Assembly: GCF_016864555.1 (NCBI RefSeq)
Contig: NZ_CP044012.1
Coordinates: 244,501-308,500, forward strand
DNA length: 64,000 nucleotides
Source: Sinorhizobium sp. BG8
GTDB lineage: Bacteria; Pseudomonadota; Alphaproteobacteria; Rhizobiales; Rhizobiaceae
Direction of reading: 5' to 3'
Positions 1 through 64,000 of this stretch are shown here, piece by piece; positions within the stretch are counted from its first letter, which is position 1; each line of letters begins with the position of its first letter. Both the position numbers and the translations under genes were made by a program. Under the pieces are notes generated by a model. That model was not told the origin of the DNA. It did not search any database and saw only the letters and a program-made list of their open reading frames with translations.

Positions 1-2
1 CG

Positions 3-608
3 ACCTATGCCTTCGAGGGCAACATACTGGTATCCGCCGCATCGCTGCCGTGGATGGCCGACATGCTCGGGCTCCCAGATGTGCAGGCGCTGACCGAACT
101 TGCGGCGACCGCTCAATCCGGTGGCCCCGGTTTTGTCCCCGCCTTTGTCGGCCTTGGCGCTCCCCACTGGCATTCCGATGCGCGGGCACTATTCTCCGGC
201 ATCACCTTCAACACCACGCGCGCCCAGATGGCACGCGCCGTGACGGATTCCATCGCCTTTCAGGTTCACGACGTCTTCAAAGCCATGGCCTCCCAATCAC
301 CGACACCACTCGGTCGCCTTTATGCGGATGGCGGCCCCAGCAAGAATGAATTCCTCATGCAATGCGTGGCAGACACGCTGAACCACACCATCATTCAGTG
401 CGACGCACCAGAAGCCTCGGCCCTTGGCGCGGCCTATCTTGCCGGCCTTTCACTCGGCATCTGGCAGGATCTGGCGGCAATCGCAGCCCTGCCCCGCATG
501 GGCAACAAGATCGCGCCACGCGCGTCAGATACGCCGGAGCGCCTTCAGGTGTGGCAGGACGCAATCTACCGCTCGACCGTCTCACGACCTTCATCTATGA
601 GTGAATAA
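3..608 (+). CDS. FGGY-family carbohydrate kinase, C-terminal part
   Basis: The reading frame is already open at the window edge, so only the last ~200 residues are visible. They carry the glycerol-kinase-like C-terminal actin-fold domain: EGNILVSAAS near the start, FVPAFVGLGAPHW, the nucleotide-binding DGGPSKNEFLMQ, and the late ALGAAYLAGL helix. FGGY kinases phosphorylate a polyol or sugar with ATP in the cytoplasm. The substrate cannot be read from this half. A SorC regulator and a short-chain dehydrogenase follow closely on the same strand, so the three probably form a sugar-alcohol catabolic operon (polyol oxidised by the dehydrogenase, product phosphorylated here). Family call is firm; glycerol, erythritol, xylulose and related substrates all remain possible. 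Confidence 0.88.
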   Translation, partial: TYAFEGNILVSAASLPWMADMLGLPDVQALTELAATAQSGGPGFVPAFVGLGAPHWHSDARALFSGITFNTTRAQMARAVTDSIAFQVHDVFKAMASQSPTPLGRLYADGGPSKNEFLMQCVADTLNHTIIQCDAPEASALGAAYLAGLSLGIWQDLAAIAALPRMGNKIAPRASDTPERLQVWQDAIYRSTVSRPSSMSE

Positions 609-630
609 AAATTCACTATTGGAGGTCTCC

Positions 631-1581
631 ATGGGACGGCTGAACGAATTGCGACTGATCGCCCGAATTGCCCAGATGTATCACGTCGAGGGCAAGCGGC
701 AGGCAGAGATTGCCGAGATCATGCATATGTCGCAAGCGACCGTTTCACGCATGCTGAAGCGCGCAGAGCAGGAAGATATTGTCCGAACGACCGTCATTCC
801 GCCAGCAGGTACCTTTGCCGATCTGGAGACCGCTCTGCGCGACCGCTACAATCTGACCGAAGCCATTGTCATTGACTGTTCCGAGGATCGCGACGGTGCG
901 ATCATGGCGCGGATCGGTGAGGCAGCCGCCCACTTTCTTGAGGTTACCCTGCAGCAGGACGAGATTGTCGGCGTTTCAAGCTGGAGCCAGACGATCCTGC
1001 GCATGGTGGACAATATCCACCCGCTCAAAAACGCCAAGGCGAAGTACATCGTGCAGATCCTCGGCGGCATGGGCGACGCTTCCGTACAGACCCACGCAAC
1101 CCAGCTAACCGCGCGACTTGCAAAGCTCACTGGCGGTGAGCCGCGACTCCTTCTCGTGCAAGGCATCACCTCATCACGGGAAGCCAAGCTTGTCATGCTC
1201 GCCGATCCCGTGGTGCGTGAAACGATGGACCTGTTTGGCCGTCTCAGCCTCGCCATTGTTGGTATTGGCGCGGTCGAACCATCGGAATTGCTGGCCCGAT
1301 CAGGCAACACTTTTTCTCGCCAGGAAATGGCGATGCTGCATGAGGCCGGAGCCGTCGGCGAGATTTCCTATCGCTTTTACGACAGGGATGGAAAACCGGT
1401 CGAAACCCCGCTCAACGATCGGGTCATCGGTCTTTCCCTCGAAGAGCTACGAAAGACCGACCGCGTCATGGCCTTGGCCGGCGGAGAATCCAAAACCCAA
1501 GCCATCGCCGGCGCCCTGAAACTGGGCGTCATCGATGTGCTTGTCACCGACAAGTTCACAGCAGCACGGCTCACCGCCTGA
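631..1581 (+). CDS. SorC/DeoR-family sugar-binding transcriptional regulator
   Basis: A 316-residue protein with an N-terminal helix-turn-helix (about residues 8-45; the stretch AEIAEIMHMSQATVSRML is the recognition part) followed by a SorC sugar-phosphate-binding domain to the C-terminus (motifs GVSSWSQTI, LGGMGD, GIGAVEPSELL, late DVLVTDKFTA). SorC regulators bind a phosphorylated sugar and derepress or activate their own operon. I chose ATG 631 because GGAGG at 621-625 sits five bases upstream; the frame could open at GTG 601 but has no such site. It follows the FGGY kinase by 22 bases and precedes an SDR, so the likely effector is the phosphorylated product of that kinase. Confidence 0.9.
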   Translation: MGRLNELRLIARIAQMYHVEGKRQAEIAEIMHMSQATVSRMLKRAEQEDIVRTTVIPPAGTFADLETALRDRYNLTEAIVIDCSEDRDGAIMARIGEAAAHFLEVTLQQDEIVGVSSWSQTILRMVDNIHPLKNAKAKYIVQILGGMGDASVQTHATQLTARLAKLTGGEPRLLLVQGITSSREAKLVMLADPVVRETMDLFGRLSLAIVGIGAVEPSELLARSGNTFSRQEMAMLHEAGAVGEISYRFYDRDGKPVETPLNDRVIGLSLEELRKTDRVMALAGGESKTQAIAGALKLGVIDVLVTDKFTAARLTA

Positions 1582-1631
1582 TCCATCCGGGATCAATATT
1601 CGGCCTGCTGCATATTATGGAGGATAAGACC

Positions 1632-2417
1632 ATGAGACGTTTCGCAGGCCAGACCGTATTCGTGACCGGAGGCAACAAGGGCATCGGCCGGGGCATTGCC
1701 AAGCGCTTTGCTGAGGAAGGCGCCAAAGTCGCTATCGCCGCGATTGAAAAGGATACGCCGAGCGTCGCCGAAGTACTTGCGGCTGAAACCGGCTCCGAGG
1801 TCATCGGCTTCGCTCTTGACGTGACCGACATCAAGGCGATCAAGGAGACTTATGGCGAGACCGAAGCAAAGCTTGGCGCCCTTTCAGTATCCGTGCAAAA
1901 CGCCGGCGTCATCACCATCGCGAAAGTGGAAGACCTGACCGAGCGCGAATGGGACCTGAACCTTGATGTCAATACCAAGGGTGTCTTCTTGTGCTGCCAG
2001 GAGGCGATTCGCCGATTTCGCGCCACCGGCACCAAAGGCCGCCTCATCAACACGGCGTCTGGACAGGCTCGCCAAGGGTTCATCTACACGCCGCACTACG
2101 CCGCCTCGAAATTCGGCGTGGTCGGCCTGACACAGAGCCTCGCAAAAGAACTCGCGCGTGAAAGCATTACAGCAAACGCAATTTGCCCGGGCATCATCCA
2201 CACCGAGATGTGGGACTACAACGATCGCGTTTGGGGTAAAATGCTCGGGGAATACGGGCCGGGGGAGCTTATGGCCGAATGGGTCGAGGGTATCCCGATG
2301 GGCCGGGCCGGCACACCGGCCGAGGTTGGTGCCCTTGTCGCGTTCCTTGCGTCGGCCGACGCAGCCTACATCACTGGGCAAACCATCAACGTCGATGGTG
2401 GCCTCATAATGTCATAG
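1632..2417 (+). CDS. Short-chain dehydrogenase (sugar-alcohol type)
   Basis: A 261-residue classical SDR. The Rossmann nucleotide motif TGGNKGIGRGIA is at about residues 12-23, the NAG motif at about 90, the catalytic serine in NTASGQ, the YAASK catalytic pair near 155-159, and PGIIHTEM after the active site; it ends with GQTINVDGG typical of the family. It should be an NAD(P)-dependent cytoplasmic oxidoreductase of a hydroxyl group. The start is ATG 1632, with GGAGG at 1619-1623; the ATG at 1617 overlaps that site. It lies 50 bases after the SorC regulator and probably belongs to the same operon, which suggests a polyol such as sorbitol, xylitol or a tetritol. Substrate is inference. Confidence 0.9.
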   Translation: MRRFAGQTVFVTGGNKGIGRGIAKRFAEEGAKVAIAAIEKDTPSVAEVLAAETGSEVIGFALDVTDIKAIKETYGETEAKLGALSVSVQNAGVITIAKVEDLTEREWDLNLDVNTKGVFLCCQEAIRRFRATGTKGRLINTASGQARQGFIYTPHYAASKFGVVGLTQSLAKELARESITANAICPGIIHTEMWDYNDRVWGKMLGEYGPGELMAEWVEGIPMGRAGTPAEVGALVAFLASADAAYITGQTINVDGGLIMS

Positions 2418-2631
2418 TGGCTCGCGCTCACAAGCTCTCGACTATTATTCGCGCGCTTCCTGCGAGGCGCGCGAGACCATCGTTACGAAGTCAATGGTCT
2501 TGACGGGATCAGAACCAATGCCCCGGTTCGCGGCGGCACTTCAATTCGCGTTTGAGATCAAAACGTGGGTGTCAGGCCATTCAGGGTGATCCGGCCGCCC
2601 TGCTGCGGCCTTTCTGGCGTCGATGGAGGCT

Positions 2632-2865
2632 TCATGAAGCCTGGAACGTCACCGTCACACCGCGCTGGCGAAAGTAGGCCTGCATAAGCTTCCTGCCAGA
2701 ACGATTGTTTTGCACGAGCTTAGCGGGGTCGAACACAGCCTCTTTCAAACCCGCCCGCGCCAAAGCTGCCTTGAGGGTCGCGATATGCAGGTCGATGTCA
2801 GCATTGTCCGCCTGGAGCGATTCATATATCCGGTTTGTTGCATCTGCTACGGTCGGCTCACTCAC
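2632..2865 (-). CDS. Small conserved-looking hypothetical protein
   Basis: A 77-residue protein, cytoplasmic by appearance, with no signal or membrane segment. It is mostly helical: an acidic N-terminus, a central helix IDLHIATLKAALARAGL, and a C-terminus with basic residues (NNRSGRKLMQAYFRQRG). A good ribosome site (AGGGAGA, about nine bases upstream) and biased third-position GC support translation. I do not recognise a family. It stands alone between the sugar-alcohol operon and the repeat-scarred gap downstream. It could be a small accessory or DNA-binding protein, but nothing in the sequence proves a role. Confidence 0.6.
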   Translation of the reverse strand: MSEPTVADATNRIYESLQADNADIDLHIATLKAALARAGLKEAVFDPAKLVQNNRSGRKLMQAYFRQRGVTVTFQAS

Positions 2866-3582
2866 GAGTGTTCTCCCTTTTGGCTGGCGCCCGCTACATT
2901 TTGGTGGTTGATCCTATTGTAGTGAAAAATGCCCACGTCAATGGGAGGCGATGGATTGAATCCTTCGGTCCGCAGTCGAAGACATGTGGCACTAGAGGCA
3001 GACCGGCGCGACCCGCCCCTTGCAATTGAGAGGCTTGAGATGGGCGAGAGGGTGCGGGACCGCGACGAACTCTCTCGATAACTATTTTTTATAACAGTCT
3101 CTGGATGGAAGTAGCCGTCAGTACCGGAAAGCGACTCCATGAGTTTATCCAGTAGGCCGTCTTCATCGGTTTGAAACCGGGCGTCGGCTTGATCAGCCGC
3201 TTGAGCTCGCCGTAGTCGGTCTAAAGTGGGCCGAGCCGTTCCTCAACGCAGGAGGACGAGCCGCCTCAGAGACTGAAGCGGGCACTTTTCAGTCGAAACA
3301 TTATGCGATCATGATGGCCAGAGCGTGAACAGCCTCGCAACACGCCGGGCAGGGCTCGTGGGAGCACATTCTGTCTGCCCCTAAAGCGCCGCCCACGCTT
3401 AAGTCCGTGAACGGCAGCATTGCGCCCTCTTAACAGTCATAAGGCAAGTCGTTGCCCCTGCCTGGAAGCAGACATCGTCTTGGAAAAGGCGCCCTGTCGC
3501 CTTCGCGCCAAAGGAAATCATATATGTGGCAATCGCTCCCGAAAATGCCAGCACCTCGCGAGCCAGCGGCCATCGATTTCAC
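2866..3582. other. Gene-poor gap with transposase fossil
   Basis: About 700 bases without a credible gene. Short open frames here lack ribosome sites and recognisable content. The one identifiable item is a scrap of IS6-type transposase near 3150-3220. The rest has no clear promoter or repeat that I can defend. Confidence 0.6.
3150..3220 (-). pseudogene. IS6-family transposase fragment (fossil)
   Basis: On the minus strand the frame through 3217-3152 reads DYGELKRLIKPTPGFKPMK and then TAY. This closely resembles the C-terminal block of IS6-family transposases (acidic residue, then LKR-I-P--GFK--KTAY). Homology stops abruptly on both sides: upstream the frame hits a stop two codons before, downstream the expected ATIKGFE segment is missing. 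No inverted repeats were found around it. Recognition is from memory of the family and rests on about 22 residues. Confidence 0.4.
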
Positions 3583-4212
3583 CTACAACAGGCCACCAGC
3601 GATTTTGACAAGGTGGGCGACTGATGTTGCCTTCATCTTTCGCATCATGTGGCCTCTGTGTAGCTTCACCGTTGGCTCTGCAAGCTGCAGCTCTGCTGCA
3701 ATCTGCTTGTTCAGTTTACCGGCGATCACCAATGTCATAATCTGTCGCTCGCGTTCAGTCAGCGTCATATACCGTGTCTGGGTGGCAGCTTTCGCTGCTT
3801 TTTCATCTCGGCGGGCGGCGTCATTGGCGATTGCGCGGTTGACGGCGTCTAGCAGATCCTGCTCACGAACCGGCTTGCTAAGAACGTCTATGGCACCCGC
3901 CTTCATCGCCCGCACTGCCATGGGCACATCGACATGGGCACTGATCAAGACGACGGACCGAGGAAGATCGCTCTTTGCCAATGCCTCCTGAAACTCCAGT
4001 CCGCTTTGACCGGGAAGGCGGATGTCGAGGACGATGCATCCGGCCTTTTCGGGATCGTCCGCGGCTATGAAATCCTTAACCGAGCCGTGTGCCTCAGTGG
4101 CGAGCCCGACGGACTCGAAGAGGCCCTTCAGGGCTTCGCGCACGCTTTGATCGTCATCTATGACGATGACAGTGGGTTGCCTGTTCTTCCTGTCATCGAT
4201 CAACGGCTGCAT
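3583..4212 (-). CDS. FixJ/NodW-type response regulator
   Basis: A 209-residue two-domain regulator. The receiver domain (about residues 12-125) has the acidic pair IDDDQ, the phospho-acceptor aspartate in IVLDIRLPG, the serine of LISAH and the lysine of LSKPV. The LuxR-type HTH (about 140-205) contains LTERERQIMTLVIAGKLNK and AEPTVKLHRGHMMRKM. This arrangement is the FixJ/TodT class, which activates sigma70 promoters after phosphorylation. The frame is open much further upstream, but ATG 4212 fits the domain start and overlaps the end of the kinase gene by 20 bases, implying translational coupling. The upstream histidine kinase is the obvious partner. No target promoter can be assigned from the window. 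Confidence 0.9.
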   Translation of the reverse strand: MQPLIDDRKNRQPTVIVIDDDQSVREALKGLFESVGLATEAHGSVKDFIAADDPEKAGCIVLDIRLPGQSGLEFQEALAKSDLPRSVVLISAHVDVPMAVRAMKAGAIDVLSKPVREQDLLDAVNRAIANDAARRDEKAAKAATQTRYMTLTERERQIMTLVIAGKLNKQIAAELQLAEPTVKLHRGHMMRKMKATSVAHLVKIAGGLL

Positions 4213-6124
4213 CCTTGAATTGCGAGAGCGTGAAGGTGAATGAGTTTCCGCGAGGGTGGTTGGTTGTTGCCCAGATGCGCCCCCCGTGCGCTTCAACGAT
4301 GGAGCGGCAGATAGAAAGGCCCATCCCGATCCCGTCGGACTTCGTGGTATAGAATGGCTCAAACACCCGCTCGAGCTGTTCGGGCGGTATCCCCCGGCCA
4401 GTGTCGGAAACACTGACCTCGACTTCGCCTTTTGGAACTTGCCTGCACCTGACCGTCACGAGGGCTTCTGCACCACGAGGTGTTGCCTCAGCGCTGTTCA
4501 TGATCAGATTGAGAAGAACCTGCTGTAGCTGCGTGCGGTCACCCAGGATATCGACGGGTTCTGGCATAAGGTCCGTGACGACCTGCAAGCCTCGCGATCG
4601 CAGCTCTTCCCGCAGAAGAAAAAGCACATCATGTAAAGCCTGCTTGAAGTCGGTCCTTTCCATCCGCACCGGCGATCTCTGGGCCATCGCGCGTATGCTG
4701 GCGACGATCTCGCCAGCACGATGCCCATCCTGCACGACACGTTCAGCTGCCAGGCGAGCCTGCTCCAGATCCCTATGTCCATCCCTAAGCCAGCGGAGGC
4801 AGGTTCCGGCATTGGTCACGATCGCCATCAGCGGCTGATTGATCTCGTGCGCTATGGAAACCGCCAGTTCGCCGATGGTCGTCAACCGTGTAACATGCGC
4901 AAGGTGGCTCTGGCTCTGGCGAAGAGATTCTTCCGCCTGTTTGCGATCCTCGATATCGACAACGACGCCGTACCACCGCACGACATTCCCTTCCGGATCG
5001 AGAAGCGGACTCTGTTGCAGGTTGAACCACCTGTATTCGCCGTCGAATCGTCTGATACGTGCGTCGACTGGATTAGGCTGCTTCGTCGCAACGACCTGTT
5101 CCCAACTCTCACGCATCCGGTCAACGTCATCGGGATGAAACATGCGATAGAAGCCAAAGCCGACAATCGCCTCGAAAGGCAGTCCGACAAAGTTGGTGAG
5201 ATGCTGGTTCCAGTATTCGAGCTGCCCGTCGGGCGTGCATGACCAGGCCATGGCGGGGATCGTGTTGATGATGAGCTTAAGCTTGTGTTCGCTCTCCCTC
5301 AGCGCCGCCTCACTCTCTCTCAGAGCGATCTCGGCCCGCTGCAGATTTTCGATGTCGATATTGACGCCGTACCAGCGCACGAGGCCATTCGCATCCGTCA
5401 GTTTTCTGCCTGAGAAATAGAACCACCGGTACTGCCCATCGTCACCCCGAATGCGCCCTTTCAACCGGGTATGATCTGAAGATTCGAGGTCGCGCTTCCA
5501 GATTTCCACCATCTCGGGAATATCGTCGGGATGATAGAGATCCAGAAACCCCCATTCGAGGATCTGGTCGGCAGGCCGCCCGGCATAGTCCAGCCAACTC
5601 TGGTTGACGAAATCGGCGCTCCCGTCCGGGCGCGCTGACCAGACGAGCACCGGAAGCGAATTGATGATGAGCCTGAGGTTCTCTTCGCTTGCCGCAAGCG
5701 CAGATTTTGTCTCCCTGAGCGCATCTTCGGCGCGTTTGCGATCTTCTATATCTAGAACGACCCCGTACCATTTGGCGACGTTCCCCTCAGGATCCAGCCG
5801 AGGTCTTTGCCGGAGGGAGCACCAGCGGTATTCGCCGTCCGCGCGCCTGAGCCGACCCTCGACTTCCCTCCCTGTCTTGGCAGCCATGATGCTGCGCCAT
5901 TCGAAGGCCAGACGGGTGGTGTCTGCCGGATGGAACAGCCGATAGAAATTCTCCCCGGCGATCTCTGCGAGCGGCAATCCGACATATTCAAGAAAGTGCT
6001 GACTAGCGAAGTCGAGCATGCCGTCGGACGTAGTCGACCATGCCATTGCCGGGATCAAATCAATGATCGCATCGGCTTCCTCGTGCTTGTCCAACGTCGT
6101 CCCCCAACAGTGTGTGCGGCGCAA
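4193..6124 (-). CDS. Soluble histidine kinase with three PAS domains
   Basis: A 643-residue cytoplasmic kinase without membrane segments. Three PAS/PAC units lie at about 17-135, 150-265 and 285-400; each ends in the same PAC pattern (GEYRW or GQYRW, then RWYGV or KWYGV and DIEDRK). The HisKA helix has the phosphorylated histidine at about 426 in SIAHEINQPL. The ATPase domain follows with N-box NLIMNSAEATP, DTGRGIP and GIGMGLSI. This is the FixL-like soluble-sensor layout, but no haem-ligand can be claimed. A TTG at 6094 preceded by GGGGGA is a possible alternative start. It is co-transcribed with the FixJ-type regulator. The three PAS units look like internal duplications, so the ligand (redox, light or a small molecule) is open. 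Confidence 0.9.
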   Translation of the reverse strand: MRRTHCWGTTLDKHEEADAIIDLIPAMAWSTTSDGMLDFASQHFLEYVGLPLAEIAGENFYRLFHPADTTRLAFEWRSIMAAKTGREVEGRLRRADGEYRWCSLRQRPRLDPEGNVAKWYGVVLDIEDRKRAEDALRETKSALAASEENLRLIINSLPVLVWSARPDGSADFVNQSWLDYAGRPADQILEWGFLDLYHPDDIPEMVEIWKRDLESSDHTRLKGRIRGDDGQYRWFYFSGRKLTDANGLVRWYGVNIDIENLQRAEIALRESEAALRESEHKLKLIINTIPAMAWSCTPDGQLEYWNQHLTNFVGLPFEAIVGFGFYRMFHPDDVDRMRESWEQVVATKQPNPVDARIRRFDGEYRWFNLQQSPLLDPEGNVVRWYGVVVDIEDRKQAEESLRQSQSHLAHVTRLTTIGELAVSIAHEINQPLMAIVTNAGTCLRWLRDGHRDLEQARLAAERVVQDGHRAGEIVASIRAMAQRSPVRMERTDFKQALHDVLFLLREELRSRGLQVVTDLMPEPVDILGDRTQLQQVLLNLIMNSAEATPRGAEALVTVRCRQVPKGEVEVSVSDTGRGIPPEQLERVFEPFYTTKSDGIGMGLSICRSIVEAHGGRIWATTNHPRGNSFTFTLSQFKDAAVDR

Positions 6125-6396
6125 CCGCCCTGTCTCAGGTTACGCGGTTTTGCGCCGCCGCGTTAGGCGAGATTGATAGACGAAGGTCTATTTTCGCACT
6201 GCCTTGGTCTAGTTTCATGTGACCTAGATCGCAATTGAGAGCCGGCTTGAACCGGCCTATTCATAAGGAAAGCAAGTGGTTGAGCCCAATGGGGTCGCCT
6301 ATTCCAGCCATGGTCAAAGCACTTTCCGACTGCAGCAGCCATACCTGCACATTGGCCAACGCCGCCAACATCGTCGATCGTTCCGGAGGAACACGC

Positions 6397-7380
6397 ATGC
6401 CTCAACTTTCACGTCGCGCCTTCGGCACCCTGCCCATCGGCCTCATCGGTGGGAGCTTCTTCGGCGGAGGTCTGACAAGTTCCTCCTTAGCCCATGCGGC
6501 GACGCAGGAGGCCGCAAGCGCACCTGCTGCGGTGACCCCACTCGCACAGATCCGCCTCGGACGGTTCACCGTGACGGCCCTGACGGATGGGTACGCCGAC
6601 ATGCCCTATGACTACTTTCCGGGACGCTCGGCGCCCGAGGTCGAAAAGGCGGCAAGCGCACAGTTTACCGCCCGGCCGAGTGGGGTTCGGTTCCTTTTCA
6701 ATCAGTATCTCGTCGAGGATGGCGAGCGCCGCATCTTGATCGATGCTGGTGCTGCCGGCTCGATCGGACAGACCGGACAGTTACCTCAGGCACTCGCTGC
6801 GCTCGGTCTGAAGCCTGCTCAGATCGACGCTGTCATCGTGACGCACATGCACCAGGACCATATGGGCGGGCTGGTTCTGGGAGGCAAGAACCAATACCCG
6901 GAAGCCGAGCTTTACATCGACCGTCGCGACGTCACCCATTGGACCGATCCGGCCAAACGCAACGGAGCACCTGACTTTCTGCAGACCAGCTTCAGAATGG
7001 CAGAGGAGGTCGTGCGGCTATATCCCAGGCTCCAGGCGATCGACGCAGAGCGGGAGATCGCGCCGGGCGTTTCGATCGTCGACCTGACCGGTCATACACC
7101 CGGCCATATCGGCGTGCGGATAGAAGATGGCGGCAAGAGCCTGATCATGGTTTCGGACATGATTTTTCCGGTCGTGCACCCGGGCGCGACCGATGTGTTC
7201 TTCTTGTTCGAGCAGGACCGTAACGCTGCGAAGGCCATGCGCGATCGCTTCTTTCCGCGTGCCGCATCGGAGGGAGCGCTCATCGCCGCCACGCACATGC
7301 CGTTCCCTGGGCTCGGCCGTGTCGTCTCCGATCGCGGGCAGATGCGGTGGGAGGTGGCAGACTGGGCCTTGCAGGACTGA
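6397..7380 (+). CDS. Exported metallo-beta-lactamase-fold hydrolase
   Basis: A 327-residue protein beginning with a Tat-like signal: SRRAFGTLP, then a hydrophobic glycine-rich stretch and an Ala-rich cleavage region near residue 35. The zinc-binding motif THMHQDHMGG starts at residue 149 (H150, H152, D154, H155); later metal ligands are the histidine in DLTGHTPGHIG, the aspartate in VSDMIFP and a late ATHMPFPG. The fold includes lactonases, glyoxalase II and AHL-degrading enzymes; here it acts in the periplasm if the signal is real. GGAGGA at 6385-6390 decides ATG 6397, although the frame opens at 6235. It is divergent from the triple-PAS kinase across ~270 bases, so the two-component pair may control it. 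Substrate unknown. Confidence 0.85.
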   Translation: MPQLSRRAFGTLPIGLIGGSFFGGGLTSSSLAHAATQEAASAPAAVTPLAQIRLGRFTVTALTDGYADMPYDYFPGRSAPEVEKAASAQFTARPSGVRFLFNQYLVEDGERRILIDAGAAGSIGQTGQLPQALAALGLKPAQIDAVIVTHMHQDHMGGLVLGGKNQYPEAELYIDRRDVTHWTDPAKRNGAPDFLQTSFRMAEEVVRLYPRLQAIDAEREIAPGVSIVDLTGHTPGHIGVRIEDGGKSLIMVSDMIFPVVHPGATDVFFLFEQDRNAAKAMRDRFFPRAASEGALIAATHMPFPGLGRVVSDRGQMRWEVADWALQD

Positions 7381-7503
7381 CGTCGGCACTTGGCGGCCTT
7401 GAAGGTAAAGATTACCAAGCCCAGAATTCGGCTGGCCAAAGGGTAGATCCAGGCCGGTACGGCGCGATGCCCATGCAAGCTGGCCTTATCAAGGAGACTA
7501 GGC

Positions 7504-8127
7504 ATGCCATATCATTTCCTTGAGGTTGCCGTGACGCCTAGCGTCAGGGCTGCTCAGGTGGAGATGGGCGTGGACCAGATTTGGCTGGGCCGCGACAGCC
7601 GCCCTTCAGACACCCTCACCGAAGACGAGATCGCCTTCATTGCCTCACGTGACAGCTTCTACATGGCATCGGTCTCGGAAGCGGGTTGGCCATACGTTCA
7701 GCATCGTGGAGGGAACGTCGGCTTCCTAAAGGTCATAGATCAGCGAACAATGGCCTTCGCCGACTACCGAGGTAACCGTCAGTACATCAGCGCCGGCAAT
7801 CTTGCGGCCAACGATCGGGCCTGTCTGTTCCTGATGGATTATGTGCGGCGGGCCCGGCTCAAAATCTATGCCTATGTGGAGCGACTAGCGCTTGATGCTG
7901 ATCAGGAACTCACGGAACTGGTGTCCGACCCGACGTACAAAGGAAGGGCGGAGCGGATCTTCAAGCTCCGGCTCGAGGCGTTCGATTGGAACTGCCCTCA
8001 GCACATCATTCCGCGCTACACCGAGCAACAGGTCGAACAGGCGGTCGCTCCTCTTCGTGAGCGGCTGCAGCGACTGGAAACCGAGAACGCCACCTTGCGC
8101 TCACATCTGGAGAGCCCCGAACCATGA
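7504..8127 (+). CDS. Pyridoxamine 5'-phosphate oxidase-like flavin protein
   Basis: A 207-residue protein with the split-barrel FMN-binding fold of the PNPOx superfamily (about residues 40-145: [47 protein letters not shown]). The C-terminus (about 165-205) is a charged heptad-like helix, [19 protein letters not shown], probably a short coiled coil for dimerisation. Members of this subfamily reduce or bind flavin or F420 and are often annotated only as oxidases. It overlaps the next gene by four bases (ATGA at 8124-8127), so the two are translated together. The pairing with a DUF1348 protein is a context clue, not a proof of function. Confidence 0.85.
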
Positions 8128-8597
8128 TCGAAGCTGAACGACCACCTCTTCCCCCTTTCACATTCGAGAGCGCAACTGAGAAAGTCAGGCTTGCCGAAGA
8201 CGGCTGGAACAGCCGCGACCCTGCCAGGGTCGCTTTGGCTTACAGCGTAGACAGCCAGTGGCGAAACCGTGCTGAATTTGTGACCGGGCGGGAAGCAATT
8301 CTTGCGTTTCTTTCGGCAAAATGGCGGCGAGAGCTGGATTACCGGTTGATCAAGGAGCTCTGGGCTTTTGGCGGCAATCGGATCGCCGTCAGATTTGCCT
8401 ACGAGTGGCATGACGACAGTGGCAACTGGTTCCGATCGTTCGGGAACGAGAACTGGGAGTTCGATGATCGCGGCCTGATGCAAAGGCGCTATGCCTGCAT
8501 TAACGACCGGCCTATTCCGGCCGACGACCGCAGCTTCCGCTGGCCGCTTGGCCGCAGGCCAGATGATCATCCTAGTCTCAGCGCCCTCGGCTTTTAG
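8124..8597 (+). CDS. DUF1348 / NTF2-like protein
   Basis: A 157-residue NTF2-fold protein of the DUF1348 type: [55 protein letters not shown] and [16 protein letters not shown] are the expected blocks. The fold forms a cone-shaped pocket; some relatives are isomerases or hydrolases, but this subfamily has no established reaction that I can name. Its start codon overlaps the stop of the flavin protein, suggesting a shared function or complex. It is normal in length for the family. Third-position GC matches neighbours. Confidence 0.85.
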
Positions 8598-8658
8598 TCG
8601 ATCACAGCCAGTCTCTCATTGTATTTTTCCGCCAACGGAAGCGGCTCAGGAGCCTGTC

Positions 8659-9465
8659 TTGCATCCTCGGTTTTCAGAACGCATTTTCCCGACGCGCGAA
8701 GACGCCATTGAGGCCCATGCCTTCGTCAGCCTGCACAGGCTCTCACCGGAATATCTCCGGGCTGAGGAGGATTTCGGATGCATTGCCATCAAAGGAGGAT
8801 GCGCGATCTCGTTGCCAAGCTCACCGGCGATCGGTCTAAATCGTGTTCTGGGGTTGGGCTCTGTCGAAGATCTGGACAAAGCATATGATTGGATTCGAGC
8901 AAGGGCGGGGAACCGCTTCCTGCAATTGAATGTAGACGCTGTCTCGGACGAGGTGAGAAACTGGATCCAGATCAAAGGTCTGCCTGAGCACGGTCCCGGA
9001 TGGGCAAAGCTTACCCGCAGCGCGCCTTTTAGCAACCTCGATGCGCCGGTCAGTGTGCGTACCCGAAGAGTTCAAGACGACGAATCCCTGCTCTTCGGAT
9101 CGATGATGTGCAAGGGTTTCAACTTCCCGCCAAGCTTGGCCGCCCTCTGGTCAGCCATTGTGGGTAAAGAGGGCTGGTCGTGTTTTTTCGCTCTTGATGA
9201 TGAAACGCCTATCGGCACCGGCGCCATGTACGTGTCGGGGTCATATGCGTGGCTGGGTGGCGGTGCCACAGTCCCCGAGTTTCGGAACCGGGGCGTTCAA
9301 AAAGCGCTCATTCAGGCTCGTGCCGACTGCGGTATCGCACAGGGCGTTTTGACGTTCGTCGTCGAAACAGAAGTACCCTCAATTGGCAAACCCAATATCT
9401 CCTATGACAACCTCAGAAAAATGGGCTTCCAGCACGCGTACGACCGGAAGAACTTCAAGCTGTAG
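8659..9465 (+). CDS. GNAT-family N-acetyltransferase
   Basis: About 268 residues. The C-terminal third shows the GNAT acetyl-CoA site: a central strand GTGAMYVSGSYAWLGGGATV followed by PEFRNRGVQKALIQAR, the P-loop-like motif A. The N-terminal two thirds are less conserved and may form a second, degenerate GNAT half. The frame is open from 8491 but overlaps the DUF1348 gene; I prefer TTG 8659, which has AGGAG at 8648-8652 six bases upstream. It transfers an acetyl group to an unidentified amine or amino acid. It follows the PPOX/DUF1348 pair on the same strand by 61 bases and could be in the same transcript. Start is uncertain, family call is good. Confidence 0.75.
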   Translation: MHPRFSERIFPTREDAIEAHAFVSLHRLSPEYLRAEEDFGCIAIKGGCAISLPSSPAIGLNRVLGLGSVEDLDKAYDWIRARAGNRFLQLNVDAVSDEVRNWIQIKGLPEHGPGWAKLTRSAPFSNLDAPVSVRTRRVQDDESLLFGSMMCKGFNFPPSLAALWSAIVGKEGWSCFFALDDETPIGTGAMYVSGSYAWLGGGATVPEFRNRGVQKALIQARADCGIAQGVLTFVVETEVPSIGKPNISYDNLRKMGFQHAYDRKNFKL

Positions 9466-9938
9466 CATCCTTCCGGCCAGCGGGTGAGTTCCTGGATCGT
9501 CACATAGAAGCCTGTTCCTGTAAGGTTTCAGGGCAACTGCATTGCGTCCTGATCATCGCAGATGCTGATTGTCGGGAGGTCTTCCGCGACGACACAGTGA
9601 ACCGCCATCTCTCTTATGTTTCGCCTCAAGCCTCTATCCAGCACTCCCCTGGCCCCCGCTTAGGGCCGGAGCGCGGAATTAATTACCGCTTCGCGCCCCA
9701 AAGTCGGCCGTAGACCCCGACTTGGCCGCTGCCCGAACGCAGACGTCGCCAGCGACAGGGCTGGACGACTTGATTGCGTCAAAGGCGGACGTTGGAGTTT
9801 GCGCCCGCAACGATGACTATGAGCTGGGAAGAGATATCCGACCAGCTCGTCTAGAATCATTTCCACCTCACGTCTTACCTCCGACATGTTAGGATACGCG
9901 GCTGTCGCCCGATCGACGATTGAAGGGTGGGCAGAGAT
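9466..9938. other. Intergenic gap holding repeat copy A
   Basis: About 470 bases without a supported gene. The central part is a copy of the ~90 bp interspersed repeat described separately. The last ~100 bases should hold the promoter of the cyclase gene, but I see no strong consensus boxes. Confidence 0.6.
9701..9792 (+). repeat. Interspersed repeat, copy A
   Basis: Shares the landmarks GTCGGCCGTAGA, then CTTGGC-GCT-CCCGAA-GCAGACG, CGCCAGCGACA and finally GCGGACRT with copies at 13348-13438 and 19844-19925. All three copies have the same orientation and nearly the same spacing of landmarks. Confidence 0.7.
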
Positions 9939-12110
9939 ATGGAGAGGCAGCTCTGTGCGATACTTTCTGCCGATGTGGTCGGCTATAGTCGTCTCATGGG
10001 AGCGAATGAGGTCGGCACGCTTGAGCGGCTGAAAGCCTGCCGCCGGGAATTGGTCGATCCCACCATTGACAAGTTCCATGGCCGCCTCATCAAGCTCATG
10101 GGTGATGGTGCGCTGGTCGAGTTCGCAAGCGTGGTTGACGCCGTCCAGTGCGCTACCGTGATCCAGCGAAAAATGTCCACCCACGATCAGGACGTTCCCG
10201 AAAGCCAGCGAATCCGGTTTCGTATCGGCGTCAACCTCGGGGACATCATCGTCGAGGGCGACGACATCTACGGCGACGGTGTCAACATTGCCGCCCGACT
10301 GCAAAGCTTGGCTGAACCCGGCGGTATTTGCATATCCGGGACAGCGTTCGATCACGCTGTGCACAAGACCGATGTCGGCTTCGCGGCCCTCGGCGTGCAG
10401 CACCTGAAGAACATCGCCGATCCGGTTCGCGTCTATCGGGTTCTGCTCGAGCCCTCCAAGGCGGGAAAAGTCGTCCCCGCGGTCCGTCTGCCAAGCCGGC
10501 GGGTTCTGTTCCTTGGAACGATCGCAGTGTTGCTGATTGCGACCGTTGCAATCTTCGCATGGCGATGGTCAACGGAACCGCAACGTCCATCCGTCGCAGT
10601 GCTGCCCTTCGTCAATCTGAGCGGCGACCCGAGCCAAGACTATTTCAGCGATGGTATTACCGACGACCTGATCACCGATCTTGCAAGGCTTTCGGAGCTT
10701 GACGTCATCGCCTACGGTTCAGTGGCCGCCTACAAAGGAAAACCGCTTATTTTAGCCGACATTGGACGCGACCTTGGTGTCCGATTTCTCGTCGAGGGCA
10801 GCGTGCGGCGGACCGGCGACCAAATCCGTGTCAATGCGCAACTGATCGATGTCGCCGGCGGCGACCATCTGTGGGCCAACCGGTTTGACCGCGACGCGGC
10901 GGATGTGTTCGCCGTGCAGGACGCGATCAGCCAGCAGATCGCCGAAGCGCTCGGACTGGAGCTGACCTCGGCCGAGACCGAGCGGATCGGCCGTCCGCCG
11001 ACGGACAATCTCGAAGCATACGACTACTACCTGCGGGCCGAGCAGGCGATGCGCACGGGCCGCCGTTCCCGGATGCTGGAGGCGCTGGGGCTGTTTGACA
11101 GGGCGGAAACGCTCGACCCCGATTTCGCCGAGGCCTTCGCGGCCGACGCGCAGGCCAGCGCCTATGTCTGGCAAAGTATCTACGACGACGTTCTCCAGAG
11201 CGCGTTGGCAAGAAAAAGAGCCTACGACAAGGCAAGCCGCGCCCTGGCGCTCGACCCCGATCTTTCCTCGCCATACGCTGTCCTCGCCGTCATGCAGGTC
11301 GTCGAGCGCCGCTATGACGAGGCTCTCGCCTCCGCGCGGTGGGCGGTGTCACTCGGGGCCGCCAATGTCGAAGCGCAAATGGCCCTCGCCTATGTCCAAC
11401 TGTTTTCCGGAAACCATGCCGAAGCCGCCGCGGCGATCGAGATCGCGCTGAGACACGATCCAAACCTCTCCGCAATCGACCGGTTCACTGCTGGCCTCGT
11501 GTTCTACCTGCTGCGCGACTATCCCAAGGCCATCGACAATTTCGAGCACGCTCGCGACGGATCGCCTGGAAACGGCTCCTTCGTTACGCCTGTGGCCATG
11601 GGCTATGTTCGTGTCGGCCGTCTTGACGACGCGCGCGCGGCGATCGCCAAAGCACTCCGGCTTCTCGCTGGACGCGACTGCCTGGCGTGCTGGCGGATCG
11701 GCTTCGCTCACTTCCGCAACCAACAGGATTTGGAGTTCATTCTCAACGCTCTGCGCGAAGCCGGCCTGCCGGAATGGCCATTCGGTTTCAAGGGCGACGA
11801 CCATGATCGACTGAACGGCGACGAGATCGCAGGCATCGTCATGGGTAGACTGTTACAGGGCAAAATCGAGCCCTCGGGAAGTCCAGCACTCCTGCAGGTC
11901 GGTGTTGATGGCCGGGCAGCATTCCGCTCAGCGACGCAAATGATCACCGAGACGGTTTTCGTCAGAAGCAACACGCTCTGCGAGCAGAGCGAAAGTGCCT
12001 TTGGCCGAGCCGATTGCGGTCCGGTCTACAGACGTAGAAACTCGCCTGATGAAACCAGATATGCTTACGTGAATTCGAGCAAGGTCTTCTACTTCTCGCC
12101 GGCCAAGTAA
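9939..12110 (+). CDS. Class III adenylate cyclase with TolB-like and TPR domains
   Basis: A 723-residue protein. The N-terminal class III cyclase domain (about 1-160) has the metal motif AILSADVVGYSRLM, GDGALVEFAS, and the GDDIYGDGVNIAARLQ catalytic helix. One membrane segment follows near 188-208 (RVLFLGTIAVLLIATVAIFAW). Then comes a TolB/FlgO-like beta domain (SVAVLPFVNLSGDPSQDYFSDG, about 215-330) and a TPR array to about 620 (pairs such as LFDRAETLDPDFAEAFA and ASRALALDPDLSSPYAVL). It likely makes cAMP on the cytoplasmic side with the TPRs outside. This architecture is multiplied in rhizobial genomes. ATG 9939 follows a purine-rich site; GTG 9927 is an alternative. The last ~90 residues fit no repeat. 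Confidence 0.9.
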   Translation: MERQLCAILSADVVGYSRLMGANEVGTLERLKACRRELVDPTIDKFHGRLIKLMGDGALVEFASVVDAVQCATVIQRKMSTHDQDVPESQRIRFRIGVNLGDIIVEGDDIYGDGVNIAARLQSLAEPGGICISGTAFDHAVHKTDVGFAALGVQHLKNIADPVRVYRVLLEPSKAGKVVPAVRLPSRRVLFLGTIAVLLIATVAIFAWRWSTEPQRPSVAVLPFVNLSGDPSQDYFSDGITDDLITDLARLSELDVIAYGSVAAYKGKPLILADIGRDLGVRFLVEGSVRRTGDQIRVNAQLIDVAGGDHLWANRFDRDAADVFAVQDAISQQIAEALGLELTSAETERIGRPPTDNLEAYDYYLRAEQAMRTGRRSRMLEALGLFDRAETLDPDFAEAFAADAQASAYVWQSIYDDVLQSALARKRAYDKASRALALDPDLSSPYAVLAVMQVVERRYDEALASARWAVSLGAANVEAQMALAYVQLFSGNHAEAAAAIEIALRHDPNLSAIDRFTAGLVFYLLRDYPKAIDNFEHARDGSPGNGSFVTPVAMGYVRVGRLDDARAAIAKALRLLAGRDCLACWRIGFAHFRNQQDLEFILNALREAGLPEWPFGFKGDDHDRLNGDEIAGIVMGRLLQGKIEPSGSPALLQVGVDGRAAFRSATQMITETVFVRSNTLCEQSESAFGRADCGPVYRRRNSPDETRYAYVNSSKVFYFSPAK

Positions 12111-12129
12111 GCGGCAATCGACGGCGACT

Positions 12130-12642
12130 TCAATGGTGGCGATCCCGTTCGAGATCGGTCGCTATCTTGGGCCAGTTGCCATCGGCCTTCGGCACAGCCT
12201 CGGCGGCGTGTGCCGCGAACCACTCCGCCGACCCTTTGTCGTAGATCAGGTATAGCTTGCCGTCGATGATCTTGAATGCTTCCGGATCGATGTTGACTGT
12301 AACCGATCCGAAAGCGACTTCGCCCGCGCAGTAGCCGCCATACTGCGGCGCATACTTGGTCGGCTCGCTGATGAACATCTCACGATGTCTCGAATTGGCG
12401 AAATGCCATGGTGTCCCCAACCATTCGTACGAGAATTTCTCGGAGCCTCTGACCGCCCTGCCTTCGGTGAAATAGGCGACCGGGTCGTATCCCATGATCG
12501 CCACGCCGCCGAAGTAGCCCGTGTTGAGCGAGTCGTCGGCGAAAGCCGGCGGTACGCCGACAATGGCTGCCGCGGCCAGCACGATTATGGGGAAACGGCG
12601 GCCTTTGCCTCGCGCGCAAGCGTCTCTGGTCTCGGAGTCCAT
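12130..12642 (-). CDS. Exported YHS-domain protein
   Basis: A 170-residue protein with an N-terminal signal peptide (hydrophobic core IIVLAAAAIVGVPPAFA, cleavage near residue 35). The mature part is a YHS domain: GYDPVAYFTEG, YEWLGTPWHFANSRHREMF and YAPQYGGYCAGEVA, a fold thought to bind metal through a small set of Cys/His residues. One cysteine (YCA) is visible in the mature part. The gene lies 13 bases downstream of the ankyrin gene and probably shares its message. A periplasmic role in metal or haem handling is possible but is inference from the domain. Confidence 0.85.
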   Translation of the reverse strand: MDSETRDACARGKGRRFPIIVLAAAAIVGVPPAFADDSLNTGYFGGVAIMGYDPVAYFTEGRAVRGSEKFSYEWLGTPWHFANSRHREMFISEPTKYAPQYGGYCAGEVAFGSVTVNIDPEAFKIIDGKLYLIYDKGSAEWFAAHAAEAVPKADGNWPKIATDLERDRHH

Positions 12643-12655
12643 CTGAGCCTCCTGA

Positions 12656-13249
12656 TCAATCGTGAATTCTCATGCAGTTTGCGTACGCCTCGTCACCGAG
12701 GAAGCTGGCCGGAGGGCAAGTCGCGCCATACCGCTTGAACAACCGGACGACGTCCGCATTGCCCTTCCAGAATGCTCGCGTAAGCGGGGTGTAGCCATGA
12801 ACCTCGGCATGACCCACATCCGCCCCTTCAGCGAGTAGAAATGTGGCGAGCGCGACGTGGTTTTCCTCGCCGGCCACCATCAGCGGTGTCACGCCCGCCT
12901 TGTTGGACGCGTCGTCGAGTATCGCGCCGTGGTCGAGCAGTAGTCTGGCGACCGGCACACTGCCGGAAAAGGCCGCGGCATGAAGCGGCGTAAAGCCGCC
13001 CGAGTTGCGCGCCATGACGTCGGCACCTTTGCTCAGCAGCAATTCGGCAATAGAGGGCTGGTCTCTGAGGGCGGCATTGATGAGTGGCGTCGCCTGGTCT
13101 CGCGCCCGACTGTCGACATCGGCACCCGCAGCCAACGCCTGCTCGACGGCGGCAGCGTCTCCGGCGGCAAGGGCATCGAACAAAGGACTCCCCGCAGCGG
13201 CCGTCGTCGCCGTGAAAACCAGCAGTACCGATACCATCAACACGCGCAT
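12656..13249 (-). CDS. Exported ankyrin-repeat protein
   Basis: A 197-residue protein with a signal peptide (MRVLMVSVLLVFTATTAAAG) and four to five ankyrin repeats from about residue 22 to 180. The repeats show the usual turn and helix signature: ALAAGADVDSR, TPLINAALRDQ, LLLSKGADV, TPLHAAAFSGSVPVARLLL and TPLTRAFWKGNADVVRLF. Ankyrin stacks bind partner proteins; in the periplasm they are often paired with enzymes (for example catalase in other bacteria). Here the partner gene is the YHS protein 13 bases downstream. Family identity is firm; the partner assignment is inference. Confidence 0.88.
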   Translation of the reverse strand: MRVLMVSVLLVFTATTAAAGSPLFDALAAGDAAAVEQALAAGADVDSRARDQATPLINAALRDQPSIAELLLSKGADVMARNSGGFTPLHAAAFSGSVPVARLLLDHGAILDDASNKAGVTPLMVAGEENHVALATFLLAEGADVGHAEVHGYTPLTRAFWKGNADVVRLFKRYGATCPPASFLGDEAYANCMRIHD

Positions 13250-13268
13250 GATTTGGTCTCAGCGCTTA

Positions 13269-15470
13269 TCAAGAAAGTTTAACTTCTTTCCCTCGGCAGC
13301 ACGAGTCCGAACTTATGTGGCGAAATGCCCACCGAGTTCGGATGCCGTCTCGGCCGTAGAGACCAGCTTGGCTACTTCCCGAAAGCAGACGTTGCCAGCG
13401 ACAAGGCCGAACGACTGGATCGCGCAGAAGCGGACATGCCACCACTGAATTGCCTCCCGCCGCCCATTGGAGACGGGAGGCTTGGCAAAGAGTTGAAGGC
13501 GTCACGATGTTGAACCAGAACTCGAACGTGTCGAGCATGGAAACAAGCTGGCCCAGCTTGGCGCTGTCACCCGTCACCTTGACCTTGCCGTCTACAACAG
13601 CCTTATCCAGTGTCGCTTCACCCAGCATGATACCGTCGAGGCTGGCGCGATCCAGTGTGACTGTCGCATCGGCTTTGTCGGCCTGCTTGCCGGACGTGTT
13701 GTTGAGAACGCCGTTTTCGAGCTCAAGGAGGTATTTCCCCTGTTCCCCGAAGTCGAAGTTCAGCGTCATCTTCGCATCGCCCGCCTTCTCGGCATTCAGC
13801 CGCACGCCGAGATAGTCGAAGAAGAGATCAAGCGACATCGCCCGGACGGTGTCGGGGCTGGCCGTATTCGGCGTCGGCAGCTTGGCAACCCCGTTGCGAA
13901 GTTCCTGTGCACCGGTCAGGTAGAAGTTGCGCCATGGGCCGCTTTCGGCCTGATAGCCAAGCTGTTCCAGTGCGTCCGCCGTCAGGTTCTTGGCCGCCTG
14001 GTTGCTGGAATCGGCAAAGACGACATGGTTGGTCACCTCGGCCACCCATCGATAGTCGCCCTGATCGTAGGACTTCTTCGCCTTTTCGAGGACCGCGTCG
14101 GCACCACCCATGAACTCGACATACTTCTTGCTGGCTTCGACGGGCGGCAGTTCATGCAGCGTTGACGGGTTTCCGTCGAACCACCCGAGATAGAGTACGT
14201 AGGTCGCGGCCACATCGTGATAAACCGACCCGTAGTAACCCCGGTTCGCCCAAAAGTGGGCAAGACTGTCGGGAAGTTTGAAGGCCTCGGCGATTTCCCG
14301 CATGGTCATGCCCTGATTGACCATCCGAAGCGTCTCGTCGTTGATGTAGCGGTAAAGATCGCGCTGCTTCGTCAGCAGTTCCCGGACCTTTTCGTTACCC
14401 CAGTTCGGCCAATGGTGCTGGGCGAAGATGACCTCGGCCTTGTCGCCCCACATCGTCAACGCCTGGTTCAGGTACTTCGACCACGGCAGCGGTTCGCGTA
14501 TCTTCGCACCGCGCAGCGAATAGGTGTTGTGGAGCGTATGCGTCGCATCCTCTGCGGCGGAGATGGCCTTCTTTTCCTCGATGAACCACAGCATCTCCGA
14601 GGGTGCCTCGGACCCCGGAGCCATGAGGAACTCGTAGGTCAGTCCGTCGATCGTTTCTTTCTGGCCTGTCTTGGTGATGATGTCGGTCGGCGCTATCAAC
14701 GTCACTGTTCCAGCGGACGTCGTCGTGCCAAGGCCAGCCCCAACCTGACCCTTGGGATCGGGCTTCAGCAGGTTGCCGTACATGTAGCTCGCACGACGGC
14801 TCATGGCGTTCCCCGCCATGACGTTCTCGGCAACTGCCGCTTCAAGGAAGCCCTCGGGCGCATAGATCTTAACCTTGCCGGACGTGACGTCTGCCTCGTC
14901 GACCACGCCGCGCACGCCACCATAATGGTCAACATGGCTGTGGGTGTAGATCACCGCCTTGACCGCCTTCTCCCCCCTGTGCTTCCGATAGAGATCCAGT
15001 CCGACCTTTGCGGTTTCAGCCGAAACGAGCGGATCGACAATGGTGATGCCTTCCGTTCCCTCGATGATGGTCATGTTGGAGAGGTCCAGATTACGCACCT
15101 GATAGATCCCGTCGGTCACCTCGAACAGGCCGCTCATGTTGATGAGCTGGGACTGCCGCCACAAGCTGGGATTGACCGTCGCCGGGGCTTCGGACCCTTC
15201 CGTGATGAAGCTGTATTGCTGGGGATTCCAGATTGCGTTTCCGCTTTCTCCCTTGATCAGTTCCGGGGGCAGTGGAGCGATGAGCCCACGCTTGGCGTCT
15301 TCGAAATCTGACGTGTCATTGAACGGCAACTGTGAAAGAAACGCGTTGTTAGCGGCGCGTGTCGCTTCGGTCGCGTCTTTCGGCTCCTGGCTCTGCGCAT
15401 ATGCGGGGATGGCCGCGCCTGCGACAAGGGCGACAATCGATAGACTGCTAAGGTATTTTCTGATGCGCAT
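13269..15470 (-). CDS. Secreted linear primary-alkylsulfatase (SdsA-type)
   Basis: A 733-residue frame. A signal peptide (residues 1-25, ending AYAQ) leads to a metallo-beta-lactamase domain with the binuclear zinc motif THSHVDHYGG at about 176-185, an alpha-helical dimerisation domain, and a C-terminal SCP2-like domain for the alkyl chain. It hydrolyses alkyl sulfates such as dodecyl sulfate in the periplasm. The conserved end of the family, DTFEFWFNIVTP, falls at residue 658. The remaining 75 residues are not family-like and are encoded by copy B of the interspersed repeat, so the original stop appears to have been lost. A 7 bp-arm palindrome at 15547-15567 lies just upstream and may be an operator. 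Confidence 0.9.
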   Translation of the reverse strand: MRIRKYLSSLSIVALVAGAAIPAYAQSQEPKDATEATRAANNAFLSQLPFNDTSDFEDAKRGLIAPLPPELIKGESGNAIWNPQQYSFITEGSEAPATVNPSLWRQSQLINMSGLFEVTDGIYQVRNLDLSNMTIIEGTEGITIVDPLVSAETAKVGLDLYRKHRGEKAVKAVIYTHSHVDHYGGVRGVVDEADVTSGKVKIYAPEGFLEAAVAENVMAGNAMSRRASYMYGNLLKPDPKGQVGAGLGTTTSAGTVTLIAPTDIITKTGQKETIDGLTYEFLMAPGSEAPSEMLWFIEEKKAISAAEDATHTLHNTYSLRGAKIREPLPWSKYLNQALTMWGDKAEVIFAQHHWPNWGNEKVRELLTKQRDLYRYINDETLRMVNQGMTMREIAEAFKLPDSLAHFWANRGYYGSVYHDVAATYVLYLGWFDGNPSTLHELPPVEASKKYVEFMGGADAVLEKAKKSYDQGDYRWVAEVTNHVVFADSSNQAAKNLTADALEQLGYQAESGPWRNFYLTGAQELRNGVAKLPTPNTASPDTVRAMSLDLFFDYLGVRLNAEKAGDAKMTLNFDFGEQGKYLLELENGVLNNTSGKQADKADATVTLDRASLDGIMLGEATLDKAVVDGKVKVTGDSAKLGQLVSMLDTFEFWFNIVTPSTLCQASRLQWAAGGNSVVACPLLRDPVVRPCRWQRLLSGSSQAGLYGRDGIRTRWAFRHISSDSCCRGKEVKLS
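13348..13438 (+). repeat. Interspersed repeat, copy B (overlaps alkylsulfatase 3' end)
   Basis: Contains TCGGCCGTAGAGACC, AGCTTGGCT, CCCGAAAGCAGACG, TGCCAGCGACA and AGCGGACATG in the same order and spacing as copies A and C. It lies inside the last 75 codons of the alkylsulfatase frame on the opposite strand. Confidence 0.75.
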
Positions 15471-16260
15471 TCTCGTTTCTCCGCTGCAAGGTTGGAAGGA
15501 ACAAGGATGGTGCGCTCCACCATCGATTGAGATGCGTCTACAGTCCTGTCGCGTCGGTACCGCGACATGCTATAGTTGTAGGGCGGCAAACAATCTTGAA
15601 AAGAGAGGTCGAGAAATAAACTGAACAAAATCAGTTGATCAGCACTGCTACAGATAGCCTGCCAAAACGAAAGGCTGTCGGGCCCATTGCAATCCGACAG
15701 CCCATCCAGCTTTGCAGCACCGGTTCTGCCAGCACAGGGCAATTAGTGCGCAAAAGCGATTGGCTGCACTCATTCGCTTAGGGGCCGGGAGCACTCCTCC
15801 GTTTTCGTCCGCTTCGCGCCGTCATGTCGGCCATGGCGGCGAGTTCTGCCGCCGCCTGAAAACTGACACTCCCGTCGACCACGCTGGAGGTCGCAGTTGC
15901 GCCATCAGCCGCCATTGAACGAAGGGACTATAACGCCAACTTCGCGCGTCAGGAGCGACATTGCCATCATCTCGGCTCACACTGTCGAGGCATAATCCGG
16001 CAAGGCCGCCCGACAAAACAGCGCGCACGTGTCACGTGGGCGACATCATGCCTGGCGGATGCTTTACGAGCGCTTGACGTGCTATTTTCAACAGGCGCGT
16101 TGCGGCTCCATGTCGAAGGTTCGCCAAAGGCTCCCGCAAAATTCATGCGAGCTTGCCAGTTCAACAGCATATCCGCACTAAGCAGTCACACGGGACCCAT
16201 ACGACCGAGACAGCTGCCGTTGATCTACTACATATTTTCAGATCACAAAGGACCTCCATC
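15471..16260. other. 790-base divergent intergenic region
   Basis: No supported gene. Open frames here lack ribosome sites and homology. It separates the alkylsulfatase from the aspartoacylase-like gene and so holds both promoters. Contents I can point to are the palindrome at 15547-15567 and a weak half-copy of the interspersed repeat near 15812-15833 (CGCTTCGCGCC then TGTCGGCC). The rest shows nothing I can name. Confidence 0.55.
15547..15567. promoter_or_regulatory. Palindrome upstream of alkylsulfatase (candidate operator)
   Basis: Perfect arms TGTCGCG and CGCGACA flank a 7-base centre, about 80 bases upstream of the alkylsulfatase start. Position and symmetry fit a repressor site of TetR type. 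No regulator of that family is adjacent; the nearest regulator is the LysR gene at 17803. Confidence 0.45.
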
Positions 16261-17457
16261 ATGTCGGATAACCTTAGGGAAGGCCTCGATCGCCGCGATT
16301 TCATTATCGCATCCATCGCGACCGTCGGCACCGCAGCCGCCGTTGCCGCCAATGCCGGCTCTGCGAAGGCACAAGACACGGCCGCTCCCGCCGCAGGTCA
16401 GGCATCATCGGGCACGGTCTATACCGGCGACGTGATCGAGGGGAAGAAGGTCGTCAGCGCGCTCGACGTCAACGACCTGGAACCGGGCAGGAAACATCTT
16501 CTGTACTTTCAGGGTGTTGAGGCGCCCACCGGACAGCATTGGTATGTGTCCGTGATGGTCGTCAAGGGGGCGAAGCCCGGCAAGCGCGGCGTCCTTACCA
16601 GTGGCGTGCATGGCGACGAGATGAGTTCCATCCATACGGTCCAGACCGTGATGAACCAGCTCGACCCGGCGGAGATGTCGGGCACGGTGATGGCGGTCAC
16701 GGACATATCCCGCCCGGCCCTGGAAAGCATGCAGCGCAGATGGCCCAACCAGGGCAGGGGCATCGACCTGATCGACATGAACCGGGAGTGGCCCGGCAAC
16801 GAGAACGCCGCCACCGCGCCCAGCCGGCACGCCGGGCTCGTGTTTAACCGGCTGCTGCGGCCGAACGCCGACTTCGCGATCGACTTCCACACCGGGACGA
16901 CCGGACTCGAAGCCACCGCATTCATTCTTGCCGTGATGGACGTGCCCGAGGTCAAGGCGATGGTGGAGCTCTATCCCGTCGGCCAGATCTTCGACAACCA
17001 CGTCTATCCAGGTGTTCTGCACAACGCTTTCACAGACGTGGGCATACCGGCCTTTTGCCCAGAGGTCGGCGCTGGGCGCGTGCTGAACCTCGAGATGATC
17101 GCTCTGTTCGTGGAAGGGACGATGAACGTCCTAAAGCATAACGGCATCGTCGCCGGGCCGATGGGCCGCACAGGCAAGGACGTGACCGTTTTTGTCGGCG
17201 ACAGTCTGTTCCCGATCCTGGCCACCGCGGGCGGGATCGTCGAGCATCTGATCAAGCTCAACGACAAGGTCCAAGCCGGACAGAAGGTGGCGATCCAGCG
17301 CAATAGCTTTGGCGAAGTGGTTGCGGAATATACGAGTGGCGTGGCCGGAGAGATAGCGGGCCAGCGCAGCGATGCGATGTCCGAGCCCGGCAACCCCCTG
17401 GTTTTTGTCCTCTTCCAGAAAGCAGAGCCGGAGGGCGGTGAGGTTTACCCAGAGTGA
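16261..17457 (+). CDS. Tat-exported succinylglutamate desuccinylase/aspartoacylase-family protein
   Basis: A 398-residue protein with a twin-arginine leader (DRRDFIIASIATVG, Ala-rich h-region, SAKAQD cleavage near residue 38). The zinc carboxypeptidase-like core has HGDE (H117, E120) and the third ligand in DFHTG (H210), and a final beta domain (about 300-398; GGIVEHLIKLNDKVQAGQ) like that of the aspartoacylase family. It probably cleaves an N-acyl or amide bond of a small substrate in the periplasm. ATG 16261 is preceded by AAAGGA; the frame is open to 16153 but that extension lacks leader character. Relatives in this subfamily are mostly unassigned. It is next to a LysR gene on the same strand. 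Confidence 0.85.
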   Translation: MSDNLREGLDRRDFIIASIATVGTAAAVAANAGSAKAQDTAAPAAGQASSGTVYTGDVIEGKKVVSALDVNDLEPGRKHLLYFQGVEAPTGQHWYVSVMVVKGAKPGKRGVLTSGVHGDEMSSIHTVQTVMNQLDPAEMSGTVMAVTDISRPALESMQRRWPNQGRGIDLIDMNREWPGNENAATAPSRHAGLVFNRLLRPNADFAIDFHTGTTGLEATAFILAVMDVPEVKAMVELYPVGQIFDNHVYPGVLHNAFTDVGIPAFCPEVGAGRVLNLEMIALFVEGTMNVLKHNGIVAGPMGRTGKDVTVFVGDSLFPILATAGGIVEHLIKLNDKVQAGQKVAIQRNSFGEVVAEYTSGVAGEIAGQRSDAMSEPGNPLVFVLFQKAEPEGGEVYPE

Positions 17458-17802
17458 GTTCACCCGCGCGAGCGAACGTCAACGATCTGCTGCCAGTTTC
17501 GAATCCTGTTTGACGTTCGCGCCTGCACGTCGAACGACCGGATCGGAGTCATGGGCGTTAGTTCTGCCTGGGGCGAGCGAACGTCCGTCTTGGGTCATGT
17601 TAGGACGATCCCTACGCTCAACCTGAACGTCCGCTCATGTAGATTCGAAGCTGGAAGCTGACGGTCCCCGAGACTGACAGGCCGAGACGGACCACCTGAC
17701 TACGACGATGGTCGAGTTGCATGGAAACGACTTCGGCAGGTCATCGTCGCGCCACAATTGCCCCGGTTATGGCCCCTAGCAATAAATAGCCAGGAATTAT
17801 GC
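17458..17802. other. 345-base gap with GAACGTC repeats
   Basis: No gene. Short motifs recur: GAGCGAACGTC occurs at about 17468 and again near 17574, with GAACGTCCGCT near 17624. These resemble other intergenic repeat debris in this region. The end of the gap carries the LysR promoter. Confidence 0.5.
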
Positions 17803-18729
17803 ATGGACCTCAATACCGCCTTGAAGGCCTTTATCCGGACGGTGGAAAAGGGTTCAATTACCGGAGCGGCCCGTGATCTCGGCATTTCACAACCAGCTGT
17901 CACGAAGCACATCGTGAACCTCGAAAAACACGTGAGTGCGCGCTTGCTCGATCGGTCTTCGAGGAGGGTTCATCCCACTGTCCACGGAATGGAACTGTAC
18001 GAGGCAAGCCGGCAGGCAATTGCTTCAATCGATGCCGCGTTAGAGGGCGTGCGGCTCAACATGGGCGAGATCGAAGGGGGGCTGCGCATCCACGCGCCAT
18101 CATGTATTGGAGTGCAACATCTCCATCGGCTTGTGATGGAATTCCAGGATCAGCATCCCCGTATCAGCGTCGACCTTGTGCTGGACGGCCGTTCGGTCGA
18201 CCTAGTCTACGAAAATTTCGACCTTACAATTCGTTACGGAAAGATCGAACAGCAGGAGGTCGTTGCCCGGCGTATCGGATGGGTGCAACGCATTCTGGTG
18301 GCCTCCCCGAAATTCCTGGAAAGGGTCGGGCTCATCAACGCTCCACAACAGTTGTCTGAGCTCGATTTTGTCTCGACCTTCACGATGTTGTCGTCGAAGA
18401 ACAACTTGTCTCTCGTGCGCTTCGATAAAACTGTCGAGGAAGTGCCGATCAAACCGGTCCTCAAGACCAACAATGCCCATGTGATTATCGACGCACTTCT
18501 GCGCGGCCGAGGTATTGGACAGGTCCAGCGCAACCTCGTCACCGACCCGTTGGCCAAGGGTGATCTGGTTCGGGTTCTTCCTGACTACGCCGTGAAGCCT
18601 ACGGAAGCCTTCCTGGCCTATCCGTCGACAAAATTCATGCGGCCGGTCGTACGGGCATTCACCGACTTCGTCATGCCCCGTCTTCGGGCAATCGACGGAA
18701 TTTCACAGGACCCGCTGGCTGTCGGGTAG
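17803..18729 (+). CDS. LysR-family transcriptional regulator
   Basis: A 308-residue LysR protein. The winged HTH is at residues 1-60 (ALKAFIRTVEKGSITGAARD, then LGISQPAVTKHIVNLE) and the effector-binding domain runs from about 90 to 295. It belongs to the long-HTH subgroup related to the CrgA type, which often controls oxidoreductase genes. ATG 17803 follows AGGAATT; the frame could open at 17758. It lies downstream of the aspartoacylase-like gene and upstream of the transpeptidase on the same strand. Neither is an obvious target. LysR genes commonly regulate a divergent neighbour, but none is divergent here. Confidence 0.88.
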   Translation: MDLNTALKAFIRTVEKGSITGAARDLGISQPAVTKHIVNLEKHVSARLLDRSSRRVHPTVHGMELYEASRQAIASIDAALEGVRLNMGEIEGGLRIHAPSCIGVQHLHRLVMEFQDQHPRISVDLVLDGRSVDLVYENFDLTIRYGKIEQQEVVARRIGWVQRILVASPKFLERVGLINAPQQLSELDFVSTFTMLSSKNNLSLVRFDKTVEEVPIKPVLKTNNAHVIIDALLRGRGIGQVQRNLVTDPLAKGDLVRVLPDYAVKPTEAFLAYPSTKFMRPVVRAFTDFVMPRLRAIDGISQDPLAVG

Positions 18730-18867
18730 AAGCATAACCGTCGGTTATCCAAGGTATAATCCGGAGAGCAATGGACTATCGTGTCGTATCGCGGTTTGTG
18801 TCGCCCACGAACCGCCGTTGCCTTGGCAATGGTACCCAAAAGAATTCATCGATCCATAGCCAGGCAA

Positions 18868-19581
18868 ATGATCATTTCACGACGTGCACTGCTGATGGGA
18901 ACCCTCGCGGCCCCGGCTCTTCTGACGGGCTGCGCCACGTCAGAAACCAATAGTCCAGCAACAGTATCCGCCAAGGTGGATTCCAGCCCGCCTGAATCGC
19001 CCGCTGATCCGGAATTTGAGGGGCGCTATGCCGCGTTCGAGGATGACGAACATCTCGTGCCGGCCATTCCTTACAAGAACATGGACCCGCAGTATCTGCG
19101 TCAGCGGGTTGCCGATCCCACGGGCGAAGAGCCAGGGACGGTGGTGGTGGATACCCCGAACCGCTTTCTCTATCTCGTCGAACCCGGGGCCACCGCCATG
19201 CGTTACGGCGTTGGCATTGGTCGCGAGGGTTTCGCGTGGGAGGGCGATGGGGTCATCCACTGGCGTCAGTCGTGGCCCAGATGGAAGCCGCCAGCCGAAA
19301 TGATTGCCCGAAAGCCGGAACTGGAGCAGTACTCCGTCGCGAACGGAGGCATGGACCCGGGCGTCATGAACCCGCTTGGGGCACGAGCACTCTACATCTT
19401 CCGCAACGGCGAGGATACGCTTTACCGCCTTCACGGCAGTCCGGAATGGCAATCCATCGGCAAGGCGGTTTCGTCGGGATGCGTGCGCCTCGTGAACCAC
19501 GATATCGTCGACCTATATGAACGCGTTCCTTATCACGCGCGCATAGTTGTTCATCAAACTCCGATGGCAGGACAGGTATAG
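18868..19581 (+). CDS. L,D-transpeptidase lipoprotein (YkuD domain)
   Basis: A 237-residue envelope protein. The leader SRRALLMGTLAAPALLTGC ends in a lipobox with the lipidated cysteine at about residue 20, and also carries a twin arginine. The YkuD domain (about 90-235) has the catalytic histidine at 189 in LHGSPEW and the catalytic cysteine at 205 in SSGCVRLVNHD. It cross-links peptidoglycan (3-3 links) or attaches lipoproteins to it. Such genes are multiplied in Rhizobiales, where L,D-crosslinks and polar growth matter. I prefer ATG 18868 because it starts the leader; its ribosome site is weak. Family is certain, exact reaction is not. Confidence 0.88.
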   Translation: MIISRRALLMGTLAAPALLTGCATSETNSPATVSAKVDSSPPESPADPEFEGRYAAFEDDEHLVPAIPYKNMDPQYLRQRVADPTGEEPGTVVVDTPNRFLYLVEPGATAMRYGVGIGREGFAWEGDGVIHWRQSWPRWKPPAEMIARKPELEQYSVANGGMDPGVMNPLGARALYIFRNGEDTLYRLHGSPEWQSIGKAVSSGCVRLVNHDIVDLYERVPYHARIVVHQTPMAGQV

Positions 19582-19990
19582 GGCTTGTGCTAACCAACCG
19601 GTATTCAGGCGCAGGCGCGTTGCGATGAGGATACCCAAATTGATTGTAGCGGTTCATGCTTCCGGTTGTCGACAGCGTTCACGGCTGAAACGGAGATTGC
19701 TCGGTCCAAGGGTCGATAGTGGACTGACTGCATAGGGCCGAGCCTAAACTTGGTGCTGAGCCCCCACATCTCCGCTTTTCCCGTTGCGTGTCCTTGCAGG
19801 AGACGGACCGCTTTCGGCCCCTTTCTGTCTGCAACGCGCCTCCAAGTCGGCCGTAGAGAGCGAATTGGTTGCTCCCCCGAAAGCAGACGTCGCCAGCGAC
19901 AGCGCGCTGCCACAAGCGGACATGGCCCGCGTCGGTGACGCATTAGGCGACTGATAGACCCAAGCGACGCATATGGCGTGTCGTGTCCAG
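19582..19990. other. Convergent gap holding repeat copy C
   Basis: About 400 bases between the convergent transpeptidase and LysR genes. It contains repeat copy C and no supported gene. I saw no strong terminator hairpin with a T-run. Confidence 0.6.
19844..19925 (+). repeat. Interspersed repeat, copy C
   Basis: Carries AAGTCGGCCGTAGAGA, TTGGTTGCT, CCCGAAAGCAGACGTCGCC, AGCGACA and AAGCGGACATGG, in the order of copies A and B. It is slightly shorter because of a small gap before the last block. Confidence 0.75.
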
Positions 19991-20878
19991 TCAGTCGCTA
20001 TCGAAGCGCCTTAACTCTGCCTGTAACGCTTCCAGTGCCAGGGATGAATAACCCGCGCGCCACACAAGATGCGTACGGGTCCGCGAAAACTCGGAAGACA
20101 GCGAGAGTGCCTGCACCTGACCTTCGGCATTCACGGCCTTCAGTACAGAACGCGGCATGATCCCGATACCCGAACCAGCGGCAACGCAGGCCGTGATCGC
20201 ATGATAGGATGCAAGTTCGAGAACCCGATCCGGCATGATTCTGGACGCCGACAACCAGTTTTCAAGTACGCGCCGGTAAGAGCAGCCCGTCGCGAAGGCA
20301 ATTACGGTGCGCTGGGCCAATTTTCGCGCTTCAGTGATCGATACCGCATTCTTCGGCGCGATTAGCGCGAGTTCCTCCGAAAAGGCCGGACATGCCTCCA
20401 AGTCTTCGGCCTGGAATGGCTCTGAAACGAAGGCTGCCTGGACGTCGAAGTTTCGTACCCGCTCGATCATCGACGTCGTGTCACCAGACACCAGCTCGAT
20501 CCGAACCTCGGGATAGCGTTCGTGATACGACGAGAGCAGCGGCGGCAGACGCGCGGCGGCCGTGCTCTCCAGCGTTCCTATTCTCAATATTCCGCTGGGC
20601 AAGCCCGACATCAAGGCCGCTTCGGCCTCGGCCGACAGTCGCAACAGCCGTTCAGCATAGGTGAGAAGTTTTTGTCCTTCGGCGGTCAGGACAAGCTTGC
20701 CGCTCTCGCGATGAAACAGCGGCACCTGCAGCCGTTCCTCAAGGTTCTTGACCCTTGTCGTTACGTTGGACTGGACCCTGTTGAGCCGTGCAGCCGCCCT
20801 GGTAATGCCACCGCAGTCGACAACAGCCTTGAAAATTTCAAGGGAATCCAAGTCAATGTTTCTCAATTTGAGAACCAT
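19991..20878 (-). CDS. LysR-family regulator divergent from the amidotransferase operon
   Basis: A 295-residue LysR protein. The HTH at residues 8-65 reads DLDSLEIFKAVVDCGGITRA, AARLNRVQSNVTTRVKNLE; the effector domain from 90 on has GILRIGTLESTAAARLPPLL and GSGIGIMPRSVL. It faces the amidotransferase/tautomerase/racemase genes across 107 bases, which is the standard LysR arrangement, so it probably controls them. That gap contains a perfect 8 bp-arm palindrome (20946-20965). The effector is presumably a substrate or intermediate of the operon, which is itself unassigned. Confidence 0.9.
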   Translation of the reverse strand: MVLKLRNIDLDSLEIFKAVVDCGGITRAAARLNRVQSNVTTRVKNLEERLQVPLFHRESGKLVLTAEGQKLLTYAERLLRLSAEAEAALMSGLPSGILRIGTLESTAAARLPPLLSSYHERYPEVRIELVSGDTTSMIERVRNFDVQAAFVSEPFQAEDLEACPAFSEELALIAPKNAVSITEARKLAQRTVIAFATGCSYRRVLENWLSASRIMPDRVLELASYHAITACVAAGSGIGIMPRSVLKAVNAEGQVQALSLSSEFSRTRTHLVWRAGYSSLALEALQAELRRFDSD

Positions 20879-20945
20879 GCATCTTAATTATTCATTTTTC
20901 ATGATGATCAGTACAAGTTAAATCCACGAAGATCAATCGAAATCC

Positions 20946-20965
20946 GGGTATCGCAGACGATACCC
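20946..20965. promoter_or_regulatory. Perfect palindrome in the LysR/amidotransferase gap
   Basis: Arms GGGTATCG and CGATACCC flank CAGA. The dyad lies 20 bases before the amidotransferase start and 68 bases from the LysR start. It is a good candidate for the LysR operator, though it lacks the usual T-N11-A spacing. Confidence 0.5.
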
Positions 20966-20985
20966 CTGTTGCGTGAGAATCGACC

Positions 20986-21729
20986 GTGGCCAGTAAACCC
21001 TTGCTGCTTATCCAGGCAGGAACGCCTCCCGATGAAATTCGAAATGTCCATGGCGATCTCTCGCTCTGGTTCGCCGCCGCCCTTCATCGCCACGCGGAGG
21101 CGATCCTGGTTGTTCGTGTCTTCGAGGGAGAGCTGCTGCCTGCCCCCGAAGCCGTTGCAGGAGCGGTCATAACCGGGTCGTGGGACATGGTGACGGACCG
21201 GCTGCCATGGAGCGAAGCGACAGCCCAGTGGATACGCGAGGCCATGGCAATTGAATTGCCGATTTTCGGTGTCTGCTATGGTCATCAACTGATGGCTGAT
21301 GCTCTCGGTGGGCAGGTCGACTACCATCCCGGCGGCCGCAAAATCGGGACGCAGACAGTCCGCCTCCATGCGAGCGCACAGGCCGATCCGTTGCTGGACA
21401 CGGTGCCTGCTGCGTTTCCGGCACATCTGACCCATATGCAGACGGTGATTGCCTTGCCGGCCGGAGCGCAGGCCCTCGCGGGTTCCGATCACGATCCGCA
21501 TCAGATCGTCCGTTATGGACGCAACGCCATCTCGACCCAGTTTCATCCGGAATTCACGCCGGACATCTGCGCCGCGGTCATCAGGTTGCGCGCTGACGTG
21601 CTGGCCGGGGAAGGTCGTGATCCCGATACGCTGCTTGCAGCCGTCGAGGATGCCCCAGAGCCGCTCAAGTTGCTGCGGCGCTTCGTTGCGCTGACGGTGA
21701 GCGGCCAGGATGCTCTTGCCAACGCCTAG
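20986..21729 (+). CDS. Class I glutamine amidotransferase-like protein
   Basis: A 247-residue stand-alone GATase1 domain. The nucleophile elbow FGVCYGHQLM places the cysteine at residue 97, and FHPEF gives the histidine and glutamate at 187 and 189, so the Cys-His-Glu triad is complete. Such proteins release ammonia from glutamine or hydrolyse gamma-glutamyl compounds. No synthase partner is fused or adjacent, which favours a hydrolase or gamma-glutamyl amide role. GTG 20986 is the start; the ribosome site is poor. Downstream, after 25 and 24 bases, lie a tautomerase and an Asp/Glu racemase-family enzyme, forming a compact operon under the divergent LysR. Confidence 0.88.
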   Translation: MASKPLLLIQAGTPPDEIRNVHGDLSLWFAAALHRHAEAILVVRVFEGELLPAPEAVAGAVITGSWDMVTDRLPWSEATAQWIREAMAIELPIFGVCYGHQLMADALGGQVDYHPGGRKIGTQTVRLHASAQADPLLDTVPAAFPAHLTHMQTVIALPAGAQALAGSDHDPHQIVRYGRNAISTQFHPEFTPDICAAVIRLRADVLAGEGRDPDTLLAAVEDAPEPLKLLRRFVALTVSGQDALANA

Positions 21730-21754
21730 CCATTTTTTTTGAGAAGGGAATACG

Positions 21755-21979
21755 ATGCCTTACGTGAACATCAAGGTGACGGGCGGTTCCGAGGCCCCGA
21801 CCGCGGAGCAGAAGGCGGAACTGATCCGTGGCGTGACCGAACTCCTCGGGCGGGTTCTCAACAAGAACGCAGCGACGACCGTCGTCATCATCGATGAGGT
21901 TGCTATGGACAACTGGGGCGTCGGCGGGGAAACCACGACCGTGCGCAGGCAGAAAGCCAAATCCCAGAACAATAGCTAG
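21755..21979 (+). CDS. 4-oxalocrotonate tautomerase-family protein
   Basis: A 74-residue protein of the small tautomerase type. It begins MPYVNIKVTGG; after removal of methionine, proline 1 is the catalytic base. Further landmarks are TAEQKAELIRGVTELLGRVL and VVIIDEVAMDNWGVGGE, where family members carry active-site side chains. It interconverts keto and enol forms of a 2-oxo acid and works as a hexamer of dimers. GAAGGGAA precedes the start. Its place between an amidotransferase and a racemase suggests handling of a keto or imino intermediate. Pathway not recognised. Confidence 0.88.
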   Translation: MPYVNIKVTGGSEAPTAEQKAELIRGVTELLGRVLNKNAATTVVIIDEVAMDNWGVGGETTTVRRQKAKSQNNS

Positions 21980-22003
21980 CTAACTCCTGACAAGGAGCTT
22001 CAG

Positions 22004-22696
22004 ATGAAGAAACTAGGCCTTATCGGTGGCATCGGGCCGGAGTCCACGCTGCTCTACTACCGAAAGCTGGTCTATGCCGCACATGAGCGGATCGGCGAGC
22101 ACTTCTTTCCCAACCTGACGATCGAAAGTCTCAACGTCTTCGAGGTATTCCGCTTCTGTCAAGCGAAGGAATACGACGGACTAACCGCCTATCTCATGAC
22201 CGGCATCAACAACCTGATCGCTGCCGGGGCCGAAATCGTCGCCTTGACCGGCAACACGCCCCACATCGTCTTCGGCGAGTTGCGGGCGCAATCGTGCGTC
22301 CCACTGATCAGCATTGTCGAGGCGACCCGCCAGGAGGCGCTGCGGCGGACTGTCAACCGTATCGGCTTGCTCGGTACGCGCTTCACCATGGAGGCCGATT
22401 TCTTCAAGGAACCGCTTCGGGACGTCGGCATCGACGTGATTGCGCCTACCGCACCGGAGATCGACTATATCGCGGACAAGATCGCAAGCGAACTGGAGCG
22501 GGGGATCGTTAAGGACGAAACCCGGACGAGGTTCCTGGCCATTGTCGAGCGGATGAGGGGCGAGCATGGAATTGATGCACTGGTATTAGGCTGCACGGAA
22601 CTACCGCTCCTGTTAAATGGCACCCCACTGCCCCTGCAGACGCTGGATACGATGGAAATTCACATCGACGCACTGCTGGAAGCTTCGCTTAGATAG
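22004..22696 (+). CDS. Aspartate/glutamate racemase-family protein lacking one catalytic Cys
   Basis: A 230-residue protein of the Asp/Glu/hydantoin racemase superfamily: GLIGGIGPESTLLYY at the N-terminus and LVLGCTELPLLL near the C-terminus with the second catalytic cysteine at 197. The first catalytic position, usually cysteine in a CNT motif, reads TGNTPH with glycine at 83. E. coli YgeA, as I recall it, has threonine at this same position and works as a broad-specificity racemase, so activity is possible but altered. It is the last gene of the amidotransferase operon. AAGGAG precedes the ATG. Role: racemisation or isomerisation of an amino acid, not proven. Confidence 0.85.
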   Translation: MKKLGLIGGIGPESTLLYYRKLVYAAHERIGEHFFPNLTIESLNVFEVFRFCQAKEYDGLTAYLMTGINNLIAAGAEIVALTGNTPHIVFGELRAQSCVPLISIVEATRQEALRRTVNRIGLLGTRFTMEADFFKEPLRDVGIDVIAPTAPEIDYIADKIASELERGIVKDETRTRFLAIVERMRGEHGIDALVLGCTELPLLLNGTPLPLQTLDTMEIHIDALLEASLR

Positions 22697-23241
22697 CCTT
22701 CAATTGTCCGCTTTAGGCCCAATTCAAGACCTTGGCATCGGACGGCCATGCGTCCACTGGTGGTATCGCATTTCCTAGCAGCGGACGGTCGGCAGTCGGC
22801 CCCAATTAAGACGCTCGCCCCTATCCTTTGCCTTGATGGGATTCGAACCATCGACCCCGTTGTTAACAGCAGCCCTCTATCTCAAGTGCTCCAGTAGCTG
22901 ACCTTGCCTCAGCCGAGAGGGAATGACCGATGTGGCGCCGGAAGCGGAATGGCAGCCTTGGTCTTGGATCTTATAATGCGGACGTTCAAATCCGCATCAT
23001 GATTTACGTGATCTGACCTCATTTTGGTCGTTCGTTACTACAGAGATTGAGAACCCCGGAAACCTTCAAAACAGACCGTAGTAGGTTCGCCTCGCCATTG
23101 CGGTTCAGTCAGCCTATTGGATCGCGGTCCAGGGCGGCAAGGCGTCACCGCAAGCCGCCATCTTAAATAGGCCGTTCAAGATACGCTCGGTCCGAAAGGT
23201 AGGAAGCAGGTCACTGAGAGTCCGCAGCCTCAGGTACGACA
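22697..23241. other. 545-base gap with repeat debris and tRNA-like remnant
   Basis: No protein gene is supported. The first ~130 bases contain AGCGGACGGTCGGC and related fragments reminiscent of the interspersed repeats. A tRNA-like stretch lies at 22830-22905. The remainder shows nothing I can name. Confidence 0.5.
22830..22905 (-). pseudogene. tRNA-like remnant (Asn-like anticodon arm)
   Basis: On the minus strand, GGTCGATGGTTCGAATCC closely matches a tRNA T-arm with its TTCGAAT loop. It is preceded by CTGTTAAC, which could be an anticodon loop for GTT (Asn), and by CTACTGGAGCA, a poor D-arm. The T-stem has one extra base and no acceptor stem can be paired: AGGCAA occurs as a direct, not inverted, repeat at both ends. 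I regard it as a decayed tRNA or integration scar, not a working tRNA. Confidence 0.35.
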
Positions 23242-25687
23242 ATGAAGGCAACGGCGTCAGTGTGCTTCACGCTCCTCGCAGACGCCACCATCGAGAGGTT
23301 CGCATCGGTCGAAATCAACACCGACCCAGCCAACAGGGCCCGGTGTTTCGCGATTCTGGCCGAGCACGCCGATAAAACTCTCGGTTGCAGTTTACTGCGG
23401 CGGGCGGCTGCGGTGGTGACCACTCTCGAATCCGAAAAGTACGAAATCGCATCGCTCCTTGTGCCACGATTGGTTGCGAGGGGGTTGGTGGCGGAGGCCA
23501 GAGGACTTATCGACCACGTTGAACCGGGTGATCCGACGACGGCCGCTCTCGCCGCGTTGCCGATGACCCCCGAGGTTATGCAGACAGCGCTTGAGACGAT
23601 CGCCTCCACGGGAGAAGTGTTTCGCGCTGCAGCAATTTCGCCGATGCTTCCTCACTTTTCCGTCGAGGCGCTGCAGAATATCGCTAGAGCCGCCGAAGAA
23701 ATGCACGTGGATCTCTTCGCGGACGCCGTGCGCGCTGTGGTGGTGGACGGCATGGCCTCCCGTGAACTTGAGATCGCCAAGGAGATCGCGAAGACAATAG
23801 GGAACGCCTCCAACCGCGCGTCGGCCCACGCGTCGCTAGCTGCGCATTCGCGAAATCCCGGACCGCACATTGCTGCTGCCTTGGCCGCAATGCGCGACTA
23901 CGGGGAGACGGCGTGGCGATCAGACTTCGAGTCGGCTCTTTCAATCTACGATAAGCCTTTCCGCTCCATCATAATGGCCTCGATCGCCAGCCGTTCATGG
24001 CGGGCTGAACTCGTTGAGCAACTTGCTCCGAAACTCGACTCCTCCGTCGCCGAGCCACTTGTTGCGGAAGCACTCGCGGACGACGACGCCCAATTTGCCA
24101 TCCTTGGCTCGGCTCACCTCCTCTCGAAACTCCCCGAGACTGGACCAGCCCGCGGAACGTGGTGAAGCGGATCCTCGAGCGCCTTGACGAGCTGGATGAG
24201 TTTCCGCGAGCGTCCATACTGTCCAAGGCGGTGGCGGCGTGCTCCCCTGCGCCGGAGCCCATGATCGATCGTCTGCTTGCCCTCTTCGGGGTTTCCGGGG
24301 GGCGGAGCCTTATGAACTCGCTCCCTCAGCCAGTGAAATTGCCAAGAGAGAGGAGTCAACTCTTCAGATTCTGGGGTCGATGCGAGTCGAGAATGTACGC
24401 GAGGCCGTCGGCCTATTCGCGCCCCACGTGGGGCCGGCCACATTGACGAAGCTACTTGACCTCTCCCGCAGAGTCGCCGACGAGGACGCGACTATGGCGA
24501 CGCTGTCTCGGATGGCTCGCGGGATCGACCCCGATGCGCATGGCAGGCTTCTCCAGCGGATCGATAGGCTCGATAACTCTTACGTGCGGTGCATGGCACT
24601 TGAGGCACTCGTTCCTGCCCTCTCGGACGATTTAATGCGGAAGGCACGGGAGGTCCTCGGCCGGATTGACAATGATTTCGGCCGGGCAGAAGCGGCGCTG
24701 CGCGGCTTCTATAGGCGAGCCCCACCAACGGAGCGGCAACAGTGGCTCGAAGAGGCGATTGCGATCACGGCCCAGATGACGGACGGCGAACGTGTCGGAT
24801 GGATCTTTGAGGCGTGGCTGTCCGATATTGAAGGGGACGTCCCTCCGGCGATGCTCGAAGCCGCACGCGGCCTGGCTTCCAAAGCCAATGACGATGGTTG
24901 GGCCGTGGCCTGCGCCTGCCTGGCCTTGCTTCCCCGAGTAGACCCTGAGACCCACCCCGAGTTGTTTGATGAGATCTTGTCTCGTGTTTTTTCTCTCGAG
25001 GAAGCCGACCGCCCCCATGTGCTCGGTCGGCTGGCGGACCAAGCGACACGGTCAGAGCTGGTGCGCATCCGGGATCTCGTTGCCGGGATCAAGGACCCGA
25101 TGTACCGTATCCTTGGGTACGCGTGGACGGGAGGGGGGCTAAACTTCCCGTTCGAAGCCGTCGAGGAGCTACGCTCGCGTAGTGATCAAGACACAGCAGT
25201 CGGCTGGCTGCTTCCACACATCGACACCGTTGACGCCCTGGTCGCGCTCGAACAGGACGAGGAGATGTCGAACTCCAGCGTTCGGAATGCTTTAAAAGGA
25301 CTGGCACAGGAGATTTCCTCACCCGATCGCGAACGGGTTCTCCACATCGCGCGGAGGAAACTGGACGGAGACGACCTAACCACGGTCCTCCTAACATGCG
25401 CGAAGGCGTGGGGCCCCCACTATCGGGATCTTCTCCGCCAGGCGCTCGATGTTGCGGTCCGTGCATCGGCGGACGTCGGGACCGACACCGAGATGCGGGA
25501 CGCTGTGGCGGCATGCCTCGCGGAGGACGACAATTTTGTGAAGCAGTGCTGGATGGAGACCCAGCGCGCACTCGGAACGCTACGCAGAAACGTTGCGATG
25601 ACCAAGCTGTACTTGCTGGCTCCGATGATCACACGTGTTGGGGGGATATCGGCACCCAACACACCTTCTTCGCCGTGGAGCGGGTAA
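23242..25687 (+). pseudogene. Large helical-repeat protein gene with two frameshifts
   Basis: Three consecutive frames together encode about 815 residues of one alpha-solenoid protein. Frame one covers 23242 to about 24150, a second covers about 24140 to 24300, the third about 24300 to 25687. Each is rich in short amphipathic helix pairs of HEAT-like or TPR-like character (for example ALETIASTGEVFRAAAISPM, ILERLDELDEFPRASIL, LLQRIDRLDNSYVRCMALEA) with no enzyme motif, signal or membrane segment. Both junctions are of the one-base-loss type; the second coincides with a G6 run at 24297-24302 and the first with C4 at 24132-24135 or the bases just after. No family is recognised. It sits beside a dead IS3 element and has no operon partner. 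If the breaks are sequencing errors, this is one intact gene. Confidence 0.6.
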
Positions 25688-25707
25688 CCCGTTGGTGGCC
25701 TTAAGCT

Positions 25708-26719
25708 TCAAGTCTCGCTCGATGTGGATCGGTGATTGGTCTCCGTAGTCAACGCTCCACGCAGATCAGTAGTCCCGCGGCCGATATTCGCGCCTGCGAC
25801 GATGGTCACGGCATAGGCCGCGAGGCGCCGGTATCCCAGCGACGAGTGCGACCAGATTATATTGTTGACGCCGACACATTCGGAAATGGCGCTACGGGCG
25901 TAGCCAAGACCGAAGAAGAGACTCTCGTTCAGCAGTTCGTCACACATGCAGCTATTGAAGGACTCTACATAGCCGTTTTGCATCGGCTTTCCCTGTGCGA
26001 TGTAATGCCCCTCGACCTTGTGATACTTCGACCAGACAAGGATCGCGTTCGATGTGAACTGCGTGCCGTGGTCGGAGACGATCACGCCGGGTTTGCCGCG
26101 CCGATCGAGGAGCGCCATCAGTTTCCGTCCGACGCGGCGGCCTGAGATCGAAGCATCAGAGATTGCTGCAAGGCATTCGCGCGTCACGTCATCGACGATG
26201 CTGAGCACCCGAAACCTCATTCAGCCGCCGAACTGGTCGTGGACGAAATCCAATGACCAGCGCGCATTGGCCTTCGCTTCGGCCAGGATTGGCGCACGCC
26301 CGCCGACAGCACGCCGCCGAGCTTTCCGCTTGCAGACCGACAGCCCCTCCTCGCGGTGCGGCCGGTAGATGCGGTTGACGCCGGACAGCTCGAGCAGGAT
26401 GAACAGCCGCCGGAAGCCAAAGCGCCGTCGCCCGTGGGCGAAATCGATCAGCCTGGCCCGCAGATCAGCCGTCGAGAAGCCCATGATGACCTTCAGATGT
26501 CCGACGGCTGCACACTTGGTGGAGGCCCTACCATTCTTTTGTAGGAATCTCGCGGAGCGCAGCTACGTCCGGCATCTGCCCGGCCAGTAGCTTCCTCACC
26601 TTGGCATTCTCCTCATGAAGGCGACACAGTCGGTGGCGACTTCGGCGGAGCTCAGGCGACGGATTGCGCACCTCTCGCCGTGCATCCCAGCGGCGCTTTT
26701 GACAGGATCTGACGGACAA
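25708..26719 (-). mobile_element. Decayed IS3-family insertion sequence
   Basis: Minus-strand remnants of both transposase genes. Near 26540-26610, ENAKVRKLLAGQMPDVAALRE is the end of OrfA (leucine zipper part; quoted up to 20 residues elsewhere as NAKVRKLLAGQMPDVAALR). Then OrfB: RRRFGFRRLFILLELSGV, VNRIYRPHREEGLSV and ARWSLDFVHDQF, an in-frame TGA at 26221-26223, then RFRVLSIVDDVTRECLAA, VIVSDHGTQFTSNAI and QNGYVESFNSCMCDELLNE, the DDE integrase core (D, D, E all present). The OrfB N-terminus is deleted and the stop splits the core, so it cannot transpose. The usual C-terminal HSSLGY motif is kept. No clean terminal repeats were found. Confidence 0.8.
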
Positions 26720-26746
26720 ACCGCCGCGCCCGTCGTCCGCCTGAGA

Positions 26747-26773
26747 TGTCCGATAATCCCGGCTTATCAGACA
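26747..26773. repeat. 27 bp imperfect palindrome near the IS3 remnant
   Basis: TGTCCGATAATCC and GGCTTATCAGACA form arms matching at 11 of 13 positions around one central base. It lies ~30 bases outside the OrfA remnant and could be two abutted IS ends or a hairpin. Its origin is not established. Confidence 0.45.
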
Positions 26774-26849
26774 TTGTGCAGAACTTCGTCCGCAAGCACT
26801 CCGTACAGGCGAAAGAGCGCCTCCTGAGAGGACCGCGAAGTGCCTTCAC

Positions 26850-27316
26850 ATTCGGACAATTCGAAGTAAAGCATGCCGGATCGCGCTTCGCCAGCCCTTA
26901 CCTCAAGCCAAGGATAACAAGGTGCGAATGACTGTGGATCAAGAAAATCGCGAATGGATAGCCTCTGTCGTATTCATCGGTCCGCTGTGTCCGGCACTTC
27001 CCGCCCGATGCCCACAGGGCTTGGTCCGGAGTGGAGACTCCATCTCTGACGAGCTGCAGGAACGCCGCGCGCCGCGGCCCCCCTCCCCAGAACGAAGAAC
27101 ACCTTCATCCGAGGATGGAGGCATCCCCTCTTCCCTACTACTTTGCAGAGCCTTCATCCCGGGTCGACATTTCACATATCCTCGTCCGCCGATTGCACAT
27201 GCAGTAGCGGAGCGCTTTTCGCTTCACATTGAACATCGGCTGCATGCAGACTATCAGTATGCGTTCAAATAGTCCTGGGCTGCTGTAGCGCGATGGACTG
27301 ACGAAGGAGGAAGAAG
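26850..27316. other. 467-base gap before maiA
   Basis: No supported gene; frames here are short and lack ribosome sites. An imperfect 9 bp hairpin (CCTTCATCC / GGATGGAGG) lies at about 27102-27121. The last part should hold the maiA promoter. Confidence 0.5.
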
Positions 27317-27991
27317 ATGACGGCCGACGAGTTTCCCCTCCCCTCGCAGCCTCGCCCGGCCGTTCTGCACGGCTACTTTCGCAGCTCCGCATCGTGGCGC
27401 GTGCGCATAGCGCTCCGCCTGAAAGGGCTTTCGGTCCATCACGTCGCACACCACCTTCGCAAGGGCGAGCAGCGGTCGGCGGCCTACCTCCGCCTTAATC
27501 CCCAGGGCCTGGTGCCCACACTCGAACTCGACGACGGAACCGTGCTCACGCAGTCTCTGGCAATCATTCATTGGCTTGACGACGCCTATCCCGATCCCCC
27601 TCTCCGGCCGAAAGACGTCCTCGAACGGGCAAAGGTAGAGGCATTCTCGCTGGTTCTCGCGGCCGATACCCACCCTGTCCAGAATCTTGCGGTGCTCGCG
27701 CGCCTGCGCGCCATGGGGATCGCCGAACCTCAAGTCCAGAAGTGGGCCGCAGAGGTCAATGCCGCAGGCCTTGCCGCCTGCGAGGCGCTCCTGCGCGACA
27801 CGGAAGGTCCTTTCTGCTTCGGCGACAGTCCTGGTGTTGCGGATATCTGCCTCGTCCCCCAGCTCGGCAATGCACGCCGTTTCGGCGTGACGGTCGAGCA
27901 GTTTCCACGCTTGCTTGCCGCTGAGGCGGCATGTGCCGGGCTCGCCGCCTTCATTGAGGCTGTGCCGTCGCGCCAGGTCGACGCGGAATGA
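27317..27991 (+). CDS. maiA: Maleylacetoacetate isomerase (zeta-class GST)
   Basis: A 224-residue zeta-class glutathione transferase. The N-terminal thioredoxin-like domain has the SSASWRVRIAL motif (catalytic Ser/Cys region, here SSASW, residues ~22-26), NPQGLVPTLELDDG and TQSLAIIHWLDD; the C-terminal helical domain has FCFGDSPGVADICLVPQL. It isomerises maleylacetoacetate to fumarylacetoacetate using glutathione in homogentisate breakdown. GAAGGAGGAAG precedes ATG 27317. hmgA and fahA, the other two enzymes of this pathway, are 9-12 kb downstream; a MarR gene follows 67 bases later on the same strand. The usual signature is SSxxWRVR with cysteine at the third position; alanine here is a variation seen elsewhere but worth noting. 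Confidence 0.9.
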   Translation: MTADEFPLPSQPRPAVLHGYFRSSASWRVRIALRLKGLSVHHVAHHLRKGEQRSAAYLRLNPQGLVPTLELDDGTVLTQSLAIIHWLDDAYPDPPLRPKDVLERAKVEAFSLVLAADTHPVQNLAVLARLRAMGIAEPQVQKWAAEVNAAGLAACEALLRDTEGPFCFGDSPGVADICLVPQLGNARRFGVTVEQFPRLLAAEAACAGLAAFIEAVPSRQVDAE

Positions 27992-28058
27992 AGAGACGAA
28001 GAAGCCTGGCGACGATCGCAAGGCTTCGAACCCGAAGAGAAGTATCCAGGATCGCATC

Positions 28059-28514
28059 ATGAAGACCATCTACGAAATGCCGGGACACCTCATTCGCCGC
28101 GCGCACCAGATCAGCACGGCCATCTTCGCGGAAGAATGCATGGCGTTCGACGTAACGGCCATCCAATACTCGGCTCTTTGCGCCATAGGCATGCACGAGT
28201 CGCTCGATGCGACACGGCTCTCGCGGTTGATTGCGTTCGACAGGGCGACAATTGGCGGCGTCCTGGAGCGCATGGAGGCGAAGGGCTGGATCGAGCGCGT
28301 ATCAAGCCCCAAAGACCGGCGCGTGAAGCTTCTGCGATTGACGCCCGAGGGAGAGAACCTCGTTGAGCGTGTCGAAAGTGCCGTGCAGCGGGCCCAGAAG
28401 CGGCTGCTCGAACCTCTTGCAGCAGAGGATCGCAAGGAATTCCTGCGACTGCTCAGCCAGCTTGCGCAGGTGCACAACGACATCACGTCGGCGCCGATCC
28501 AACCCATAGACTGA
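28059..28514 (+). CDS. MarR-family regulator downstream of maiA
   Basis: A 151-residue MarR protein with the winged HTH in the middle (AIQYSALCAIG, LSRLIAFDRATIGGVLERME, then wing SSPKDRRVKLLRLTPEG) and dimerising helices at both ends. MarR repressors leave DNA on binding small aromatic or other effectors. It follows maiA by 67 bases and is probably in its transcript, which makes the homogentisate route a likely target. ATG 28059 has only a weak AGGA site; the frame opens upstream but overlaps maiA. A second MarR gene faces hmgA at 36298. Confidence 0.88.
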   Translation: MKTIYEMPGHLIRRAHQISTAIFAEECMAFDVTAIQYSALCAIGMHESLDATRLSRLIAFDRATIGGVLERMEAKGWIERVSSPKDRRVKLLRLTPEGENLVERVESAVQRAQKRLLEPLAAEDRKEFLRLLSQLAQVHNDITSAPIQPID

Positions 28515-28640
28515 GAAAAATCAATGCCATACAGATAGTTTGGGGCTCCGAGAGACCATTCTGTAGCGTGCTACGGCTACCGGTTCTCGTTCCCACGACG
28601 ATTCCGGGAGACAGCCTGAGGGGCGTGACCGCCAGACAGC

Positions 28641-28754
28641 AAAAAGCCCGGTGCGGGAGGAGGTGCACCGGGCTTTGATATGTGACTGACAACTGGGAGG
28701 AGGAGTGTCGTCAGTCCGACCGAAGCGATCCGGGAGGAGGTGAACCGCTTCGAT
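28641..28754 (-). ncRNA. alphar14/NfeR1-like trans-acting sRNA with three anti-SD loops
   Basis: Three successive hairpins on the minus strand each show CCTCCTCCC in the loop. Hairpin 1 (28752-28721) has stem CGAAGCG/CGCTTCG. Hairpin 2 (28715-28685) has arms ACTGACGAC / GTTGTCAGT. Hairpin 3 (28674-28645) has stem AGCCCGGTGC / GCACCGGGCT followed by TTTTT, an intrinsic terminator. The loops are complementary to Shine-Dalgarno sites. This is the plan of the rhizobial alphar14 family (NfeR1 in Sinorhizobium), which represses many transport mRNAs by pairing at ribosome sites. A TTGATT-17-TATCTT promoter precedes it. Length is ~114 nt, as expected for the family. It lies alone between the MarR and lactate dehydrogenase genes. 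Confidence 0.78.
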
Positions 28755-28760
28755 GAGTTC

Positions 28761-28789
28761 AAGATAATGCTGCAATGCAGCGAAATCAA
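28761..28789 (-). promoter_or_regulatory. sigma70-type promoter of the sRNA
   Basis: On the minus strand TTGATT (28789-28784) and TATCTT (28766-28761) are 17 bases apart, placing the start near 28754, two bases before the first hairpin. Confidence 0.55.
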
Positions 28790-28875
28790 TCCCAATCATG
28801 CTGCATTGCCGCAGGTGCGACAATTTGGCAGTCATTTGCCCCGGACGCGAGCATTTGCAAGCGCCAAAGCGCTCG

Positions 28876-30018
28876 CTACGCTCCCTGGTGCAGGTTCCGG
28901 CGCGACAGGTTGCGCACGTCGCGTTCGCCACACAGGGCCATCGTGATGTCGAGCTCCTTGCGGATGATTTCGAGTGCCCTGGTAACGCCCGCCTTGCCCC
29001 CTGCCCCCAGGCCATAGAGGAACGGACGGCCGATATAGGTGCCCTTGGCGCCGTAGCAGAGCGCCTTCAGCACGTCCTGGCCGGAGCGGATGCCACCATC
29101 GAGATGCACCTCCATATGGCCTCCGACGGCGTCGACGATGCGCGGCAACATGCTGATCGAGGACGGTGCGCCATCAAGCTGGCGACCGCCGTGGTTGGAA
29201 ACGATGATGGCGTCCGCCCCCGTCGAAACAGCCATGCGGGCGTCCTCCTCGTCGAGAATGCCCTTCAAAATGAGCTTGCCGCCCCAACGCTCCTTGATCC
29301 AGGCCACGTCTTTCCAGGAAAGCTGCGGATCGAACTGCTCGGAAGTCCAGACGGAGAGCGAAGACAGGTCCGTCACACTCTTCGCGTGGCCGACGATGTT
29401 GCGAAAAGTACGCCGCTGGGTACCCATCATCTGCATGCACCAGAGCGGACGCGTCGCCATTTGCCAGATGTGCTTCGGCGTAAACTTTGGCGGCGCCGAC
29501 AGGCCGTTGCGGATGTCCTTGTGGCGTTGCCCGAGGATCTGCAGATCAAGCGTCAGGACGAGTGCCGAGCATTTCGCCGCCTTTGCGCGATCGATGAGAT
29601 TGAGCACGAAATCGCGGTCCTGCATGACGTAGAGCTGGAACCAGAACGGCTTCTTCAATACCGAAGCGACGTCCTCGATCGAGCAGATGCTCATGGTGGA
29701 AAGCGTGAACGGAACGCCGAATTCCTCGGCCGCCTGCGCCGCCAGCATCTCGCCGTCGGCATGCTGCATGCCGGTTAGCCCGGTCGGAGAAAGGGCAACC
29801 GGCATGGAGACCTTCTCGCCGATCATCTCGCTTGCGAGCGAGCGGTTCGTCATGTCCACCAGAACCCGCTGGCGAAGCTTGATCTTGTGGAAGTCCTCCT
29901 CGTTCGCACGGTAGGTGCCCTCCGTCCAGGCGCCGGAATCGGCATAGTCGAAGAACATCTTCGGTACACGTCTTCTCGCCCGCTCCTTGAGATCGGCGAT
30001 CGTCAGCTCGTCTTTCAC
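28876..30018 (-). CDS. lldD: FMN-dependent L-lactate dehydrogenase / alpha-hydroxyacid oxidase
   Basis: A 380-residue TIM-barrel flavoenzyme of the lactate dehydrogenase/glycolate oxidase family. Landmarks: RVPKMFFDYADSGAWTEGTY at the N-terminus, PVALSPTGLTGMQHADGE, QLYVMQDRDF, the catalytic histidine in VSNHGGRQLDGA, and FMN phosphate binding in LDGGIRSGQDVLKAL and GAKGTYIGRPFLYGL. It oxidises L-lactate (or a similar 2-hydroxyacid) to the keto acid, passing electrons to the quinone pool. The start is GTG 30018 with AGGAG upstream; a longer open frame reaches 30453 but overlaps the fuconate dehydratase. Its place directly after that dehydratase fits the L-lactate released in the non-phosphorylating fucose route. 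Lactate specificity is inference. Confidence 0.85.
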   Translation of the reverse strand: MKDELTIADLKERARRRVPKMFFDYADSGAWTEGTYRANEEDFHKIKLRQRVLVDMTNRSLASEMIGEKVSMPVALSPTGLTGMQHADGEMLAAQAAEEFGVPFTLSTMSICSIEDVASVLKKPFWFQLYVMQDRDFVLNLIDRAKAAKCSALVLTLDLQILGQRHKDIRNGLSAPPKFTPKHIWQMATRPLWCMQMMGTQRRTFRNIVGHAKSVTDLSSLSVWTSEQFDPQLSWKDVAWIKERWGGKLILKGILDEEDARMAVSTGADAIIVSNHGGRQLDGAPSSISMLPRIVDAVGGHMEVHLDGGIRSGQDVLKALCYGAKGTYIGRPFLYGLGAGGKAGVTRALEIIRKELDITMALCGERDVRNLSRRNLHQGA

Positions 30019-30077
30019 TTCATGCTCCTGGCAGTGCGGGCGGGATTGGCTTCCGGCCCCGTATGGACGGCGTAGTC

Positions 30078-31355
30078 TTAGGGCCGGAATGTATAGGCCG
30101 CAATGGATTCCGGCTTCATTTCGATCGAAAATCCGGCCTTGCGCGGGGGCATGTAGGCCGCATTGCGAATCTCGCAGGGGTCGAGGAAGTGTTCGTGCAG
30201 GTGATCCACGTACTCTATCACCCTGCCCTCCTTCGTCCCGGATACGGCGATGTAGTCCATCATCGAGAGATGCTGGACATATTCGCAGAGCCCTACCCCA
30301 CCCGCGTGCGGCCAGACGGGCAGGCCGTATTTCGCAGCCACGAGAAGCACCGCCAGAACCTCGTTCAGCCCTCCCATGCGACAGGAGTCGATCTGCACGA
30401 CATCGATCGCGCCTTCCGCGATGAACTGCTTGAACATGATGCGGTTCTGGCACATCTCGCCTGTCGCGACCTTCACGGGGCCGATGGCTTGCCGGATCTT
30501 GCGGTGCCCCGCGATGTCGTCCGGGCTCGTGGGTTCTTCTATGAAGAACGGGTTCGCGAAGGAGAGCTTTTTCACCCAGTCGATCGCCTCATCGACCTCC
30601 CAGACCTGGTTGGCATCGATCATCAGATAACGATCCGGGCCAATGACTTCGCGCGCGATCGTCAGGCGGCGAATGTCGTCGTCCAGGTCCCGACCGACCT
30701 TCATTTTCACATGGTTGAAGCCCGCGTCCACGGCCTCCTTGCAGAGGCGGCGAAGCTTCTCTTCGGGGTAGCCCAGCCAGCCTGCGGACGTGGTGTAGCA
30801 GGGGTAGCCCTCGCCTTCGAGCGTTGCGATGCGGTCTGCCTTGCCGGCTTCCGCCTTGCGCAGAATTGCTACCGCCTCGTCGCGGGTCAGGACATCCGTC
30901 AGGTAGCGAAAATCGATGATGTCTGCGATCTTTTCCGGTGACAACTCGGAAACGAGCCGCCAGACCGGTTTGCCAGCCTGCTTCGCCAGCAGGTCCCATA
31001 CTGCATTGACCACGGCACCGGTTGCCAGATGGATGGCCCCCTTGTCAGGGCCGATCCACCTCAATTGGCTGTCGTTGGTCAGGTGGCGCCAATATTTGCC
31101 CGGATTGGCGCGGACGGTATCGAGATCCGTACCGACCACGAGGTGCTCCATTGCGCGGATCGCCATGCAGCAGATGTCATTGCCGCGCCCGATGGTGAAA
31201 GTCAGTCCATGGCCCTCCAGGCCGCTGACATCGGTCTCCAGGACGACGTAGGCTGCCGAGTAGTCGGGATCCGGGTTCATGGCATCGGAGCCATCGAGGC
31301 TCTTGGACGTGGGGAAGCGCAAGTCGTGCACGCGCATGCCGGTTATGCGGGCCAT
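30078..31355 (-). CDS. L-fuconate dehydratase (enolase superfamily)
   Basis: A 425-residue enolase-superfamily acid-sugar dehydratase. The mandelate-racemase-type barrel shows catalytic lysines in VKMKVGRD (about 217-219), metal ligands at D247 in MIDANQ, the glutamate in FFIEEPTSPDD and the glutamate in ATGEMCQN, and the late histidine in WPHAGGVGLCEY. FAMILY signature regions such as RWIGPDKGAIHLATGAVVNA and GYPCYTTSAGWLGY match L-fuconate dehydratases. It converts L-fuconate to 2-keto-3-deoxy-L-fuconate with Mg2+. Full length for the family. It precedes the lactate dehydrogenase by 59 bases, likely one transcript, and is divergent from an amidohydrolase that could supply its substrate by opening fuconolactone. 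Confidence 0.88.
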   Translation of the reverse strand: MARITGMRVHDLRFPTSKSLDGSDAMNPDPDYSAAYVVLETDVSGLEGHGLTFTIGRGNDICCMAIRAMEHLVVGTDLDTVRANPGKYWRHLTNDSQLRWIGPDKGAIHLATGAVVNAVWDLLAKQAGKPVWRLVSELSPEKIADIIDFRYLTDVLTRDEAVAILRKAEAGKADRIATLEGEGYPCYTTSAGWLGYPEEKLRRLCKEAVDAGFNHVKMKVGRDLDDDIRRLTIAREVIGPDRYLMIDANQVWEVDEAIDWVKKLSFANPFFIEEPTSPDDIAGHRKIRQAIGPVKVATGEMCQNRIMFKQFIAEGAIDVVQIDSCRMGGLNEVLAVLLVAAKYGLPVWPHAGGVGLCEYVQHLSMMDYIAVSGTKEGRVIEYVDHLHEHFLDPCEIRNAAYMPPRKAGFSIEMKPESIAAYTFRP

Positions 31356-31435
31356 GTTTCCTCCGTAGGCACGGCGATCAGCACCATCCGGGAGATACCG
31401 GGCAGGCTTCGCCGCTTGTGTTTCTAAAACTGTAC

Positions 31436-31449
31436 TTTATACATAAAGG
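31436..31449. promoter_or_regulatory. Dyad in the fuconate dehydratase/amidohydrolase gap
   Basis: CTTTAT-AC-ATAAAG has perfect 6 bp arms and lies in the 195-base divergent gap, 81 bases from one start and 102 from the other. The overlapping TGTA-N5-TACA would also suit a GntR-type protein. No regulator gene is adjacent. Confidence 0.4.
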
Positions 31450-31550
31450 ACGCAATTTGCCGCTGTCAACAAACGATGTGGGAGCATCCGGCCGCGAGCA
31501 AGACAGGGCGTCGCAGTGCGCCCGGGGGAAGCACAAGGGAGGATACTTGC

Positions 31551-32387
31551 TTGCTGATCGACACCCATCTGCATCTGATCGACCGCGGCAGGCTTGCCTA
31601 TCCCTGGCTTGCCGGCGCCGGCAGCCTCAATCGGGACTTTTCCTACGAGGAGTACAGCAGACAGGCCCAAAGGGTCGGAATCGAGGCGGCGTTGCATATG
31701 GAGGTCGATGTCGATCCATCGGACATGAGGGCCGAAACGGACATGGTGCGAGAGCTCTCCCACCAGCCGGGCAGCATGGTGCGTGGTGCAATCGCGGCCT
31801 GTCGGCCGGAGGACGGCGAATTTCCCAGCTATCTCGAGGCCGTCGAAGCCGATCCCCTCGTGAAGGGATTGCGCCGGGTGTTGCACGTGGTGCCCGATGA
31901 GGTCTCGGAGAGCACCCTCTTCCGCGAGAATGTGCAGCGCCTTCAGGATAGCCGCCTGACCTTCGACATATGCATGCTCGCCCGTCAGCTCCCCCTCGCC
32001 GCAGCGCTCATTGACGCTGCTCCCCGCGCCCGGTTTGTCCTCGACCATTGCGGCGTTCCGGACATCACTTCGGGCGAATTCGAGGTCTGGAAGCGACGGG
32101 TCACCGATATCTCCCGCAGGCCCAATGTGACCGCCAAGATTTCCGGCATTGTCGCCTACGCCGAGCCAGAGTCCTGGACTGTGGAGACGATCCGTCCCTA
32201 CGCCGAGCACGTCGTCTCGACCTTTGGTTGGGACCGTGTGGTCTGGGGCAGCGATTGGCCGGTCTGCACACTTGGGGGCGGATTGGCGATCTGGGTGGCT
32301 GCGACCCAGGCAATCTTCGGGAAGTGTTCCGCGGAAGAAAGGGCGAAGCTCTACCGCTCGAACGCGAAGCGCCTCTGGGATCTCTGA
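31551..32387 (+). CDS. Amidohydrolase-family lactonase (fuconolactonase-like)
   Basis: A 278-residue TIM-barrel hydrolase of the amidohydrolase-2 family. The metal motif IDTHLHL (HxH) is at residues 4-8, a central histidine in ALHMEVDVD, FVLDHCGVPD and the final aspartate in WGSDWPVC. COG3618-type members hydrolyse L-rhamnono-, L-fucono- or related lactones. TTG 31551 is preceded by AGGGAGGA with seven bases between, which outweighs the upstream open frame. It is divergent from fuconate dehydratase, whose substrate it would produce, so a role as L-fuconolactone hydrolase is the simplest reading. A G/C-rich hairpin follows at 32402-32429. Confidence 0.83.
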   Translation: MLIDTHLHLIDRGRLAYPWLAGAGSLNRDFSYEEYSRQAQRVGIEAALHMEVDVDPSDMRAETDMVRELSHQPGSMVRGAIAACRPEDGEFPSYLEAVEADPLVKGLRRVLHVVPDEVSESTLFRENVQRLQDSRLTFDICMLARQLPLAAALIDAAPRARFVLDHCGVPDITSGEFEVWKRRVTDISRRPNVTAKISGIVAYAEPESWTVETIRPYAEHVVSTFGWDRVVWGSDWPVCTLGGGLAIWVAATQAIFGKCSAEERAKLYRSNAKRLWDL

Positions 32388-32401
32388 AGGACAAATGAGC
32401 G

Positions 32402-32429
32402 TCCGGGGCCGATTGGTGACGGCCCCGGA
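32402..32429. terminator. Bidirectional terminator-like hairpin
   Basis: TCCGGGGCC and GGCCCCGGA form a 9 bp stem (with an extra G-C pair inside) between the convergent amidohydrolase and aldolase genes, followed by TTTCTTTC on the plus strand. Confidence 0.65.
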
Positions 32430-32442
32430 GGATTTCTTTCGA

Positions 32443-33489
32443 CTACTTCGCCGACGTGTAGAACTTCGCCATATCGGGCAAGCGCTTCACACGGATTTTC
32501 GAGGCCTTGCCGGCAGAACGGAACGCTTCGAAGCGCTCCTTGCAGACCTCGGCCATGCGTGCGACCGCGGGCTTCAGGTACGTGCGGGGGTCGAAGTTGT
32601 CCGGCTTGTCGGTGAAGTTGCGACGGATCTCACCGGTCATTGCGAGACGGAGATCCGTGTCGATATTGACCTTGCGCACTCCGAGCGGAATGGCCTTCTG
32701 AATCTCGGCCACCGGCACGCCCCAGGTCTTCTTCATCTGCCCGCCATAGGCGTTGAAAAGCTCCTGGAGATCCTGCGGGACCGACGAAGACCCGTGCATG
32801 ACGAGGTGGGTATTCGGCAGCTTTTTGTTGATCTTGGCGATCGTCTCTATCGACAGGATTTCGCCATCCGGCTCACGCGTGAACTTGTAGGCCCCGTGGC
32901 TGGTTCCAATGGCAACGGCGAGGGCATCCACGCCGGTCCTCGTCACGAAATCGAGCGCCTGGTCCGGATCGGTCAGAAGCTCCTCGCGCGACAGCTTGCC
33001 TTCGAAGCCGTGGCCGTCCTCTTTCTCGCCGGCACCCGTCTCGAGGTTTCCGAGACAGCCAAGCTCGCCCTCTACCGAAACGCCGGCCGCATGTGCGATC
33101 TTGACGACCTCGGCCGTGACCCCGACGTTGTATTCATAGTCGGCAACCGTCTTCCCGTCGGGCAGCAACGAGCCGTCCATCATGACCGACGTGAAGCCGT
33201 TGGTGATGGCCGAGATGCACGTCGAGGGCTGGTCGCCGTGATCGAGGTGAATGCAGACGGGGATGTGCGGATACTCTTCCGCAGCGCCGAGAATGAGGTG
33301 GCGGAGAAACGCATCGCCGGCATACGCGCGGGCGCCGCGGCTGGCCTGCAGGATCACCGGCGAGTCGGTCGCATCGGCCGCACGCATCACTGCCTGTATG
33401 TATTCCAGATTGTTCACGTTGAACGCGGGCAGCGCATAATCGTTTTCCGCAGCATGATCGAGCAATTGCCTCATGGTGATCAATGCCAT
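32443..33489 (-). CDS. fba: Class II fructose-bisphosphate aldolase (Calvin-cycle subtype)
   Basis: A 348-residue zinc-dependent aldolase. Landmarks are [20 protein letters not shown], zinc ligand motif HLDHGD near 81-85, [12 protein letters not shown], the [12 protein letters not shown] segment with a zinc-binding glutamate, [13 protein letters not shown] and [10 protein letters not shown] (histidine ligands), and [11 protein letters not shown]. This long subtype occurs in the Calvin-cycle and proteobacterial clade. It cleaves fructose-1,6-bisphosphate to two triose phosphates or runs in reverse. Its neighbours are not glycolytic: repAB lies upstream on the same strand after 293 bases, and the fucose-like genes downstream are convergent. 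Identity is firm. Confidence 0.92.
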
Positions 33490-33644
33490 TCAGTCCTCCC
33501 GGGGGTACGTGTTGCTTAAAGGTCGGCGCCAATATTCACCGAAGGCTTCGCCGATGCAACATTGATGGCTGTTTCAAGGGGGAACAAAAGCCGTGAAAAA
33601 GCAGAAAGTGAGGGCTTAAAAAGCACCCCGAAGGGCAGGGGCTG

Positions 33645-33660
33645 CGTTACAGCTGAAACG
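33645..33660. other. parS-like near-palindrome beside repB
   Basis: CGTTACAGCTGAAACG is symmetrical at 14 of 16 positions. The GTT-N-CA--TG-N-AAC skeleton is close to the chromosomal ParB site TGTTTCACGTGAAACA, with the centre base pair swapped. RepABC parS sites are normally GTT-N4-GC-N4-AAC; this one has N3 instead of N4. It lies 123 bases after the repB stop. A single copy was noticed. Confidence 0.4.
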
Positions 33661-33743
33661 CCCTTCAATTTTTTCGTTTATTTTCAGATAAATAGAAGAA
33701 CCGATTCGACTCAGCCCCTGAAACGGGGAGTCAAGCGGCAATC

Positions 33744-33770
33744 GGGAGGCGCTCCGGTGCGGCGCCTCCC
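33744..33770 (-). terminator. Hairpin after repB
   Basis: GGGAGGCGC and GCGCCTCCC form a perfect 9 bp stem with a 9-base loop, 13 bases after the repB stop. There is no T-run, so termination is likely but not proven. Confidence 0.5.
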
Positions 33771-33782
33771 AGGCAAGACGGG

Positions 33783-34814
33783 TCAGTGCCCGTCCTGCTC
33801 GAAGCGGGCGACGAGTTCGGGCAGCTTTGCGGCAAGCCAGTCCGCGAGCCCCTTAACATTACGATCATCGATTGCGAATCGCGTGACCGTTCCATTGCGC
33901 TCGATGCTGACTGCGTCGCGGCCGCTTGATGCCTTGACCACGCTCTTTGCGGCCGGAACCTTCTCCTTGCTTTCAAGGACAGCAAGCAACATGGCGAAGC
34001 GGCTGTCGCTATCCGCGGCCTGCCACTTCTCGGACGACATCAGTCCGTTGGCTGCGGAGCTACGCGCGGCCGGCAGTTTGCGGTCGGTAAAATGCGTCGC
34101 CAGCTTTTCCCACTTGGGTCGTCCCGTTTTTGGCGCGGGGCCGATCCTGCGAACGAGGTCTTGCGGCAGGCTGCTTGCGAGCGACGTCAGGATCGAGATG
34201 TAGGCCAGCCCCCGGTCCTCGCCGCGCCCGAGAGCCGCTGCGATCGTCTGGCGGTCGAAGCTGCGCTCCTTCAGTTCCTGCGCGAACAGCGCCTGCTCGA
34301 TGAACGAGAGGTCCTTCCGCTCCGTGTTCTCCTTGCCCTGCGCGACCACGAGAGCATCGTCGGTGAGGGTGCGGACGATCGCCTTGACCGGGCGGGCAAG
34401 GCGGTCTGCCGCACGCCAACGGCGATGGCCATAGGCAATCTGGTAGCGATCGGCAGCCGTGGGGTGCGGCCGCACGAGGATAGGGACTTGCTGCCCATGC
34501 TCACGCATGCTCGACACGAGATCCTCGAAACGGGGATCGCTCTCGTCATCCATGCGATCCTTGACGAAGGATGGGTCGATCCGTTCGGCAGGTATGTCGA
34601 TGATCGCCTCGGCATTGCTGAGCTGCTCGCGCAGCCGCACGTTCTCGTCTTCGATCGCCGAAAACGAATCCTGCATCGAGCGAACGGCACCGGACGAAAC
34701 CCGGCGCCCGGTTTGCGAAAGAGGCGAGGGCGCTACCGACTGGGCAAGCTCGGCGGGGTTGATGCCGCCGAACATGGCTTTCATTTTCTTGGAGCGGTCG
34801 CTGGCATTGTTCAC
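33783..34814 (-). CDS. repB: RepB, ParB-like partition protein
   Basis: A 343-residue RepB of the repABC type. The N-terminal leader (SDRSKKMKAMFGGINPAELA) is typical of plasmid RepB. The ParB/sulfiredoxin-like domain follows (about 85-180: LVSSMREHGQQVPILVRPH, AYGHRRWRAADRLARPVKAI, then ENTERKDLSFIEQALFAQEL), with the HTH (FDRQTIAAALGRGEDRGLAY) and a C-terminal dimerisation part ending LADWLAAKLPELVARF. It binds parS and acts with RepA to segregate the replicon. It overlaps repA by four bases (ATGA). RepC, the initiator that always follows repB in a repABC operon, is absent: the next gene on this strand is an aldolase. Confidence 0.9.
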   Translation of the reverse strand: MNNASDRSKKMKAMFGGINPAELAQSVAPSPLSQTGRRVSSGAVRSMQDSFSAIEDENVRLREQLSNAEAIIDIPAERIDPSFVKDRMDDESDPRFEDLVSSMREHGQQVPILVRPHPTAADRYQIAYGHRRWRAADRLARPVKAIVRTLTDDALVVAQGKENTERKDLSFIEQALFAQELKERSFDRQTIAAALGRGEDRGLAYISILTSLASSLPQDLVRRIGPAPKTGRPKWEKLATHFTDRKLPAARSSAANGLMSSEKWQAADSDSRFAMLLAVLESKEKVPAAKSVVKASSGRDAVSIERNGTVTRFAIDDRNVKGLADWLAAKLPELVARFEQDGH

Positions 34815-36028
34815 GGGCGTCCCCAGACTTTTCTGATGTGTTGGAAGATCTCGGCGTTCACGGCATCCACCGATTCGAGCGCACGGTTCAGAGTATCACG
34901 CCCGATGCTGCCTCGGGTTATCTCGTAGAGGCTTTTCTTTTCGAGCCCCGCACTGGCGATTGCGGTGGTGTCCACGACCGAAGCCGCCAGCACGTCCTCG
35001 CCGAAAAGCGAGCGCAGCAGCGCGACCACGTTGACCTGGGGCACGTCATGCGGATTGTGCCGGGTCAGCACGTAGCGGATGAAGTCGTGCTCGAGTTCGC
35101 CGCCGGCCTCCTCGATCACATCGAGAATGTCACTGGTCATGGCCAGGAACTGGTTCATGGAAGCCACATCCAGCATGGCCGGATGGACGGTGATGAGCAG
35201 GCCCGTCGCCGCATATAGCGCCCCAAGCGTCAGGTAACCGAGCTGAGGGGGCGCGTCGATCAGGACCACATCGTAGTCTTCGTCGACTTCGGCGAGTACC
35301 GTCTTCAGTCGCCGGAAGAACATGCCGTCGCCCCTCGACAGGCCCTTTGCAATCGCCTGAGGCGTTTCGTGCTCGTACTCCATGAGCTCGAGATTGCCGG
35401 GCAAGATATGGACACCGTCGAAATAGGTTTCCCGGATCACCGAGCGCAGAGGCAGCCGCTCCGCGTCGTCGTAGCGGATTGCAGCATAGAGCGTCTGGTT
35501 CGAGGCAACATCGAACTCCGGCTGATAGCCGAACATGGTGGAGAGGGATGCCTGGGGGTCAAGGTCGATGGCGAGCACGCGCAGGCCCTGAAGGGCAAGA
35601 TAGTGCGCCAGATGCACCGTGGTCGTCGTCTTGGCCGAGCCGCCCTTGAAGTTGGCGATCGCGAGAACCTGCAGCTTGTCTTCGGGGCGCCGACGGGGCA
35701 TGAACTGCAGGGCGTCCGACGGACGGCGGTTGGCAAGATAGGACCGGATCTGGTTCAGCTGGGAAAGCGTGTAGAACCGTCGACCATTGTCCTGGCGATC
35801 GGGGATAGCTGCCTCGCCATCGAGAGACATCTGCCTCAGGGTCGACTCCGCCACTCCAAGCAGTGCCGCCGCATCGCGCGACGAGAAGGTCTTGAGCGAC
35901 TTCATTGCCTCCGGCGGATACATCTGCTGGCGCAGGTGCTGCAATTGTGCCGAGAGCAGCTGGGAATGGCGCATGATCTTGGCGCCTGAGGCCTCGGCGA
36001 GCGATTGGGTTCTCAAAGTATTTTCCAT
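34811..36028 (-). CDS. repA: RepA, ParA-like partition ATPase
   Basis: A 405-residue RepA. The first ~110 residues hold a DNA-binding HTH (TFSSRDAAALLGVAESTLRQ) and a plasmid-type linker. The ATPase core starts at about 127 with the deviant Walker A FKGGSAKTTTTVHLAH, then DLDPQASLSTMFG and the Walker B DVVLIDAPPQLGYLTLGALY. RepA represses the rep operon and drives segregation by ATP-dependent movement on the nucleoid. Length and sequence type match repABC RepA, not chromosomal ParA (about 260 aa). Translation is coupled to repB. The 269 bases upstream should carry the operon promoter. Identity firm; the missing repC is the odd feature. Confidence 0.92.
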   Translation of the reverse strand: MENTLRTQSLAEASGAKIMRHSQLLSAQLQHLRQQMYPPEAMKSLKTFSSRDAAALLGVAESTLRQMSLDGEAAIPDRQDNGRRFYTLSQLNQIRSYLANRRPSDALQFMPRRRPEDKLQVLAIANFKGGSAKTTTTVHLAHYLALQGLRVLAIDLDPQASLSTMFGYQPEFDVASNQTLYAAIRYDDAERLPLRSVIRETYFDGVHILPGNLELMEYEHETPQAIAKGLSRGDGMFFRRLKTVLAEVDEDYDVVLIDAPPQLGYLTLGALYAATGLLITVHPAMLDVASMNQFLAMTSDILDVIEEAGGELEHDFIRYVLTRHNPHDVPQVNVVALLRSLFGEDVLAASVVDTTAIASAGLEKKSLYEITRGSIGRDTLNRALESVDAVNAEIFQHIRKVWGRP

Positions 36029-36297
36029 GTCATTCCGACGGTTAATATTGATTCATCGGGAAAAATCCGTCGCGACCGTTTTCAACTGATTTGCCCAAAG
36101 GGTCAAACGGTTTATCGCAAAGGTATAGTCGACGCTGGGGAGAGGAGGGGAAATCGGTCGCGGCCGGTGACAGCCCACTCGGCCACGCACCGTCCAATGT
36201 AAGATCTGAATCGCTTCTCTCCGGGAATTTTCGCAGCAATGGTTCAAGCGCAACTGGATAGACCGCACTGCTTTTAATTCGGCCAAGGCCGGGACTG

Positions 36298-36777
36298 CTA
36301 TCTATCCGCTCCTTTCGACGAAGTCTCACGGACATCGATGGCCGTAACCATCGCCCTTTCAATGGCTGCCATGCCCGCCTCCAGCTGCTTCAGACCCGCC
36401 GCTCCCAACAGGCCGGAAAGCTCGCGCTCGTAGCTCTGCGCCATCTCCACCATTTCGCGAAAGATGCGTAGCCCCGCCGGTGTCAGCTCGAGGTGCTCCA
36501 CGCGCCGGTCGTCGAGATCCTCCGTCCTGCGCAACCACCGCCGATCTTCCAGCCCTTTAACCGCGCGACTGACCTTGGTCTTGTGCATCGAGGAGTTTGC
36601 CCCCACTGCCGTCGCCGTCATCCGTCCGTATGACCCGAGCGCCGCAAGCGTGCGCCATTCCGGACGGGTCATGTCGTAGCGGGCCTTGTATTGCGCGGCA
36701 AAGCGTATGCTGACGAGCTCCGCCGCGCGATTGAGCCTGTAGGGCATGAAGGCCTCGAGGTGAAAATCTCCGTCCAT
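36298..36777 (-). CDS. MarR-family regulator divergent from hmgA
   Basis: A 159-residue MarR protein. The winged helix lies at about 42-110 (EWRTLAALGSYGRMTATAV, SSMHKTKVSRAVKGLEDRRW, wing TEDLDDRRVEHLELTPAG), with helices at both ends for dimerisation. It is divergent from homogentisate dioxygenase across 85 bases that contain a perfect 6 bp-arm dyad (36807-36822), so it probably represses hmgA and itself until an intermediate of tyrosine or phenylalanine breakdown binds. It is not the IclR-type HmgR known in Pseudomonas. Length normal. Confidence 0.88.
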   Translation of the reverse strand: MDGDFHLEAFMPYRLNRAAELVSIRFAAQYKARYDMTRPEWRTLAALGSYGRMTATAVGANSSMHKTKVSRAVKGLEDRRWLRRTEDLDDRRVEHLELTPAGLRIFREMVEMAQSYERELSGLLGAAGLKQLEAGMAAIERAMVTAIDVRETSSKGADR

Positions 36778-36806
36778 GCCGTCGCCTTGATAGTTACAAA
36801 ATAGAC

Positions 36807-36822
36807 AGTTACGAGTGTAACT
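36807..36822. promoter_or_regulatory. MarR operator candidate at hmgA
   Basis: AGTTAC-GAGT-GTAACT is a perfect dyad midway between the divergent MarR and hmgA starts. An extra half-site, TAGTTAC, lies 16 bases before it at 36791. Size and position fit a MarR dimer site. Confidence 0.6.
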
Positions 36823-36862
36823 AATTCACGTGTATGGCAGTATTGCAGAGGAGGTGCAAGCC

Positions 36863-38223
36863 ATGCTGGACAGGACCGAAGACGCAACAGCGGAAAGCGC
36901 GGCGAGCACCAACAGCGTAAAATACATGCCGGGTTTCGGTAACGACTTCGAGACAGAGTCGCTACCGGGCGCCTTGCCGCAAGGCCAGAACAGTCCACAG
37001 AAATGCAACTACGGCCTCTATGCAGAACAGCTTTCGGGATCGCCCTTCACGGCCCCCGCGGCACGAACGAACGCTCCTGGCTCTACAGGATCCGTCCGAG
37101 CGTTCGCCATACCCGTCGTTTCTCCAACGCATCCTGTCCCTATTGGAAGTCGGCGCCCTGCATCGACGATCATTCGCTCCCCCTCGGCCAGTTGCGCTGG
37201 GGACCGTTGCCTGAGCCGACGGAGGAGTTGACCTTCCCCGAAGGCATTCGCACGATGACGGCCGCAGGGGACGTCCTGACGCAGGTCGGCATGGCAGCAC
37301 ACGCCTATATCTTCAACGCCGACATGGTGGACGACTACTTCTTCAACGCCGACGGAGAGCTGTTGATCGTGCCTCAGATGGGCAGCCTGCGCATCTTCAC
37401 GGAGATGGGCATCATGGATATCGAGCCATCGGAGATCTGCCTGATCCCGCGCGGCATGATGTTCAAGGTTTCCCGTCAGGGGGAGGGGGAGAGCTGGCGG
37501 GGCTATGTCTGCGAGAACTACGGCGCCAAGTTCACCATGCCCGATCGCGGCCCGATCGGAGCCAATTGCCTCGCCAATCCGCGTGATTTCAAGACGCCGG
37601 TCGCAGCCTTCGAAGACAAGGAGACCCCCTGCCGCGTGCACGTAAAATGGTGCGGCAAGTTCTACATCACCGAGATCGGCCATTCGCCGCTTGATGTGGT
37701 GGCCTGGCACGGCAATTACGTGCCGTTCAAGTATGACCTGCGCACGTTCTCGCCGGTCGGGGCGATCCTGTTCGACCATCCGGACCCGTCGATCTTCACG
37801 GTTCTGACAGCCCCCACGGAGGAAGCTGGGACGGCCAACGTCGATTTCGTCATCTTCCCGCCGCGCTGGCTCGTTGCAGAGCACACGTTCCGTCCCCCCT
37901 GGTATCACCGCAACATCATGAGTGAGTTCATGGGACTGATACACGGCCAGTACGATGCAAAGGAGGAGGGCTTCGTCCCAGGCGCCATGAGCCTGCATAA
38001 CATGATGCTACCCCACGGGCCGGACACGATGGGCTTCGAGAAAGCCTCGAACAGCGAGTTGAAACCGGTGAAGCTCGATCACACCATGGCGTTCATGTTC
38101 GAGACCCGCTACCCGCAGCAGCTTACGAGGTTTGCCGCCGAGCTGGAGACGCTCCAGGAGAATTACCTCGAATGCTGGGACGGCCTGGAGCGCAAGTTCG
38201 ACGGCACGCCGGGCATCAAGTGA
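36863..38223 (+). pseudogene. hmgA: Homogentisate 1,2-dioxygenase, one frameshift
   Basis: Two overlapping frames give a full-length dioxygenase (about 453 residues). The first, from ATG 36863 (GAGGAGGT upstream), has [12 protein letters not shown] and [14 protein letters not shown]. After a C5 run at 37053-37057 the match continues one frame over: [49 protein letters not shown], and the iron site in [11 protein letters not shown] with histidines in PPWYHRN. Restoring one C would rejoin the frames exactly. The enzyme opens homogentisate to maleylacetoacetate using Fe2+ and O2. maiA and fahA are present and intact in the window, so loss of this step alone would be strange. Sequencing error is the better explanation; real inactivation is possible. 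Confidence 0.9.
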
Positions 38224-38255
38224 GGGTGGAGCCGTTCTTCAGCGCAAGAAGCCGA

Positions 38256-38816
38256 TCAGCCGCCCTGCCATTGCTTCACCGCTTCGAGGGGCCAGACGAG
38301 CATGAGGATGTTCAGGGCCAATCCATCGCGGATCAGCCATGTCGTCAGCGCCTCGAAGAAGACGATGATGGCGACGCTTGCCCACACCGGCAGCCGCGAG
38401 GCGAGGAAGAACCCGATCACCATTGCCGCTATGTCGGCCGCCGAATTGATGATGCTGTCGCCGTAGTAATCGAGCGAGATTGTCGCCTCGCGATAGCGGT
38501 TGATGATGAGATCGGTGTTCTCGAAGATCTCCCAGGCGCATTCGACGAGCAGCGCCAGCGCCAGCCGGAGGGTTATGCTCACGCGGGGCAGCAGAGCCGT
38601 GAACAGCGCATAGAACAGGATGCCATGGATGATATGGCTCGGCGTGTACCAGTCCGAAAGGTGCTGGGAGTTTTCCGAGGAGACGACCACGCCGTGCCAG
38701 AGCTTCACATAACCGCATTTGCAGATCCAGATGCGACCCATCAGATGCAGGATTACAGCTGTAACACCGATGGCGGCCGCCGCCACACCTACGGATCTGA
38801 GCACGGTACGGTTCAA
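38256..38816 (-). CDS. DUF2585 (UPF0314) integral membrane protein
   Basis: About 187 residues with roughly five hydrophobic segments. It matches the UPF0314/DUF2585 family: [16 protein letters not shown] near the N-terminus, [38 protein letters not shown] and [19 protein letters not shown]. The conserved Cys, His, Glu and Asp residues inside or beside membrane segments suggest an enzyme or metal binding, but no function is established. The start is unclear: TTG 38816 precedes the conserved part, GTG 38804 is possible, and the open frame continues upstream over the fahA start. It lies on the opposite strand between hmgA and fahA, convergent with hmgA. Confidence 0.78.
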
Positions 38817-38934
38817 CGGATGGGCTTTCCTGGATGAAACGCGACGGATTTCTCCACCGCATTTAAGGGGAGGGGACGGGTCGGCGCGAAGATGACATAC
38901 TGGCGCGTGCGAAGACAAGCTCAAGGGAGGGCGC

Positions 38935-39951
38935 ATGAAACTCGCAACACTCAAGGACAGTACCCGCGATGGCAAGTTGGTCGTTGTATCGAAGGACCTC
39001 ACGCGCTGCTCGGAGGTCGGCCATATTGCCCGCACGCTGCAGGCTGCGCTCGACGACTGGGCGCACGTCGGACCGCGGCTCGCCCGCGTGGCCGAGGGGA
39101 TGGAGACCGGCTCGCAACCGACAATGCGCTTCCATGAACACGAGACGTCTTCACCCCTTCCGCGCGCATTCCAGTGGGCGGACGGTTCGGCCTATGTCAA
39201 CCACGTCGAGCTGGTGCGCCGTGCGCGCAATGCCGAGATGCCTGCGAGCTTCTGGACAGATCCGTTGATGTACCAGGGAGGCTCGGACAGTTTCCTTGGC
39301 CCGCGCGATCCAATCGTCATGGCCGACGAGGCCTATGGCATCGACATGGAAGGGGAGGTCGCCGTCATCGTCGACGACGTGCCGATGGGTACCGGCGCAG
39401 AGGAGGCGCGCGCAGCGATCCGGCTCATCATGCTCGTCAACGACGTCTCGCTGCGCGGCCTCATACCCGCAGAGCTTGCGAAGGGTTTCGGTTTCTTCCA
39501 GTCAAAACCCTCTTCCGCTTTCTCACCCGTGGCGGTCTCCCCGGACGAACTCGGTGACGCCTGGGATGGCGGCAAGCTGCACCTCCCGCTGCTTGTCAGC
39601 CTCAATGCAAAGCCCTTCGGAAAGGCCGACACCGGAATAGACATGACCTTCGATTTCGGGCAGCTCATCGCCCATGCGGCCAAGACCCGTCCGCTCGTCG
39701 CAGGCTCGATCATCGGTTCCGGCACCGTCTCCAACAAGCTTGATGGCGGCCCCGGCAAGCCGATTTCCGCCGGCGGCGTCGGCTACTCCTGCATAGCCGA
39801 GGTCCGGACCATAGAAACGATCGAGACGGGAGCGCCGAAAACGCCATTCATGAAGTTCGGCGACACCGTGCGCATCGAGATGAAGGACAAGACCGGCCAC
39901 TCGATCTTCGGCGCCATAGAGCAGACCCTGAAGCCATATGAGCGAGAGTGA
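38935..39951 (+). CDS. fahA: Fumarylacetoacetate hydrolase
   Basis: A 338-residue FAH-fold enzyme. Typical blocks are [20 protein letters not shown], the metal-binding acidic residues in [19 protein letters not shown] (two glutamates and an aspartate pattern), [30 protein letters not shown] and [18 protein letters not shown]. It hydrolyses fumarylacetoacetate to fumarate and acetoacetate, the last step of tyrosine breakdown. AGGGAGGG precedes ATG 38935. hmgA lies upstream on the same strand with a reverse gene between, and maiA is 11 kb before. FAH-fold enzymes also hydrolyse 2,4-diketo-3-deoxy-fuconate, so a role in the fucose route cannot be fully excluded, but the context next to hmgA favours this call. 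Confidence 0.87.
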
Positions 39952-40105
39952 CCTTTACCGCCGCCAGCGGGCTGCGGCGCGTCGGACCATGCATCAGCAT
40001 ATCCTCTGAGGAGGTGCATGGCGCTATATGCCAGGTATCCGGAATCCGACAAGTGGCGGATCGGCTCTCCGCGGTCCGCAAGAGCAGTGCCGCATGAGCC
40101 TCAAT

Positions 40106-40134
40106 GAACCCTCCCGCCGACGGCGGGAGGGTTC
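40106..40134. terminator. Hairpin between fahA and gabD
   Basis: A perfect 13 bp stem, GAACCCTCCCGCC / GGCGGGAGGGTTC, with loop GAC, in the gap between the convergent fahA and gabD genes. It could end both messages. Confidence 0.7.
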
Positions 40135-40149
40135 CATTTCTGATCGGGC

Positions 40150-41631
40150 TTAGGCTACGTTGCCCATGCAGAGATATTTCATCTCCAGATAGTCGTCGGC
40201 ACCATGGCTTGAGCCTTCGCGGCCGAGACCCGATTGCTTGATACCGCCGAACGGTGCAGCCTCGGAGGAGATCAGCCCGGTGTTGATGCCGACCATGCCG
40301 TATTCCAGAGCCTCTGCGACCTTCCAGACCTTGCGAAGATCACCGGCATAGAAGTAGGCGGCAAGACCGAACTCTGTGTCGTTGGCCTGGGCGATCACGT
40401 CCTCGACCGTGTCGAAACGGAAGAGAGGAGCGACGGGGCCGAAAGTCTCCTCGCGCGCCACGGCCATGGTGCGATCAACCCCGGTCAAGATCGTCGGCTC
40501 GAAGAACGTTCCTTCCCCGGCGATACGCTCTCCGCCGGCAATCACCTTTGCACCCTTGGCAACGGCATCGGCAATGTGCGCCTCGACCTTGGCGATGGCA
40601 GCCTCCTCTATCAGCGGACCGATCGAGATGCCTTTCTCGAAGCCGTTTCCGACCGAAAATTCGCGAACCTTGCGGGCCAGCTTTTCGGCGAAAGCGTCAT
40701 AAACGTTCGACTGCACATAGATCCGGTTGGCGCAAACGCAGGTCTGGCCCGCATTGCGGTACTTCGACATCAGGGCACCTTCGACCGCCGCATCGATATC
40801 CGCGTCGTCGAAAACGATGAAGGGCGCGTTGCCACCGAGTTCCAGGCTCACCTTCTTGATCTGGTCGGAGCACTGGCGCATCAGGATGCGGCCGACCTCG
40901 GTCGAGCCGGTGAAGCTGATCTTGCGCACCTTCGGATTGAAGCAGATCTCCTTGCCGATGGCGGGGCCATCCGTGCCGAGGATCACATTGAAGACGCCCG
41001 CGGGAAGTCCGGCCTTCTCAGCCAGCACCGCAAGCGCGATTGCCGAGAGCGGGGTCTGTTCCGCAGGCTTGGAGACGACCGTGCAGCCGACCGCGAGCGC
41101 CGGCGCGACCTTGCGTGCGATCATTGCCGCGGGGAAGTTCCAGGGTGTGATCGTGCCGACGACGCCCACCGGCTGCTTGATGACGAACATCCGGCGATCT
41201 GCACTCGGGGCAGGGATGGTCTCGCCGTTGATCCGCTTTGCTTCCTCCGCGTACCATTCCACATAGGAGGCGGCGTAGAGGATTTCGCCCTTCGCTTCGG
41301 GGAGCGGCTTGCCCATTTCGGCCGTCAGGATTGCGGCCAGTTCGTCGGCGTTCGCGATCATGAGGTCATGCCACTTGCGCAGCACCGCGCTGCGGTCCTT
41401 GGCAGGCCTGGCCGCCCAGCCGACCTGGGCCACATATGCGGCGTCGATCGCCGCAGCGGTCTCGGCAGCACCCATTTCGGGAAGCGTCGCGAGCCTCTCG
41501 CCGGTTGCGGGATTGAGGACGTCGAATGTCTCGGTCCCGTTCCCTCCGATCCAGTTGCCGTTCACATAGCCACAGTCGCGCAGGAATTCCGTCGACTTGA
41601 GATGTCTGGTCAGTGCGTCATAGAAGGCCAT
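40150..41631 (-). CDS. gabD: Succinate-semialdehyde dehydrogenase
   Basis: A 493-residue aldehyde dehydrogenase of the GabD type. Landmarks: TPWNFPAAMIARKVAPALAV and VGCTVVSKPAEQTPLSA for cofactor binding, FTGSTEVGRILM, the catalytic glutamate in SLELGGNAPFIVFDDAD and the nucleophile in NAGQTCVCANRIYVQ (C after QTC), then REETFGPVAPLFRFD and GREGSSHGADDYLEMKYL. It oxidises succinate semialdehyde to succinate, completing GABA breakdown. The preference for NADP+ is known for the GabD clade, not read here. It lies 91 bases after gabT on the same strand, probably in one operon that ends at the strong hairpin 40106-40134. Confidence 0.92.
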   Translation of the reverse strand: MAFYDALTRHLKSTEFLRDCGYVNGNWIGGNGTETFDVLNPATGERLATLPEMGAAETAAAIDAAYVAQVGWAARPAKDRSAVLRKWHDLMIANADELAAILTAEMGKPLPEAKGEILYAASYVEWYAEEAKRINGETIPAPSADRRMFVIKQPVGVVGTITPWNFPAAMIARKVAPALAVGCTVVSKPAEQTPLSAIALAVLAEKAGLPAGVFNVILGTDGPAIGKEICFNPKVRKISFTGSTEVGRILMRQCSDQIKKVSLELGGNAPFIVFDDADIDAAVEGALMSKYRNAGQTCVCANRIYVQSNVYDAFAEKLARKVREFSVGNGFEKGISIGPLIEEAAIAKVEAHIADAVAKGAKVIAGGERIAGEGTFFEPTILTGVDRTMAVAREETFGPVAPLFRFDTVEDVIAQANDTEFGLAAYFYAGDLRKVWKVAEALEYGMVGINTGLISSEAAPFGGIKQSGLGREGSSHGADDYLEMKYLCMGNVA

Positions 41632-41722
41632 TTCGTCATTCCTTCAGGCATGAAGCAGGCTCCGCCCGGGAACATGCCCCGGGCGCTGCTTCGATCGTGA
41701 GAGAGAATTGCGCTCCGCCCTA

Positions 41723-43000
41723 TCAGGCGGTGCGTGCTTCCAGGATGGAGGCTTCGAGAATGTCGAGCGCTTCCGCGAACACCTCGTCCTGGATGGTCAG
41801 CGGCGCGAGGAAGCGGATGACGTTTCCGTGCACGCCGCAGGTCAGAAGGATGAGACCCTTGTCGAGTGCCTTCAGCCGCACCTTGTTGGCGAATTCGGCG
41901 CTCGGCAGCTTGGTGGTCGCGTCGTTGAACTCCACTGCGTTCATGAAGCCCGGACCGCGGATGTCCACGATTTCCGGAGCCTTTTCGCGCAGCGATTCAA
42001 GGCGCTGCTTCAGCCGGTTGCCAAGGCTGGTCGCACGATTGCAGAGATCCTCGTCCTTGATCACGTCGAGGACGGCGTGCGCCGCTGCAACGCCGAGCGG
42101 GTTACCGGCATAGGTGCCGCCAAGTCCGCCCGGGCCGGGAGCATCCATGATTTCGGCGCGGCCGGTTACCGCCGCAATCGGGAAGCCGCCACCCAGCCCC
42201 TTGGCCATCGTGACCAGGTCGGCTGCAATGCCGTGATGCTCCATCGCAAAAAGCTTGCCCGTGCGCGCAAAGCCGGTTTGGACTTCGTCGGCGATCAGGA
42301 GAATGCCGTGCTGGTCGCAAAGCTCGCGGATTTGCTTGAGGAAGGCCGTCGGCACCGGATAGAAACCGCCTTCGCCCTGCACCGGCTCGAGAATGATCGC
42401 AGCCACGCGGTTCGGATCGACGTCGGCAGCGAAGAGCCGCTTGATTGCAGCCATCGACTGCTCCGCAGAAACGCCCTGCAGTTCGATCGGGAAGGGCACA
42501 TGGAAGACGTCGCCCGGCATGGCGCCGAAGCCGACCTTGTAGGGGACGACCTTACCCGTCAGAGCCATGCCCATGAAGGTACGCCCGTGGAACCCGCCGC
42601 CGAAGGCGACGACCGCCTGGCGGCCGGTTGCGGCGCGAGCGATCTTGACGGCGTTCTCGACGGCTTCCGCACCGGTCGTGACGAAGATGGTCTTCTTGGC
42701 AAAGTCGCCGGGGGTCAGTGCGTTGAGGCGCTCGGCAAGCTCGACGTAGTTTTCGTACGGCACTACCTGGTGGCAGGTGTGGGTGAAACGGTCGAGCTGC
42801 TTCTTGACTGCCTCGATCACTCTCGGGTGACGATGCCCGGTGTTGACGACGGCAATGCCGGCGGCAAAATCGATGTAGCGGTTGCCTTCCTTGTCCCAGA
42901 TCTCGGCATTCTCAGCGCGATCTGCGTAGATCTGGGTCGTCATGCCAACACCACGGGAAATGGCGGCGTTCTTGCGGTCGGTAAGGGTGGTCGAGGTCAT
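41723..43000 (-). CDS. gabT: 4-aminobutyrate aminotransferase
   Basis: A 425-residue class III PLP aminotransferase. Landmarks: NTGHRHPRVIEAVKKQL, FVTTGAEAVENAVKIARAAT, FGGGFHGRTFMGMALTG, EPVQGEGGFYPVP, LLIADEVQTGFARTGKLFA and the PLP-lysine in TMAKGLGGGFPIAAVTG. It moves the amino group of GABA to 2-oxoglutarate, giving succinate semialdehyde for gabD. The open frame begins at 43042, but MTSTTLTDRKNAAISRGVG from ATG 43000 fits the family. Upstream, two dyad sites at 43037-43087 separate it from the divergent MerR-XRE-cupin regulator. The first dyad overlaps the region where its promoter and transcript start should lie. Confidence 0.92.
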   Translation of the reverse strand: MTSTTLTDRKNAAISRGVGMTTQIYADRAENAEIWDKEGNRYIDFAAGIAVVNTGHRHPRVIEAVKKQLDRFTHTCHQVVPYENYVELAERLNALTPGDFAKKTIFVTTGAEAVENAVKIARAATGRQAVVAFGGGFHGRTFMGMALTGKVVPYKVGFGAMPGDVFHVPFPIELQGVSAEQSMAAIKRLFAADVDPNRVAAIILEPVQGEGGFYPVPTAFLKQIRELCDQHGILLIADEVQTGFARTGKLFAMEHHGIAADLVTMAKGLGGGFPIAAVTGRAEIMDAPGPGGLGGTYAGNPLGVAAAHAVLDVIKDEDLCNRATSLGNRLKQRLESLREKAPEIVDIRGPGFMNAVEFNDATTKLPSAEFANKVRLKALDKGLILLTCGVHGNVIRFLAPLTIQDEVFAEALDILEASILEARTA

Positions 43001-43036
43001 GATGGGGCATCCTGCGCTTGGAGCTGAAGGCATAAC

Positions 43037-43087
43037 TTGCATTTTTTCTGCAAGATATGAGTGGAATACCTACATTTTTTCTGTAAG
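43037..43087. promoter_or_regulatory. Tandem 18 bp dyads in the gabT/regulator gap
   Basis: TTGCATTTTTTCTGCAAG (43037-43054) and CTACATTTTTTCTGTAAG (43070-43087) match at 14 of 18 positions. Each has inverted ends (TGCA/TGCA and TACA/TGTA) around the same T-run, and their starts are 33 bases apart, three helical turns. The pair lies between gabT and the divergent regulator and is very probably that regulator's operator. Confidence 0.7.
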
Positions 43088-43198
43088 AATGCAAATGGAA
43101 TTTTCGAAGAAACGAACATGGCCTGCGCGATAGCAGGGGGTCGCGAACGAAAGCCGTCTGCGATACTAATCTAGCACAAGAATCAGGGAAATTGGCTC

Positions 43199-44022
43199 AT
43201 GGGCAATCCGGCGCCCGTCAACTACAAGGTGGCGGAAGCGGCAAGACTGGCGGGGGTGTCGGCATCGACGCTACGCCTGTGGGAAAGCCAGGGTCTTGTC
43301 GTTCCCGGCCGTTCGGAAACCGGCCACCGTCAATACAGCGGAGAAGATGTTGCAAGGCTGAAGCGCATCGCCTGGTATCGTGCCGAGCGTGGGCTCAATC
43401 CGGCCGCCATTCGCGAAGCACTGGAAGCGGAAGACACTGCCGGGGAGGGGCACAGCACGTTTCCCATGAGGGCGAGCCGCCGCAAGGCATCGGGAGAAAG
43501 CTCCGCAGCCTCCGGCATGCGGCCGGCAAGACGCTGGAGCAGGTCGCGGGAGACGTTGGCCTCGCCATCTCCGTCCTCTCGACATTCGAGAGAACCTCCC
43601 AGGGCGTGACCTTCCGCATGCTGCACGACCTCGCGGACTATTACGGCACGACGGTCTCGAAGCTCTCGGGAGAGGAAGAGGGCGACACCCGCAGCCTGGT
43701 GCGCTCCGGAGAGTGGAAGCTCTGGCCGGAAACATCACCGGGCGTCACGGTGCAGGTTCTGGCCGACGGGCGAAACATGATGGACTGCCATCGCTTCGTC
43801 CTCGCACCCGGTGCCTCCAGCGATGGAGCCTACAGGCACGAGGGAGAAGAGTTCGTCCATGTGCTGTCGGGCAGTATCGAGATGATACTGGACGGCCAGG
43901 AGTTCCACGATCTCGGACCGGGCGACTCGCTCTACTTCGACAGCCGCAGGCAGCATTCTTGGCGCAACCGGCACGACGGCGAGACCGTGCTCCTTTGGAT
44001 CAATACCCCGCCGACGTTCTGA
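43199..44022 (+). pseudogene. MerR-XRE-cupin regulator of GABA genes, one frameshift
   Basis: Two overlapping frames form one regulator of about 275 residues. First part: a MerR-type HTH (VAEAARLAGVSASTLRLW, ETGHRQYSGEDVARL), residues ~8-75. Second part, one frame over: an XRE HTH (GRKLRSLRHAAGKTLEQVAG, AISVLSTFERTSQGVTFRML) and a cupin (GAYRHEGEEFVHVLSGSIEM, DLGPGDSLYFDS, then HSWRN). The switch lies in the G-rich run 43441-43452 and one inserted G would restore the frame. The cupin probably binds a small ligand, possibly GABA or a polyamine product, as in PuuR. It faces gabT across the two dyads. ATG 43199 has a weak ribosome site (GGGAAA further upstream). Family architecture known to me from rhizobial relatives; the break may be a sequence error. 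Confidence 0.8.
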
Positions 44023-44068
44023 TACCGGCCGTCCCGATGCAGCAACTCATGGACACGCAGGCGAAGCC

Positions 44069-44836
44069 TCAGATCGCCGTGAAGCCGTTGTCTACGAAGA
44101 GATGCGCTCCGTTTACAAAGTTCGACTCGTCGCTTGCAAGATACAGCGCGGCACGCGCGACGTCCTCGGGTTCGCCGATGCGGCCCTGCTGCGCGGCGAT
44201 CGCCGCCTCCGAAACATCCACGCCGTGCGCCGTGAGTTCCGCTACCTCGCGAAGCCCGTGCGGCGTCCGGATGAACCCTGGGCAGACGGCGTTGCAGCGG
44301 ATGTTACGGTCGCGGAACTCGACACCGATCGCGCGGGCGAACATATGCACGGCACCCTTGGTCGTATCGTAGAGGACCTCCATGGGCGTAGCTGCAACCG
44401 CTGATATCGAAGAGGTGCAGACGATCGAGCCGCCGCCGGCAGCGATCATCCCCGGCAGCACCGCCCGTGTCATGAGAAACATGGATCGGACATTGACGGC
44501 ATGCAGCCATTCCCATTCCTCGAGCGTGGTCTCGAGAAACGGCTTGATGACGATTGTTCCCGCATGATTGAACAGGACGGTGACCGGCCCGAAGCGTGCT
44601 TCCACGCCGCTGACCGCTTCGTTTACCGCTCTTTCGTCAGAAACATCGGCGACCCAGTATTCGGCTTCGCCGCCCGCCGCGCGAATCTCGCCTACCGTCT
44701 GGGCGGCAGCCTCGCCGTTGCGGTCGATGATCGCCACCTTGGCGCCCTCGGCGGCAAAGAGCCGCGAGGACGCTCCGCCCATTCCCGTCGCGCCGCCTGA
44801 TATGATCGCAATCTTCCCACTGAGCCTGCCTGCCAT
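44069..44836 (-). CDS. Short-chain dehydrogenase
   Basis: A 255-residue classical SDR with a slightly altered cofactor loop (SGGATGMGGASSRLFAAEG; serine replaces the first threonine), VADVSDERAV, NHAGTIV in place of NAG, catalytic serine in TSSISA, YDTTK for the YxxxK pair, and PGFIRTPHG. It is an NAD(P)-dependent oxidoreductase, likely NAD-preferring given IIDRNG after strand two. AGGGGA precedes ATG 44836; the open frame to 44956 has no leader features. It is convergent with the MerR-XRE-cupin gene and could be the 2-keto-3-deoxy-fuconate dehydrogenase needed by the fucose route, but it is 13 kb away and that link is a guess. Confidence 0.86.
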   Translation of the reverse strand: MAGRLSGKIAIISGGATGMGGASSRLFAAEGAKVAIIDRNGEAAAQTVGEIRAAGGEAEYWVADVSDERAVNEAVSGVEARFGPVTVLFNHAGTIVIKPFLETTLEEWEWLHAVNVRSMFLMTRAVLPGMIAAGGGSIVCTSSISAVAATPMEVLYDTTKGAVHMFARAIGVEFRDRNIRCNAVCPGFIRTPHGLREVAELTAHGVDVSEAAIAAQQGRIGEPEDVARAALYLASDESNFVNGAHLFVDNGFTAI

Positions 44837-44977
44837 GACCTGTCCCCTCGTTGAACGACGGCCCGCCTTCAGGTGACCGCGCATCGATGATGCAGATCGT
44901 CGGGGACTGCGCAATGGGAATAAGGACGGGCCTCGGGATTTCCGGTGCAGGAGCAAGCCCGAAGCCCGGCGGCGTGC

Positions 44978-45286
44978 CTACACGGCTGCGACGATGTGGA
45001 ATGGGCGCATGCTGTCGCCCTTGGCATTGCCACCCATCAGGTAGATCAGACAGCTTGTACGCAGGAGCGAGGCGAAATTCGAGACAGAGCCGTTAATCTC
45101 GAGCGCTTCGTCATAGAGGGTCGAGAGGAACCGCGACGTCGACATGTTCTGGTTCTCTGCGATTTCGTCTATCAGATCCCAGAAGGCCGCCTCGATCTGG
45201 ATGCTGGTGGAGTGGCCTCCAATCCTTACCGATCGATTGACCGCACGGTATCGCTGCGGGTCCTGGCCCGCGAAGACCTCACACAT
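44978..45286 (-). CDS. Ribbon-helix-helix domain protein
   Basis: A 102-residue protein with a ribbon-helix-helix fold of the alphaproteobacterial RHH_4 type: NRSVRIGGHSTSIQIEAAFW forms the strand and first helix, DLIDEIAENQNMSTSRFLSTL the second part, and SNFASLLRTSCLIYLM a final helix. It probably binds DNA as a dimer of arginine-containing strands. Such genes are common single-copy neighbours in Rhizobiales; their targets are mostly unknown. It stands 142 bases from the SDR start on the same strand. Length is normal. Confidence 0.82.
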   Translation of the reverse strand: MCEVFAGQDPQRYRAVNRSVRIGGHSTSIQIEAAFWDLIDEIAENQNMSTSRFLSTLYDEALEINGSVSNFASLLRTSCLIYLMGGNAKGDSMRPFHIVAAV

Positions 45287-45502
45287 GGCATTACCTCCGC
45301 TCTTGTTCTTATGCGCTGAGTATGAACAGCGTCTCTGCAGCGGTCAATTTCTCTTTGTGCGGTCCCTCATCGAAGAAAAAACTGCCTCTTGCGCTCCAGA
45401 AAGCAAAAATTCTGCTTGCGGTAATGGGCTGCTACCCACCGCGCTGCCCATTGGTGCATTTTCACGAACAGACAGAAAGTGCAGGCAGTGCAGGAGGCCC
45501 AG

Positions 45503-45898
45503 TTGGCAAAGGCAATACACTCGATGATCCGTGTTCTCGATGAAGCGCGGTCGGTGGATTTCTATAAGAAGGCCTTCGGGCTCGACATCGCGGAACGCCT
45601 CGATTTCGAGACCTTCACGCTCGTTTATCTGAGCAATCCCGAGAGCGAGTTCGAACTGGAACTCACCATCAACAAGGGACGGACCGAGCCCTATGCGCTG
45701 GGCGACGGCTATGGCCATCTCGCCGTCTCCGTGGACGACCTCGACGCAGCCCACGTCCGCGTCACGGATGCCGGGCTCAACCCCAACAAGATCGTTGAAT
45801 TCAATCGCGACGGCGCTCTGCTTGCGCGCTTCTTCTTCATGGCCGATCCCGACGGCTACAAGATCGAAGTGCTGCAGAGGCATGGCCGCTTCAAGTGA
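45503..45898 (+). CDS. Glyoxalase I-like VOC protein
   Basis: A 131-residue vicinal-oxygen-chelate protein with two beta-alpha-beta modules: HSMIRVLDEARSVDFYKKAF, ELELTINKGRTEPYALGDGY, then GHLAVSVDDLDAAHVRV and ADPDGYKIEVLQR. Metal ligand positions fit glyoxalase I (H in IHSMIRV, E in FELELT, H in GHLAV, E in IEVLQ), so lactoylglutathione lyase activity (methylglyoxal detoxification) is likely. TTG 45503 is chosen because AGGAGG at 45492-45497 lies five bases before it; an earlier GTG lacks such a site. The GMC dehydrogenase genes follow after 86 bases on the same strand. Confidence 0.85.
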   Translation: MAKAIHSMIRVLDEARSVDFYKKAFGLDIAERLDFETFTLVYLSNPESEFELELTINKGRTEPYALGDGYGHLAVSVDDLDAAHVRVTDAGLNPNKIVEFNRDGALLARFFFMADPDGYKIEVLQRHGRFK

Positions 45899-45984
45899 AT
45901 TTGCAGGCGGCGGGCCTCGGTCCGCCGCCTTGCATGTGCACCCCTGAGGAGAGGTGCTTCAAGGCCAGCAAGGGAGGAACATTT

Positions 45985-46515
45985 ATGACCACGATCTACG
46001 AGAAACGGCCGGGACTATCGCGCCGCGAGCTCCTGAAGCGCGGAACCGCGGGGGCGGTGCTGCTCGTCAGCGGCAATGCTGTGCTCTGTCCCACCTACGC
46101 CTGGGGGTTAGAAACCACGGCGCTCAAACCCGAGACCATGGCAACGCTGATCGTGCTCGCCCGGGACATCTATCCGCACGACAATCTTGCCGATCGCTTC
46201 TATGCCATCGCCGTAAAGGGGCAGGACACCAAGGCCGGCACGGATGCTGCCCACAAGACGCTGATCGAGGAGGGCATCGCCGATCTCGATAAGCGGGCGG
46301 GACCGGGCGGCTATCGCGCCCTTGGCTGGGAGGACGACCGTGTGGCGATCCTGCGCGATATCGAGACGACACCCTTCTTCCAGGCCGTTCGCGGCGACCT
46401 TGTCGTAAGCCTCTACAATCAGAAGGAGCTCTGGCCGATCTTCGGCTACGAGGGCGAGTCCTACTCAAAGGGGGGCTACATCAACCGCGGCTTCAACGAC
46501 ATCGAGTGGCTTTGA
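45985..46515 (+). CDS. Tat-exported gluconate 2-dehydrogenase subunit 3-like protein
   Basis: A 176-residue protein with a twin-arginine leader, LSRRELLKRGTAGAVLLV, and cleavage near residue 35. The mature part (TMATLIVLARDIYPHDNLAD, YAIAVKGQDTKAGTD, LYNQKELWPIFGYEGESYSK) matches the small subunit of membrane gluconate/sorbitol dehydrogenases. The folded small subunit carries the cofactor-bearing large subunit through the Tat system, since the GMC protein has no leader. AGGGAGGA precedes ATG 45985. The GMC gene follows after 72 bases. A cytochrome c subunit, the usual third member, is not found here. Confidence 0.86.
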   Translation: MTTIYEKRPGLSRRELLKRGTAGAVLLVSGNAVLCPTYAWGLETTALKPETMATLIVLARDIYPHDNLADRFYAIAVKGQDTKAGTDAAHKTLIEEGIADLDKRAGPGGYRALGWEDDRVAILRDIETTPFFQAVRGDLVVSLYNQKELWPIFGYEGESYSKGGYINRGFNDIEWL

Positions 46516-46587
46516 CGGCGATACCGCTCGCACCGGAGGAGGTGCGACTGCGGCCTATGGTTCGCCTGGCAGACTGGGAGGATAGAC

Positions 46588-48159
46588 ATGGCAGCCCCTT
46601 ACAATCTCAACGACGACAAAGTGGTCGTCATCATCGGCTCCGGAGCGGGCGGCGGCACGCTCGGCAATGAGCTCGCGCAGAAAGGCATCGACGTCGTCAT
46701 CCTGGAGGCCGGCAAGCGCATCGAGCACGAGGATTTCATCAACGACGAGTGGGACAGTTTCGCCCAGCTCGCATGGCTCGACCATCGCACCACCGGCGGC
46801 GGATGGCGGGTACACAAGGACTTCCCCAACCTGCCTGCGTGGATCGTCAAGGCGGTCGGCGGAACGACGACCCACTGGGCCGGCGCCTCGCTGCGGTTCC
46901 AGGAGCACGAATTCAACACCCTGACGCACTACGGCAAGGTCGAGGGCGCCAACCTCCTCGACTGGCCCATCACGCTCGCGGACCTCGAACCCTACTATGC
47001 CAAGGCCGAGGACAAGATGGGCGTGACCCGCACCAACGGCATCGAGGGATTGCCGGGTAACAACAACTTCAAGATTTTCAAGGCGGGTGCGGACAAGCTC
47101 GGTTACAAGGAATGTAACACCGGCCACATGGCCATCAACTCGGCCGACCGCGACGATCGCATGTCATGCCAGCAGACCGGCTTCTGCTTCCAGGGCTGCA
47201 AGTGGGGCGCAAAATGGTCGACGCTCTACACCGAAATCCCGAAGGGCGAAGCGACGGGCCGGCTCGAGGTGCGCCCCAATTCGCACGTGGTGAAGATAGA
47301 ACACAACAAGGACGGCAAGGTAACGGGCGTCGTCTATGCCGACAAGGATGGCAAGCTGCAGGAGCAGAAGGCCCGCATCGTCTGCGTCGCCGGAAACTCG
47401 ATCGAGAGCCCGCGGCTTCTCCTGAACTCCGCCTCCTCCATGTTCCCCGACGGACTTGCCAATTCCTCCGGCCAGGTCGGGAAGAACTACATGCGCCACA
47501 CCACCGGCTCGGTCTATGCCGTCTTCGAAAAGCCCGTGCACTTCTATCGCGGAACCACGATGGCCGGCATTATTAGGGATGAGGCCAAGCACGATCCGTC
47601 ACGCGGCTTCGTGGGCGGGTACGAAATGGAAACGCTGGCGCTCGGCATTCCTTTCATGGCCGCGTTCCTCGACCCCGGCGGCTGGGGACGCTCGTTCACC
47701 TCCGCCATGGACGGCTACGCCAACACGGCGGGGATGTGGATCGTCGGCGAGGACATGCCCCAGGAGCAGAACGCCGTGAAGCTTCACGGCGAACTGAAGG
47801 ACCAGTACGGGATGCCCATTCCTGACGTGTGGTTCACGGACCATCCGAATGACGTGGCGATGCGCAACCACGCCTACGCCCAGGGCCAGGCGCTCTATGC
47901 CGCGGTCGGCGCGACGCGCACTTTCCCGACCCCGCCCTATCCGTCGACCCACAATCTCGGAACCAACCGGATGAGTGAAAAGCCGCAGGATGGCGTCGTC
48001 AACAAGTGGGGTCAGACCCACGATATCAAGAATCTGTTCATATCGGACGGAAGTCAGTTCACGACGGGAGGGGCCGAAAACCCGACCCTGACGATCGTGA
48101 CGCTGGCCATCCGGCAGGCTGACCACATCGCCTCCGAGATGTCGGCGGGCTCGATCTAG
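46588..48159 (+). CDS. GMC-family dehydrogenase, large subunit
   Basis: A 523-residue FAD enzyme of the glucose-methanol-choline family, gluconate 2-dehydrogenase/sorbitol dehydrogenase type. It starts with the dinucleotide motif VVIIGSGAGGGTLGNELAQK and LEAG, has WAGASLRFQEHEF, CFQGCKWGAKWSTLY, RIVCVAGNSIESPRLLLNSA, and ends with STHNLGTNRMSE, the flavin loop around FISDGSQFTTGGAENPTLTI. The catalytic histidine is expected in the STHNLG segment. Oxidation takes place in the periplasm after hitchhiking on the Tat-exported small subunit. The substrate is probably a sugar or sugar acid, in keeping with the ABC importer and dehydratase downstream. Electron acceptor subunit missing. Confidence 0.88.
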   Translation: MAAPYNLNDDKVVVIIGSGAGGGTLGNELAQKGIDVVILEAGKRIEHEDFINDEWDSFAQLAWLDHRTTGGGWRVHKDFPNLPAWIVKAVGGTTTHWAGASLRFQEHEFNTLTHYGKVEGANLLDWPITLADLEPYYAKAEDKMGVTRTNGIEGLPGNNNFKIFKAGADKLGYKECNTGHMAINSADRDDRMSCQQTGFCFQGCKWGAKWSTLYTEIPKGEATGRLEVRPNSHVVKIEHNKDGKVTGVVYADKDGKLQEQKARIVCVAGNSIESPRLLLNSASSMFPDGLANSSGQVGKNYMRHTTGSVYAVFEKPVHFYRGTTMAGIIRDEAKHDPSRGFVGGYEMETLALGIPFMAAFLDPGGWGRSFTSAMDGYANTAGMWIVGEDMPQEQNAVKLHGELKDQYGMPIPDVWFTDHPNDVAMRNHAYAQGQALYAAVGATRTFPTPPYPSTHNLGTNRMSEKPQDGVVNKWGQTHDIKNLFISDGSQFTTGGAENPTLTIVTLAIRQADHIASEMSAGSI

Positions 48160-48172
48160 CGCGAAATCCGCC

Positions 48173-48196
48173 CCGGCTGCGCTTCGGCGCAGCCGG
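48173..48196 (+). terminator. TTCG-loop hairpin after the GMC gene
   Basis: CCGGCTGCGC and GCGCAGCCGG form a perfect 10 bp stem closed by TTCG, 14 bases after the GMC stop. It lacks a T-run; a second hairpin with T5 follows at 48241. Confidence 0.6.
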
Positions 48197-48240
48197 AGAC
48201 GTGCGCGAGCGACGGCCCCCAAGACGCGCTTGCGCTACCT

Positions 48241-48267
48241 CTGGCCGGCCCCGCCGGCCAGCCTTTT
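48241..48267 (+). terminator. Intrinsic terminator, GMC operon
   Basis: CTGGCCGGC and GCCGGCCAG form a 9 bp stem with loop CCC, followed by CCTTTTT. It lies between the convergent GMC and response-regulator genes. Confidence 0.72.
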
Positions 48268-48320
48268 TGGTGACGGACGATTATCCGGACCGGACCATGG
48301 CTCGCCGCCATCGGTCCAGT

Positions 48321-49052
48321 CTACCAGTCAGAACCGACACCCTTTCGCCATTCCTGCAACTCGGCTTCGGCCCGCTCCAACGCGCTGTAGTTCAACAGCT
48401 TGCGAAGGAACGCCACGGTTACGGCACGGGCACGCAAATTGAAGCGGCCGTCGTCCTCCTCGCCTGCGCTCTGGTAGACGTCCAGCTTGTCGTAGAGTTG
48501 CTGGAGCCGGTTCTGCACGCTGCGCAGCGAGAGGCTCCGGCGCTTCGCGATGGCTCGGTCCGTGAGCCCGAGCGCGATGTCCACGAGGATCTCGTATTCG
48601 CTGTCGGTAAAGCCGTTGGCCTGCCCGAGGCTCTTTTGCTGCAAGCCGCGCACTTCGCGGTCAATAACGCACTGGCTCTCGACGAAGATGCTGCGCAAGG
48701 CCAGCTTCAACCGCTCGTCCGATGCCGACTTCAGCACATACCCATAGGCCGCACCATCAGGTACGATGCGCGAGACGCCCCGCACATAGGCCTCGTCGGA
48801 ATAGTTCGACCAGAAGAGGATCCGGGTCTCCGGCCGTTCCTTCCAGATGGTGCGCGCGGCCTCGATGCCGTTGCGTACGTTCATCTGCAGGTCCATTACG
48901 ATGTGCGCGGATTTGTGGTCGCGCGCGAGCCTCTCCCCCGTCGTGCCGTTGTCGGCCTCGATCACGGTGTCGCATTCGGGAAGCGCCGCACACACCGCCT
49001 CGTGCAGGTACGAACGATGGAGCGGATCGTCCTCGACGATCAAGACCTTCAT
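48321..49052 (-). CDS. NarL/LuxR-type response regulator
   Basis: A 243-residue regulator. The receiver (about 1-125) has VEDDPLH, the phospho-acceptor in IVMDLQMNVRNG, serine in WSNYSDEA where threonine is usual, and lysine in YVLKSAS. The LuxR HTH (about 160-215) has FTDSEYEILVDIALGLTDRA and SLRSVQNRLQQLYDKL. ATG 49052 overlaps the kinase stop (ATGA), so the pair is translationally coupled. With the GAF-HisKA_3 kinase it forms a complete two-component system placed between the GMC dehydrogenase and the sugar importer. It may control either. Long upstream open frame rejected. Confidence 0.9.
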   Translation of the reverse strand: MKVLIVEDDPLHRSYLHEAVCAALPECDTVIEADNGTTGERLARDHKSAHIVMDLQMNVRNGIEAARTIWKERPETRILFWSNYSDEAYVRGVSRIVPDGAAYGYVLKSASDERLKLALRSIFVESQCVIDREVRGLQQKSLGQANGFTDSEYEILVDIALGLTDRAIAKRRSLSLRSVQNRLQQLYDKLDVYQSAGEEDDGRFNLRARAVTVAFLRKLLNYSALERAEAELQEWRKGVGSDW

Positions 49053-50341
49053 TGACGTGCCTCCATAGCGCCTCGTTCTCCCTCGGTCGGGCCTGACCTG
49101 CGCGGCAGGGTCAGCGATACGCTCACCCTCGTGCCTACGTTGCATTGCCCCGGACCGACTGCAAACCGCGCAGAGATCAAGCGTGCCCGGGTGCGCATGT
49201 TGTCGATCCCCCCGCCGATCCGGCCCTCCGGCCCCTTCAAACCTTCGCCGTCATCGCAGATGTCGATGGCGATCCGGCTATCCTCGACCCGCAAGTGAAC
49301 GATGATCGACGTGGCCTGCGCATGCCGCACGGCATTGTTGATCGCCTCCTGGGCAATCCGGAACAGTGCAATGCTGACGGTCTGTTCGAGCGTCTCGAGC
49401 GCGCCCTCGCTATCGTCGGTCAAGGTCCACTGGATCGGCAGGCCACTCTCACGGATCGACCGGTCGAGATGATTTTCCAGTGCCTGGGCGAGACCGAAGA
49501 GCTGAAGGATGGAGGGTTTGGCTTCCTCGATGATCTGGCGCAGGTCCTGCATACAGTGCTGCAGGCCGCGGGATAGCGATTCCAGGGCTTCGGCCGTGAT
49601 GTCGCCCGTCTTGGAGAGACGCTCGACGCGACGCGCCATGCGGGTCAGGTCGGCAAGCGTCTGGTCGTGCAGATCCATGCCGATGCGCTGGCGCTCCTGT
49701 TCGAGCGCCTCGGTGAGCTTCAACGCCCCCTGCCGGAGCCCTTCCTCGCGAGCCCGTGCCTCTGCTTCCACGATCGCGGAGCGCTGCGCCTGCTCGGCGG
49801 CTCTCAGGGCGAAGAAATAGGGGGAAAGCAGATCGGCGATCGCCCGCGCCTTCGCGACGTCCTCCATTGTGTAGAGACCCGGCGTCTGCGACGAACAACT
49901 GAGAGCCGCAATGATGTCACCCTGAACCTTCATGGGGACGTGCAGCCGGCTTTTCAGCGACTGTTCGACAATCGGCCGCTTGAATGCGCCTTCGAAGTGA
50001 AAGCGTTCGTCGGTGGTCGCGTCGTCGGTCAATAGAAAGTCGACGTCGCCCCACAGAAGCGTCCGGATCGGACTGTTGCTGACCGGCGCGGCCGAAAGAC
50101 CACCCCATGCCGTCTCCATGCCGGTCTCGTAGGCAGTGTGATATTTCCCATCCACCATCACGACGCAGACGTCGAGATGGTCGTGCGGTACGATGTGGGC
50201 GACCTCCGCCGCAACTGCCCGGATCGCCGAGCGGAAATCCGGCTGGCCGGCAAGCAGTCTCGAAATGCCGAGATAGTGGTCGAGCAGCGCCGGCGAAGCG
50301 ATCTGAAGCATGTCCGCAGTTCCTCCCCGCGTGTGACGCAT
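49049..50341 (-). CDS. GAF-domain histidine kinase (HisKA_3 type)
   Basis: A 430-residue cytoplasmic kinase. A GAF-like sensor domain lies at about 30-190 (HIVPHDHLDVCVVMVDGKYH, SRLHVPMKVQGDIIAALSC). A coiled-coil linker rich in Ala, Glu and Arg leads to the HisKA_3 phospho-site in MDLHDQTLADLTRMARRVE, histidine at about 240. The ATPase domain has RIAQEAINNAVRHAQATSI and DDGEGLKGPEGRIGGGIDNM. This is the NarX/UhpB-type catalytic core without membrane segments. ATG 50341 is preceded by GAGGAGG; the longer open frame is not supported. Divergent from the sugar-binding protein gene over 248 bases, which supports control of the importer. Ligand unknown. Confidence 0.88.
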   Translation of the reverse strand: MRHTRGGTADMLQIASPALLDHYLGISRLLAGQPDFRSAIRAVAAEVAHIVPHDHLDVCVVMVDGKYHTAYETGMETAWGGLSAAPVSNSPIRTLLWGDVDFLLTDDATTDERFHFEGAFKRPIVEQSLKSRLHVPMKVQGDIIAALSCSSQTPGLYTMEDVAKARAIADLLSPYFFALRAAEQAQRSAIVEAEARAREEGLRQGALKLTEALEQERQRIGMDLHDQTLADLTRMARRVERLSKTGDITAEALESLSRGLQHCMQDLRQIIEEAKPSILQLFGLAQALENHLDRSIRESGLPIQWTLTDDSEGALETLEQTVSIALFRIAQEAINNAVRHAQATSIIVHLRVEDSRIAIDICDDGEGLKGPEGRIGGGIDNMRTRARLISARFAVGPGQCNVGTRVSVSLTLPRRSGPTEGERGAMEARQ

Positions 50342-50589
50342 GGACTCCTCCTCAATGAGTCCGCGCGCGACAGTCAGTAAGCGCCCTCCCGCTCCCGGCG
50401 TCTTGCATAAACCCGCACCATCGCCGGTAGAATTGGCAAACGGCTTGCCGCAAAGCTCCTGTACAGGCACAACCAACTGTTCCATGCTGCCCTTACTGAG
50501 AGGAGGATGCTCAGTGCAAGAACAATTTTCATCCCGCCTCCGGCGCAGATGAAGCGATCCGCCTGGAGCGGATCTTGAGGGAGAGAGAC

Positions 50590-51606
50590 ATGAATATCAG
50601 CAAGATGCTTCTGGCATCGGCCGCGATCGTGTGCGCCGCAATGCCGATTTCCGCCCAGGCCGATACTGCGGGCAAGAAAATTGCCCTTTCCAACAACTAT
50701 GCCGGAAACTCCTGGCGCCAGGCCATGCTCACGAGCTGGGAGAAGGTAACCGGAGAGGCGGTCAAGTCCGGCGTCGTCGCCGCAGCCGATCCTTTCACGA
50801 CCGCCGAGAACCAGGCGACCGAACAGGCAGCCCAGATCCAGAACATGATCCTGCAGGGCTACGACGCGATCGTTGTCAATGCAGCCTCCCCGACCGCAAT
50901 CAACGGTGCGGTCAAGGAAGCCTGCGACGCAGGTATCGTGGTCGTCTCCTTCGACGGCATCGTGACCGAACCCTGCGCATGGCGCATTGCGGTCGACTTC
51001 AAGGAAATGGGTCGCAGCCAGGTCGAGTATCTGTCCAAGAAACTTCCCCAGGGCGGTAATCTGCTCGAGATCCGAGGGCTTGCTGGCGTCTTCGTCGATG
51101 ACGAAATCTCTGCCGGGATCCATGCCGGGGTCGAGCAGTTCCCGCAGTTCAAGATCGCCGGATCGGTGCACGGCGACTGGGCCCAGGACGTCGCCCAGAA
51201 GGCAGTCGCAGGCATCCTGCCGAGCCTGCCGGAAATCGTCGGTGTGGTGACGCAGGGCGGAGACGGCTATGGCGCAGCACAGGCCATCGCGGCGGCAAAG
51301 CGCGATATGCCGGTGATCGTCATGGGCAACCGCGAGGACGAGCTGAAGTGGTGGAAGGAACAGAAGGACAAGAACGCCTACGAGACCATGTCCGTCTCCA
51401 TCGCACCGGGTGTTTCCACGCTCGCATTCTGGGTCGCCCAGCAGATCCTCGACGGCAAGGAGGTCAAGAAGGATCTGGTCGTGCCGTTCCTCCGCATCGA
51501 TCAGGACAACCTTGAAGCCAATCTTGCCAATACCCAGGCAGGCGGCGTAGCCAACGTGGAATATTCCCAGGCCGACGCCCTCAAGGTCATCGAAGCAGCC
51601 AAGTAA
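50590..51606 (+). CDS. Sugar ABC transporter periplasmic binding protein
   Basis: A 338-residue periplasmic protein. A classical signal peptide (residues 1-23, MLLASAAIVCAAMPISAQA) is followed by a type I periplasmic-binding fold of the ribose/galactose (CUT2) class: KIALSNNYAGNSWRQAMLTS, AQIQNMILQGYDAIVVNAAS, GIVVVSFDGI, GNLLEIRGLAGVFVDDE, VTQGGDGYGAAQAIAAA. It binds a sugar and hands it to the two permeases encoded downstream. GAGGGAGAGAG precedes ATG 50590. It heads a five-gene operon (binding protein, ATPase, two permeases, lactonase). A pentose, hexose or their acid is likely; specificity cannot be read. Confidence 0.9.
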   Translation: MNISKMLLASAAIVCAAMPISAQADTAGKKIALSNNYAGNSWRQAMLTSWEKVTGEAVKSGVVAAADPFTTAENQATEQAAQIQNMILQGYDAIVVNAASPTAINGAVKEACDAGIVVVSFDGIVTEPCAWRIAVDFKEMGRSQVEYLSKKLPQGGNLLEIRGLAGVFVDDEISAGIHAGVEQFPQFKIAGSVHGDWAQDVAQKAVAGILPSLPEIVGVVTQGGDGYGAAQAIAAAKRDMPVIVMGNREDELKWWKEQKDKNAYETMSVSIAPGVSTLAFWVAQQILDGKEVKKDLVVPFLRIDQDNLEANLANTQAGGVANVEYSQADALKVIEAAK

Positions 51607-51679
51607 TCTCCCTGACCCGCGCGGTTATCGGCTCCGGCCGGTTTCCGCGCGGCGTCTTCTCCAGGCAAAGACGGCAGAA

Positions 51680-53143
51680 ATGACTGGTGGCTCCCGCAAG
51701 GCGGTGATCGAAGTCGAAGGCGTGAAGGTGAGCTTCGGCGCGGTCAAGGCGCTCGACGGTGTAACGTTGCGCATCATGCCCGGCGAATGCGTCGGGCTCG
51801 TCGGGCACAACGGCGCCGGAAAATCGACCATCGTCAGCGTCATCAACGGCGGATTGACGCCGCACGACGGCAGCGTTTCAAGCGATGGCGAACCTCTACC
51901 CCACTTCGGCATCAAGATGGCACGCGCGCGCGGCGTGCGCTGCGTCTTCCAGGAACTGTCGCTCTGTCCGAACCTCACCATCATCGAGAATGCGCGCATC
52001 ACCCACCGCAACCTCGGCGGTTTCGGCTGGCGGGGCCGGGCGGCGAAGATCATCCAGGCAAGCCTCGACGCGATCTTCCCCGGCCACGGCATCGATTGCG
52101 GGCTGACGATCGGCGACCTCTCCATATCGGAGCGTCAGATGGTCGAGATCGCCATGGCGTTCTCCGATGCGGGCGTCGCACCTCGCCTGGTCATCCTTGA
52201 CGAGCCGACCTCCTCACTCGACGCAAGCCTCGCCAACCAGCTTCTCGCCCATGTGCGCGGTTTCATCGCCCGAGGCGGTTCCGTTGTTTTCATCTCGCAC
52301 ATTCTCGGCGAGATTCTCTCGACTGCCGATCGCATCGTCGTGATGAAGGACGGCCGCATCGTCAGCGACAAGGCGGCCGCCGATTTCACCACGCGCAGTC
52401 TCGTGGAGGCCATGGGCAGTGTGGTGAAGGAGGAAAGAGGGGGCCGCACCGAACGTGATTTTCGCACCGTGCCTGCTGTGCTGGAGCTGCCCGCCGCCGA
52501 ACCCGGCGCCCTTTCCTTTGCCGCGCGCAAGGGCGAGATCATCGGGCTCGCGGGTCTCGGCGGTCACGGTCAGACGGAGATGTTGCTGAAGCTTCACGCG
52601 ATGAAGAGCAGCAACTGGCTGCCTACCCGTGACCCGACGGTGACCTTCGTTGCGGGAGACCGACGCCTGAACGGCGTGTTCGAACTCTGGAGCATCCTAA
52701 AGAACCTGACGATCGCCTCGCTCGGCGACCATTCCCGGCGCGGTGTCGTCGCAGAAAAATCCGAACGGGAAACCTCCGCGAATTGGAAGAGCCGGATCGA
52801 GATCCGCACGCAGAACATGGACAACCGCATCCTGTCACTCTCCGGCGGCAACCAGCAGAAAGTGCTCTTCGCCCGTGCCCTTTCCACCCATGCACCCGTC
52901 GTCCTGATGGACGACCCCATGCGTGGCGTCGACATCGGCACGAAGCAGGAGGTCTACGCCATTCTCCGGGAGGAGGCAGAGCAGGGCCGCACCTTCGTCT
53001 GGTACTCTACGGAAATGGAAGAAATCTGCCTCTGCGACCGAGTCTATGTCTTCCGTGACGGCGCCATCGCCGCTGAACTAACCGGGGACGAGATCAACGA
53101 GGCAAACATTCTCGCGGCCTCCTTCCATGGAGAGGCTGCATGA
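51680..53143 (+). CDS. Sugar ABC transporter ATPase, double NBD
   Basis: A 487-residue protein with two fused nucleotide-binding domains. NBD1 (about 8-240) has Walker A GHNGAGKST, signature LSISERQMVEIA (serine-rich variant), Walker B LVILDEPTSS and ISH. NBD2 (about 255-487) keeps the signature LSGGNQQKVLFARAL and VLMDDPMRGVDIGTKQEV but has no Walker A (GLGGHGQTE), as is usual for this CUT2 family. It powers import by ATP hydrolysis. ATG 51680 overlaps no gene; its stop overlaps the permease start (ATGA), implying coupling. Somewhat shorter than typical 500-residue members. Confidence 0.9.
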   Translation: MTGGSRKAVIEVEGVKVSFGAVKALDGVTLRIMPGECVGLVGHNGAGKSTIVSVINGGLTPHDGSVSSDGEPLPHFGIKMARARGVRCVFQELSLCPNLTIIENARITHRNLGGFGWRGRAAKIIQASLDAIFPGHGIDCGLTIGDLSISERQMVEIAMAFSDAGVAPRLVILDEPTSSLDASLANQLLAHVRGFIARGGSVVFISHILGEILSTADRIVVMKDGRIVSDKAAADFTTRSLVEAMGSVVKEERGGRTERDFRTVPAVLELPAAEPGALSFAARKGEIIGLAGLGGHGQTEMLLKLHAMKSSNWLPTRDPTVTFVAGDRRLNGVFELWSILKNLTIASLGDHSRRGVVAEKSERETSANWKSRIEIRTQNMDNRILSLSGGNQQKVLFARALSTHAPVVLMDDPMRGVDIGTKQEVYAILREEAEQGRTFVWYSTEMEEICLCDRVYVFRDGAIAAELTGDEINEANILAASFHGEAA

Positions 53144-54087
53144 AATTCCGGCTATCTTCGGAGACGATGCGGCTCGTCATCCCGGCGCTTTCGCTCGTGC
53201 TGCTGCTCGCCGCCGTGTTCTGGCTTCAACCTCGCGCGATGAGCTATGTGGGGCTCAACCTGCTGTTCAACCTCGCAGTCCCGATCGCCCTTGCGACGAT
53301 CGCGCAGATGCTGATCATGTCGGTCAACGACCTCGACCTGTCGATGGGCACCTTTGTCAGCTTCGTCGCCTGCGTTGCCGCAACCTTTCTCCAGGCCAAT
53401 CCTGCCCTCGGTGTTCTGATCCTCGCTGCGTCCATTGCCGCATATGCGGCTCTCGGCGTCGTGATCTATATCCGCAATCTGCCCTCGATAGTCGTGACGC
53501 TCGGCATGAGCTTCGTCTGGTCCGGTCTGGCGGTACTAATCCTGCCGGCTCCCGGCGGGCAGGCGCCGGAGTGGGCGCGCGCCTTGATGGTTGCAAAGCC
53601 GCCCCTGGTTCCGATGGCGATCATCGCGAGCGTGATCATCGCCGCACTCGCCCACTTCGTCGTTATGCGCTCGTCGGTCGGCGTGCTGATCCGCGGCGTA
53701 GGCGGTAATGAACGCTCCGTGGAGCGTGCCGGATGGTCGGTCGTAGCGGCGCGTGCGACGGCCTATGCACTCGCCGGAACCTTCGCGGTCCTCGCCGGCA
53801 TCGCGCTGGTCGGACTGACGACTTCGGCCGATGCGAACATTGCATTGCGCTATACCCTGCTTTCGATTGCAGGCGTCATTCTCGGCGGCGGCGAATTCAT
53901 CGGCGGACGGGTTTCCCCCGTCGGAGCAGTAATCGGTGCGCTGACACTTACGCTTGCCGGGTCGTTCCTCTCGTTCCTGCGCATATCGCCCGACTGGCAG
54001 ATCGGCGCCCAGGGTGCGATCCTGATCATCGTTCTCGGACTCCGTCTTCTGCTCAACCGCCTGGAGAATAGGGAGAAACGCCGATGA
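53140..54087 (+). CDS. Sugar ABC transporter permease 1
   Basis: A 315-residue permease of the CUT2 (RbsC) type with about eight to ten hydrophobic segments, for example VIPALSLVLLLAAVFWL, LGVLILAASIAAYAALGVVI and GAILIIVLGLRLLLNRL. The conserved loop MSVNDLDLSMGTFVSFVA and GNERSVERAGWSVVAARAT (EAA-like loop contacting the ATPase) are present. Its start overlaps the ATPase stop and its stop overlaps the second permease start, both ATGA. It forms the membrane channel with permease 2. Confidence 0.9.
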   Translation: MKFRLSSETMRLVIPALSLVLLLAAVFWLQPRAMSYVGLNLLFNLAVPIALATIAQMLIMSVNDLDLSMGTFVSFVACVAATFLQANPALGVLILAASIAAYAALGVVIYIRNLPSIVVTLGMSFVWSGLAVLILPAPGGQAPEWARALMVAKPPLVPMAIIASVIIAALAHFVVMRSSVGVLIRGVGGNERSVERAGWSVVAARATAYALAGTFAVLAGIALVGLTTSADANIALRYTLLSIAGVILGGGEFIGGRVSPVGAVIGALTLTLAGSFLSFLRISPDWQIGAQGAILIIVLGLRLLLNRLENREKRR

Positions 54088-55033
54088 GCGCACTCGCCGG
54101 TCCTCTCCGCAAGCCCTGGATCTGGTCGTACCTTGCCGCCGCCCTCGTGTGGTTCGCCACGATCATGGTTACCGGGGTGCCAGCACGCTCGGTCTCAGTC
54201 AGGCCGCGCTCACCTTTGCCGCCTTTTCCGTCATCGTCGGCATAGGCCAAATGTTCGTGATCACGCTCGGGCCGGGCAACATCGACCTTTCGGTACCATC
54301 GACGATGACGCTCGCCGGAACGGTCGCGCTAAAGCTCATGGACGTCGACAACGGCATGGTCGTGCCCGGCCTCTTCGTGGCGATCCTGATCGGCGTCGCG
54401 GTCGGCATCGGCAACTACGCGCTGATCAAGCTCCTGAAGATTCCTCCCATCATCGCCACGCTCTCGATGAGCTTCATCGTGCAATCGGCGGCGATCTGGA
54501 CCAACCGCGGGCTGCGCATCAAGCCGCCCCAGGTGTTGGCCGACTTCACCACCTCTTCAACGCTTGGCATCCCGAACGTGGCGCTCGTGGCGCTGCTGAT
54601 TTCTCTCGCAGCGTGGTTCATCCTGCACAGGACGATCTATGGACGCTGGATTTCCGCGATCGGGCAGAGCACTCCGGCCGCCCGCATGGCAGGCATTCCG
54701 GTCGATGGCGTTCGCTTCGCGACCTACGTCCTTTGCGCCGTGCTGGCGGCACTGTGCGGCTATCTCGTCGCATGCTTCTCCGGCGGCGCCGCGCTCAACA
54801 TGGGGGCGGAATATCTGCTGATGTCGATCGCCGTGGTCGTGATCGGCGGCACCGCAGTGGCGGGCGGAGATTCCAACGTTCCCGGCATCTGGGGAGCGTC
54901 GCTCTTCATGTTTCTCGTCGTGTCGATGCTCAATACCTACGGTCTTGGCGCTGGCATCCGGCTGATCATGACCGGTCTCATCATCATATGCGTCATCATG
55001 CTTGCCGGCGGACGGCAGCCCGGCGCGCGATAG
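54084..55033 (+). pseudogene. Sugar ABC transporter permease 2, one frameshift
   Basis: The family-consistent start is ATG 54084, which overlaps the stop of permease 1 and gives a hydrophobic first segment (SYLAAALVWFATIMVTG). That frame closes after about 55 residues, while the rest of the permease continues one frame over from about 54170 (GASTLGLSQAALTFAAFSV, MFVITLGPGNIDLSVPSTM, GQSTPAARMAGIPVDGVRFA). The shift lies at the GGGG run near 54174-54178 and one extra G would rejoin them. An internal start at 54149 would lack the first membrane segment. The protein should be ~315 residues and pair with permease 1. Sequencing error or a real loss of function are both possible. Confidence 0.85.
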
Positions 55034-55048
55034 CACAGGAACACTCTC

Positions 55049-55963
55049 ATGTCCCACGATCCCCTCTATGAGATCCACGATCCTCGCTTCAAGTCGCTGA
55101 TCGTCTCGAGCGCCCGCCTCGAGGAACTCTATTCGGGCTGCCGCTGGGCCGAGGGCCCGGTCTGGTTCGACGATGCCAACCAGCTATTGTGGAGCGACAT
55201 CCCCAACCAGCGCATCCTGCGCTGGACGCCGGACGGCGGCGTCTCCGTCTTCCGCGCCCATTCCAATTTTTCCAACGGGCATACACGTGACAGGCAGGGG
55301 CGCCTCGTCTCCTGCGAGCACGGCCTGCGGCGCGTGACCCGAACCGAGATCGACGGTTCCATCACTGTTCTTGCGGACAGCTTCGAAGGCCGCCGGCTTA
55401 ATTCGCCGAATGACGTCATCGTTCGCTCAGACGGGACCGTGTGGTTTACCGATCCGACCTACGGAATTCTCTCGGACTATGAGGGATACAGGGCCGAACC
55501 GGAACAGCCCACCCGAAACGTCTACCGTCTCGATCCCACCACAGGCAATCTCACGGCGGTCGTCACTGATTTCCTTCAGCCCAACGGGCTCGCCTTTTCA
55601 CCGGACGAAACCGTCCTCTATGTCGCCGATTCCGGGGCAAGCCACGACGACGGCGCGCCGCGCCATATCCGCGCCTTCGACGTGAAGAATGGCAGGATCT
55701 TGGAAAACCCGCGCGTCTTCGCGCTCATCAACAGCGGCATCCCCGATGGCTTCCGGTTGGACCTCGAGGGCAATCTCTGGTCCAGCGCGGGCGATGGCGT
55801 CCATTGCTTTGCTCCGGACGGAACTCTTATCGGCAAGATCCTCGTACCGCAGACGGTTGCAAATCTTACCTTCGGCGGCCCCCGGAGGAACCGACTTTTC
55901 ATCGCGGCGACGAATTCGCTTTACTCGATCTACGTGACGGCAACCGGCGCCCAAATGCCGTGA
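55049..55963 (+). CDS. SMP-30/gluconolactonase-family lactonase
   Basis: A 304-residue six-bladed beta-propeller of the SMP-30/gluconolactonase family. Landmarks: GCRWAEGPVWFDDANQLLWSD (metal glutamate), ILRWTPDGGVSVF, LNSPNDVIVRSDGTVWFTDP (asparagine and aspartate metal ligands), NGLAFSPDETVLYVADSG, and DGFRLDLEGNLWSSAGDG. It opens sugar lactones to acids with a divalent metal, in the cytoplasm since no leader is seen. It follows the permease by 15 bases and completes the operon: imported or oxidised sugar lactone would be hydrolysed here and the acid passed to the dehydratase at 57154. Substrate open. Confidence 0.9.
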   Translation: MSHDPLYEIHDPRFKSLIVSSARLEELYSGCRWAEGPVWFDDANQLLWSDIPNQRILRWTPDGGVSVFRAHSNFSNGHTRDRQGRLVSCEHGLRRVTRTEIDGSITVLADSFEGRRLNSPNDVIVRSDGTVWFTDPTYGILSDYEGYRAEPEQPTRNVYRLDPTTGNLTAVVTDFLQPNGLAFSPDETVLYVADSGASHDDGAPRHIRAFDVKNGRILENPRVFALINSGIPDGFRLDLEGNLWSSAGDGVHCFAPDGTLIGKILVPQTVANLTFGGPRRNRLFIAATNSLYSIYVTATGAQMP

Positions 55964-55969
55964 GGGTTG

Positions 55970-56878
55970 CTATTGCCGTCCCCGTCGCTTCAGCTGCTGT
56001 TCGCGGAAGAAGATGAAGAGGCCCGATGCGACGATGACGGCGGAGCCGACCAGCATGGCAGGCCGCGGGACATCCCCGAAGAACAGCCAGCCGAAGACAA
56101 TTGCCCAGAGGAGAAGCGTGTACTGCAGAGGCACGACCGTTGCGGCGTCCACGAGCTTCAGCGAGCGGTTGACCAGCATATGAGCGCTCATCGCCACCAC
56201 GCCGAGAAGGCAGAGCAGACCGAAATCGATCCCGCTCATCGGACGCCAGCCGTTCGGCTCGACGACGACACCCACGACCGAGACCACGGCGGCACCGGCA
56301 ATCTGCCAGAATACGAGTGTGCTGTCCGGCGCGGCACGCAGCGTCCGTCCGAGAACCATGGCCAGTGCAAAGGCGAAACTTCCGGCAATCGCGACCAGCG
56401 CAGGCAGAGTGAAGCTTTGCGACGAGGGCTCCAATGCGATGACAACGCCGACGAAGCCGAGGACGATTGCGCACCAGCGGCGCCATCCGACCTTTTCTCC
56501 AAGCAGGAGCGGGGAGAGCGCGGCCACATAGATCGGCGCGGCGAGCCAATAGGTCATCGCGTCCGCCAGCGGCATGTAGAAGACGATAAAGTAGAACGCC
56601 AGCGCCTCGAAAGCGAAGAGCATGCAGCGCACGAAGTGGAGCCCGGGCCGGTCCACCTGATAGAGCCGTTTCACGCCCGTCTTCCAGAGATAGGGCGAAA
56701 GCACGACCAGCGCAGCGAGACTGCGGATCAGCATGAGCTGGCTGACCGAGTAGCTTGCGACCAGCCATTTGCCGAGCACGTCATTCAGCGAGAACATCAC
56801 CATTCCGAGCAGCATCAGCAGGACGCCGCTGCGGACAGCATTGCTCGTAGGGGCCGTGGTCAGGGAAATAGTGGTCAT
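55970..56878 (-). CDS. EamA/DMT-family transporter
   Basis: A 302-residue membrane protein with ten predicted segments in two EamA repeats (for example GVLLMLLGMVMFSLNDVLGK, FEALAFYFIVFYMPLADAMT, LPALVAIAGSFAFALAMVLG, LLLWAIVFGWLFFGDVPR). The family exports amino acids, nucleotides or other metabolites. It ends in a basic tail. It is convergent with the lactonase and divergent from the dehydratase, so it does not belong to the sugar operon. Substrate unknown. Confidence 0.88.
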   Translation of the reverse strand: MTTISLTTAPTSNAVRSGVLLMLLGMVMFSLNDVLGKWLVASYSVSQLMLIRSLAALVVLSPYLWKTGVKRLYQVDRPGLHFVRCMLFAFEALAFYFIVFYMPLADAMTYWLAAPIYVAALSPLLLGEKVGWRRWCAIVLGFVGVVIALEPSSQSFTLPALVAIAGSFAFALAMVLGRTLRAAPDSTLVFWQIAGAAVVSVVGVVVEPNGWRPMSGIDFGLLCLLGVVAMSAHMLVNRSLKLVDAATVVPLQYTLLLWAIVFGWLFFGDVPRPAMLVGSAVIVASGLFIFFREQQLKRRGRQ

Positions 56879-57153
56879 AGGCGTCCATTTCGGGGCGCAC
56901 GTGGCGGGCCGGTTGGGTTGACGTCATGCAAGAGAGCCGCAGGATCTGCGTCATCCGGCTCTGACACATTCCGCCACGGCGTTCCAGTCAACAAAATTGA
57001 TGTCTCATCAGGCAAAGCGATCGGCCGGCAAGGCAAAAAAATCAAAAGAGACGCGTCGACGCAATTGAACCACCCCAAAGGTGATGAAATGGTTGCCGCA
57101 AACGAGGAGGCGGCCGCAGCCCGAGGCTTGGTCGCAATGGGCAGGACGACAGC

Positions 57154-58941
57154 ATGACAGATGATCGAAAGAACGGCATCCGCCGGCTGCGCTCGCAGGA
57201 CTGGTTCGACAATCCGGACCATATCGACATGACAGCGCTCTACCTCGAACGGTTCATGAACTACGGGATTACCCCGGAAGAACTGCGTTCGGGCAAACCG
57301 GTGATCGGGATCGCCCAGAGCGGCAGCGACCTCACCCCCTGCAACCGGCACCATATCGACCTTGCCAAGCGGGTGCGTGACGGGATCCGTGACGCGGGCG
57401 GGATCCCGATCGAGTTTCCGACCCATCCGATCTTCGAGAACTGCAAGCGTCCGACCGCCGCTCTCGACCGCAATCTTGCCTATCTCGGGCTCGTAGAGGT
57501 GCTCTACGGCTATCCGCTGGACGGGGTGGTGCTGACGACCGGCTGCGACAAGACCACGCCATCCGCCCTGATGGCGGCTTCGACAGTCGATATTCCGGCA
57601 ATCGTGCTCTCCGGCGGTCCAATGCTCGACGGCTGGTATGAAGGCGACCTAGTGGGTTCCGGAACAGTTCTGTGGCGTTCACGCAAGAAATTTGCGGCCG
57701 GTGAAATCGATGCGACGGAATTCGTCGATGCGGTCATGGAATCCGCACCCTCGATCGGCCACTGCAACACGATGGGCACCGCCTCAACGATGAATGCCAT
57801 CGCCGAGGCGCTCGGCATGTCGCTGACAGGTTGTGCGGCAATCCCGGCCGCGTACCGGGAGCGCGGCCAGATGGCCTACCGCACCGGCCGACGCTCGGTG
57901 GAACTTGTCCTAGGAAACATCAAGCCTTCGGACATTCTCACGCGCGAAGCCTTCCTCAACGCGATACGGGTCAACTCGGCGATCGGCGGTTCCACCAATG
58001 CACAACCTCATCTGGCCGCCATGGCAAAGCATGCCGGCGTCGAACTTCGACCCGAGGACTGGCAGATACACGGCTACGACATACCGCTGCTTGCCGATGT
58101 TCAGCCTGCGGGCCGCTTTCTGGGCGAACGCTTCCATCGCGCGGGCGGCGTTCCAGCGATCATGCGGGAACTGCTCGACGCGGGTAAGCTCAACGGTAGC
58201 TGTCCAACCGTCACCGGCAGGACGGTAGCCGAGAACCTCGAAGGCCGCATGGCGACCGACCGCGAGGTCATCCGTCCCTTCTCCGATCCGCTGAGGGAAC
58301 GAGCCGGCTTCCTCGTACTCAAGGGCAACCTCTTCGACTTCGCGATCATGAAGACCTCGGTGATCTCGACGGAGTTCCGCGAACGCTATCTTACCCAACC
58401 CGGCCGTGAGGGCGTGTTCGAGGGGAGGGCCGCAGTCTTCGACGGCTCCGAGGACTATCATCGGCGCATCAACGATCCGGCACTCGACATCAATGAGAGC
58501 AGCATCCTCGTCATTCGTGGCGCTGGCCCGCTTGGCTGGCCGGGATCGGCTGAGGTCGTCAACATGCAGCCGCCGGACCACTTGCTGAAGCGAGGCATCC
58601 AGAGCCTACCGACGATCGGTGACGGCCGGCAATCCGGCACCGCCGACAGCCCGTCAATCCTAAACGCCTCGCCGGAAAGTGCGGCGGGTGGCGGGCTCGC
58701 CTGGATCAGGACCGGCGACACGATCCGCATCGACCTGAATGCAGGGAGGTGCGACATGCTGGTGGAGGACGTCGAGATCGAAAGACGGAAAACGGAAGGC
58801 ATTCCTGCCGTGCCACCGGACGCGACGCCTTGGCAACGGATCTACCGCCAGACCGTTACCCAGCTTTCAGACGGCGCCGTAATCGAAGGCGCGCCGGAGT
58901 TCCGAGGCATCGCGGAGACCCCGCCAAGGCACAATCACTAG
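57154..58941 (+). CDS. IlvD/Edd-family sugar-acid dehydratase
   Basis: A 595-residue iron-sulfur dehydratase of the arabonate/xylonate clade. Cluster cysteines lie in [12 protein letters not shown] (~64), [16 protein letters not shown] (~130) and [10 protein letters not shown]; the Mg-binding carbamylated-lysine position is in the TGCDK motif. Other blocks are [14 protein letters not shown] (as [14 protein letters not shown]), [20 protein letters not shown] and [20 protein letters not shown]. It removes water from a sugar acid to give a 2-keto-3-deoxy acid, as in the Weimberg/Dahms or Entner-Doudoroff-like routes. A strong terminator follows at 58998. The gene lies 1.2 kb from the lactonase with a reverse exporter between, and very likely uses its product. 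Exact acid undecided (xylonate, arabonate, gluconate type). Confidence 0.9.
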
Positions 58942-58997
58942 GGAGAGCGAAGCGCCACCATGCAGGACGCGGGTGACGGACCAATTCCCAACAAAAC

Positions 58998-59033
58998 AAA
59001 AGGCCTGCCGGAAGTGATCCCGGCAGGCCTTTT
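58998..59033. terminator. Strong bidirectional intrinsic terminator
   Basis: AAAAGGCCTGCCGG and CCGGCAGGCCTTTT form a 14-base inverted repeat with loop AAGTGATC, between the convergent dehydratase and chemoreceptor genes. T-runs are present on both strands. Confidence 0.88.
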
Positions 59034-59058
59034 CGTTCGAAGAGAGCAAGGCTTTGGC

Positions 59059-60882
59059 TCAGCTCGCCTTGCGCATCTGGTGAGCAATGCCGTGAAGGCC
59101 GCTCGTCGTGGAGACCTTGAAGCCACGGATCAGATCCAGCAGATCGCCGGTGTCGTTGGCGAGGACCTCGGCCGAAGCCGTCGTTTCCTCTGCCATCGCG
59201 GCATTCTGCTGAGTGGCCGTGTCCAGCTGGTTCATCGCGCCCGAGATGCTCCGCAGGGTCGTATCCTGTTCCTGCGCGCTGAAGGCGATTTTCGACACCA
59301 CGTCGTTGGCGCTTTCGATCTGGCCGGAAATTCGCTTCAGGGCCTCGCCGGTCTGGGCGACCAGCTGAACTCCTTCGCTCACCTGGGCCGACGAGCGGTC
59401 GATCTGCGTCTTGATCTCCTTGGCTGCGGCAGCCGAGCGCTGCGCCAATTCGCGAACTTCCTGCGCGACGACAGCAAAGCCCTTGCCGCTTTCACCGGCG
59501 CGAGCCGCTTCCACGCCTGCGTTCAGCGCCAGCAGGTTGGTCTGGAAGGCGATGTCGTCGATCACCCCGATGATCTTCGTGATCTCGGCCGAGGAGGACT
59601 CGATACTGCTCATCGCAGCGATCGCCCGCTCTACGATGGCGTCGCTCTCGCGCGCCTCGCCGCTCACGGACTTCACGCGACCAGCGGCTTCGCGGGCACC
59701 ATCAGCCGTCTGGCGGACAGCAACCGTCAGCTCGTCGAGGGCGGCTGACGTTTCCTCGAGATTTGCGGCCTGACGCTCGGTACGCTGGGCAAGTTCGTTC
59801 GATGCCCGGCGGATTTCTTCCTTGCTGACGCCGATATCATTGCCCTTCGCGCTGACGCGTCCCATGGCCTGTTCGAGGCGCGACAGGGCATCGTTAAAGT
59901 TCTGCCGCAGCTCTGCATATTTCGGGCCGAGATCGGCGCAGCGCACTGTCAGGTCGCCATGTGCCAGTTGCTGCAGGGAAGTGCCGATCGTGGCAACGGC
60001 ATGCGCCTGCTGCGCGGCATCGGAACGCTGAACCTCCATGTTCTGCTGGCGTTCGGAATTGAGCGCCGCTTCCTGTTCCGCCTGGCGCTTGGCCATTGCG
60101 TGACGGTCGCGGATCTTGTCCTGAAGCGAGTGCGTCGCCTTCGCCATCATGCCGACCTCGTTGCCCAAGTCGGTATGGGGAATGACGACGTTGACGTCCT
60201 CATCGGCCACGGCTTCGAGCGCATTGTGGATGGCATTGAGCGGCTGCGAGATGCCACGGATCACATAGGCGGCGGCAACAAGTCCCAGTACCAGGACAAG
60301 CAAGCCGACTGAAATCGCGCCGATGACGTCGCCGCGGATCTGTGCCTCGAGATCGTCGATGTATAGACCGGTCGCAACGACCACGCCCCAGGGTTCGAAG
60401 ACCTTGGCATAGGAACGCTTGCGGAAATCCTCGCCCTGTTCGCCTGGCTTTGGACCGTAGAAGTCCACGATCCCGCCACCGGCACGACCGACGTTCACCA
60501 GCTCATCGCGATAGTTGAAGCCATGGCTGTCGGGTTTGCCCTTGGAATTCTTGCCGACCCGCTCCGGGTCCGGATGGAACACCAGGGTCACGTCATAGTC
60601 ATAGCCGAAGAAGTAGCCGTCCGGCTGGAACTTCATCTTCGTGAGGATGTCGTAGGCCTGCGTCTTGGCCTGCTCCAATGGCATCTCGCCGGCCTGGACC
60701 TTTCCATTGAAGCCCTCAAGAACGGAAATTGCCGATTCGACCTCGGTTCTCAGCATCTCGGAGCGTTCATTGTAGATCGCCGTCGATGCGGAGCGGATCT
60801 GATAGAAGGTGGCGAGCGCGAACGCCACCATCAGCGCACTGACCAGCAGGATGAGCTGCATCGATATTTTCAGGTTTTTCAT
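59059..60882 (-). CDS. Methyl-accepting chemotaxis protein with Cache sensor
   Basis: A 607-residue chemoreceptor. Membrane segment 1 (about 8-27: [17 protein letters not shown]), a periplasmic single Cache domain (about 30-185; [45 protein letters not shown]), segment 2 (about 188-212), HAMP ([19 protein letters not shown]), a second HAMP-like linker, and the signalling domain with the conserved tip [36 protein letters not shown]. It relays ligand binding to CheA/CheW. sCache_2 domains often bind short carboxylates or sugars' breakdown products. Next to the sugar-acid block, it may sense one of those compounds, but this is inference. It lacks a CheR-binding pentapeptide at its end (RKAS). 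Confidence 0.92.
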
Positions 60883-61153
60883 CTCGCCTCTCGGACAATG
60901 GTTGTCGTTCGGCGGATCCTGATGTCAGTGGGAGCGCACCTTTGCAACCGTAAATGGTTCAAGCGCTTCCTGCGCAACAAGGTGCTGCATCGCATCCTTC
61001 ATGAGTTGTAGTGGTGAACACTAAATAAACGGATAATTTAAAACCCACGAATTGGGCCGCGTAAGGTGACGGGCAGGTTGCCGACCTTTCCGCTTTCAGT
61101 TGCGGGACCGACCAGTTGGGCGCACACTGACGGAGATCATGAGGGAGGAAGTC

Positions 61154-61585
61154 ATGACCGACAGAACCAAGCTCGAGAGCGTCGTGCGCACCGTCTACAG
61201 GGCCCGTGACGAGAACGATGTCGAAACCATCGTGGCGAATTGGGGTCCCGATGGCACTTTCCGCATCGTAGGAAACGAGGGCATGGGGCCGATAACCAAG
61301 CCTGTGCGAGGGGTGGAGGCTGTGCGAGCGACCCTTCAGGAATTGCTGAACGACTGGGATCTCGCGGACGCCCGCATCGTCAGCCTGCATGTAGACGAAA
61401 ACACGGTATACGTGCATCGTGCGGGAAGGGTGCGCTTCATCCCTTCGGACACTTGGATCAATACGGACATGATGGACAAGTTCACCTTCGAAGGGGACAA
61501 GATCGTCGATTTCCTTGAGTTTGCCGATACGATGCTCATTGCGGAAACCGCCGGCCTGCTCACCTCGGCGGCCCAGAGGCAATAG
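61154..61585 (+). CDS. NTF2/SnoaL-like protein
   Basis: A 143-residue NTF2-fold protein, ketosteroid-isomerase-like: ESVVRTVYRARDENDVETIV, WGPDGTFRIVG, VRGVEAVRATLQELLNDWDL, DENTVYVHRAGRVRFIP and FEGDKIVDFLEFADTML. The cone-shaped fold binds small hydrophobic molecules; catalytic residues cannot be assigned. GGGAGGAA precedes ATG 61154 and decides the start against upstream options. It stands alone, with a 270-base gap upstream from the chemoreceptor start (divergent) and a reverse exporter downstream. Function not known. Confidence 0.83.
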   Translation: MTDRTKLESVVRTVYRARDENDVETIVANWGPDGTFRIVGNEGMGPITKPVRGVEAVRATLQELLNDWDLADARIVSLHVDENTVYVHRAGRVRFIPSDTWINTDMMDKFTFEGDKIVDFLEFADTMLIAETAGLLTSAAQRQ

Positions 61586-61660
61586 CGAGTTCGCTGCCCC
61601 GGGGACCTCGATCTTTTTTGCTGTAACGGGCGCCGTCCCGCGGCGCGCCGCGCCGGGCGC

Positions 61661-62587
61661 TCAACCCCGACGCGCGGTCAAAATGCCGGCAAGGACGATG
61701 ATCCCGCCGATGCCTTGCATGATGCCGATCGGTTCGTTGAGCACGACCCAGGCAAGCAGGGAGGCTATGACCGGCTGGAGCAGCAGGGTGAGCGACGAGA
61801 AGGCAGCGGGGAGGTAGGCGAGCGCATAGGTAATCAGCACCTGTCCGCTCGCATGGCTCGCGAAGGCAAGCCCGAAGACCACACTCCAACCATAGGCGCT
61901 GGACGGCAACAGGACTGGCTCGAAGATAAGCGCCATCGGCAGCAGGCAAAGGGCGGCCGCGATCGATCCCCAGATCATGATCTGCAGCGTATTGTAGCGG
62001 TTGCGCAAGCGCCCGACCGACAGAATGTAGCCGGCGTAGAGCATCGCAGCAAAGATGGCCACCGCATCTCCGAACAGGTTGCCGCCACCGATTGCCGCAG
62101 GACCGCCCTTCAGCACGACGATGCCGACCGCGGCAATGGCCAGTCCCGCAAGGAACGTGCGCGTGATCGGGAAGTTGAAAAGCATGCGCCCGAAGATCGT
62201 CACGAAGACAGGGGCCAGATTGGCGAGCAAAGTGGAGTTGGCAACCGAAGTGATATGCAGCGACAGATGCCATGTCGCGAGGTTGAGTGCGAGCATGATG
62301 CCCGGCACTGCCAATATGGCACAGTCGGCCAGGCTCTGCGGTTGGATGGGGTTCCCCGATTTCCCGCGCCTGAATCCCGCAAACAACAGCAGCGGCAACA
62401 GTGCCAGAGAGACTCGCCAGAAAGCGGTCGCGATCGGTCCGACCTCCGACAGTCGGACGAAGATGGGGGACCCGCTGATCGCAACGCCACCCAGCAGGAT
62501 GGCGGCAAGCGCAAGCCGGTTCTCCGGCTGAGACTGGGCAATTGCGGGGGATTGTGTCACGGAAGGTTTGTCTCGCGGTTTGTCCAC
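61661..62587 (-). CDS. EamA/DMT-family transporter
   Basis: A 308-residue membrane protein with ten segments in two EamA repeats after a ~25-residue polar N-terminus: LALAAILLGGVAISGSPIFV, IATAFWRVSLALLPLLLFAG, STLLANLAPVFVTIFG, FLAGLAIAAVGIVVLKGGPA, LQPVIASLLAWVVLNEPIG. The repeat motif ANLAPVFV and the late LLQPV-ASLLAW are typical. Substrate is unknown (amino acid or metabolite exporter). Its sequence differs clearly from the other EamA gene at 55970, so it is not a local duplicate. Confidence 0.88.
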   Translation of the reverse strand: MDKPRDKPSVTQSPAIAQSQPENRLALAAILLGGVAISGSPIFVRLSEVGPIATAFWRVSLALLPLLLFAGFRRGKSGNPIQPQSLADCAILAVPGIMLALNLATWHLSLHITSVANSTLLANLAPVFVTIFGRMLFNFPITRTFLAGLAIAAVGIVVLKGGPAAIGGGNLFGDAVAIFAAMLYAGYILSVGRLRNRYNTLQIMIWGSIAAALCLLPMALIFEPVLLPSSAYGWSVVFGLAFASHASGQVLITYALAYLPAAFSSLTLLLQPVIASLLAWVVLNEPIGIMQGIGGIIVLAGILTARRG

Positions 62588-62684
62588 GTCGCAGGGAGCG
62601 AAGGCAGTACACCGCGACTTAGCAGATCGGCGTCATCCGAAACAGGGGATGGCGGCATAGTTTCGACGCTGAGACGGGAAATGT

Positions 62685-62711
62685 GGGAGAAGCCGGCGTC
62701 CGGCTCCTCCC
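62685..62711 (-). terminator. Hairpin after the aldehyde dehydrogenase gene
   Basis: GGGAG-AA-GCCGG and CCGGC-TC-CTCCC form a stem interrupted by a two-base pair step with one mismatch, loop CGT, just after the stop at 62719 on the minus strand. The T-run is weak (CACATTT). Confidence 0.6.
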
Positions 62712-62718
62712 GTTGAGA

Positions 62719-63999
62719 TCAGGCGGCGTCGGGGCGATGCACGGTCTTCACTTCAAGGAAATCCTCGAGACCGAAAACTCCACCCTCGCGTCCGTTTCCG
62801 GATTGCTTGTAGCCGCCGAAGGGGCTGCCGTAGCGGTGCGGACCGCCGTTGATGTGCACCATTCCCGCACGAAGCCTGGAGGCAACGCGCTCCGCACGAT
62901 CCGGATTGCCGGTCTGGAGATACGCGGCAAGGCCGTAATTCGTGTCGTTGGCGATCGCGATCGCCTCCTCCTCGGTGTCGAAGGGAATGATCGACAGCAC
63001 CGGCCCGAACACTTCCTCACGCGCAATGCGCATCTCGTTGTTTACATCCGCAAAGATGGTCGGCCTGACGAAATAGCCGGTCTCGAATCCCTCCGGCTTT
63101 CCGGGACCTCCGACGAGCACGCGCGCGCCTTCGGCCACACCGGCCTCGATCAGCGCCTGGACCCGGCCGAACTGGATATGCGAGACGAGCGGGCCGATGT
63201 GGCTGCCCTCCACTTCCGGATTGCCGACCTTTGCCTCTTTGCCGGTCTTCTCGGCAATCGCGACGACCTTGTCGTAGACCGAACGCTGCACGAGCATGCG
63301 GGTCGGCGCATCGCAGGACTGGCCGGAATTGTTGAAGCACTCGATGACGCTACCGGCAACGCGGTCGTCCAGGTCGGCATCCTCGAAGACGATGTTCGGC
63401 GATTTCCCGCCGAGTTCCAGCGTGACGCGCTTGACCGTGTCGGCTGCATCCTTGCTGACGGCAATGCCGGCACGGGTGGAGCCCGTGAACGACATCATGT
63501 CGACGTCCTTGTGCTTCGAAAGCGCCGCGCCGCATTCCACTCCGTCGCCATTGACCAGGTTGAAGACGCCGGCGGGGAAACCTGCCTCCTCCACCATCTC
63601 GGCATAGAGCAGCGCGTTGAGCGGGGTAAACTCTGACGGCTTCAGCACGCAGGTGCAGCCCGTTGCGAGGGCCGGCACGACCTTGAGCGCGATCTGGTTG
63701 ATCGGCCAGTTCCACGGCGTGATAAGGCCGCAGACGCCGATCGGCTCGCGACGCACGACATCGCCGTTCGAGAGCACTTCACGGCTCTTCAGGCGCTTCA
63801 ATCCATCTATGAAGCCCTGCAAATGGCCGACGCCGACATCAGCCTGCTGTTCGGTGCTCATGGTGATCGGTGCGCCGAGTTCGAGCGTGATCGTGCGCGC
63901 CATCTCGTCGTAGCGGCGCTTGTAGATCGCGAGGAGCTTCTCGAGCAGGGCGATGCGCTCTTCCGTGCTCGTCTGGCTGTAGGTTGCAAACGCCTTCTT
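62719..63999 (-). CDS. Aldehyde dehydrogenase, N-terminus beyond window
   Basis: 427 visible residues; the frame runs open through the window edge (AFATYSQTSTEERIALLEKL before the first internal Met). NAD-binding blocks are TPWNWPINQIALKVVPALAT and GCTCVLKPSEFTPLNALLYA, FTGSTRAGIAVSK, catalytic glutamate in TLELGGKSPNIVFEDAD and nucleophile in NNSGQSCDAPTRM (Cys in QSC). The C-terminal part has REEVFGPVLSIIPFD, NDTNYGLAAYLQ and FGLEDFLEVKTVH. It oxidises an aldehyde to the acid. The substrate could be a semialdehyde from the sugar-acid pathway but the clade cannot be fixed from the visible part. About 45-50 residues should be missing. Confidence 0.9.
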   Translation of the reverse strand, partial: KKAFATYSQTSTEERIALLEKLLAIYKRRYDEMARTITLELGAPITMSTEQQADVGVGHLQGFIDGLKRLKSREVLSNGDVVRREPIGVCGLITPWNWPINQIALKVVPALATGCTCVLKPSEFTPLNALLYAEMVEEAGFPAGVFNLVNGDGVECGAALSKHKDVDMMSFTGSTRAGIAVSKDAADTVKRVTLELGGKSPNIVFEDADLDDRVAGSVIECFNNSGQSCDAPTRMLVQRSVYDKVVAIAEKTGKEAKVGNPEVEGSHIGPLVSHIQFGRVQALIEAGVAEGARVLVGGPGKPEGFETGYFVRPTIFADVNNEMRIAREEVFGPVLSIIPFDTEEEAIAIANDTNYGLAAYLQTGNPDRAERVASRLRAGMVHINGGPHRYGSPFGGYKQSGNGREGGVFGLEDFLEVKTVHRPDAA

Positions 64000-64000
64000 T

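Follow-up and report, generated by a model that had tools for sequence, protein, structure and literature searches.

The minus strand of the 64 kb window, which is the whole stretch of Sinorhizobium sp. BG8 DNA analysed here, carries a complete alphar14 sRNA gene. It is a true member of this family, also known as the cuckoo RNAs. The promoter sequence points to a product that is probably a PHB-derepressed anti-Shine-Dalgarno (anti-SD) sRNA, the representative of a stored-carbon-responsive branch of alphar14. The RNA family itself is already known; the PhaR-type promoter branch would be new. The gene, its promoter and its neighbours are arranged as follows.

28639..28758, minus strand: alphar14 sRNA gene (Rfam span), RF02344 at 112.2 bits, model positions 1-123 of 123
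~28754 to 28640, minus strand: putative transcript, with ends predicted from the promoter and terminator
28719..28754, minus strand: hairpin 1, loop motif CCUCCUCCC at 28732-28740 (fold, coordinates)
28684..28716, minus strand: hairpin 2, loop motif at 28695-28703 (fold, coordinates)
28643..28676, minus strand: hairpin 3, doubling as intrinsic terminator; its loop has the motif at 28655-28663 and a T run follows (fold and sequence)
28761..28766, minus strand: putative -10 element TATCTT, spacer 17 nt (sequence)
28784..28789, minus strand: putative -35 element TTGATT (sequence)
28765..28785, minus strand: putative PhaR-type operator, proximal, TTTCGCTGCATTGCAGCATTA, which occupies the spacer between -35 and -10; 21.2 bits (p 5e-6 per position)
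28796..28816, minus strand: putative PhaR-type operator, distal, ACCTGCGGCAATGCAGCATGA, upstream of the -35 element; 11.3 bits, p 2.5e-5 per position
28876..30018, minus strand: LldD-like gene of the FMN-dependent L-lactate dehydrogenase family, an upstream neighbour outside the sRNA unit
28059..28514, plus strand: convergent neighbour, MarR-family regulator, start approximate

Membership of alphar14 had been proposed in a preliminary description of this DNA, with a covariance search as the check. The search was run and upheld the assignment, RF02344 (ar14) exceeding its cut-off of 58.8 bits as the sole Rfam family to do so in the window. The score for RF02791 (CcsR1) was 42.2 bits, under its cut-off of 65.3. 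The minus strand of the sRNA gene has three copies of the motif CCTCCTCCC (28655-28663, 28695-28703 and 28732-28740). The one further copy in the window has its plus-strand complement at 52968, within coding sequence, and no copy was found on the plus strand of the window. A triple of the motif within 110 nt was absent from 200 simulated windows (order-3 Markov, 400 strands). The minus strand of the sRNA folds at -54.1 kcal/mol (z -8.1, 0/200 shuffles as good) into three hairpins, with all three CCUCCUCCC motifs unpaired; the plus-strand fold is weaker (z -2.9, 1/200 shuffles as good). Motif positions and fold thus confirm that the same anti-SD motif is exposed in three loops, that of the terminator included, as had been described. 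Across 22 family sequences, 23 of the 26 consensus pairs have changed on both sides and the loop motif is invariant. The earlier reading of the loops as anti-SD seeds is supported, this function being established for the relative NfeR1 (PMC10746234).

The promoter letters TTGATT-17-TATCTT, also given in the preliminary description, are confirmed in the sequence and resemble a sigma-70 promoter. A simple consensus promoter scan found 0 promoters, so this pair went unlisted. Hairpin 3 is missing from the output of the terminator scan, whose rule accepts no loops outside 3-8; the entry given in its stead is the promoter palindrome (28781-28769). The proximal operator is the top PhaR-matrix match in the 64 kb window, the next best elsewhere reaching 13.4 bits. 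The distal operator, at a spacing of 31 bp from the proximal one, is weak and ranks sixth in the window. When the 100-nt promoter was resampled 20,000 times under a Markov model, the best score was reached in 3 cases and two such sites were present in 1.

PhaR (AniA) is a PHB-sensing repressor, and its S. meliloti motif WNWDDNYGCRNYGCRNHHWNW, printed with repeat numbers, was published in 2025 (PMC12542648). As in the window, the phaP1 and phaP2 promoters contain two PhaR sites flanking the -35 element; these promoters drive granule proteins, not an sRNA, and their sites are 18 and 28 bp apart by the coordinates of Table 3, compared with 31 bp here (PMC12542648). PhaR is encoded in the window's genome (PF07879 at C1:437526-437705), and both phasin genes of that genome have paired PhaR sites (14.2/13.3 and 19.0/27.9 bits).

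It has been shown by others that PHB titrates PhaR and that the NfeR1 loops block translation starts. Under the proposed mechanism, when little PHB is stored, free PhaR on the operators of the window gene would block RNA polymerase. With carbon in excess, PHB granules would form and titrate PhaR away, and the sRNA would be made. Through its three redundant loops the RNA would base-pair with ribosome binding sites of the GGAGGA type and keep translation from starting, and the silenced mRNAs would probably be those of nutrient-uptake and regulatory genes, by analogy with NfeR1. Carbon storage would in that case be linked directly to the translation control of uptake genes.

Twenty-five sites from S. 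meliloti loci with positive gel shifts (PMC12542648 Table 3) went into the PhaR matrix. The rpoE8/acyP rows, two of the four exoH sites, the rhaR row (which is rhaD on the other strand) and untested or unbound loci were omitted from it. Its 1e-4 threshold, set on 400 kb of the window's own genome, is 8.3 bits. The matrix is not specific to PhaR targets: it matches 13 of 30 upstreams of the sister family ar15 (AbcR), in many cases at LsrB/VtlR-type boxes, and also the upstream regions of 21 of 268 ordinary genes. Many of the ar15 matches are explained by the published Brucella VtlR motif, CAATGCAGCCATGCA (PMC12595884), which resembles the PhaR motif and has a nine-letter stretch in common with the window palindrome. 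Due to this resemblance a second matrix (LsrB) was built on an alignment of 25 ar15 promoters (of the 30 ar15 loci, 26 were entered and one of these was skipped for want of an anchor), and all ar14 copies were scored with both. 'LsrB-type' is used here by analogy with the LsrB/VtlR sites in the literature. A first PhaR tally, in which 52 of 78 ar14 copies matched within 330 nt, is not taken as evidence, since the ar15 control showed part of it to be LsrB/VtlR boxes; only sites in the spacer slot are used. As the PhaR idea arose after the window had been seen, only other loci count as tests.

One such locus coincides with a published binding site. The 21-mer AGATGCTGCACTGCAGCATTA, at pSymB 1605799-1605819, lies on a fragment efficiently bound by His6-PhaR and is assigned to rpoE8/acyP (PMC12542648 Table 3). 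It is identical to the 21-mer in the -35/-10 spacer of an ar14 gene of S. meliloti 4H41 (L151), which is adjoined by an ECF sigma gene on one side and an acylphosphatase gene on the other. L151 shares with the window gene the sRNA layout and the PhaR palindrome in the spacer, and differs from it in its single operator and its flanking genes, to which the published table assigns the site (PMC12542648). In that table the acyP protein is not regulated and rpoE8 was not detected, so the support at this site is in vitro binding; an acyP promoter fusion was also constructed (PMC12542648). If the proposed control holds, this PhaR site, for which no regulated protein was found, would gain its transcript. 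The Table 3 entry for SMc02855/SMc02856, whose binding is listed as not evaluated, likewise has the same letters as the box upstream of another ar14 copy of S. meliloti (L184), where an LsrB-type box overlaps and the case is ambiguous (PMC12542648). The terms sRNA, NfeR1 and cuckoo are absent from the main text of that paper, which does discuss the small RNA MmgR (PMC12542648). Among the papers listed in a literature search that took in few subscription papers, none was found to report PhaR control of ar14.

A PhaR site in the core-promoter spacer was found at eleven other ar14 loci, six of which also have a second site. In the first set, of 78 distinct ar14 copies, the spacer slot is filled in five: the window gene, L144, L151, L153 and L157. 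LsrB-type matches are present in 68 of the 78. The ten copies without one are the window gene, L144, L151, L153 and six array copies that have no PhaR match either. L157 combines its spacer PhaR site with a marginal LsrB-type match (4.8, threshold 4.6). L153 and L157 are not independent tests, because they were fetched by their palindrome. In this pattern search the exact palindrome stood before CCTCCTCC in 6 of 394 family genomes, and the reversed-pattern control gave 2 of 394. Four of the palindrome matches are promoters of complete three-loop ar14 genes of the window kind, namely the window gene, L153, L156 and L157; L156 is the same locus as L151, which had entered the set through the search of named genomes, and was counted once. 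The palindrome match L155 is not ar14. L154 is a degenerate copy of ar14 in which anti-SD loops are fewer and the terminator is motif-free; its promoter has a similar spacer palindrome.

The second set was chosen blind to the promoter. A search of 384 genomes gave 112 with a match, from which 30 loci were taken solely for the resemblance of their sRNA to that of the window. Twenty-four of these were new and usable, four were already in the first set and two (L245 and L248) gave no usable row. A spacer-slot PhaR site is present in 7 of the 24 (L241, L254, L255, L258, L262, L263 and L268, at 13.8 to 25.3 bits) and absent in 17. In five of the seven a second PhaR site lies 29-31 bp further upstream, matching the window arrangement. 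The seven span three genera, with L262, L263 and L268 in one, L241, L255 and L258 in another and one locus in the third; as the loci are related, they represent fewer than seven events. An LsrB-type match of at least 8 bits is found in 19 of the 24, including L255 (9.8) and L263 (10.6) of the seven. L241 is the closest homologue by sRNA (87% identity) and has both PhaR sites at the positions seen in the window. The letters of these sites differ, and therefore the motif has been kept, not just the sequence.

Read side by side, the ar14 promoters fall into several kinds. Second tandem copies have the LsrB-type box and solo copies a related box; further kinds are the arrays behind genes presumed by eye to be DUF1127, and the window kind with its palindrome between -35 and -10. 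On balance, these comparisons tip slightly towards a split of alphar14 by promoter into an LsrB-activated and a PhaR-repressed branch, with PHB releasing anti-SD RNAs that would throttle uptake across the Rhizobiaceae. NfeR1, the studied member of the family, answers to nitrogen and redox cues, whereas the window branch would answer to stored carbon. This would amount to a feedback from carbon storage to translation, and the two signals would meet at copies that have sites of both kinds. According to a 2020 review, only one of six copies of the NfeR1 locus is reliably visible on Northern blots under the conditions tried (PMC7143759). If its core promoter contained a PhaR operator, the timing of such a silent ar14 copy would be accounted for: it would be made as PHB accumulates.

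The main alternatives concern the regulator that acts at this promoter. NfeR1 of S. meliloti (Smr14C2, RF02344) resembles the window sRNA in its three hairpins, its anti-SD motif in each loop and its length of ~115 nt. It is activated by LsrB through TGCA-N6-GCAT and repressed by NtrC through TGC-N11-GCA (PMC10746234). It is quite improbable that the window copy is simply the NfeR1 of its genome, under this same control and responding to nitrogen and redox stress. The two belong to the same sRNA family, and the NtrC pattern does match at 28853-28837. However, this match has a GC-rich middle as opposed to the published AT-rich one and carries little weight, because the pattern is present in 15 of 76 ar14 upstreams. 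If kinship with NfeR1 is taken to mean the same control, this is not supported at the promoter: no LsrB-type box was found at the 1e-4 threshold within 340 nt upstream of the window sRNA, which has two putative PhaR-type operators. This genome's NfeR1-like copy is a separate gene of the larger contig (C1:2792880-2793002), with an LsrB-type box (13.9 bits) about where that of NfeR1 is described. The window copy could also be an ordinary ar14 gene whose palindromes serve another regulator, or in which the site of an LsrB/VtlR-type factor has moved into the spacer. The letters shared between CAATGCAGCCATGCA and the window palindrome would fit this, as would the PhaR matrix matching LsrB/VtlR boxes too, yet it is judged unlikely. 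A position between -35 and -10 fits a repressor better than a LysR-type activator, which counts against an LsrB/VtlR-type factor. The LsrB matrix has no match in the window promoter, the sites of the window class are near-symmetrical and several are phasin-like (L263, L268), and in vitro binding of PhaR has been reported for an S. meliloti fragment that contains one (PMC12542648).

The least probable explanation, given very little credence, is transcription from the lactate dehydrogenase promoter, with the sRNA as a piece of that gene's 3′ untranslated region. The sRNA does lie on the same strand, ~120 nt past the stop codon, and the terminator scan shows nothing between the two except the palindrome itself. 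Against this, the sRNA has its own promoter elements and putative operators, and the same core recurs elsewhere in other genomes. No ar14 gene was found in the flanks of 80 LldD loci (the best 80 of 585 relatives, with flanks under 3 kb in some). The LldD protein is 92-94% identical to those of Rhizobium rhizolycopersici and two Mycoplana species, which places the host near Mycoplana within the Rhizobiaceae, and the 80 loci include three from or near Mycoplana at 92-94% identity, likewise without ar14. A conserved gene neighbourhood was dropped as an argument for the same reason, with ar14 beside none of the 80. Two overlapping CCTCCTCC pairs, at L067 and L088, proved not to be ar14.

NfeR1 has three redundant anti-SD loops and silences ntrB and transport mRNAs (PMC10746234, PMC7143759, PMC8844928). 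Many transporter mRNAs within the window had been expected to be strong targets of the window sRNA, which was not borne out, as one of six transporter genes has a fair match. The loop-to-start-region energies of the six are -14.0, -9.0, -6.0, -3.2, -3.0 and -1.7 kcal/mol; start codons were set by rule and single energy values can be wrong. A rough ORF rule (at least 110 aa) gave 53 window genes, all of which were scanned against Pfam, with seven having no match. The best candidate in the window is no transporter: it is a histidine-kinase-like gene at 49049-50485 (TTGAGGAGGAGTCCATG), at -18.6 kcal/mol. For ntrB, the NfeR1 target, the energies with the three loops are -14.4 to -17.0 kcal/mol, and GGAGGCGG stands 30 nt before its start codon. 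The sole full copy of GGGAGGAGG outside the sRNA, at 52968, was rejected as a target, as it lies within an ABC ATPase gene and not in a start region. Across 400 kb sampled from the genome, GGGAGGAGG was counted twice over both strands, one copy having a start-like position. Full nine-base matches are thus scarce, and most pairing must rely on shorter ones.

MmgR of S. meliloti presumably belongs to a different sRNA family from ar14. It is an sRNA gene tied to PHB and repressed by PhaR/AniA, as proposed for the window gene, and has one PhaR site, listed near its start point (PMC12542648). SmelA075 and SmelA099 resemble the window sRNA in having three and four hairpins with CCUCCUCCC loops; these versions were described in 2011 (PMC3927594 section 2.7), and four-loop ar14 copies occur among the present matches too. 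They are copies other than that of the window, and the likeness is one of the RNA. SmelA075 has been seen on a Northern blot, most strongly after heat (PMC2873474). The CcsR1-4 RNAs of Rhodobacter (RF02791) also have hairpins with CCUCCUCCC loops; they derive from a DUF1127 operon with an RpoHI/RpoHII promoter (PMC10253847), whereas the upstream neighbour of the window sRNA is LldD-like.

The family is widespread among relatives of the window's genome, with ar14 matches in 45 of 61 genomes at E 0.001 (its own and 60 relatives), 37 of them above the cut-off. All 14 named genomes searched have ar14, with 2 to 8 matches each. The genome itself consists of two contigs of 4.53 and 1.14 Mb, the window being on the smaller. 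Of its three ar14 genes, two form a tandem pair on the larger contig and the third is that of the window. The first tandem copy, at C1:2793181-2793305 (L004, to 2793500), has an LsrB-type box and a phasin-like PhaR site 14 nt later. Its leader is seemingly structured and, by eye, similar between genera (L008, L122-L124 and L126-L129). First tandem copies of this type may join both signals; together with the copies behind presumed DUF1127 genes, they are ambiguous.

Arrays of ar14 were observed at L026, L027, L028, L032 and L034; they consist of five or six consecutive loops or of several copies placed head to tail. Several of these lie directly behind a short ORF which by eye resembles DUF1127. 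At L012, L015, L016, L019, L020, L022, L026, L029, L032 and L033 a PhaR-like site is followed 22 bp on by an LsrB/VtlR-type box. The pair is placed ~250-320 nt before the first loop, ahead of the presumed DUF1127 gene.

Other features of the window were recorded in passing. An integrase core (rve) open frame at 25708-26220 on the minus strand is likely an insertion-sequence remnant. RepB-like (33783-36028) and RepA-like (32443-33489) partition genes, both on the minus strand, have a fructose-bisphosphate-aldolase-family gene where repC would be expected, and within the window the repAB pair is apparently without an adjoining repC. The maiA, homogentisate dioxygenase and fumarylacetoacetase genes (27317-27991, 37003-38223 and 38935-39951) are parts of one tyrosine breakdown route; maiA is ~10 kb from the other two, and the sRNA lies between.
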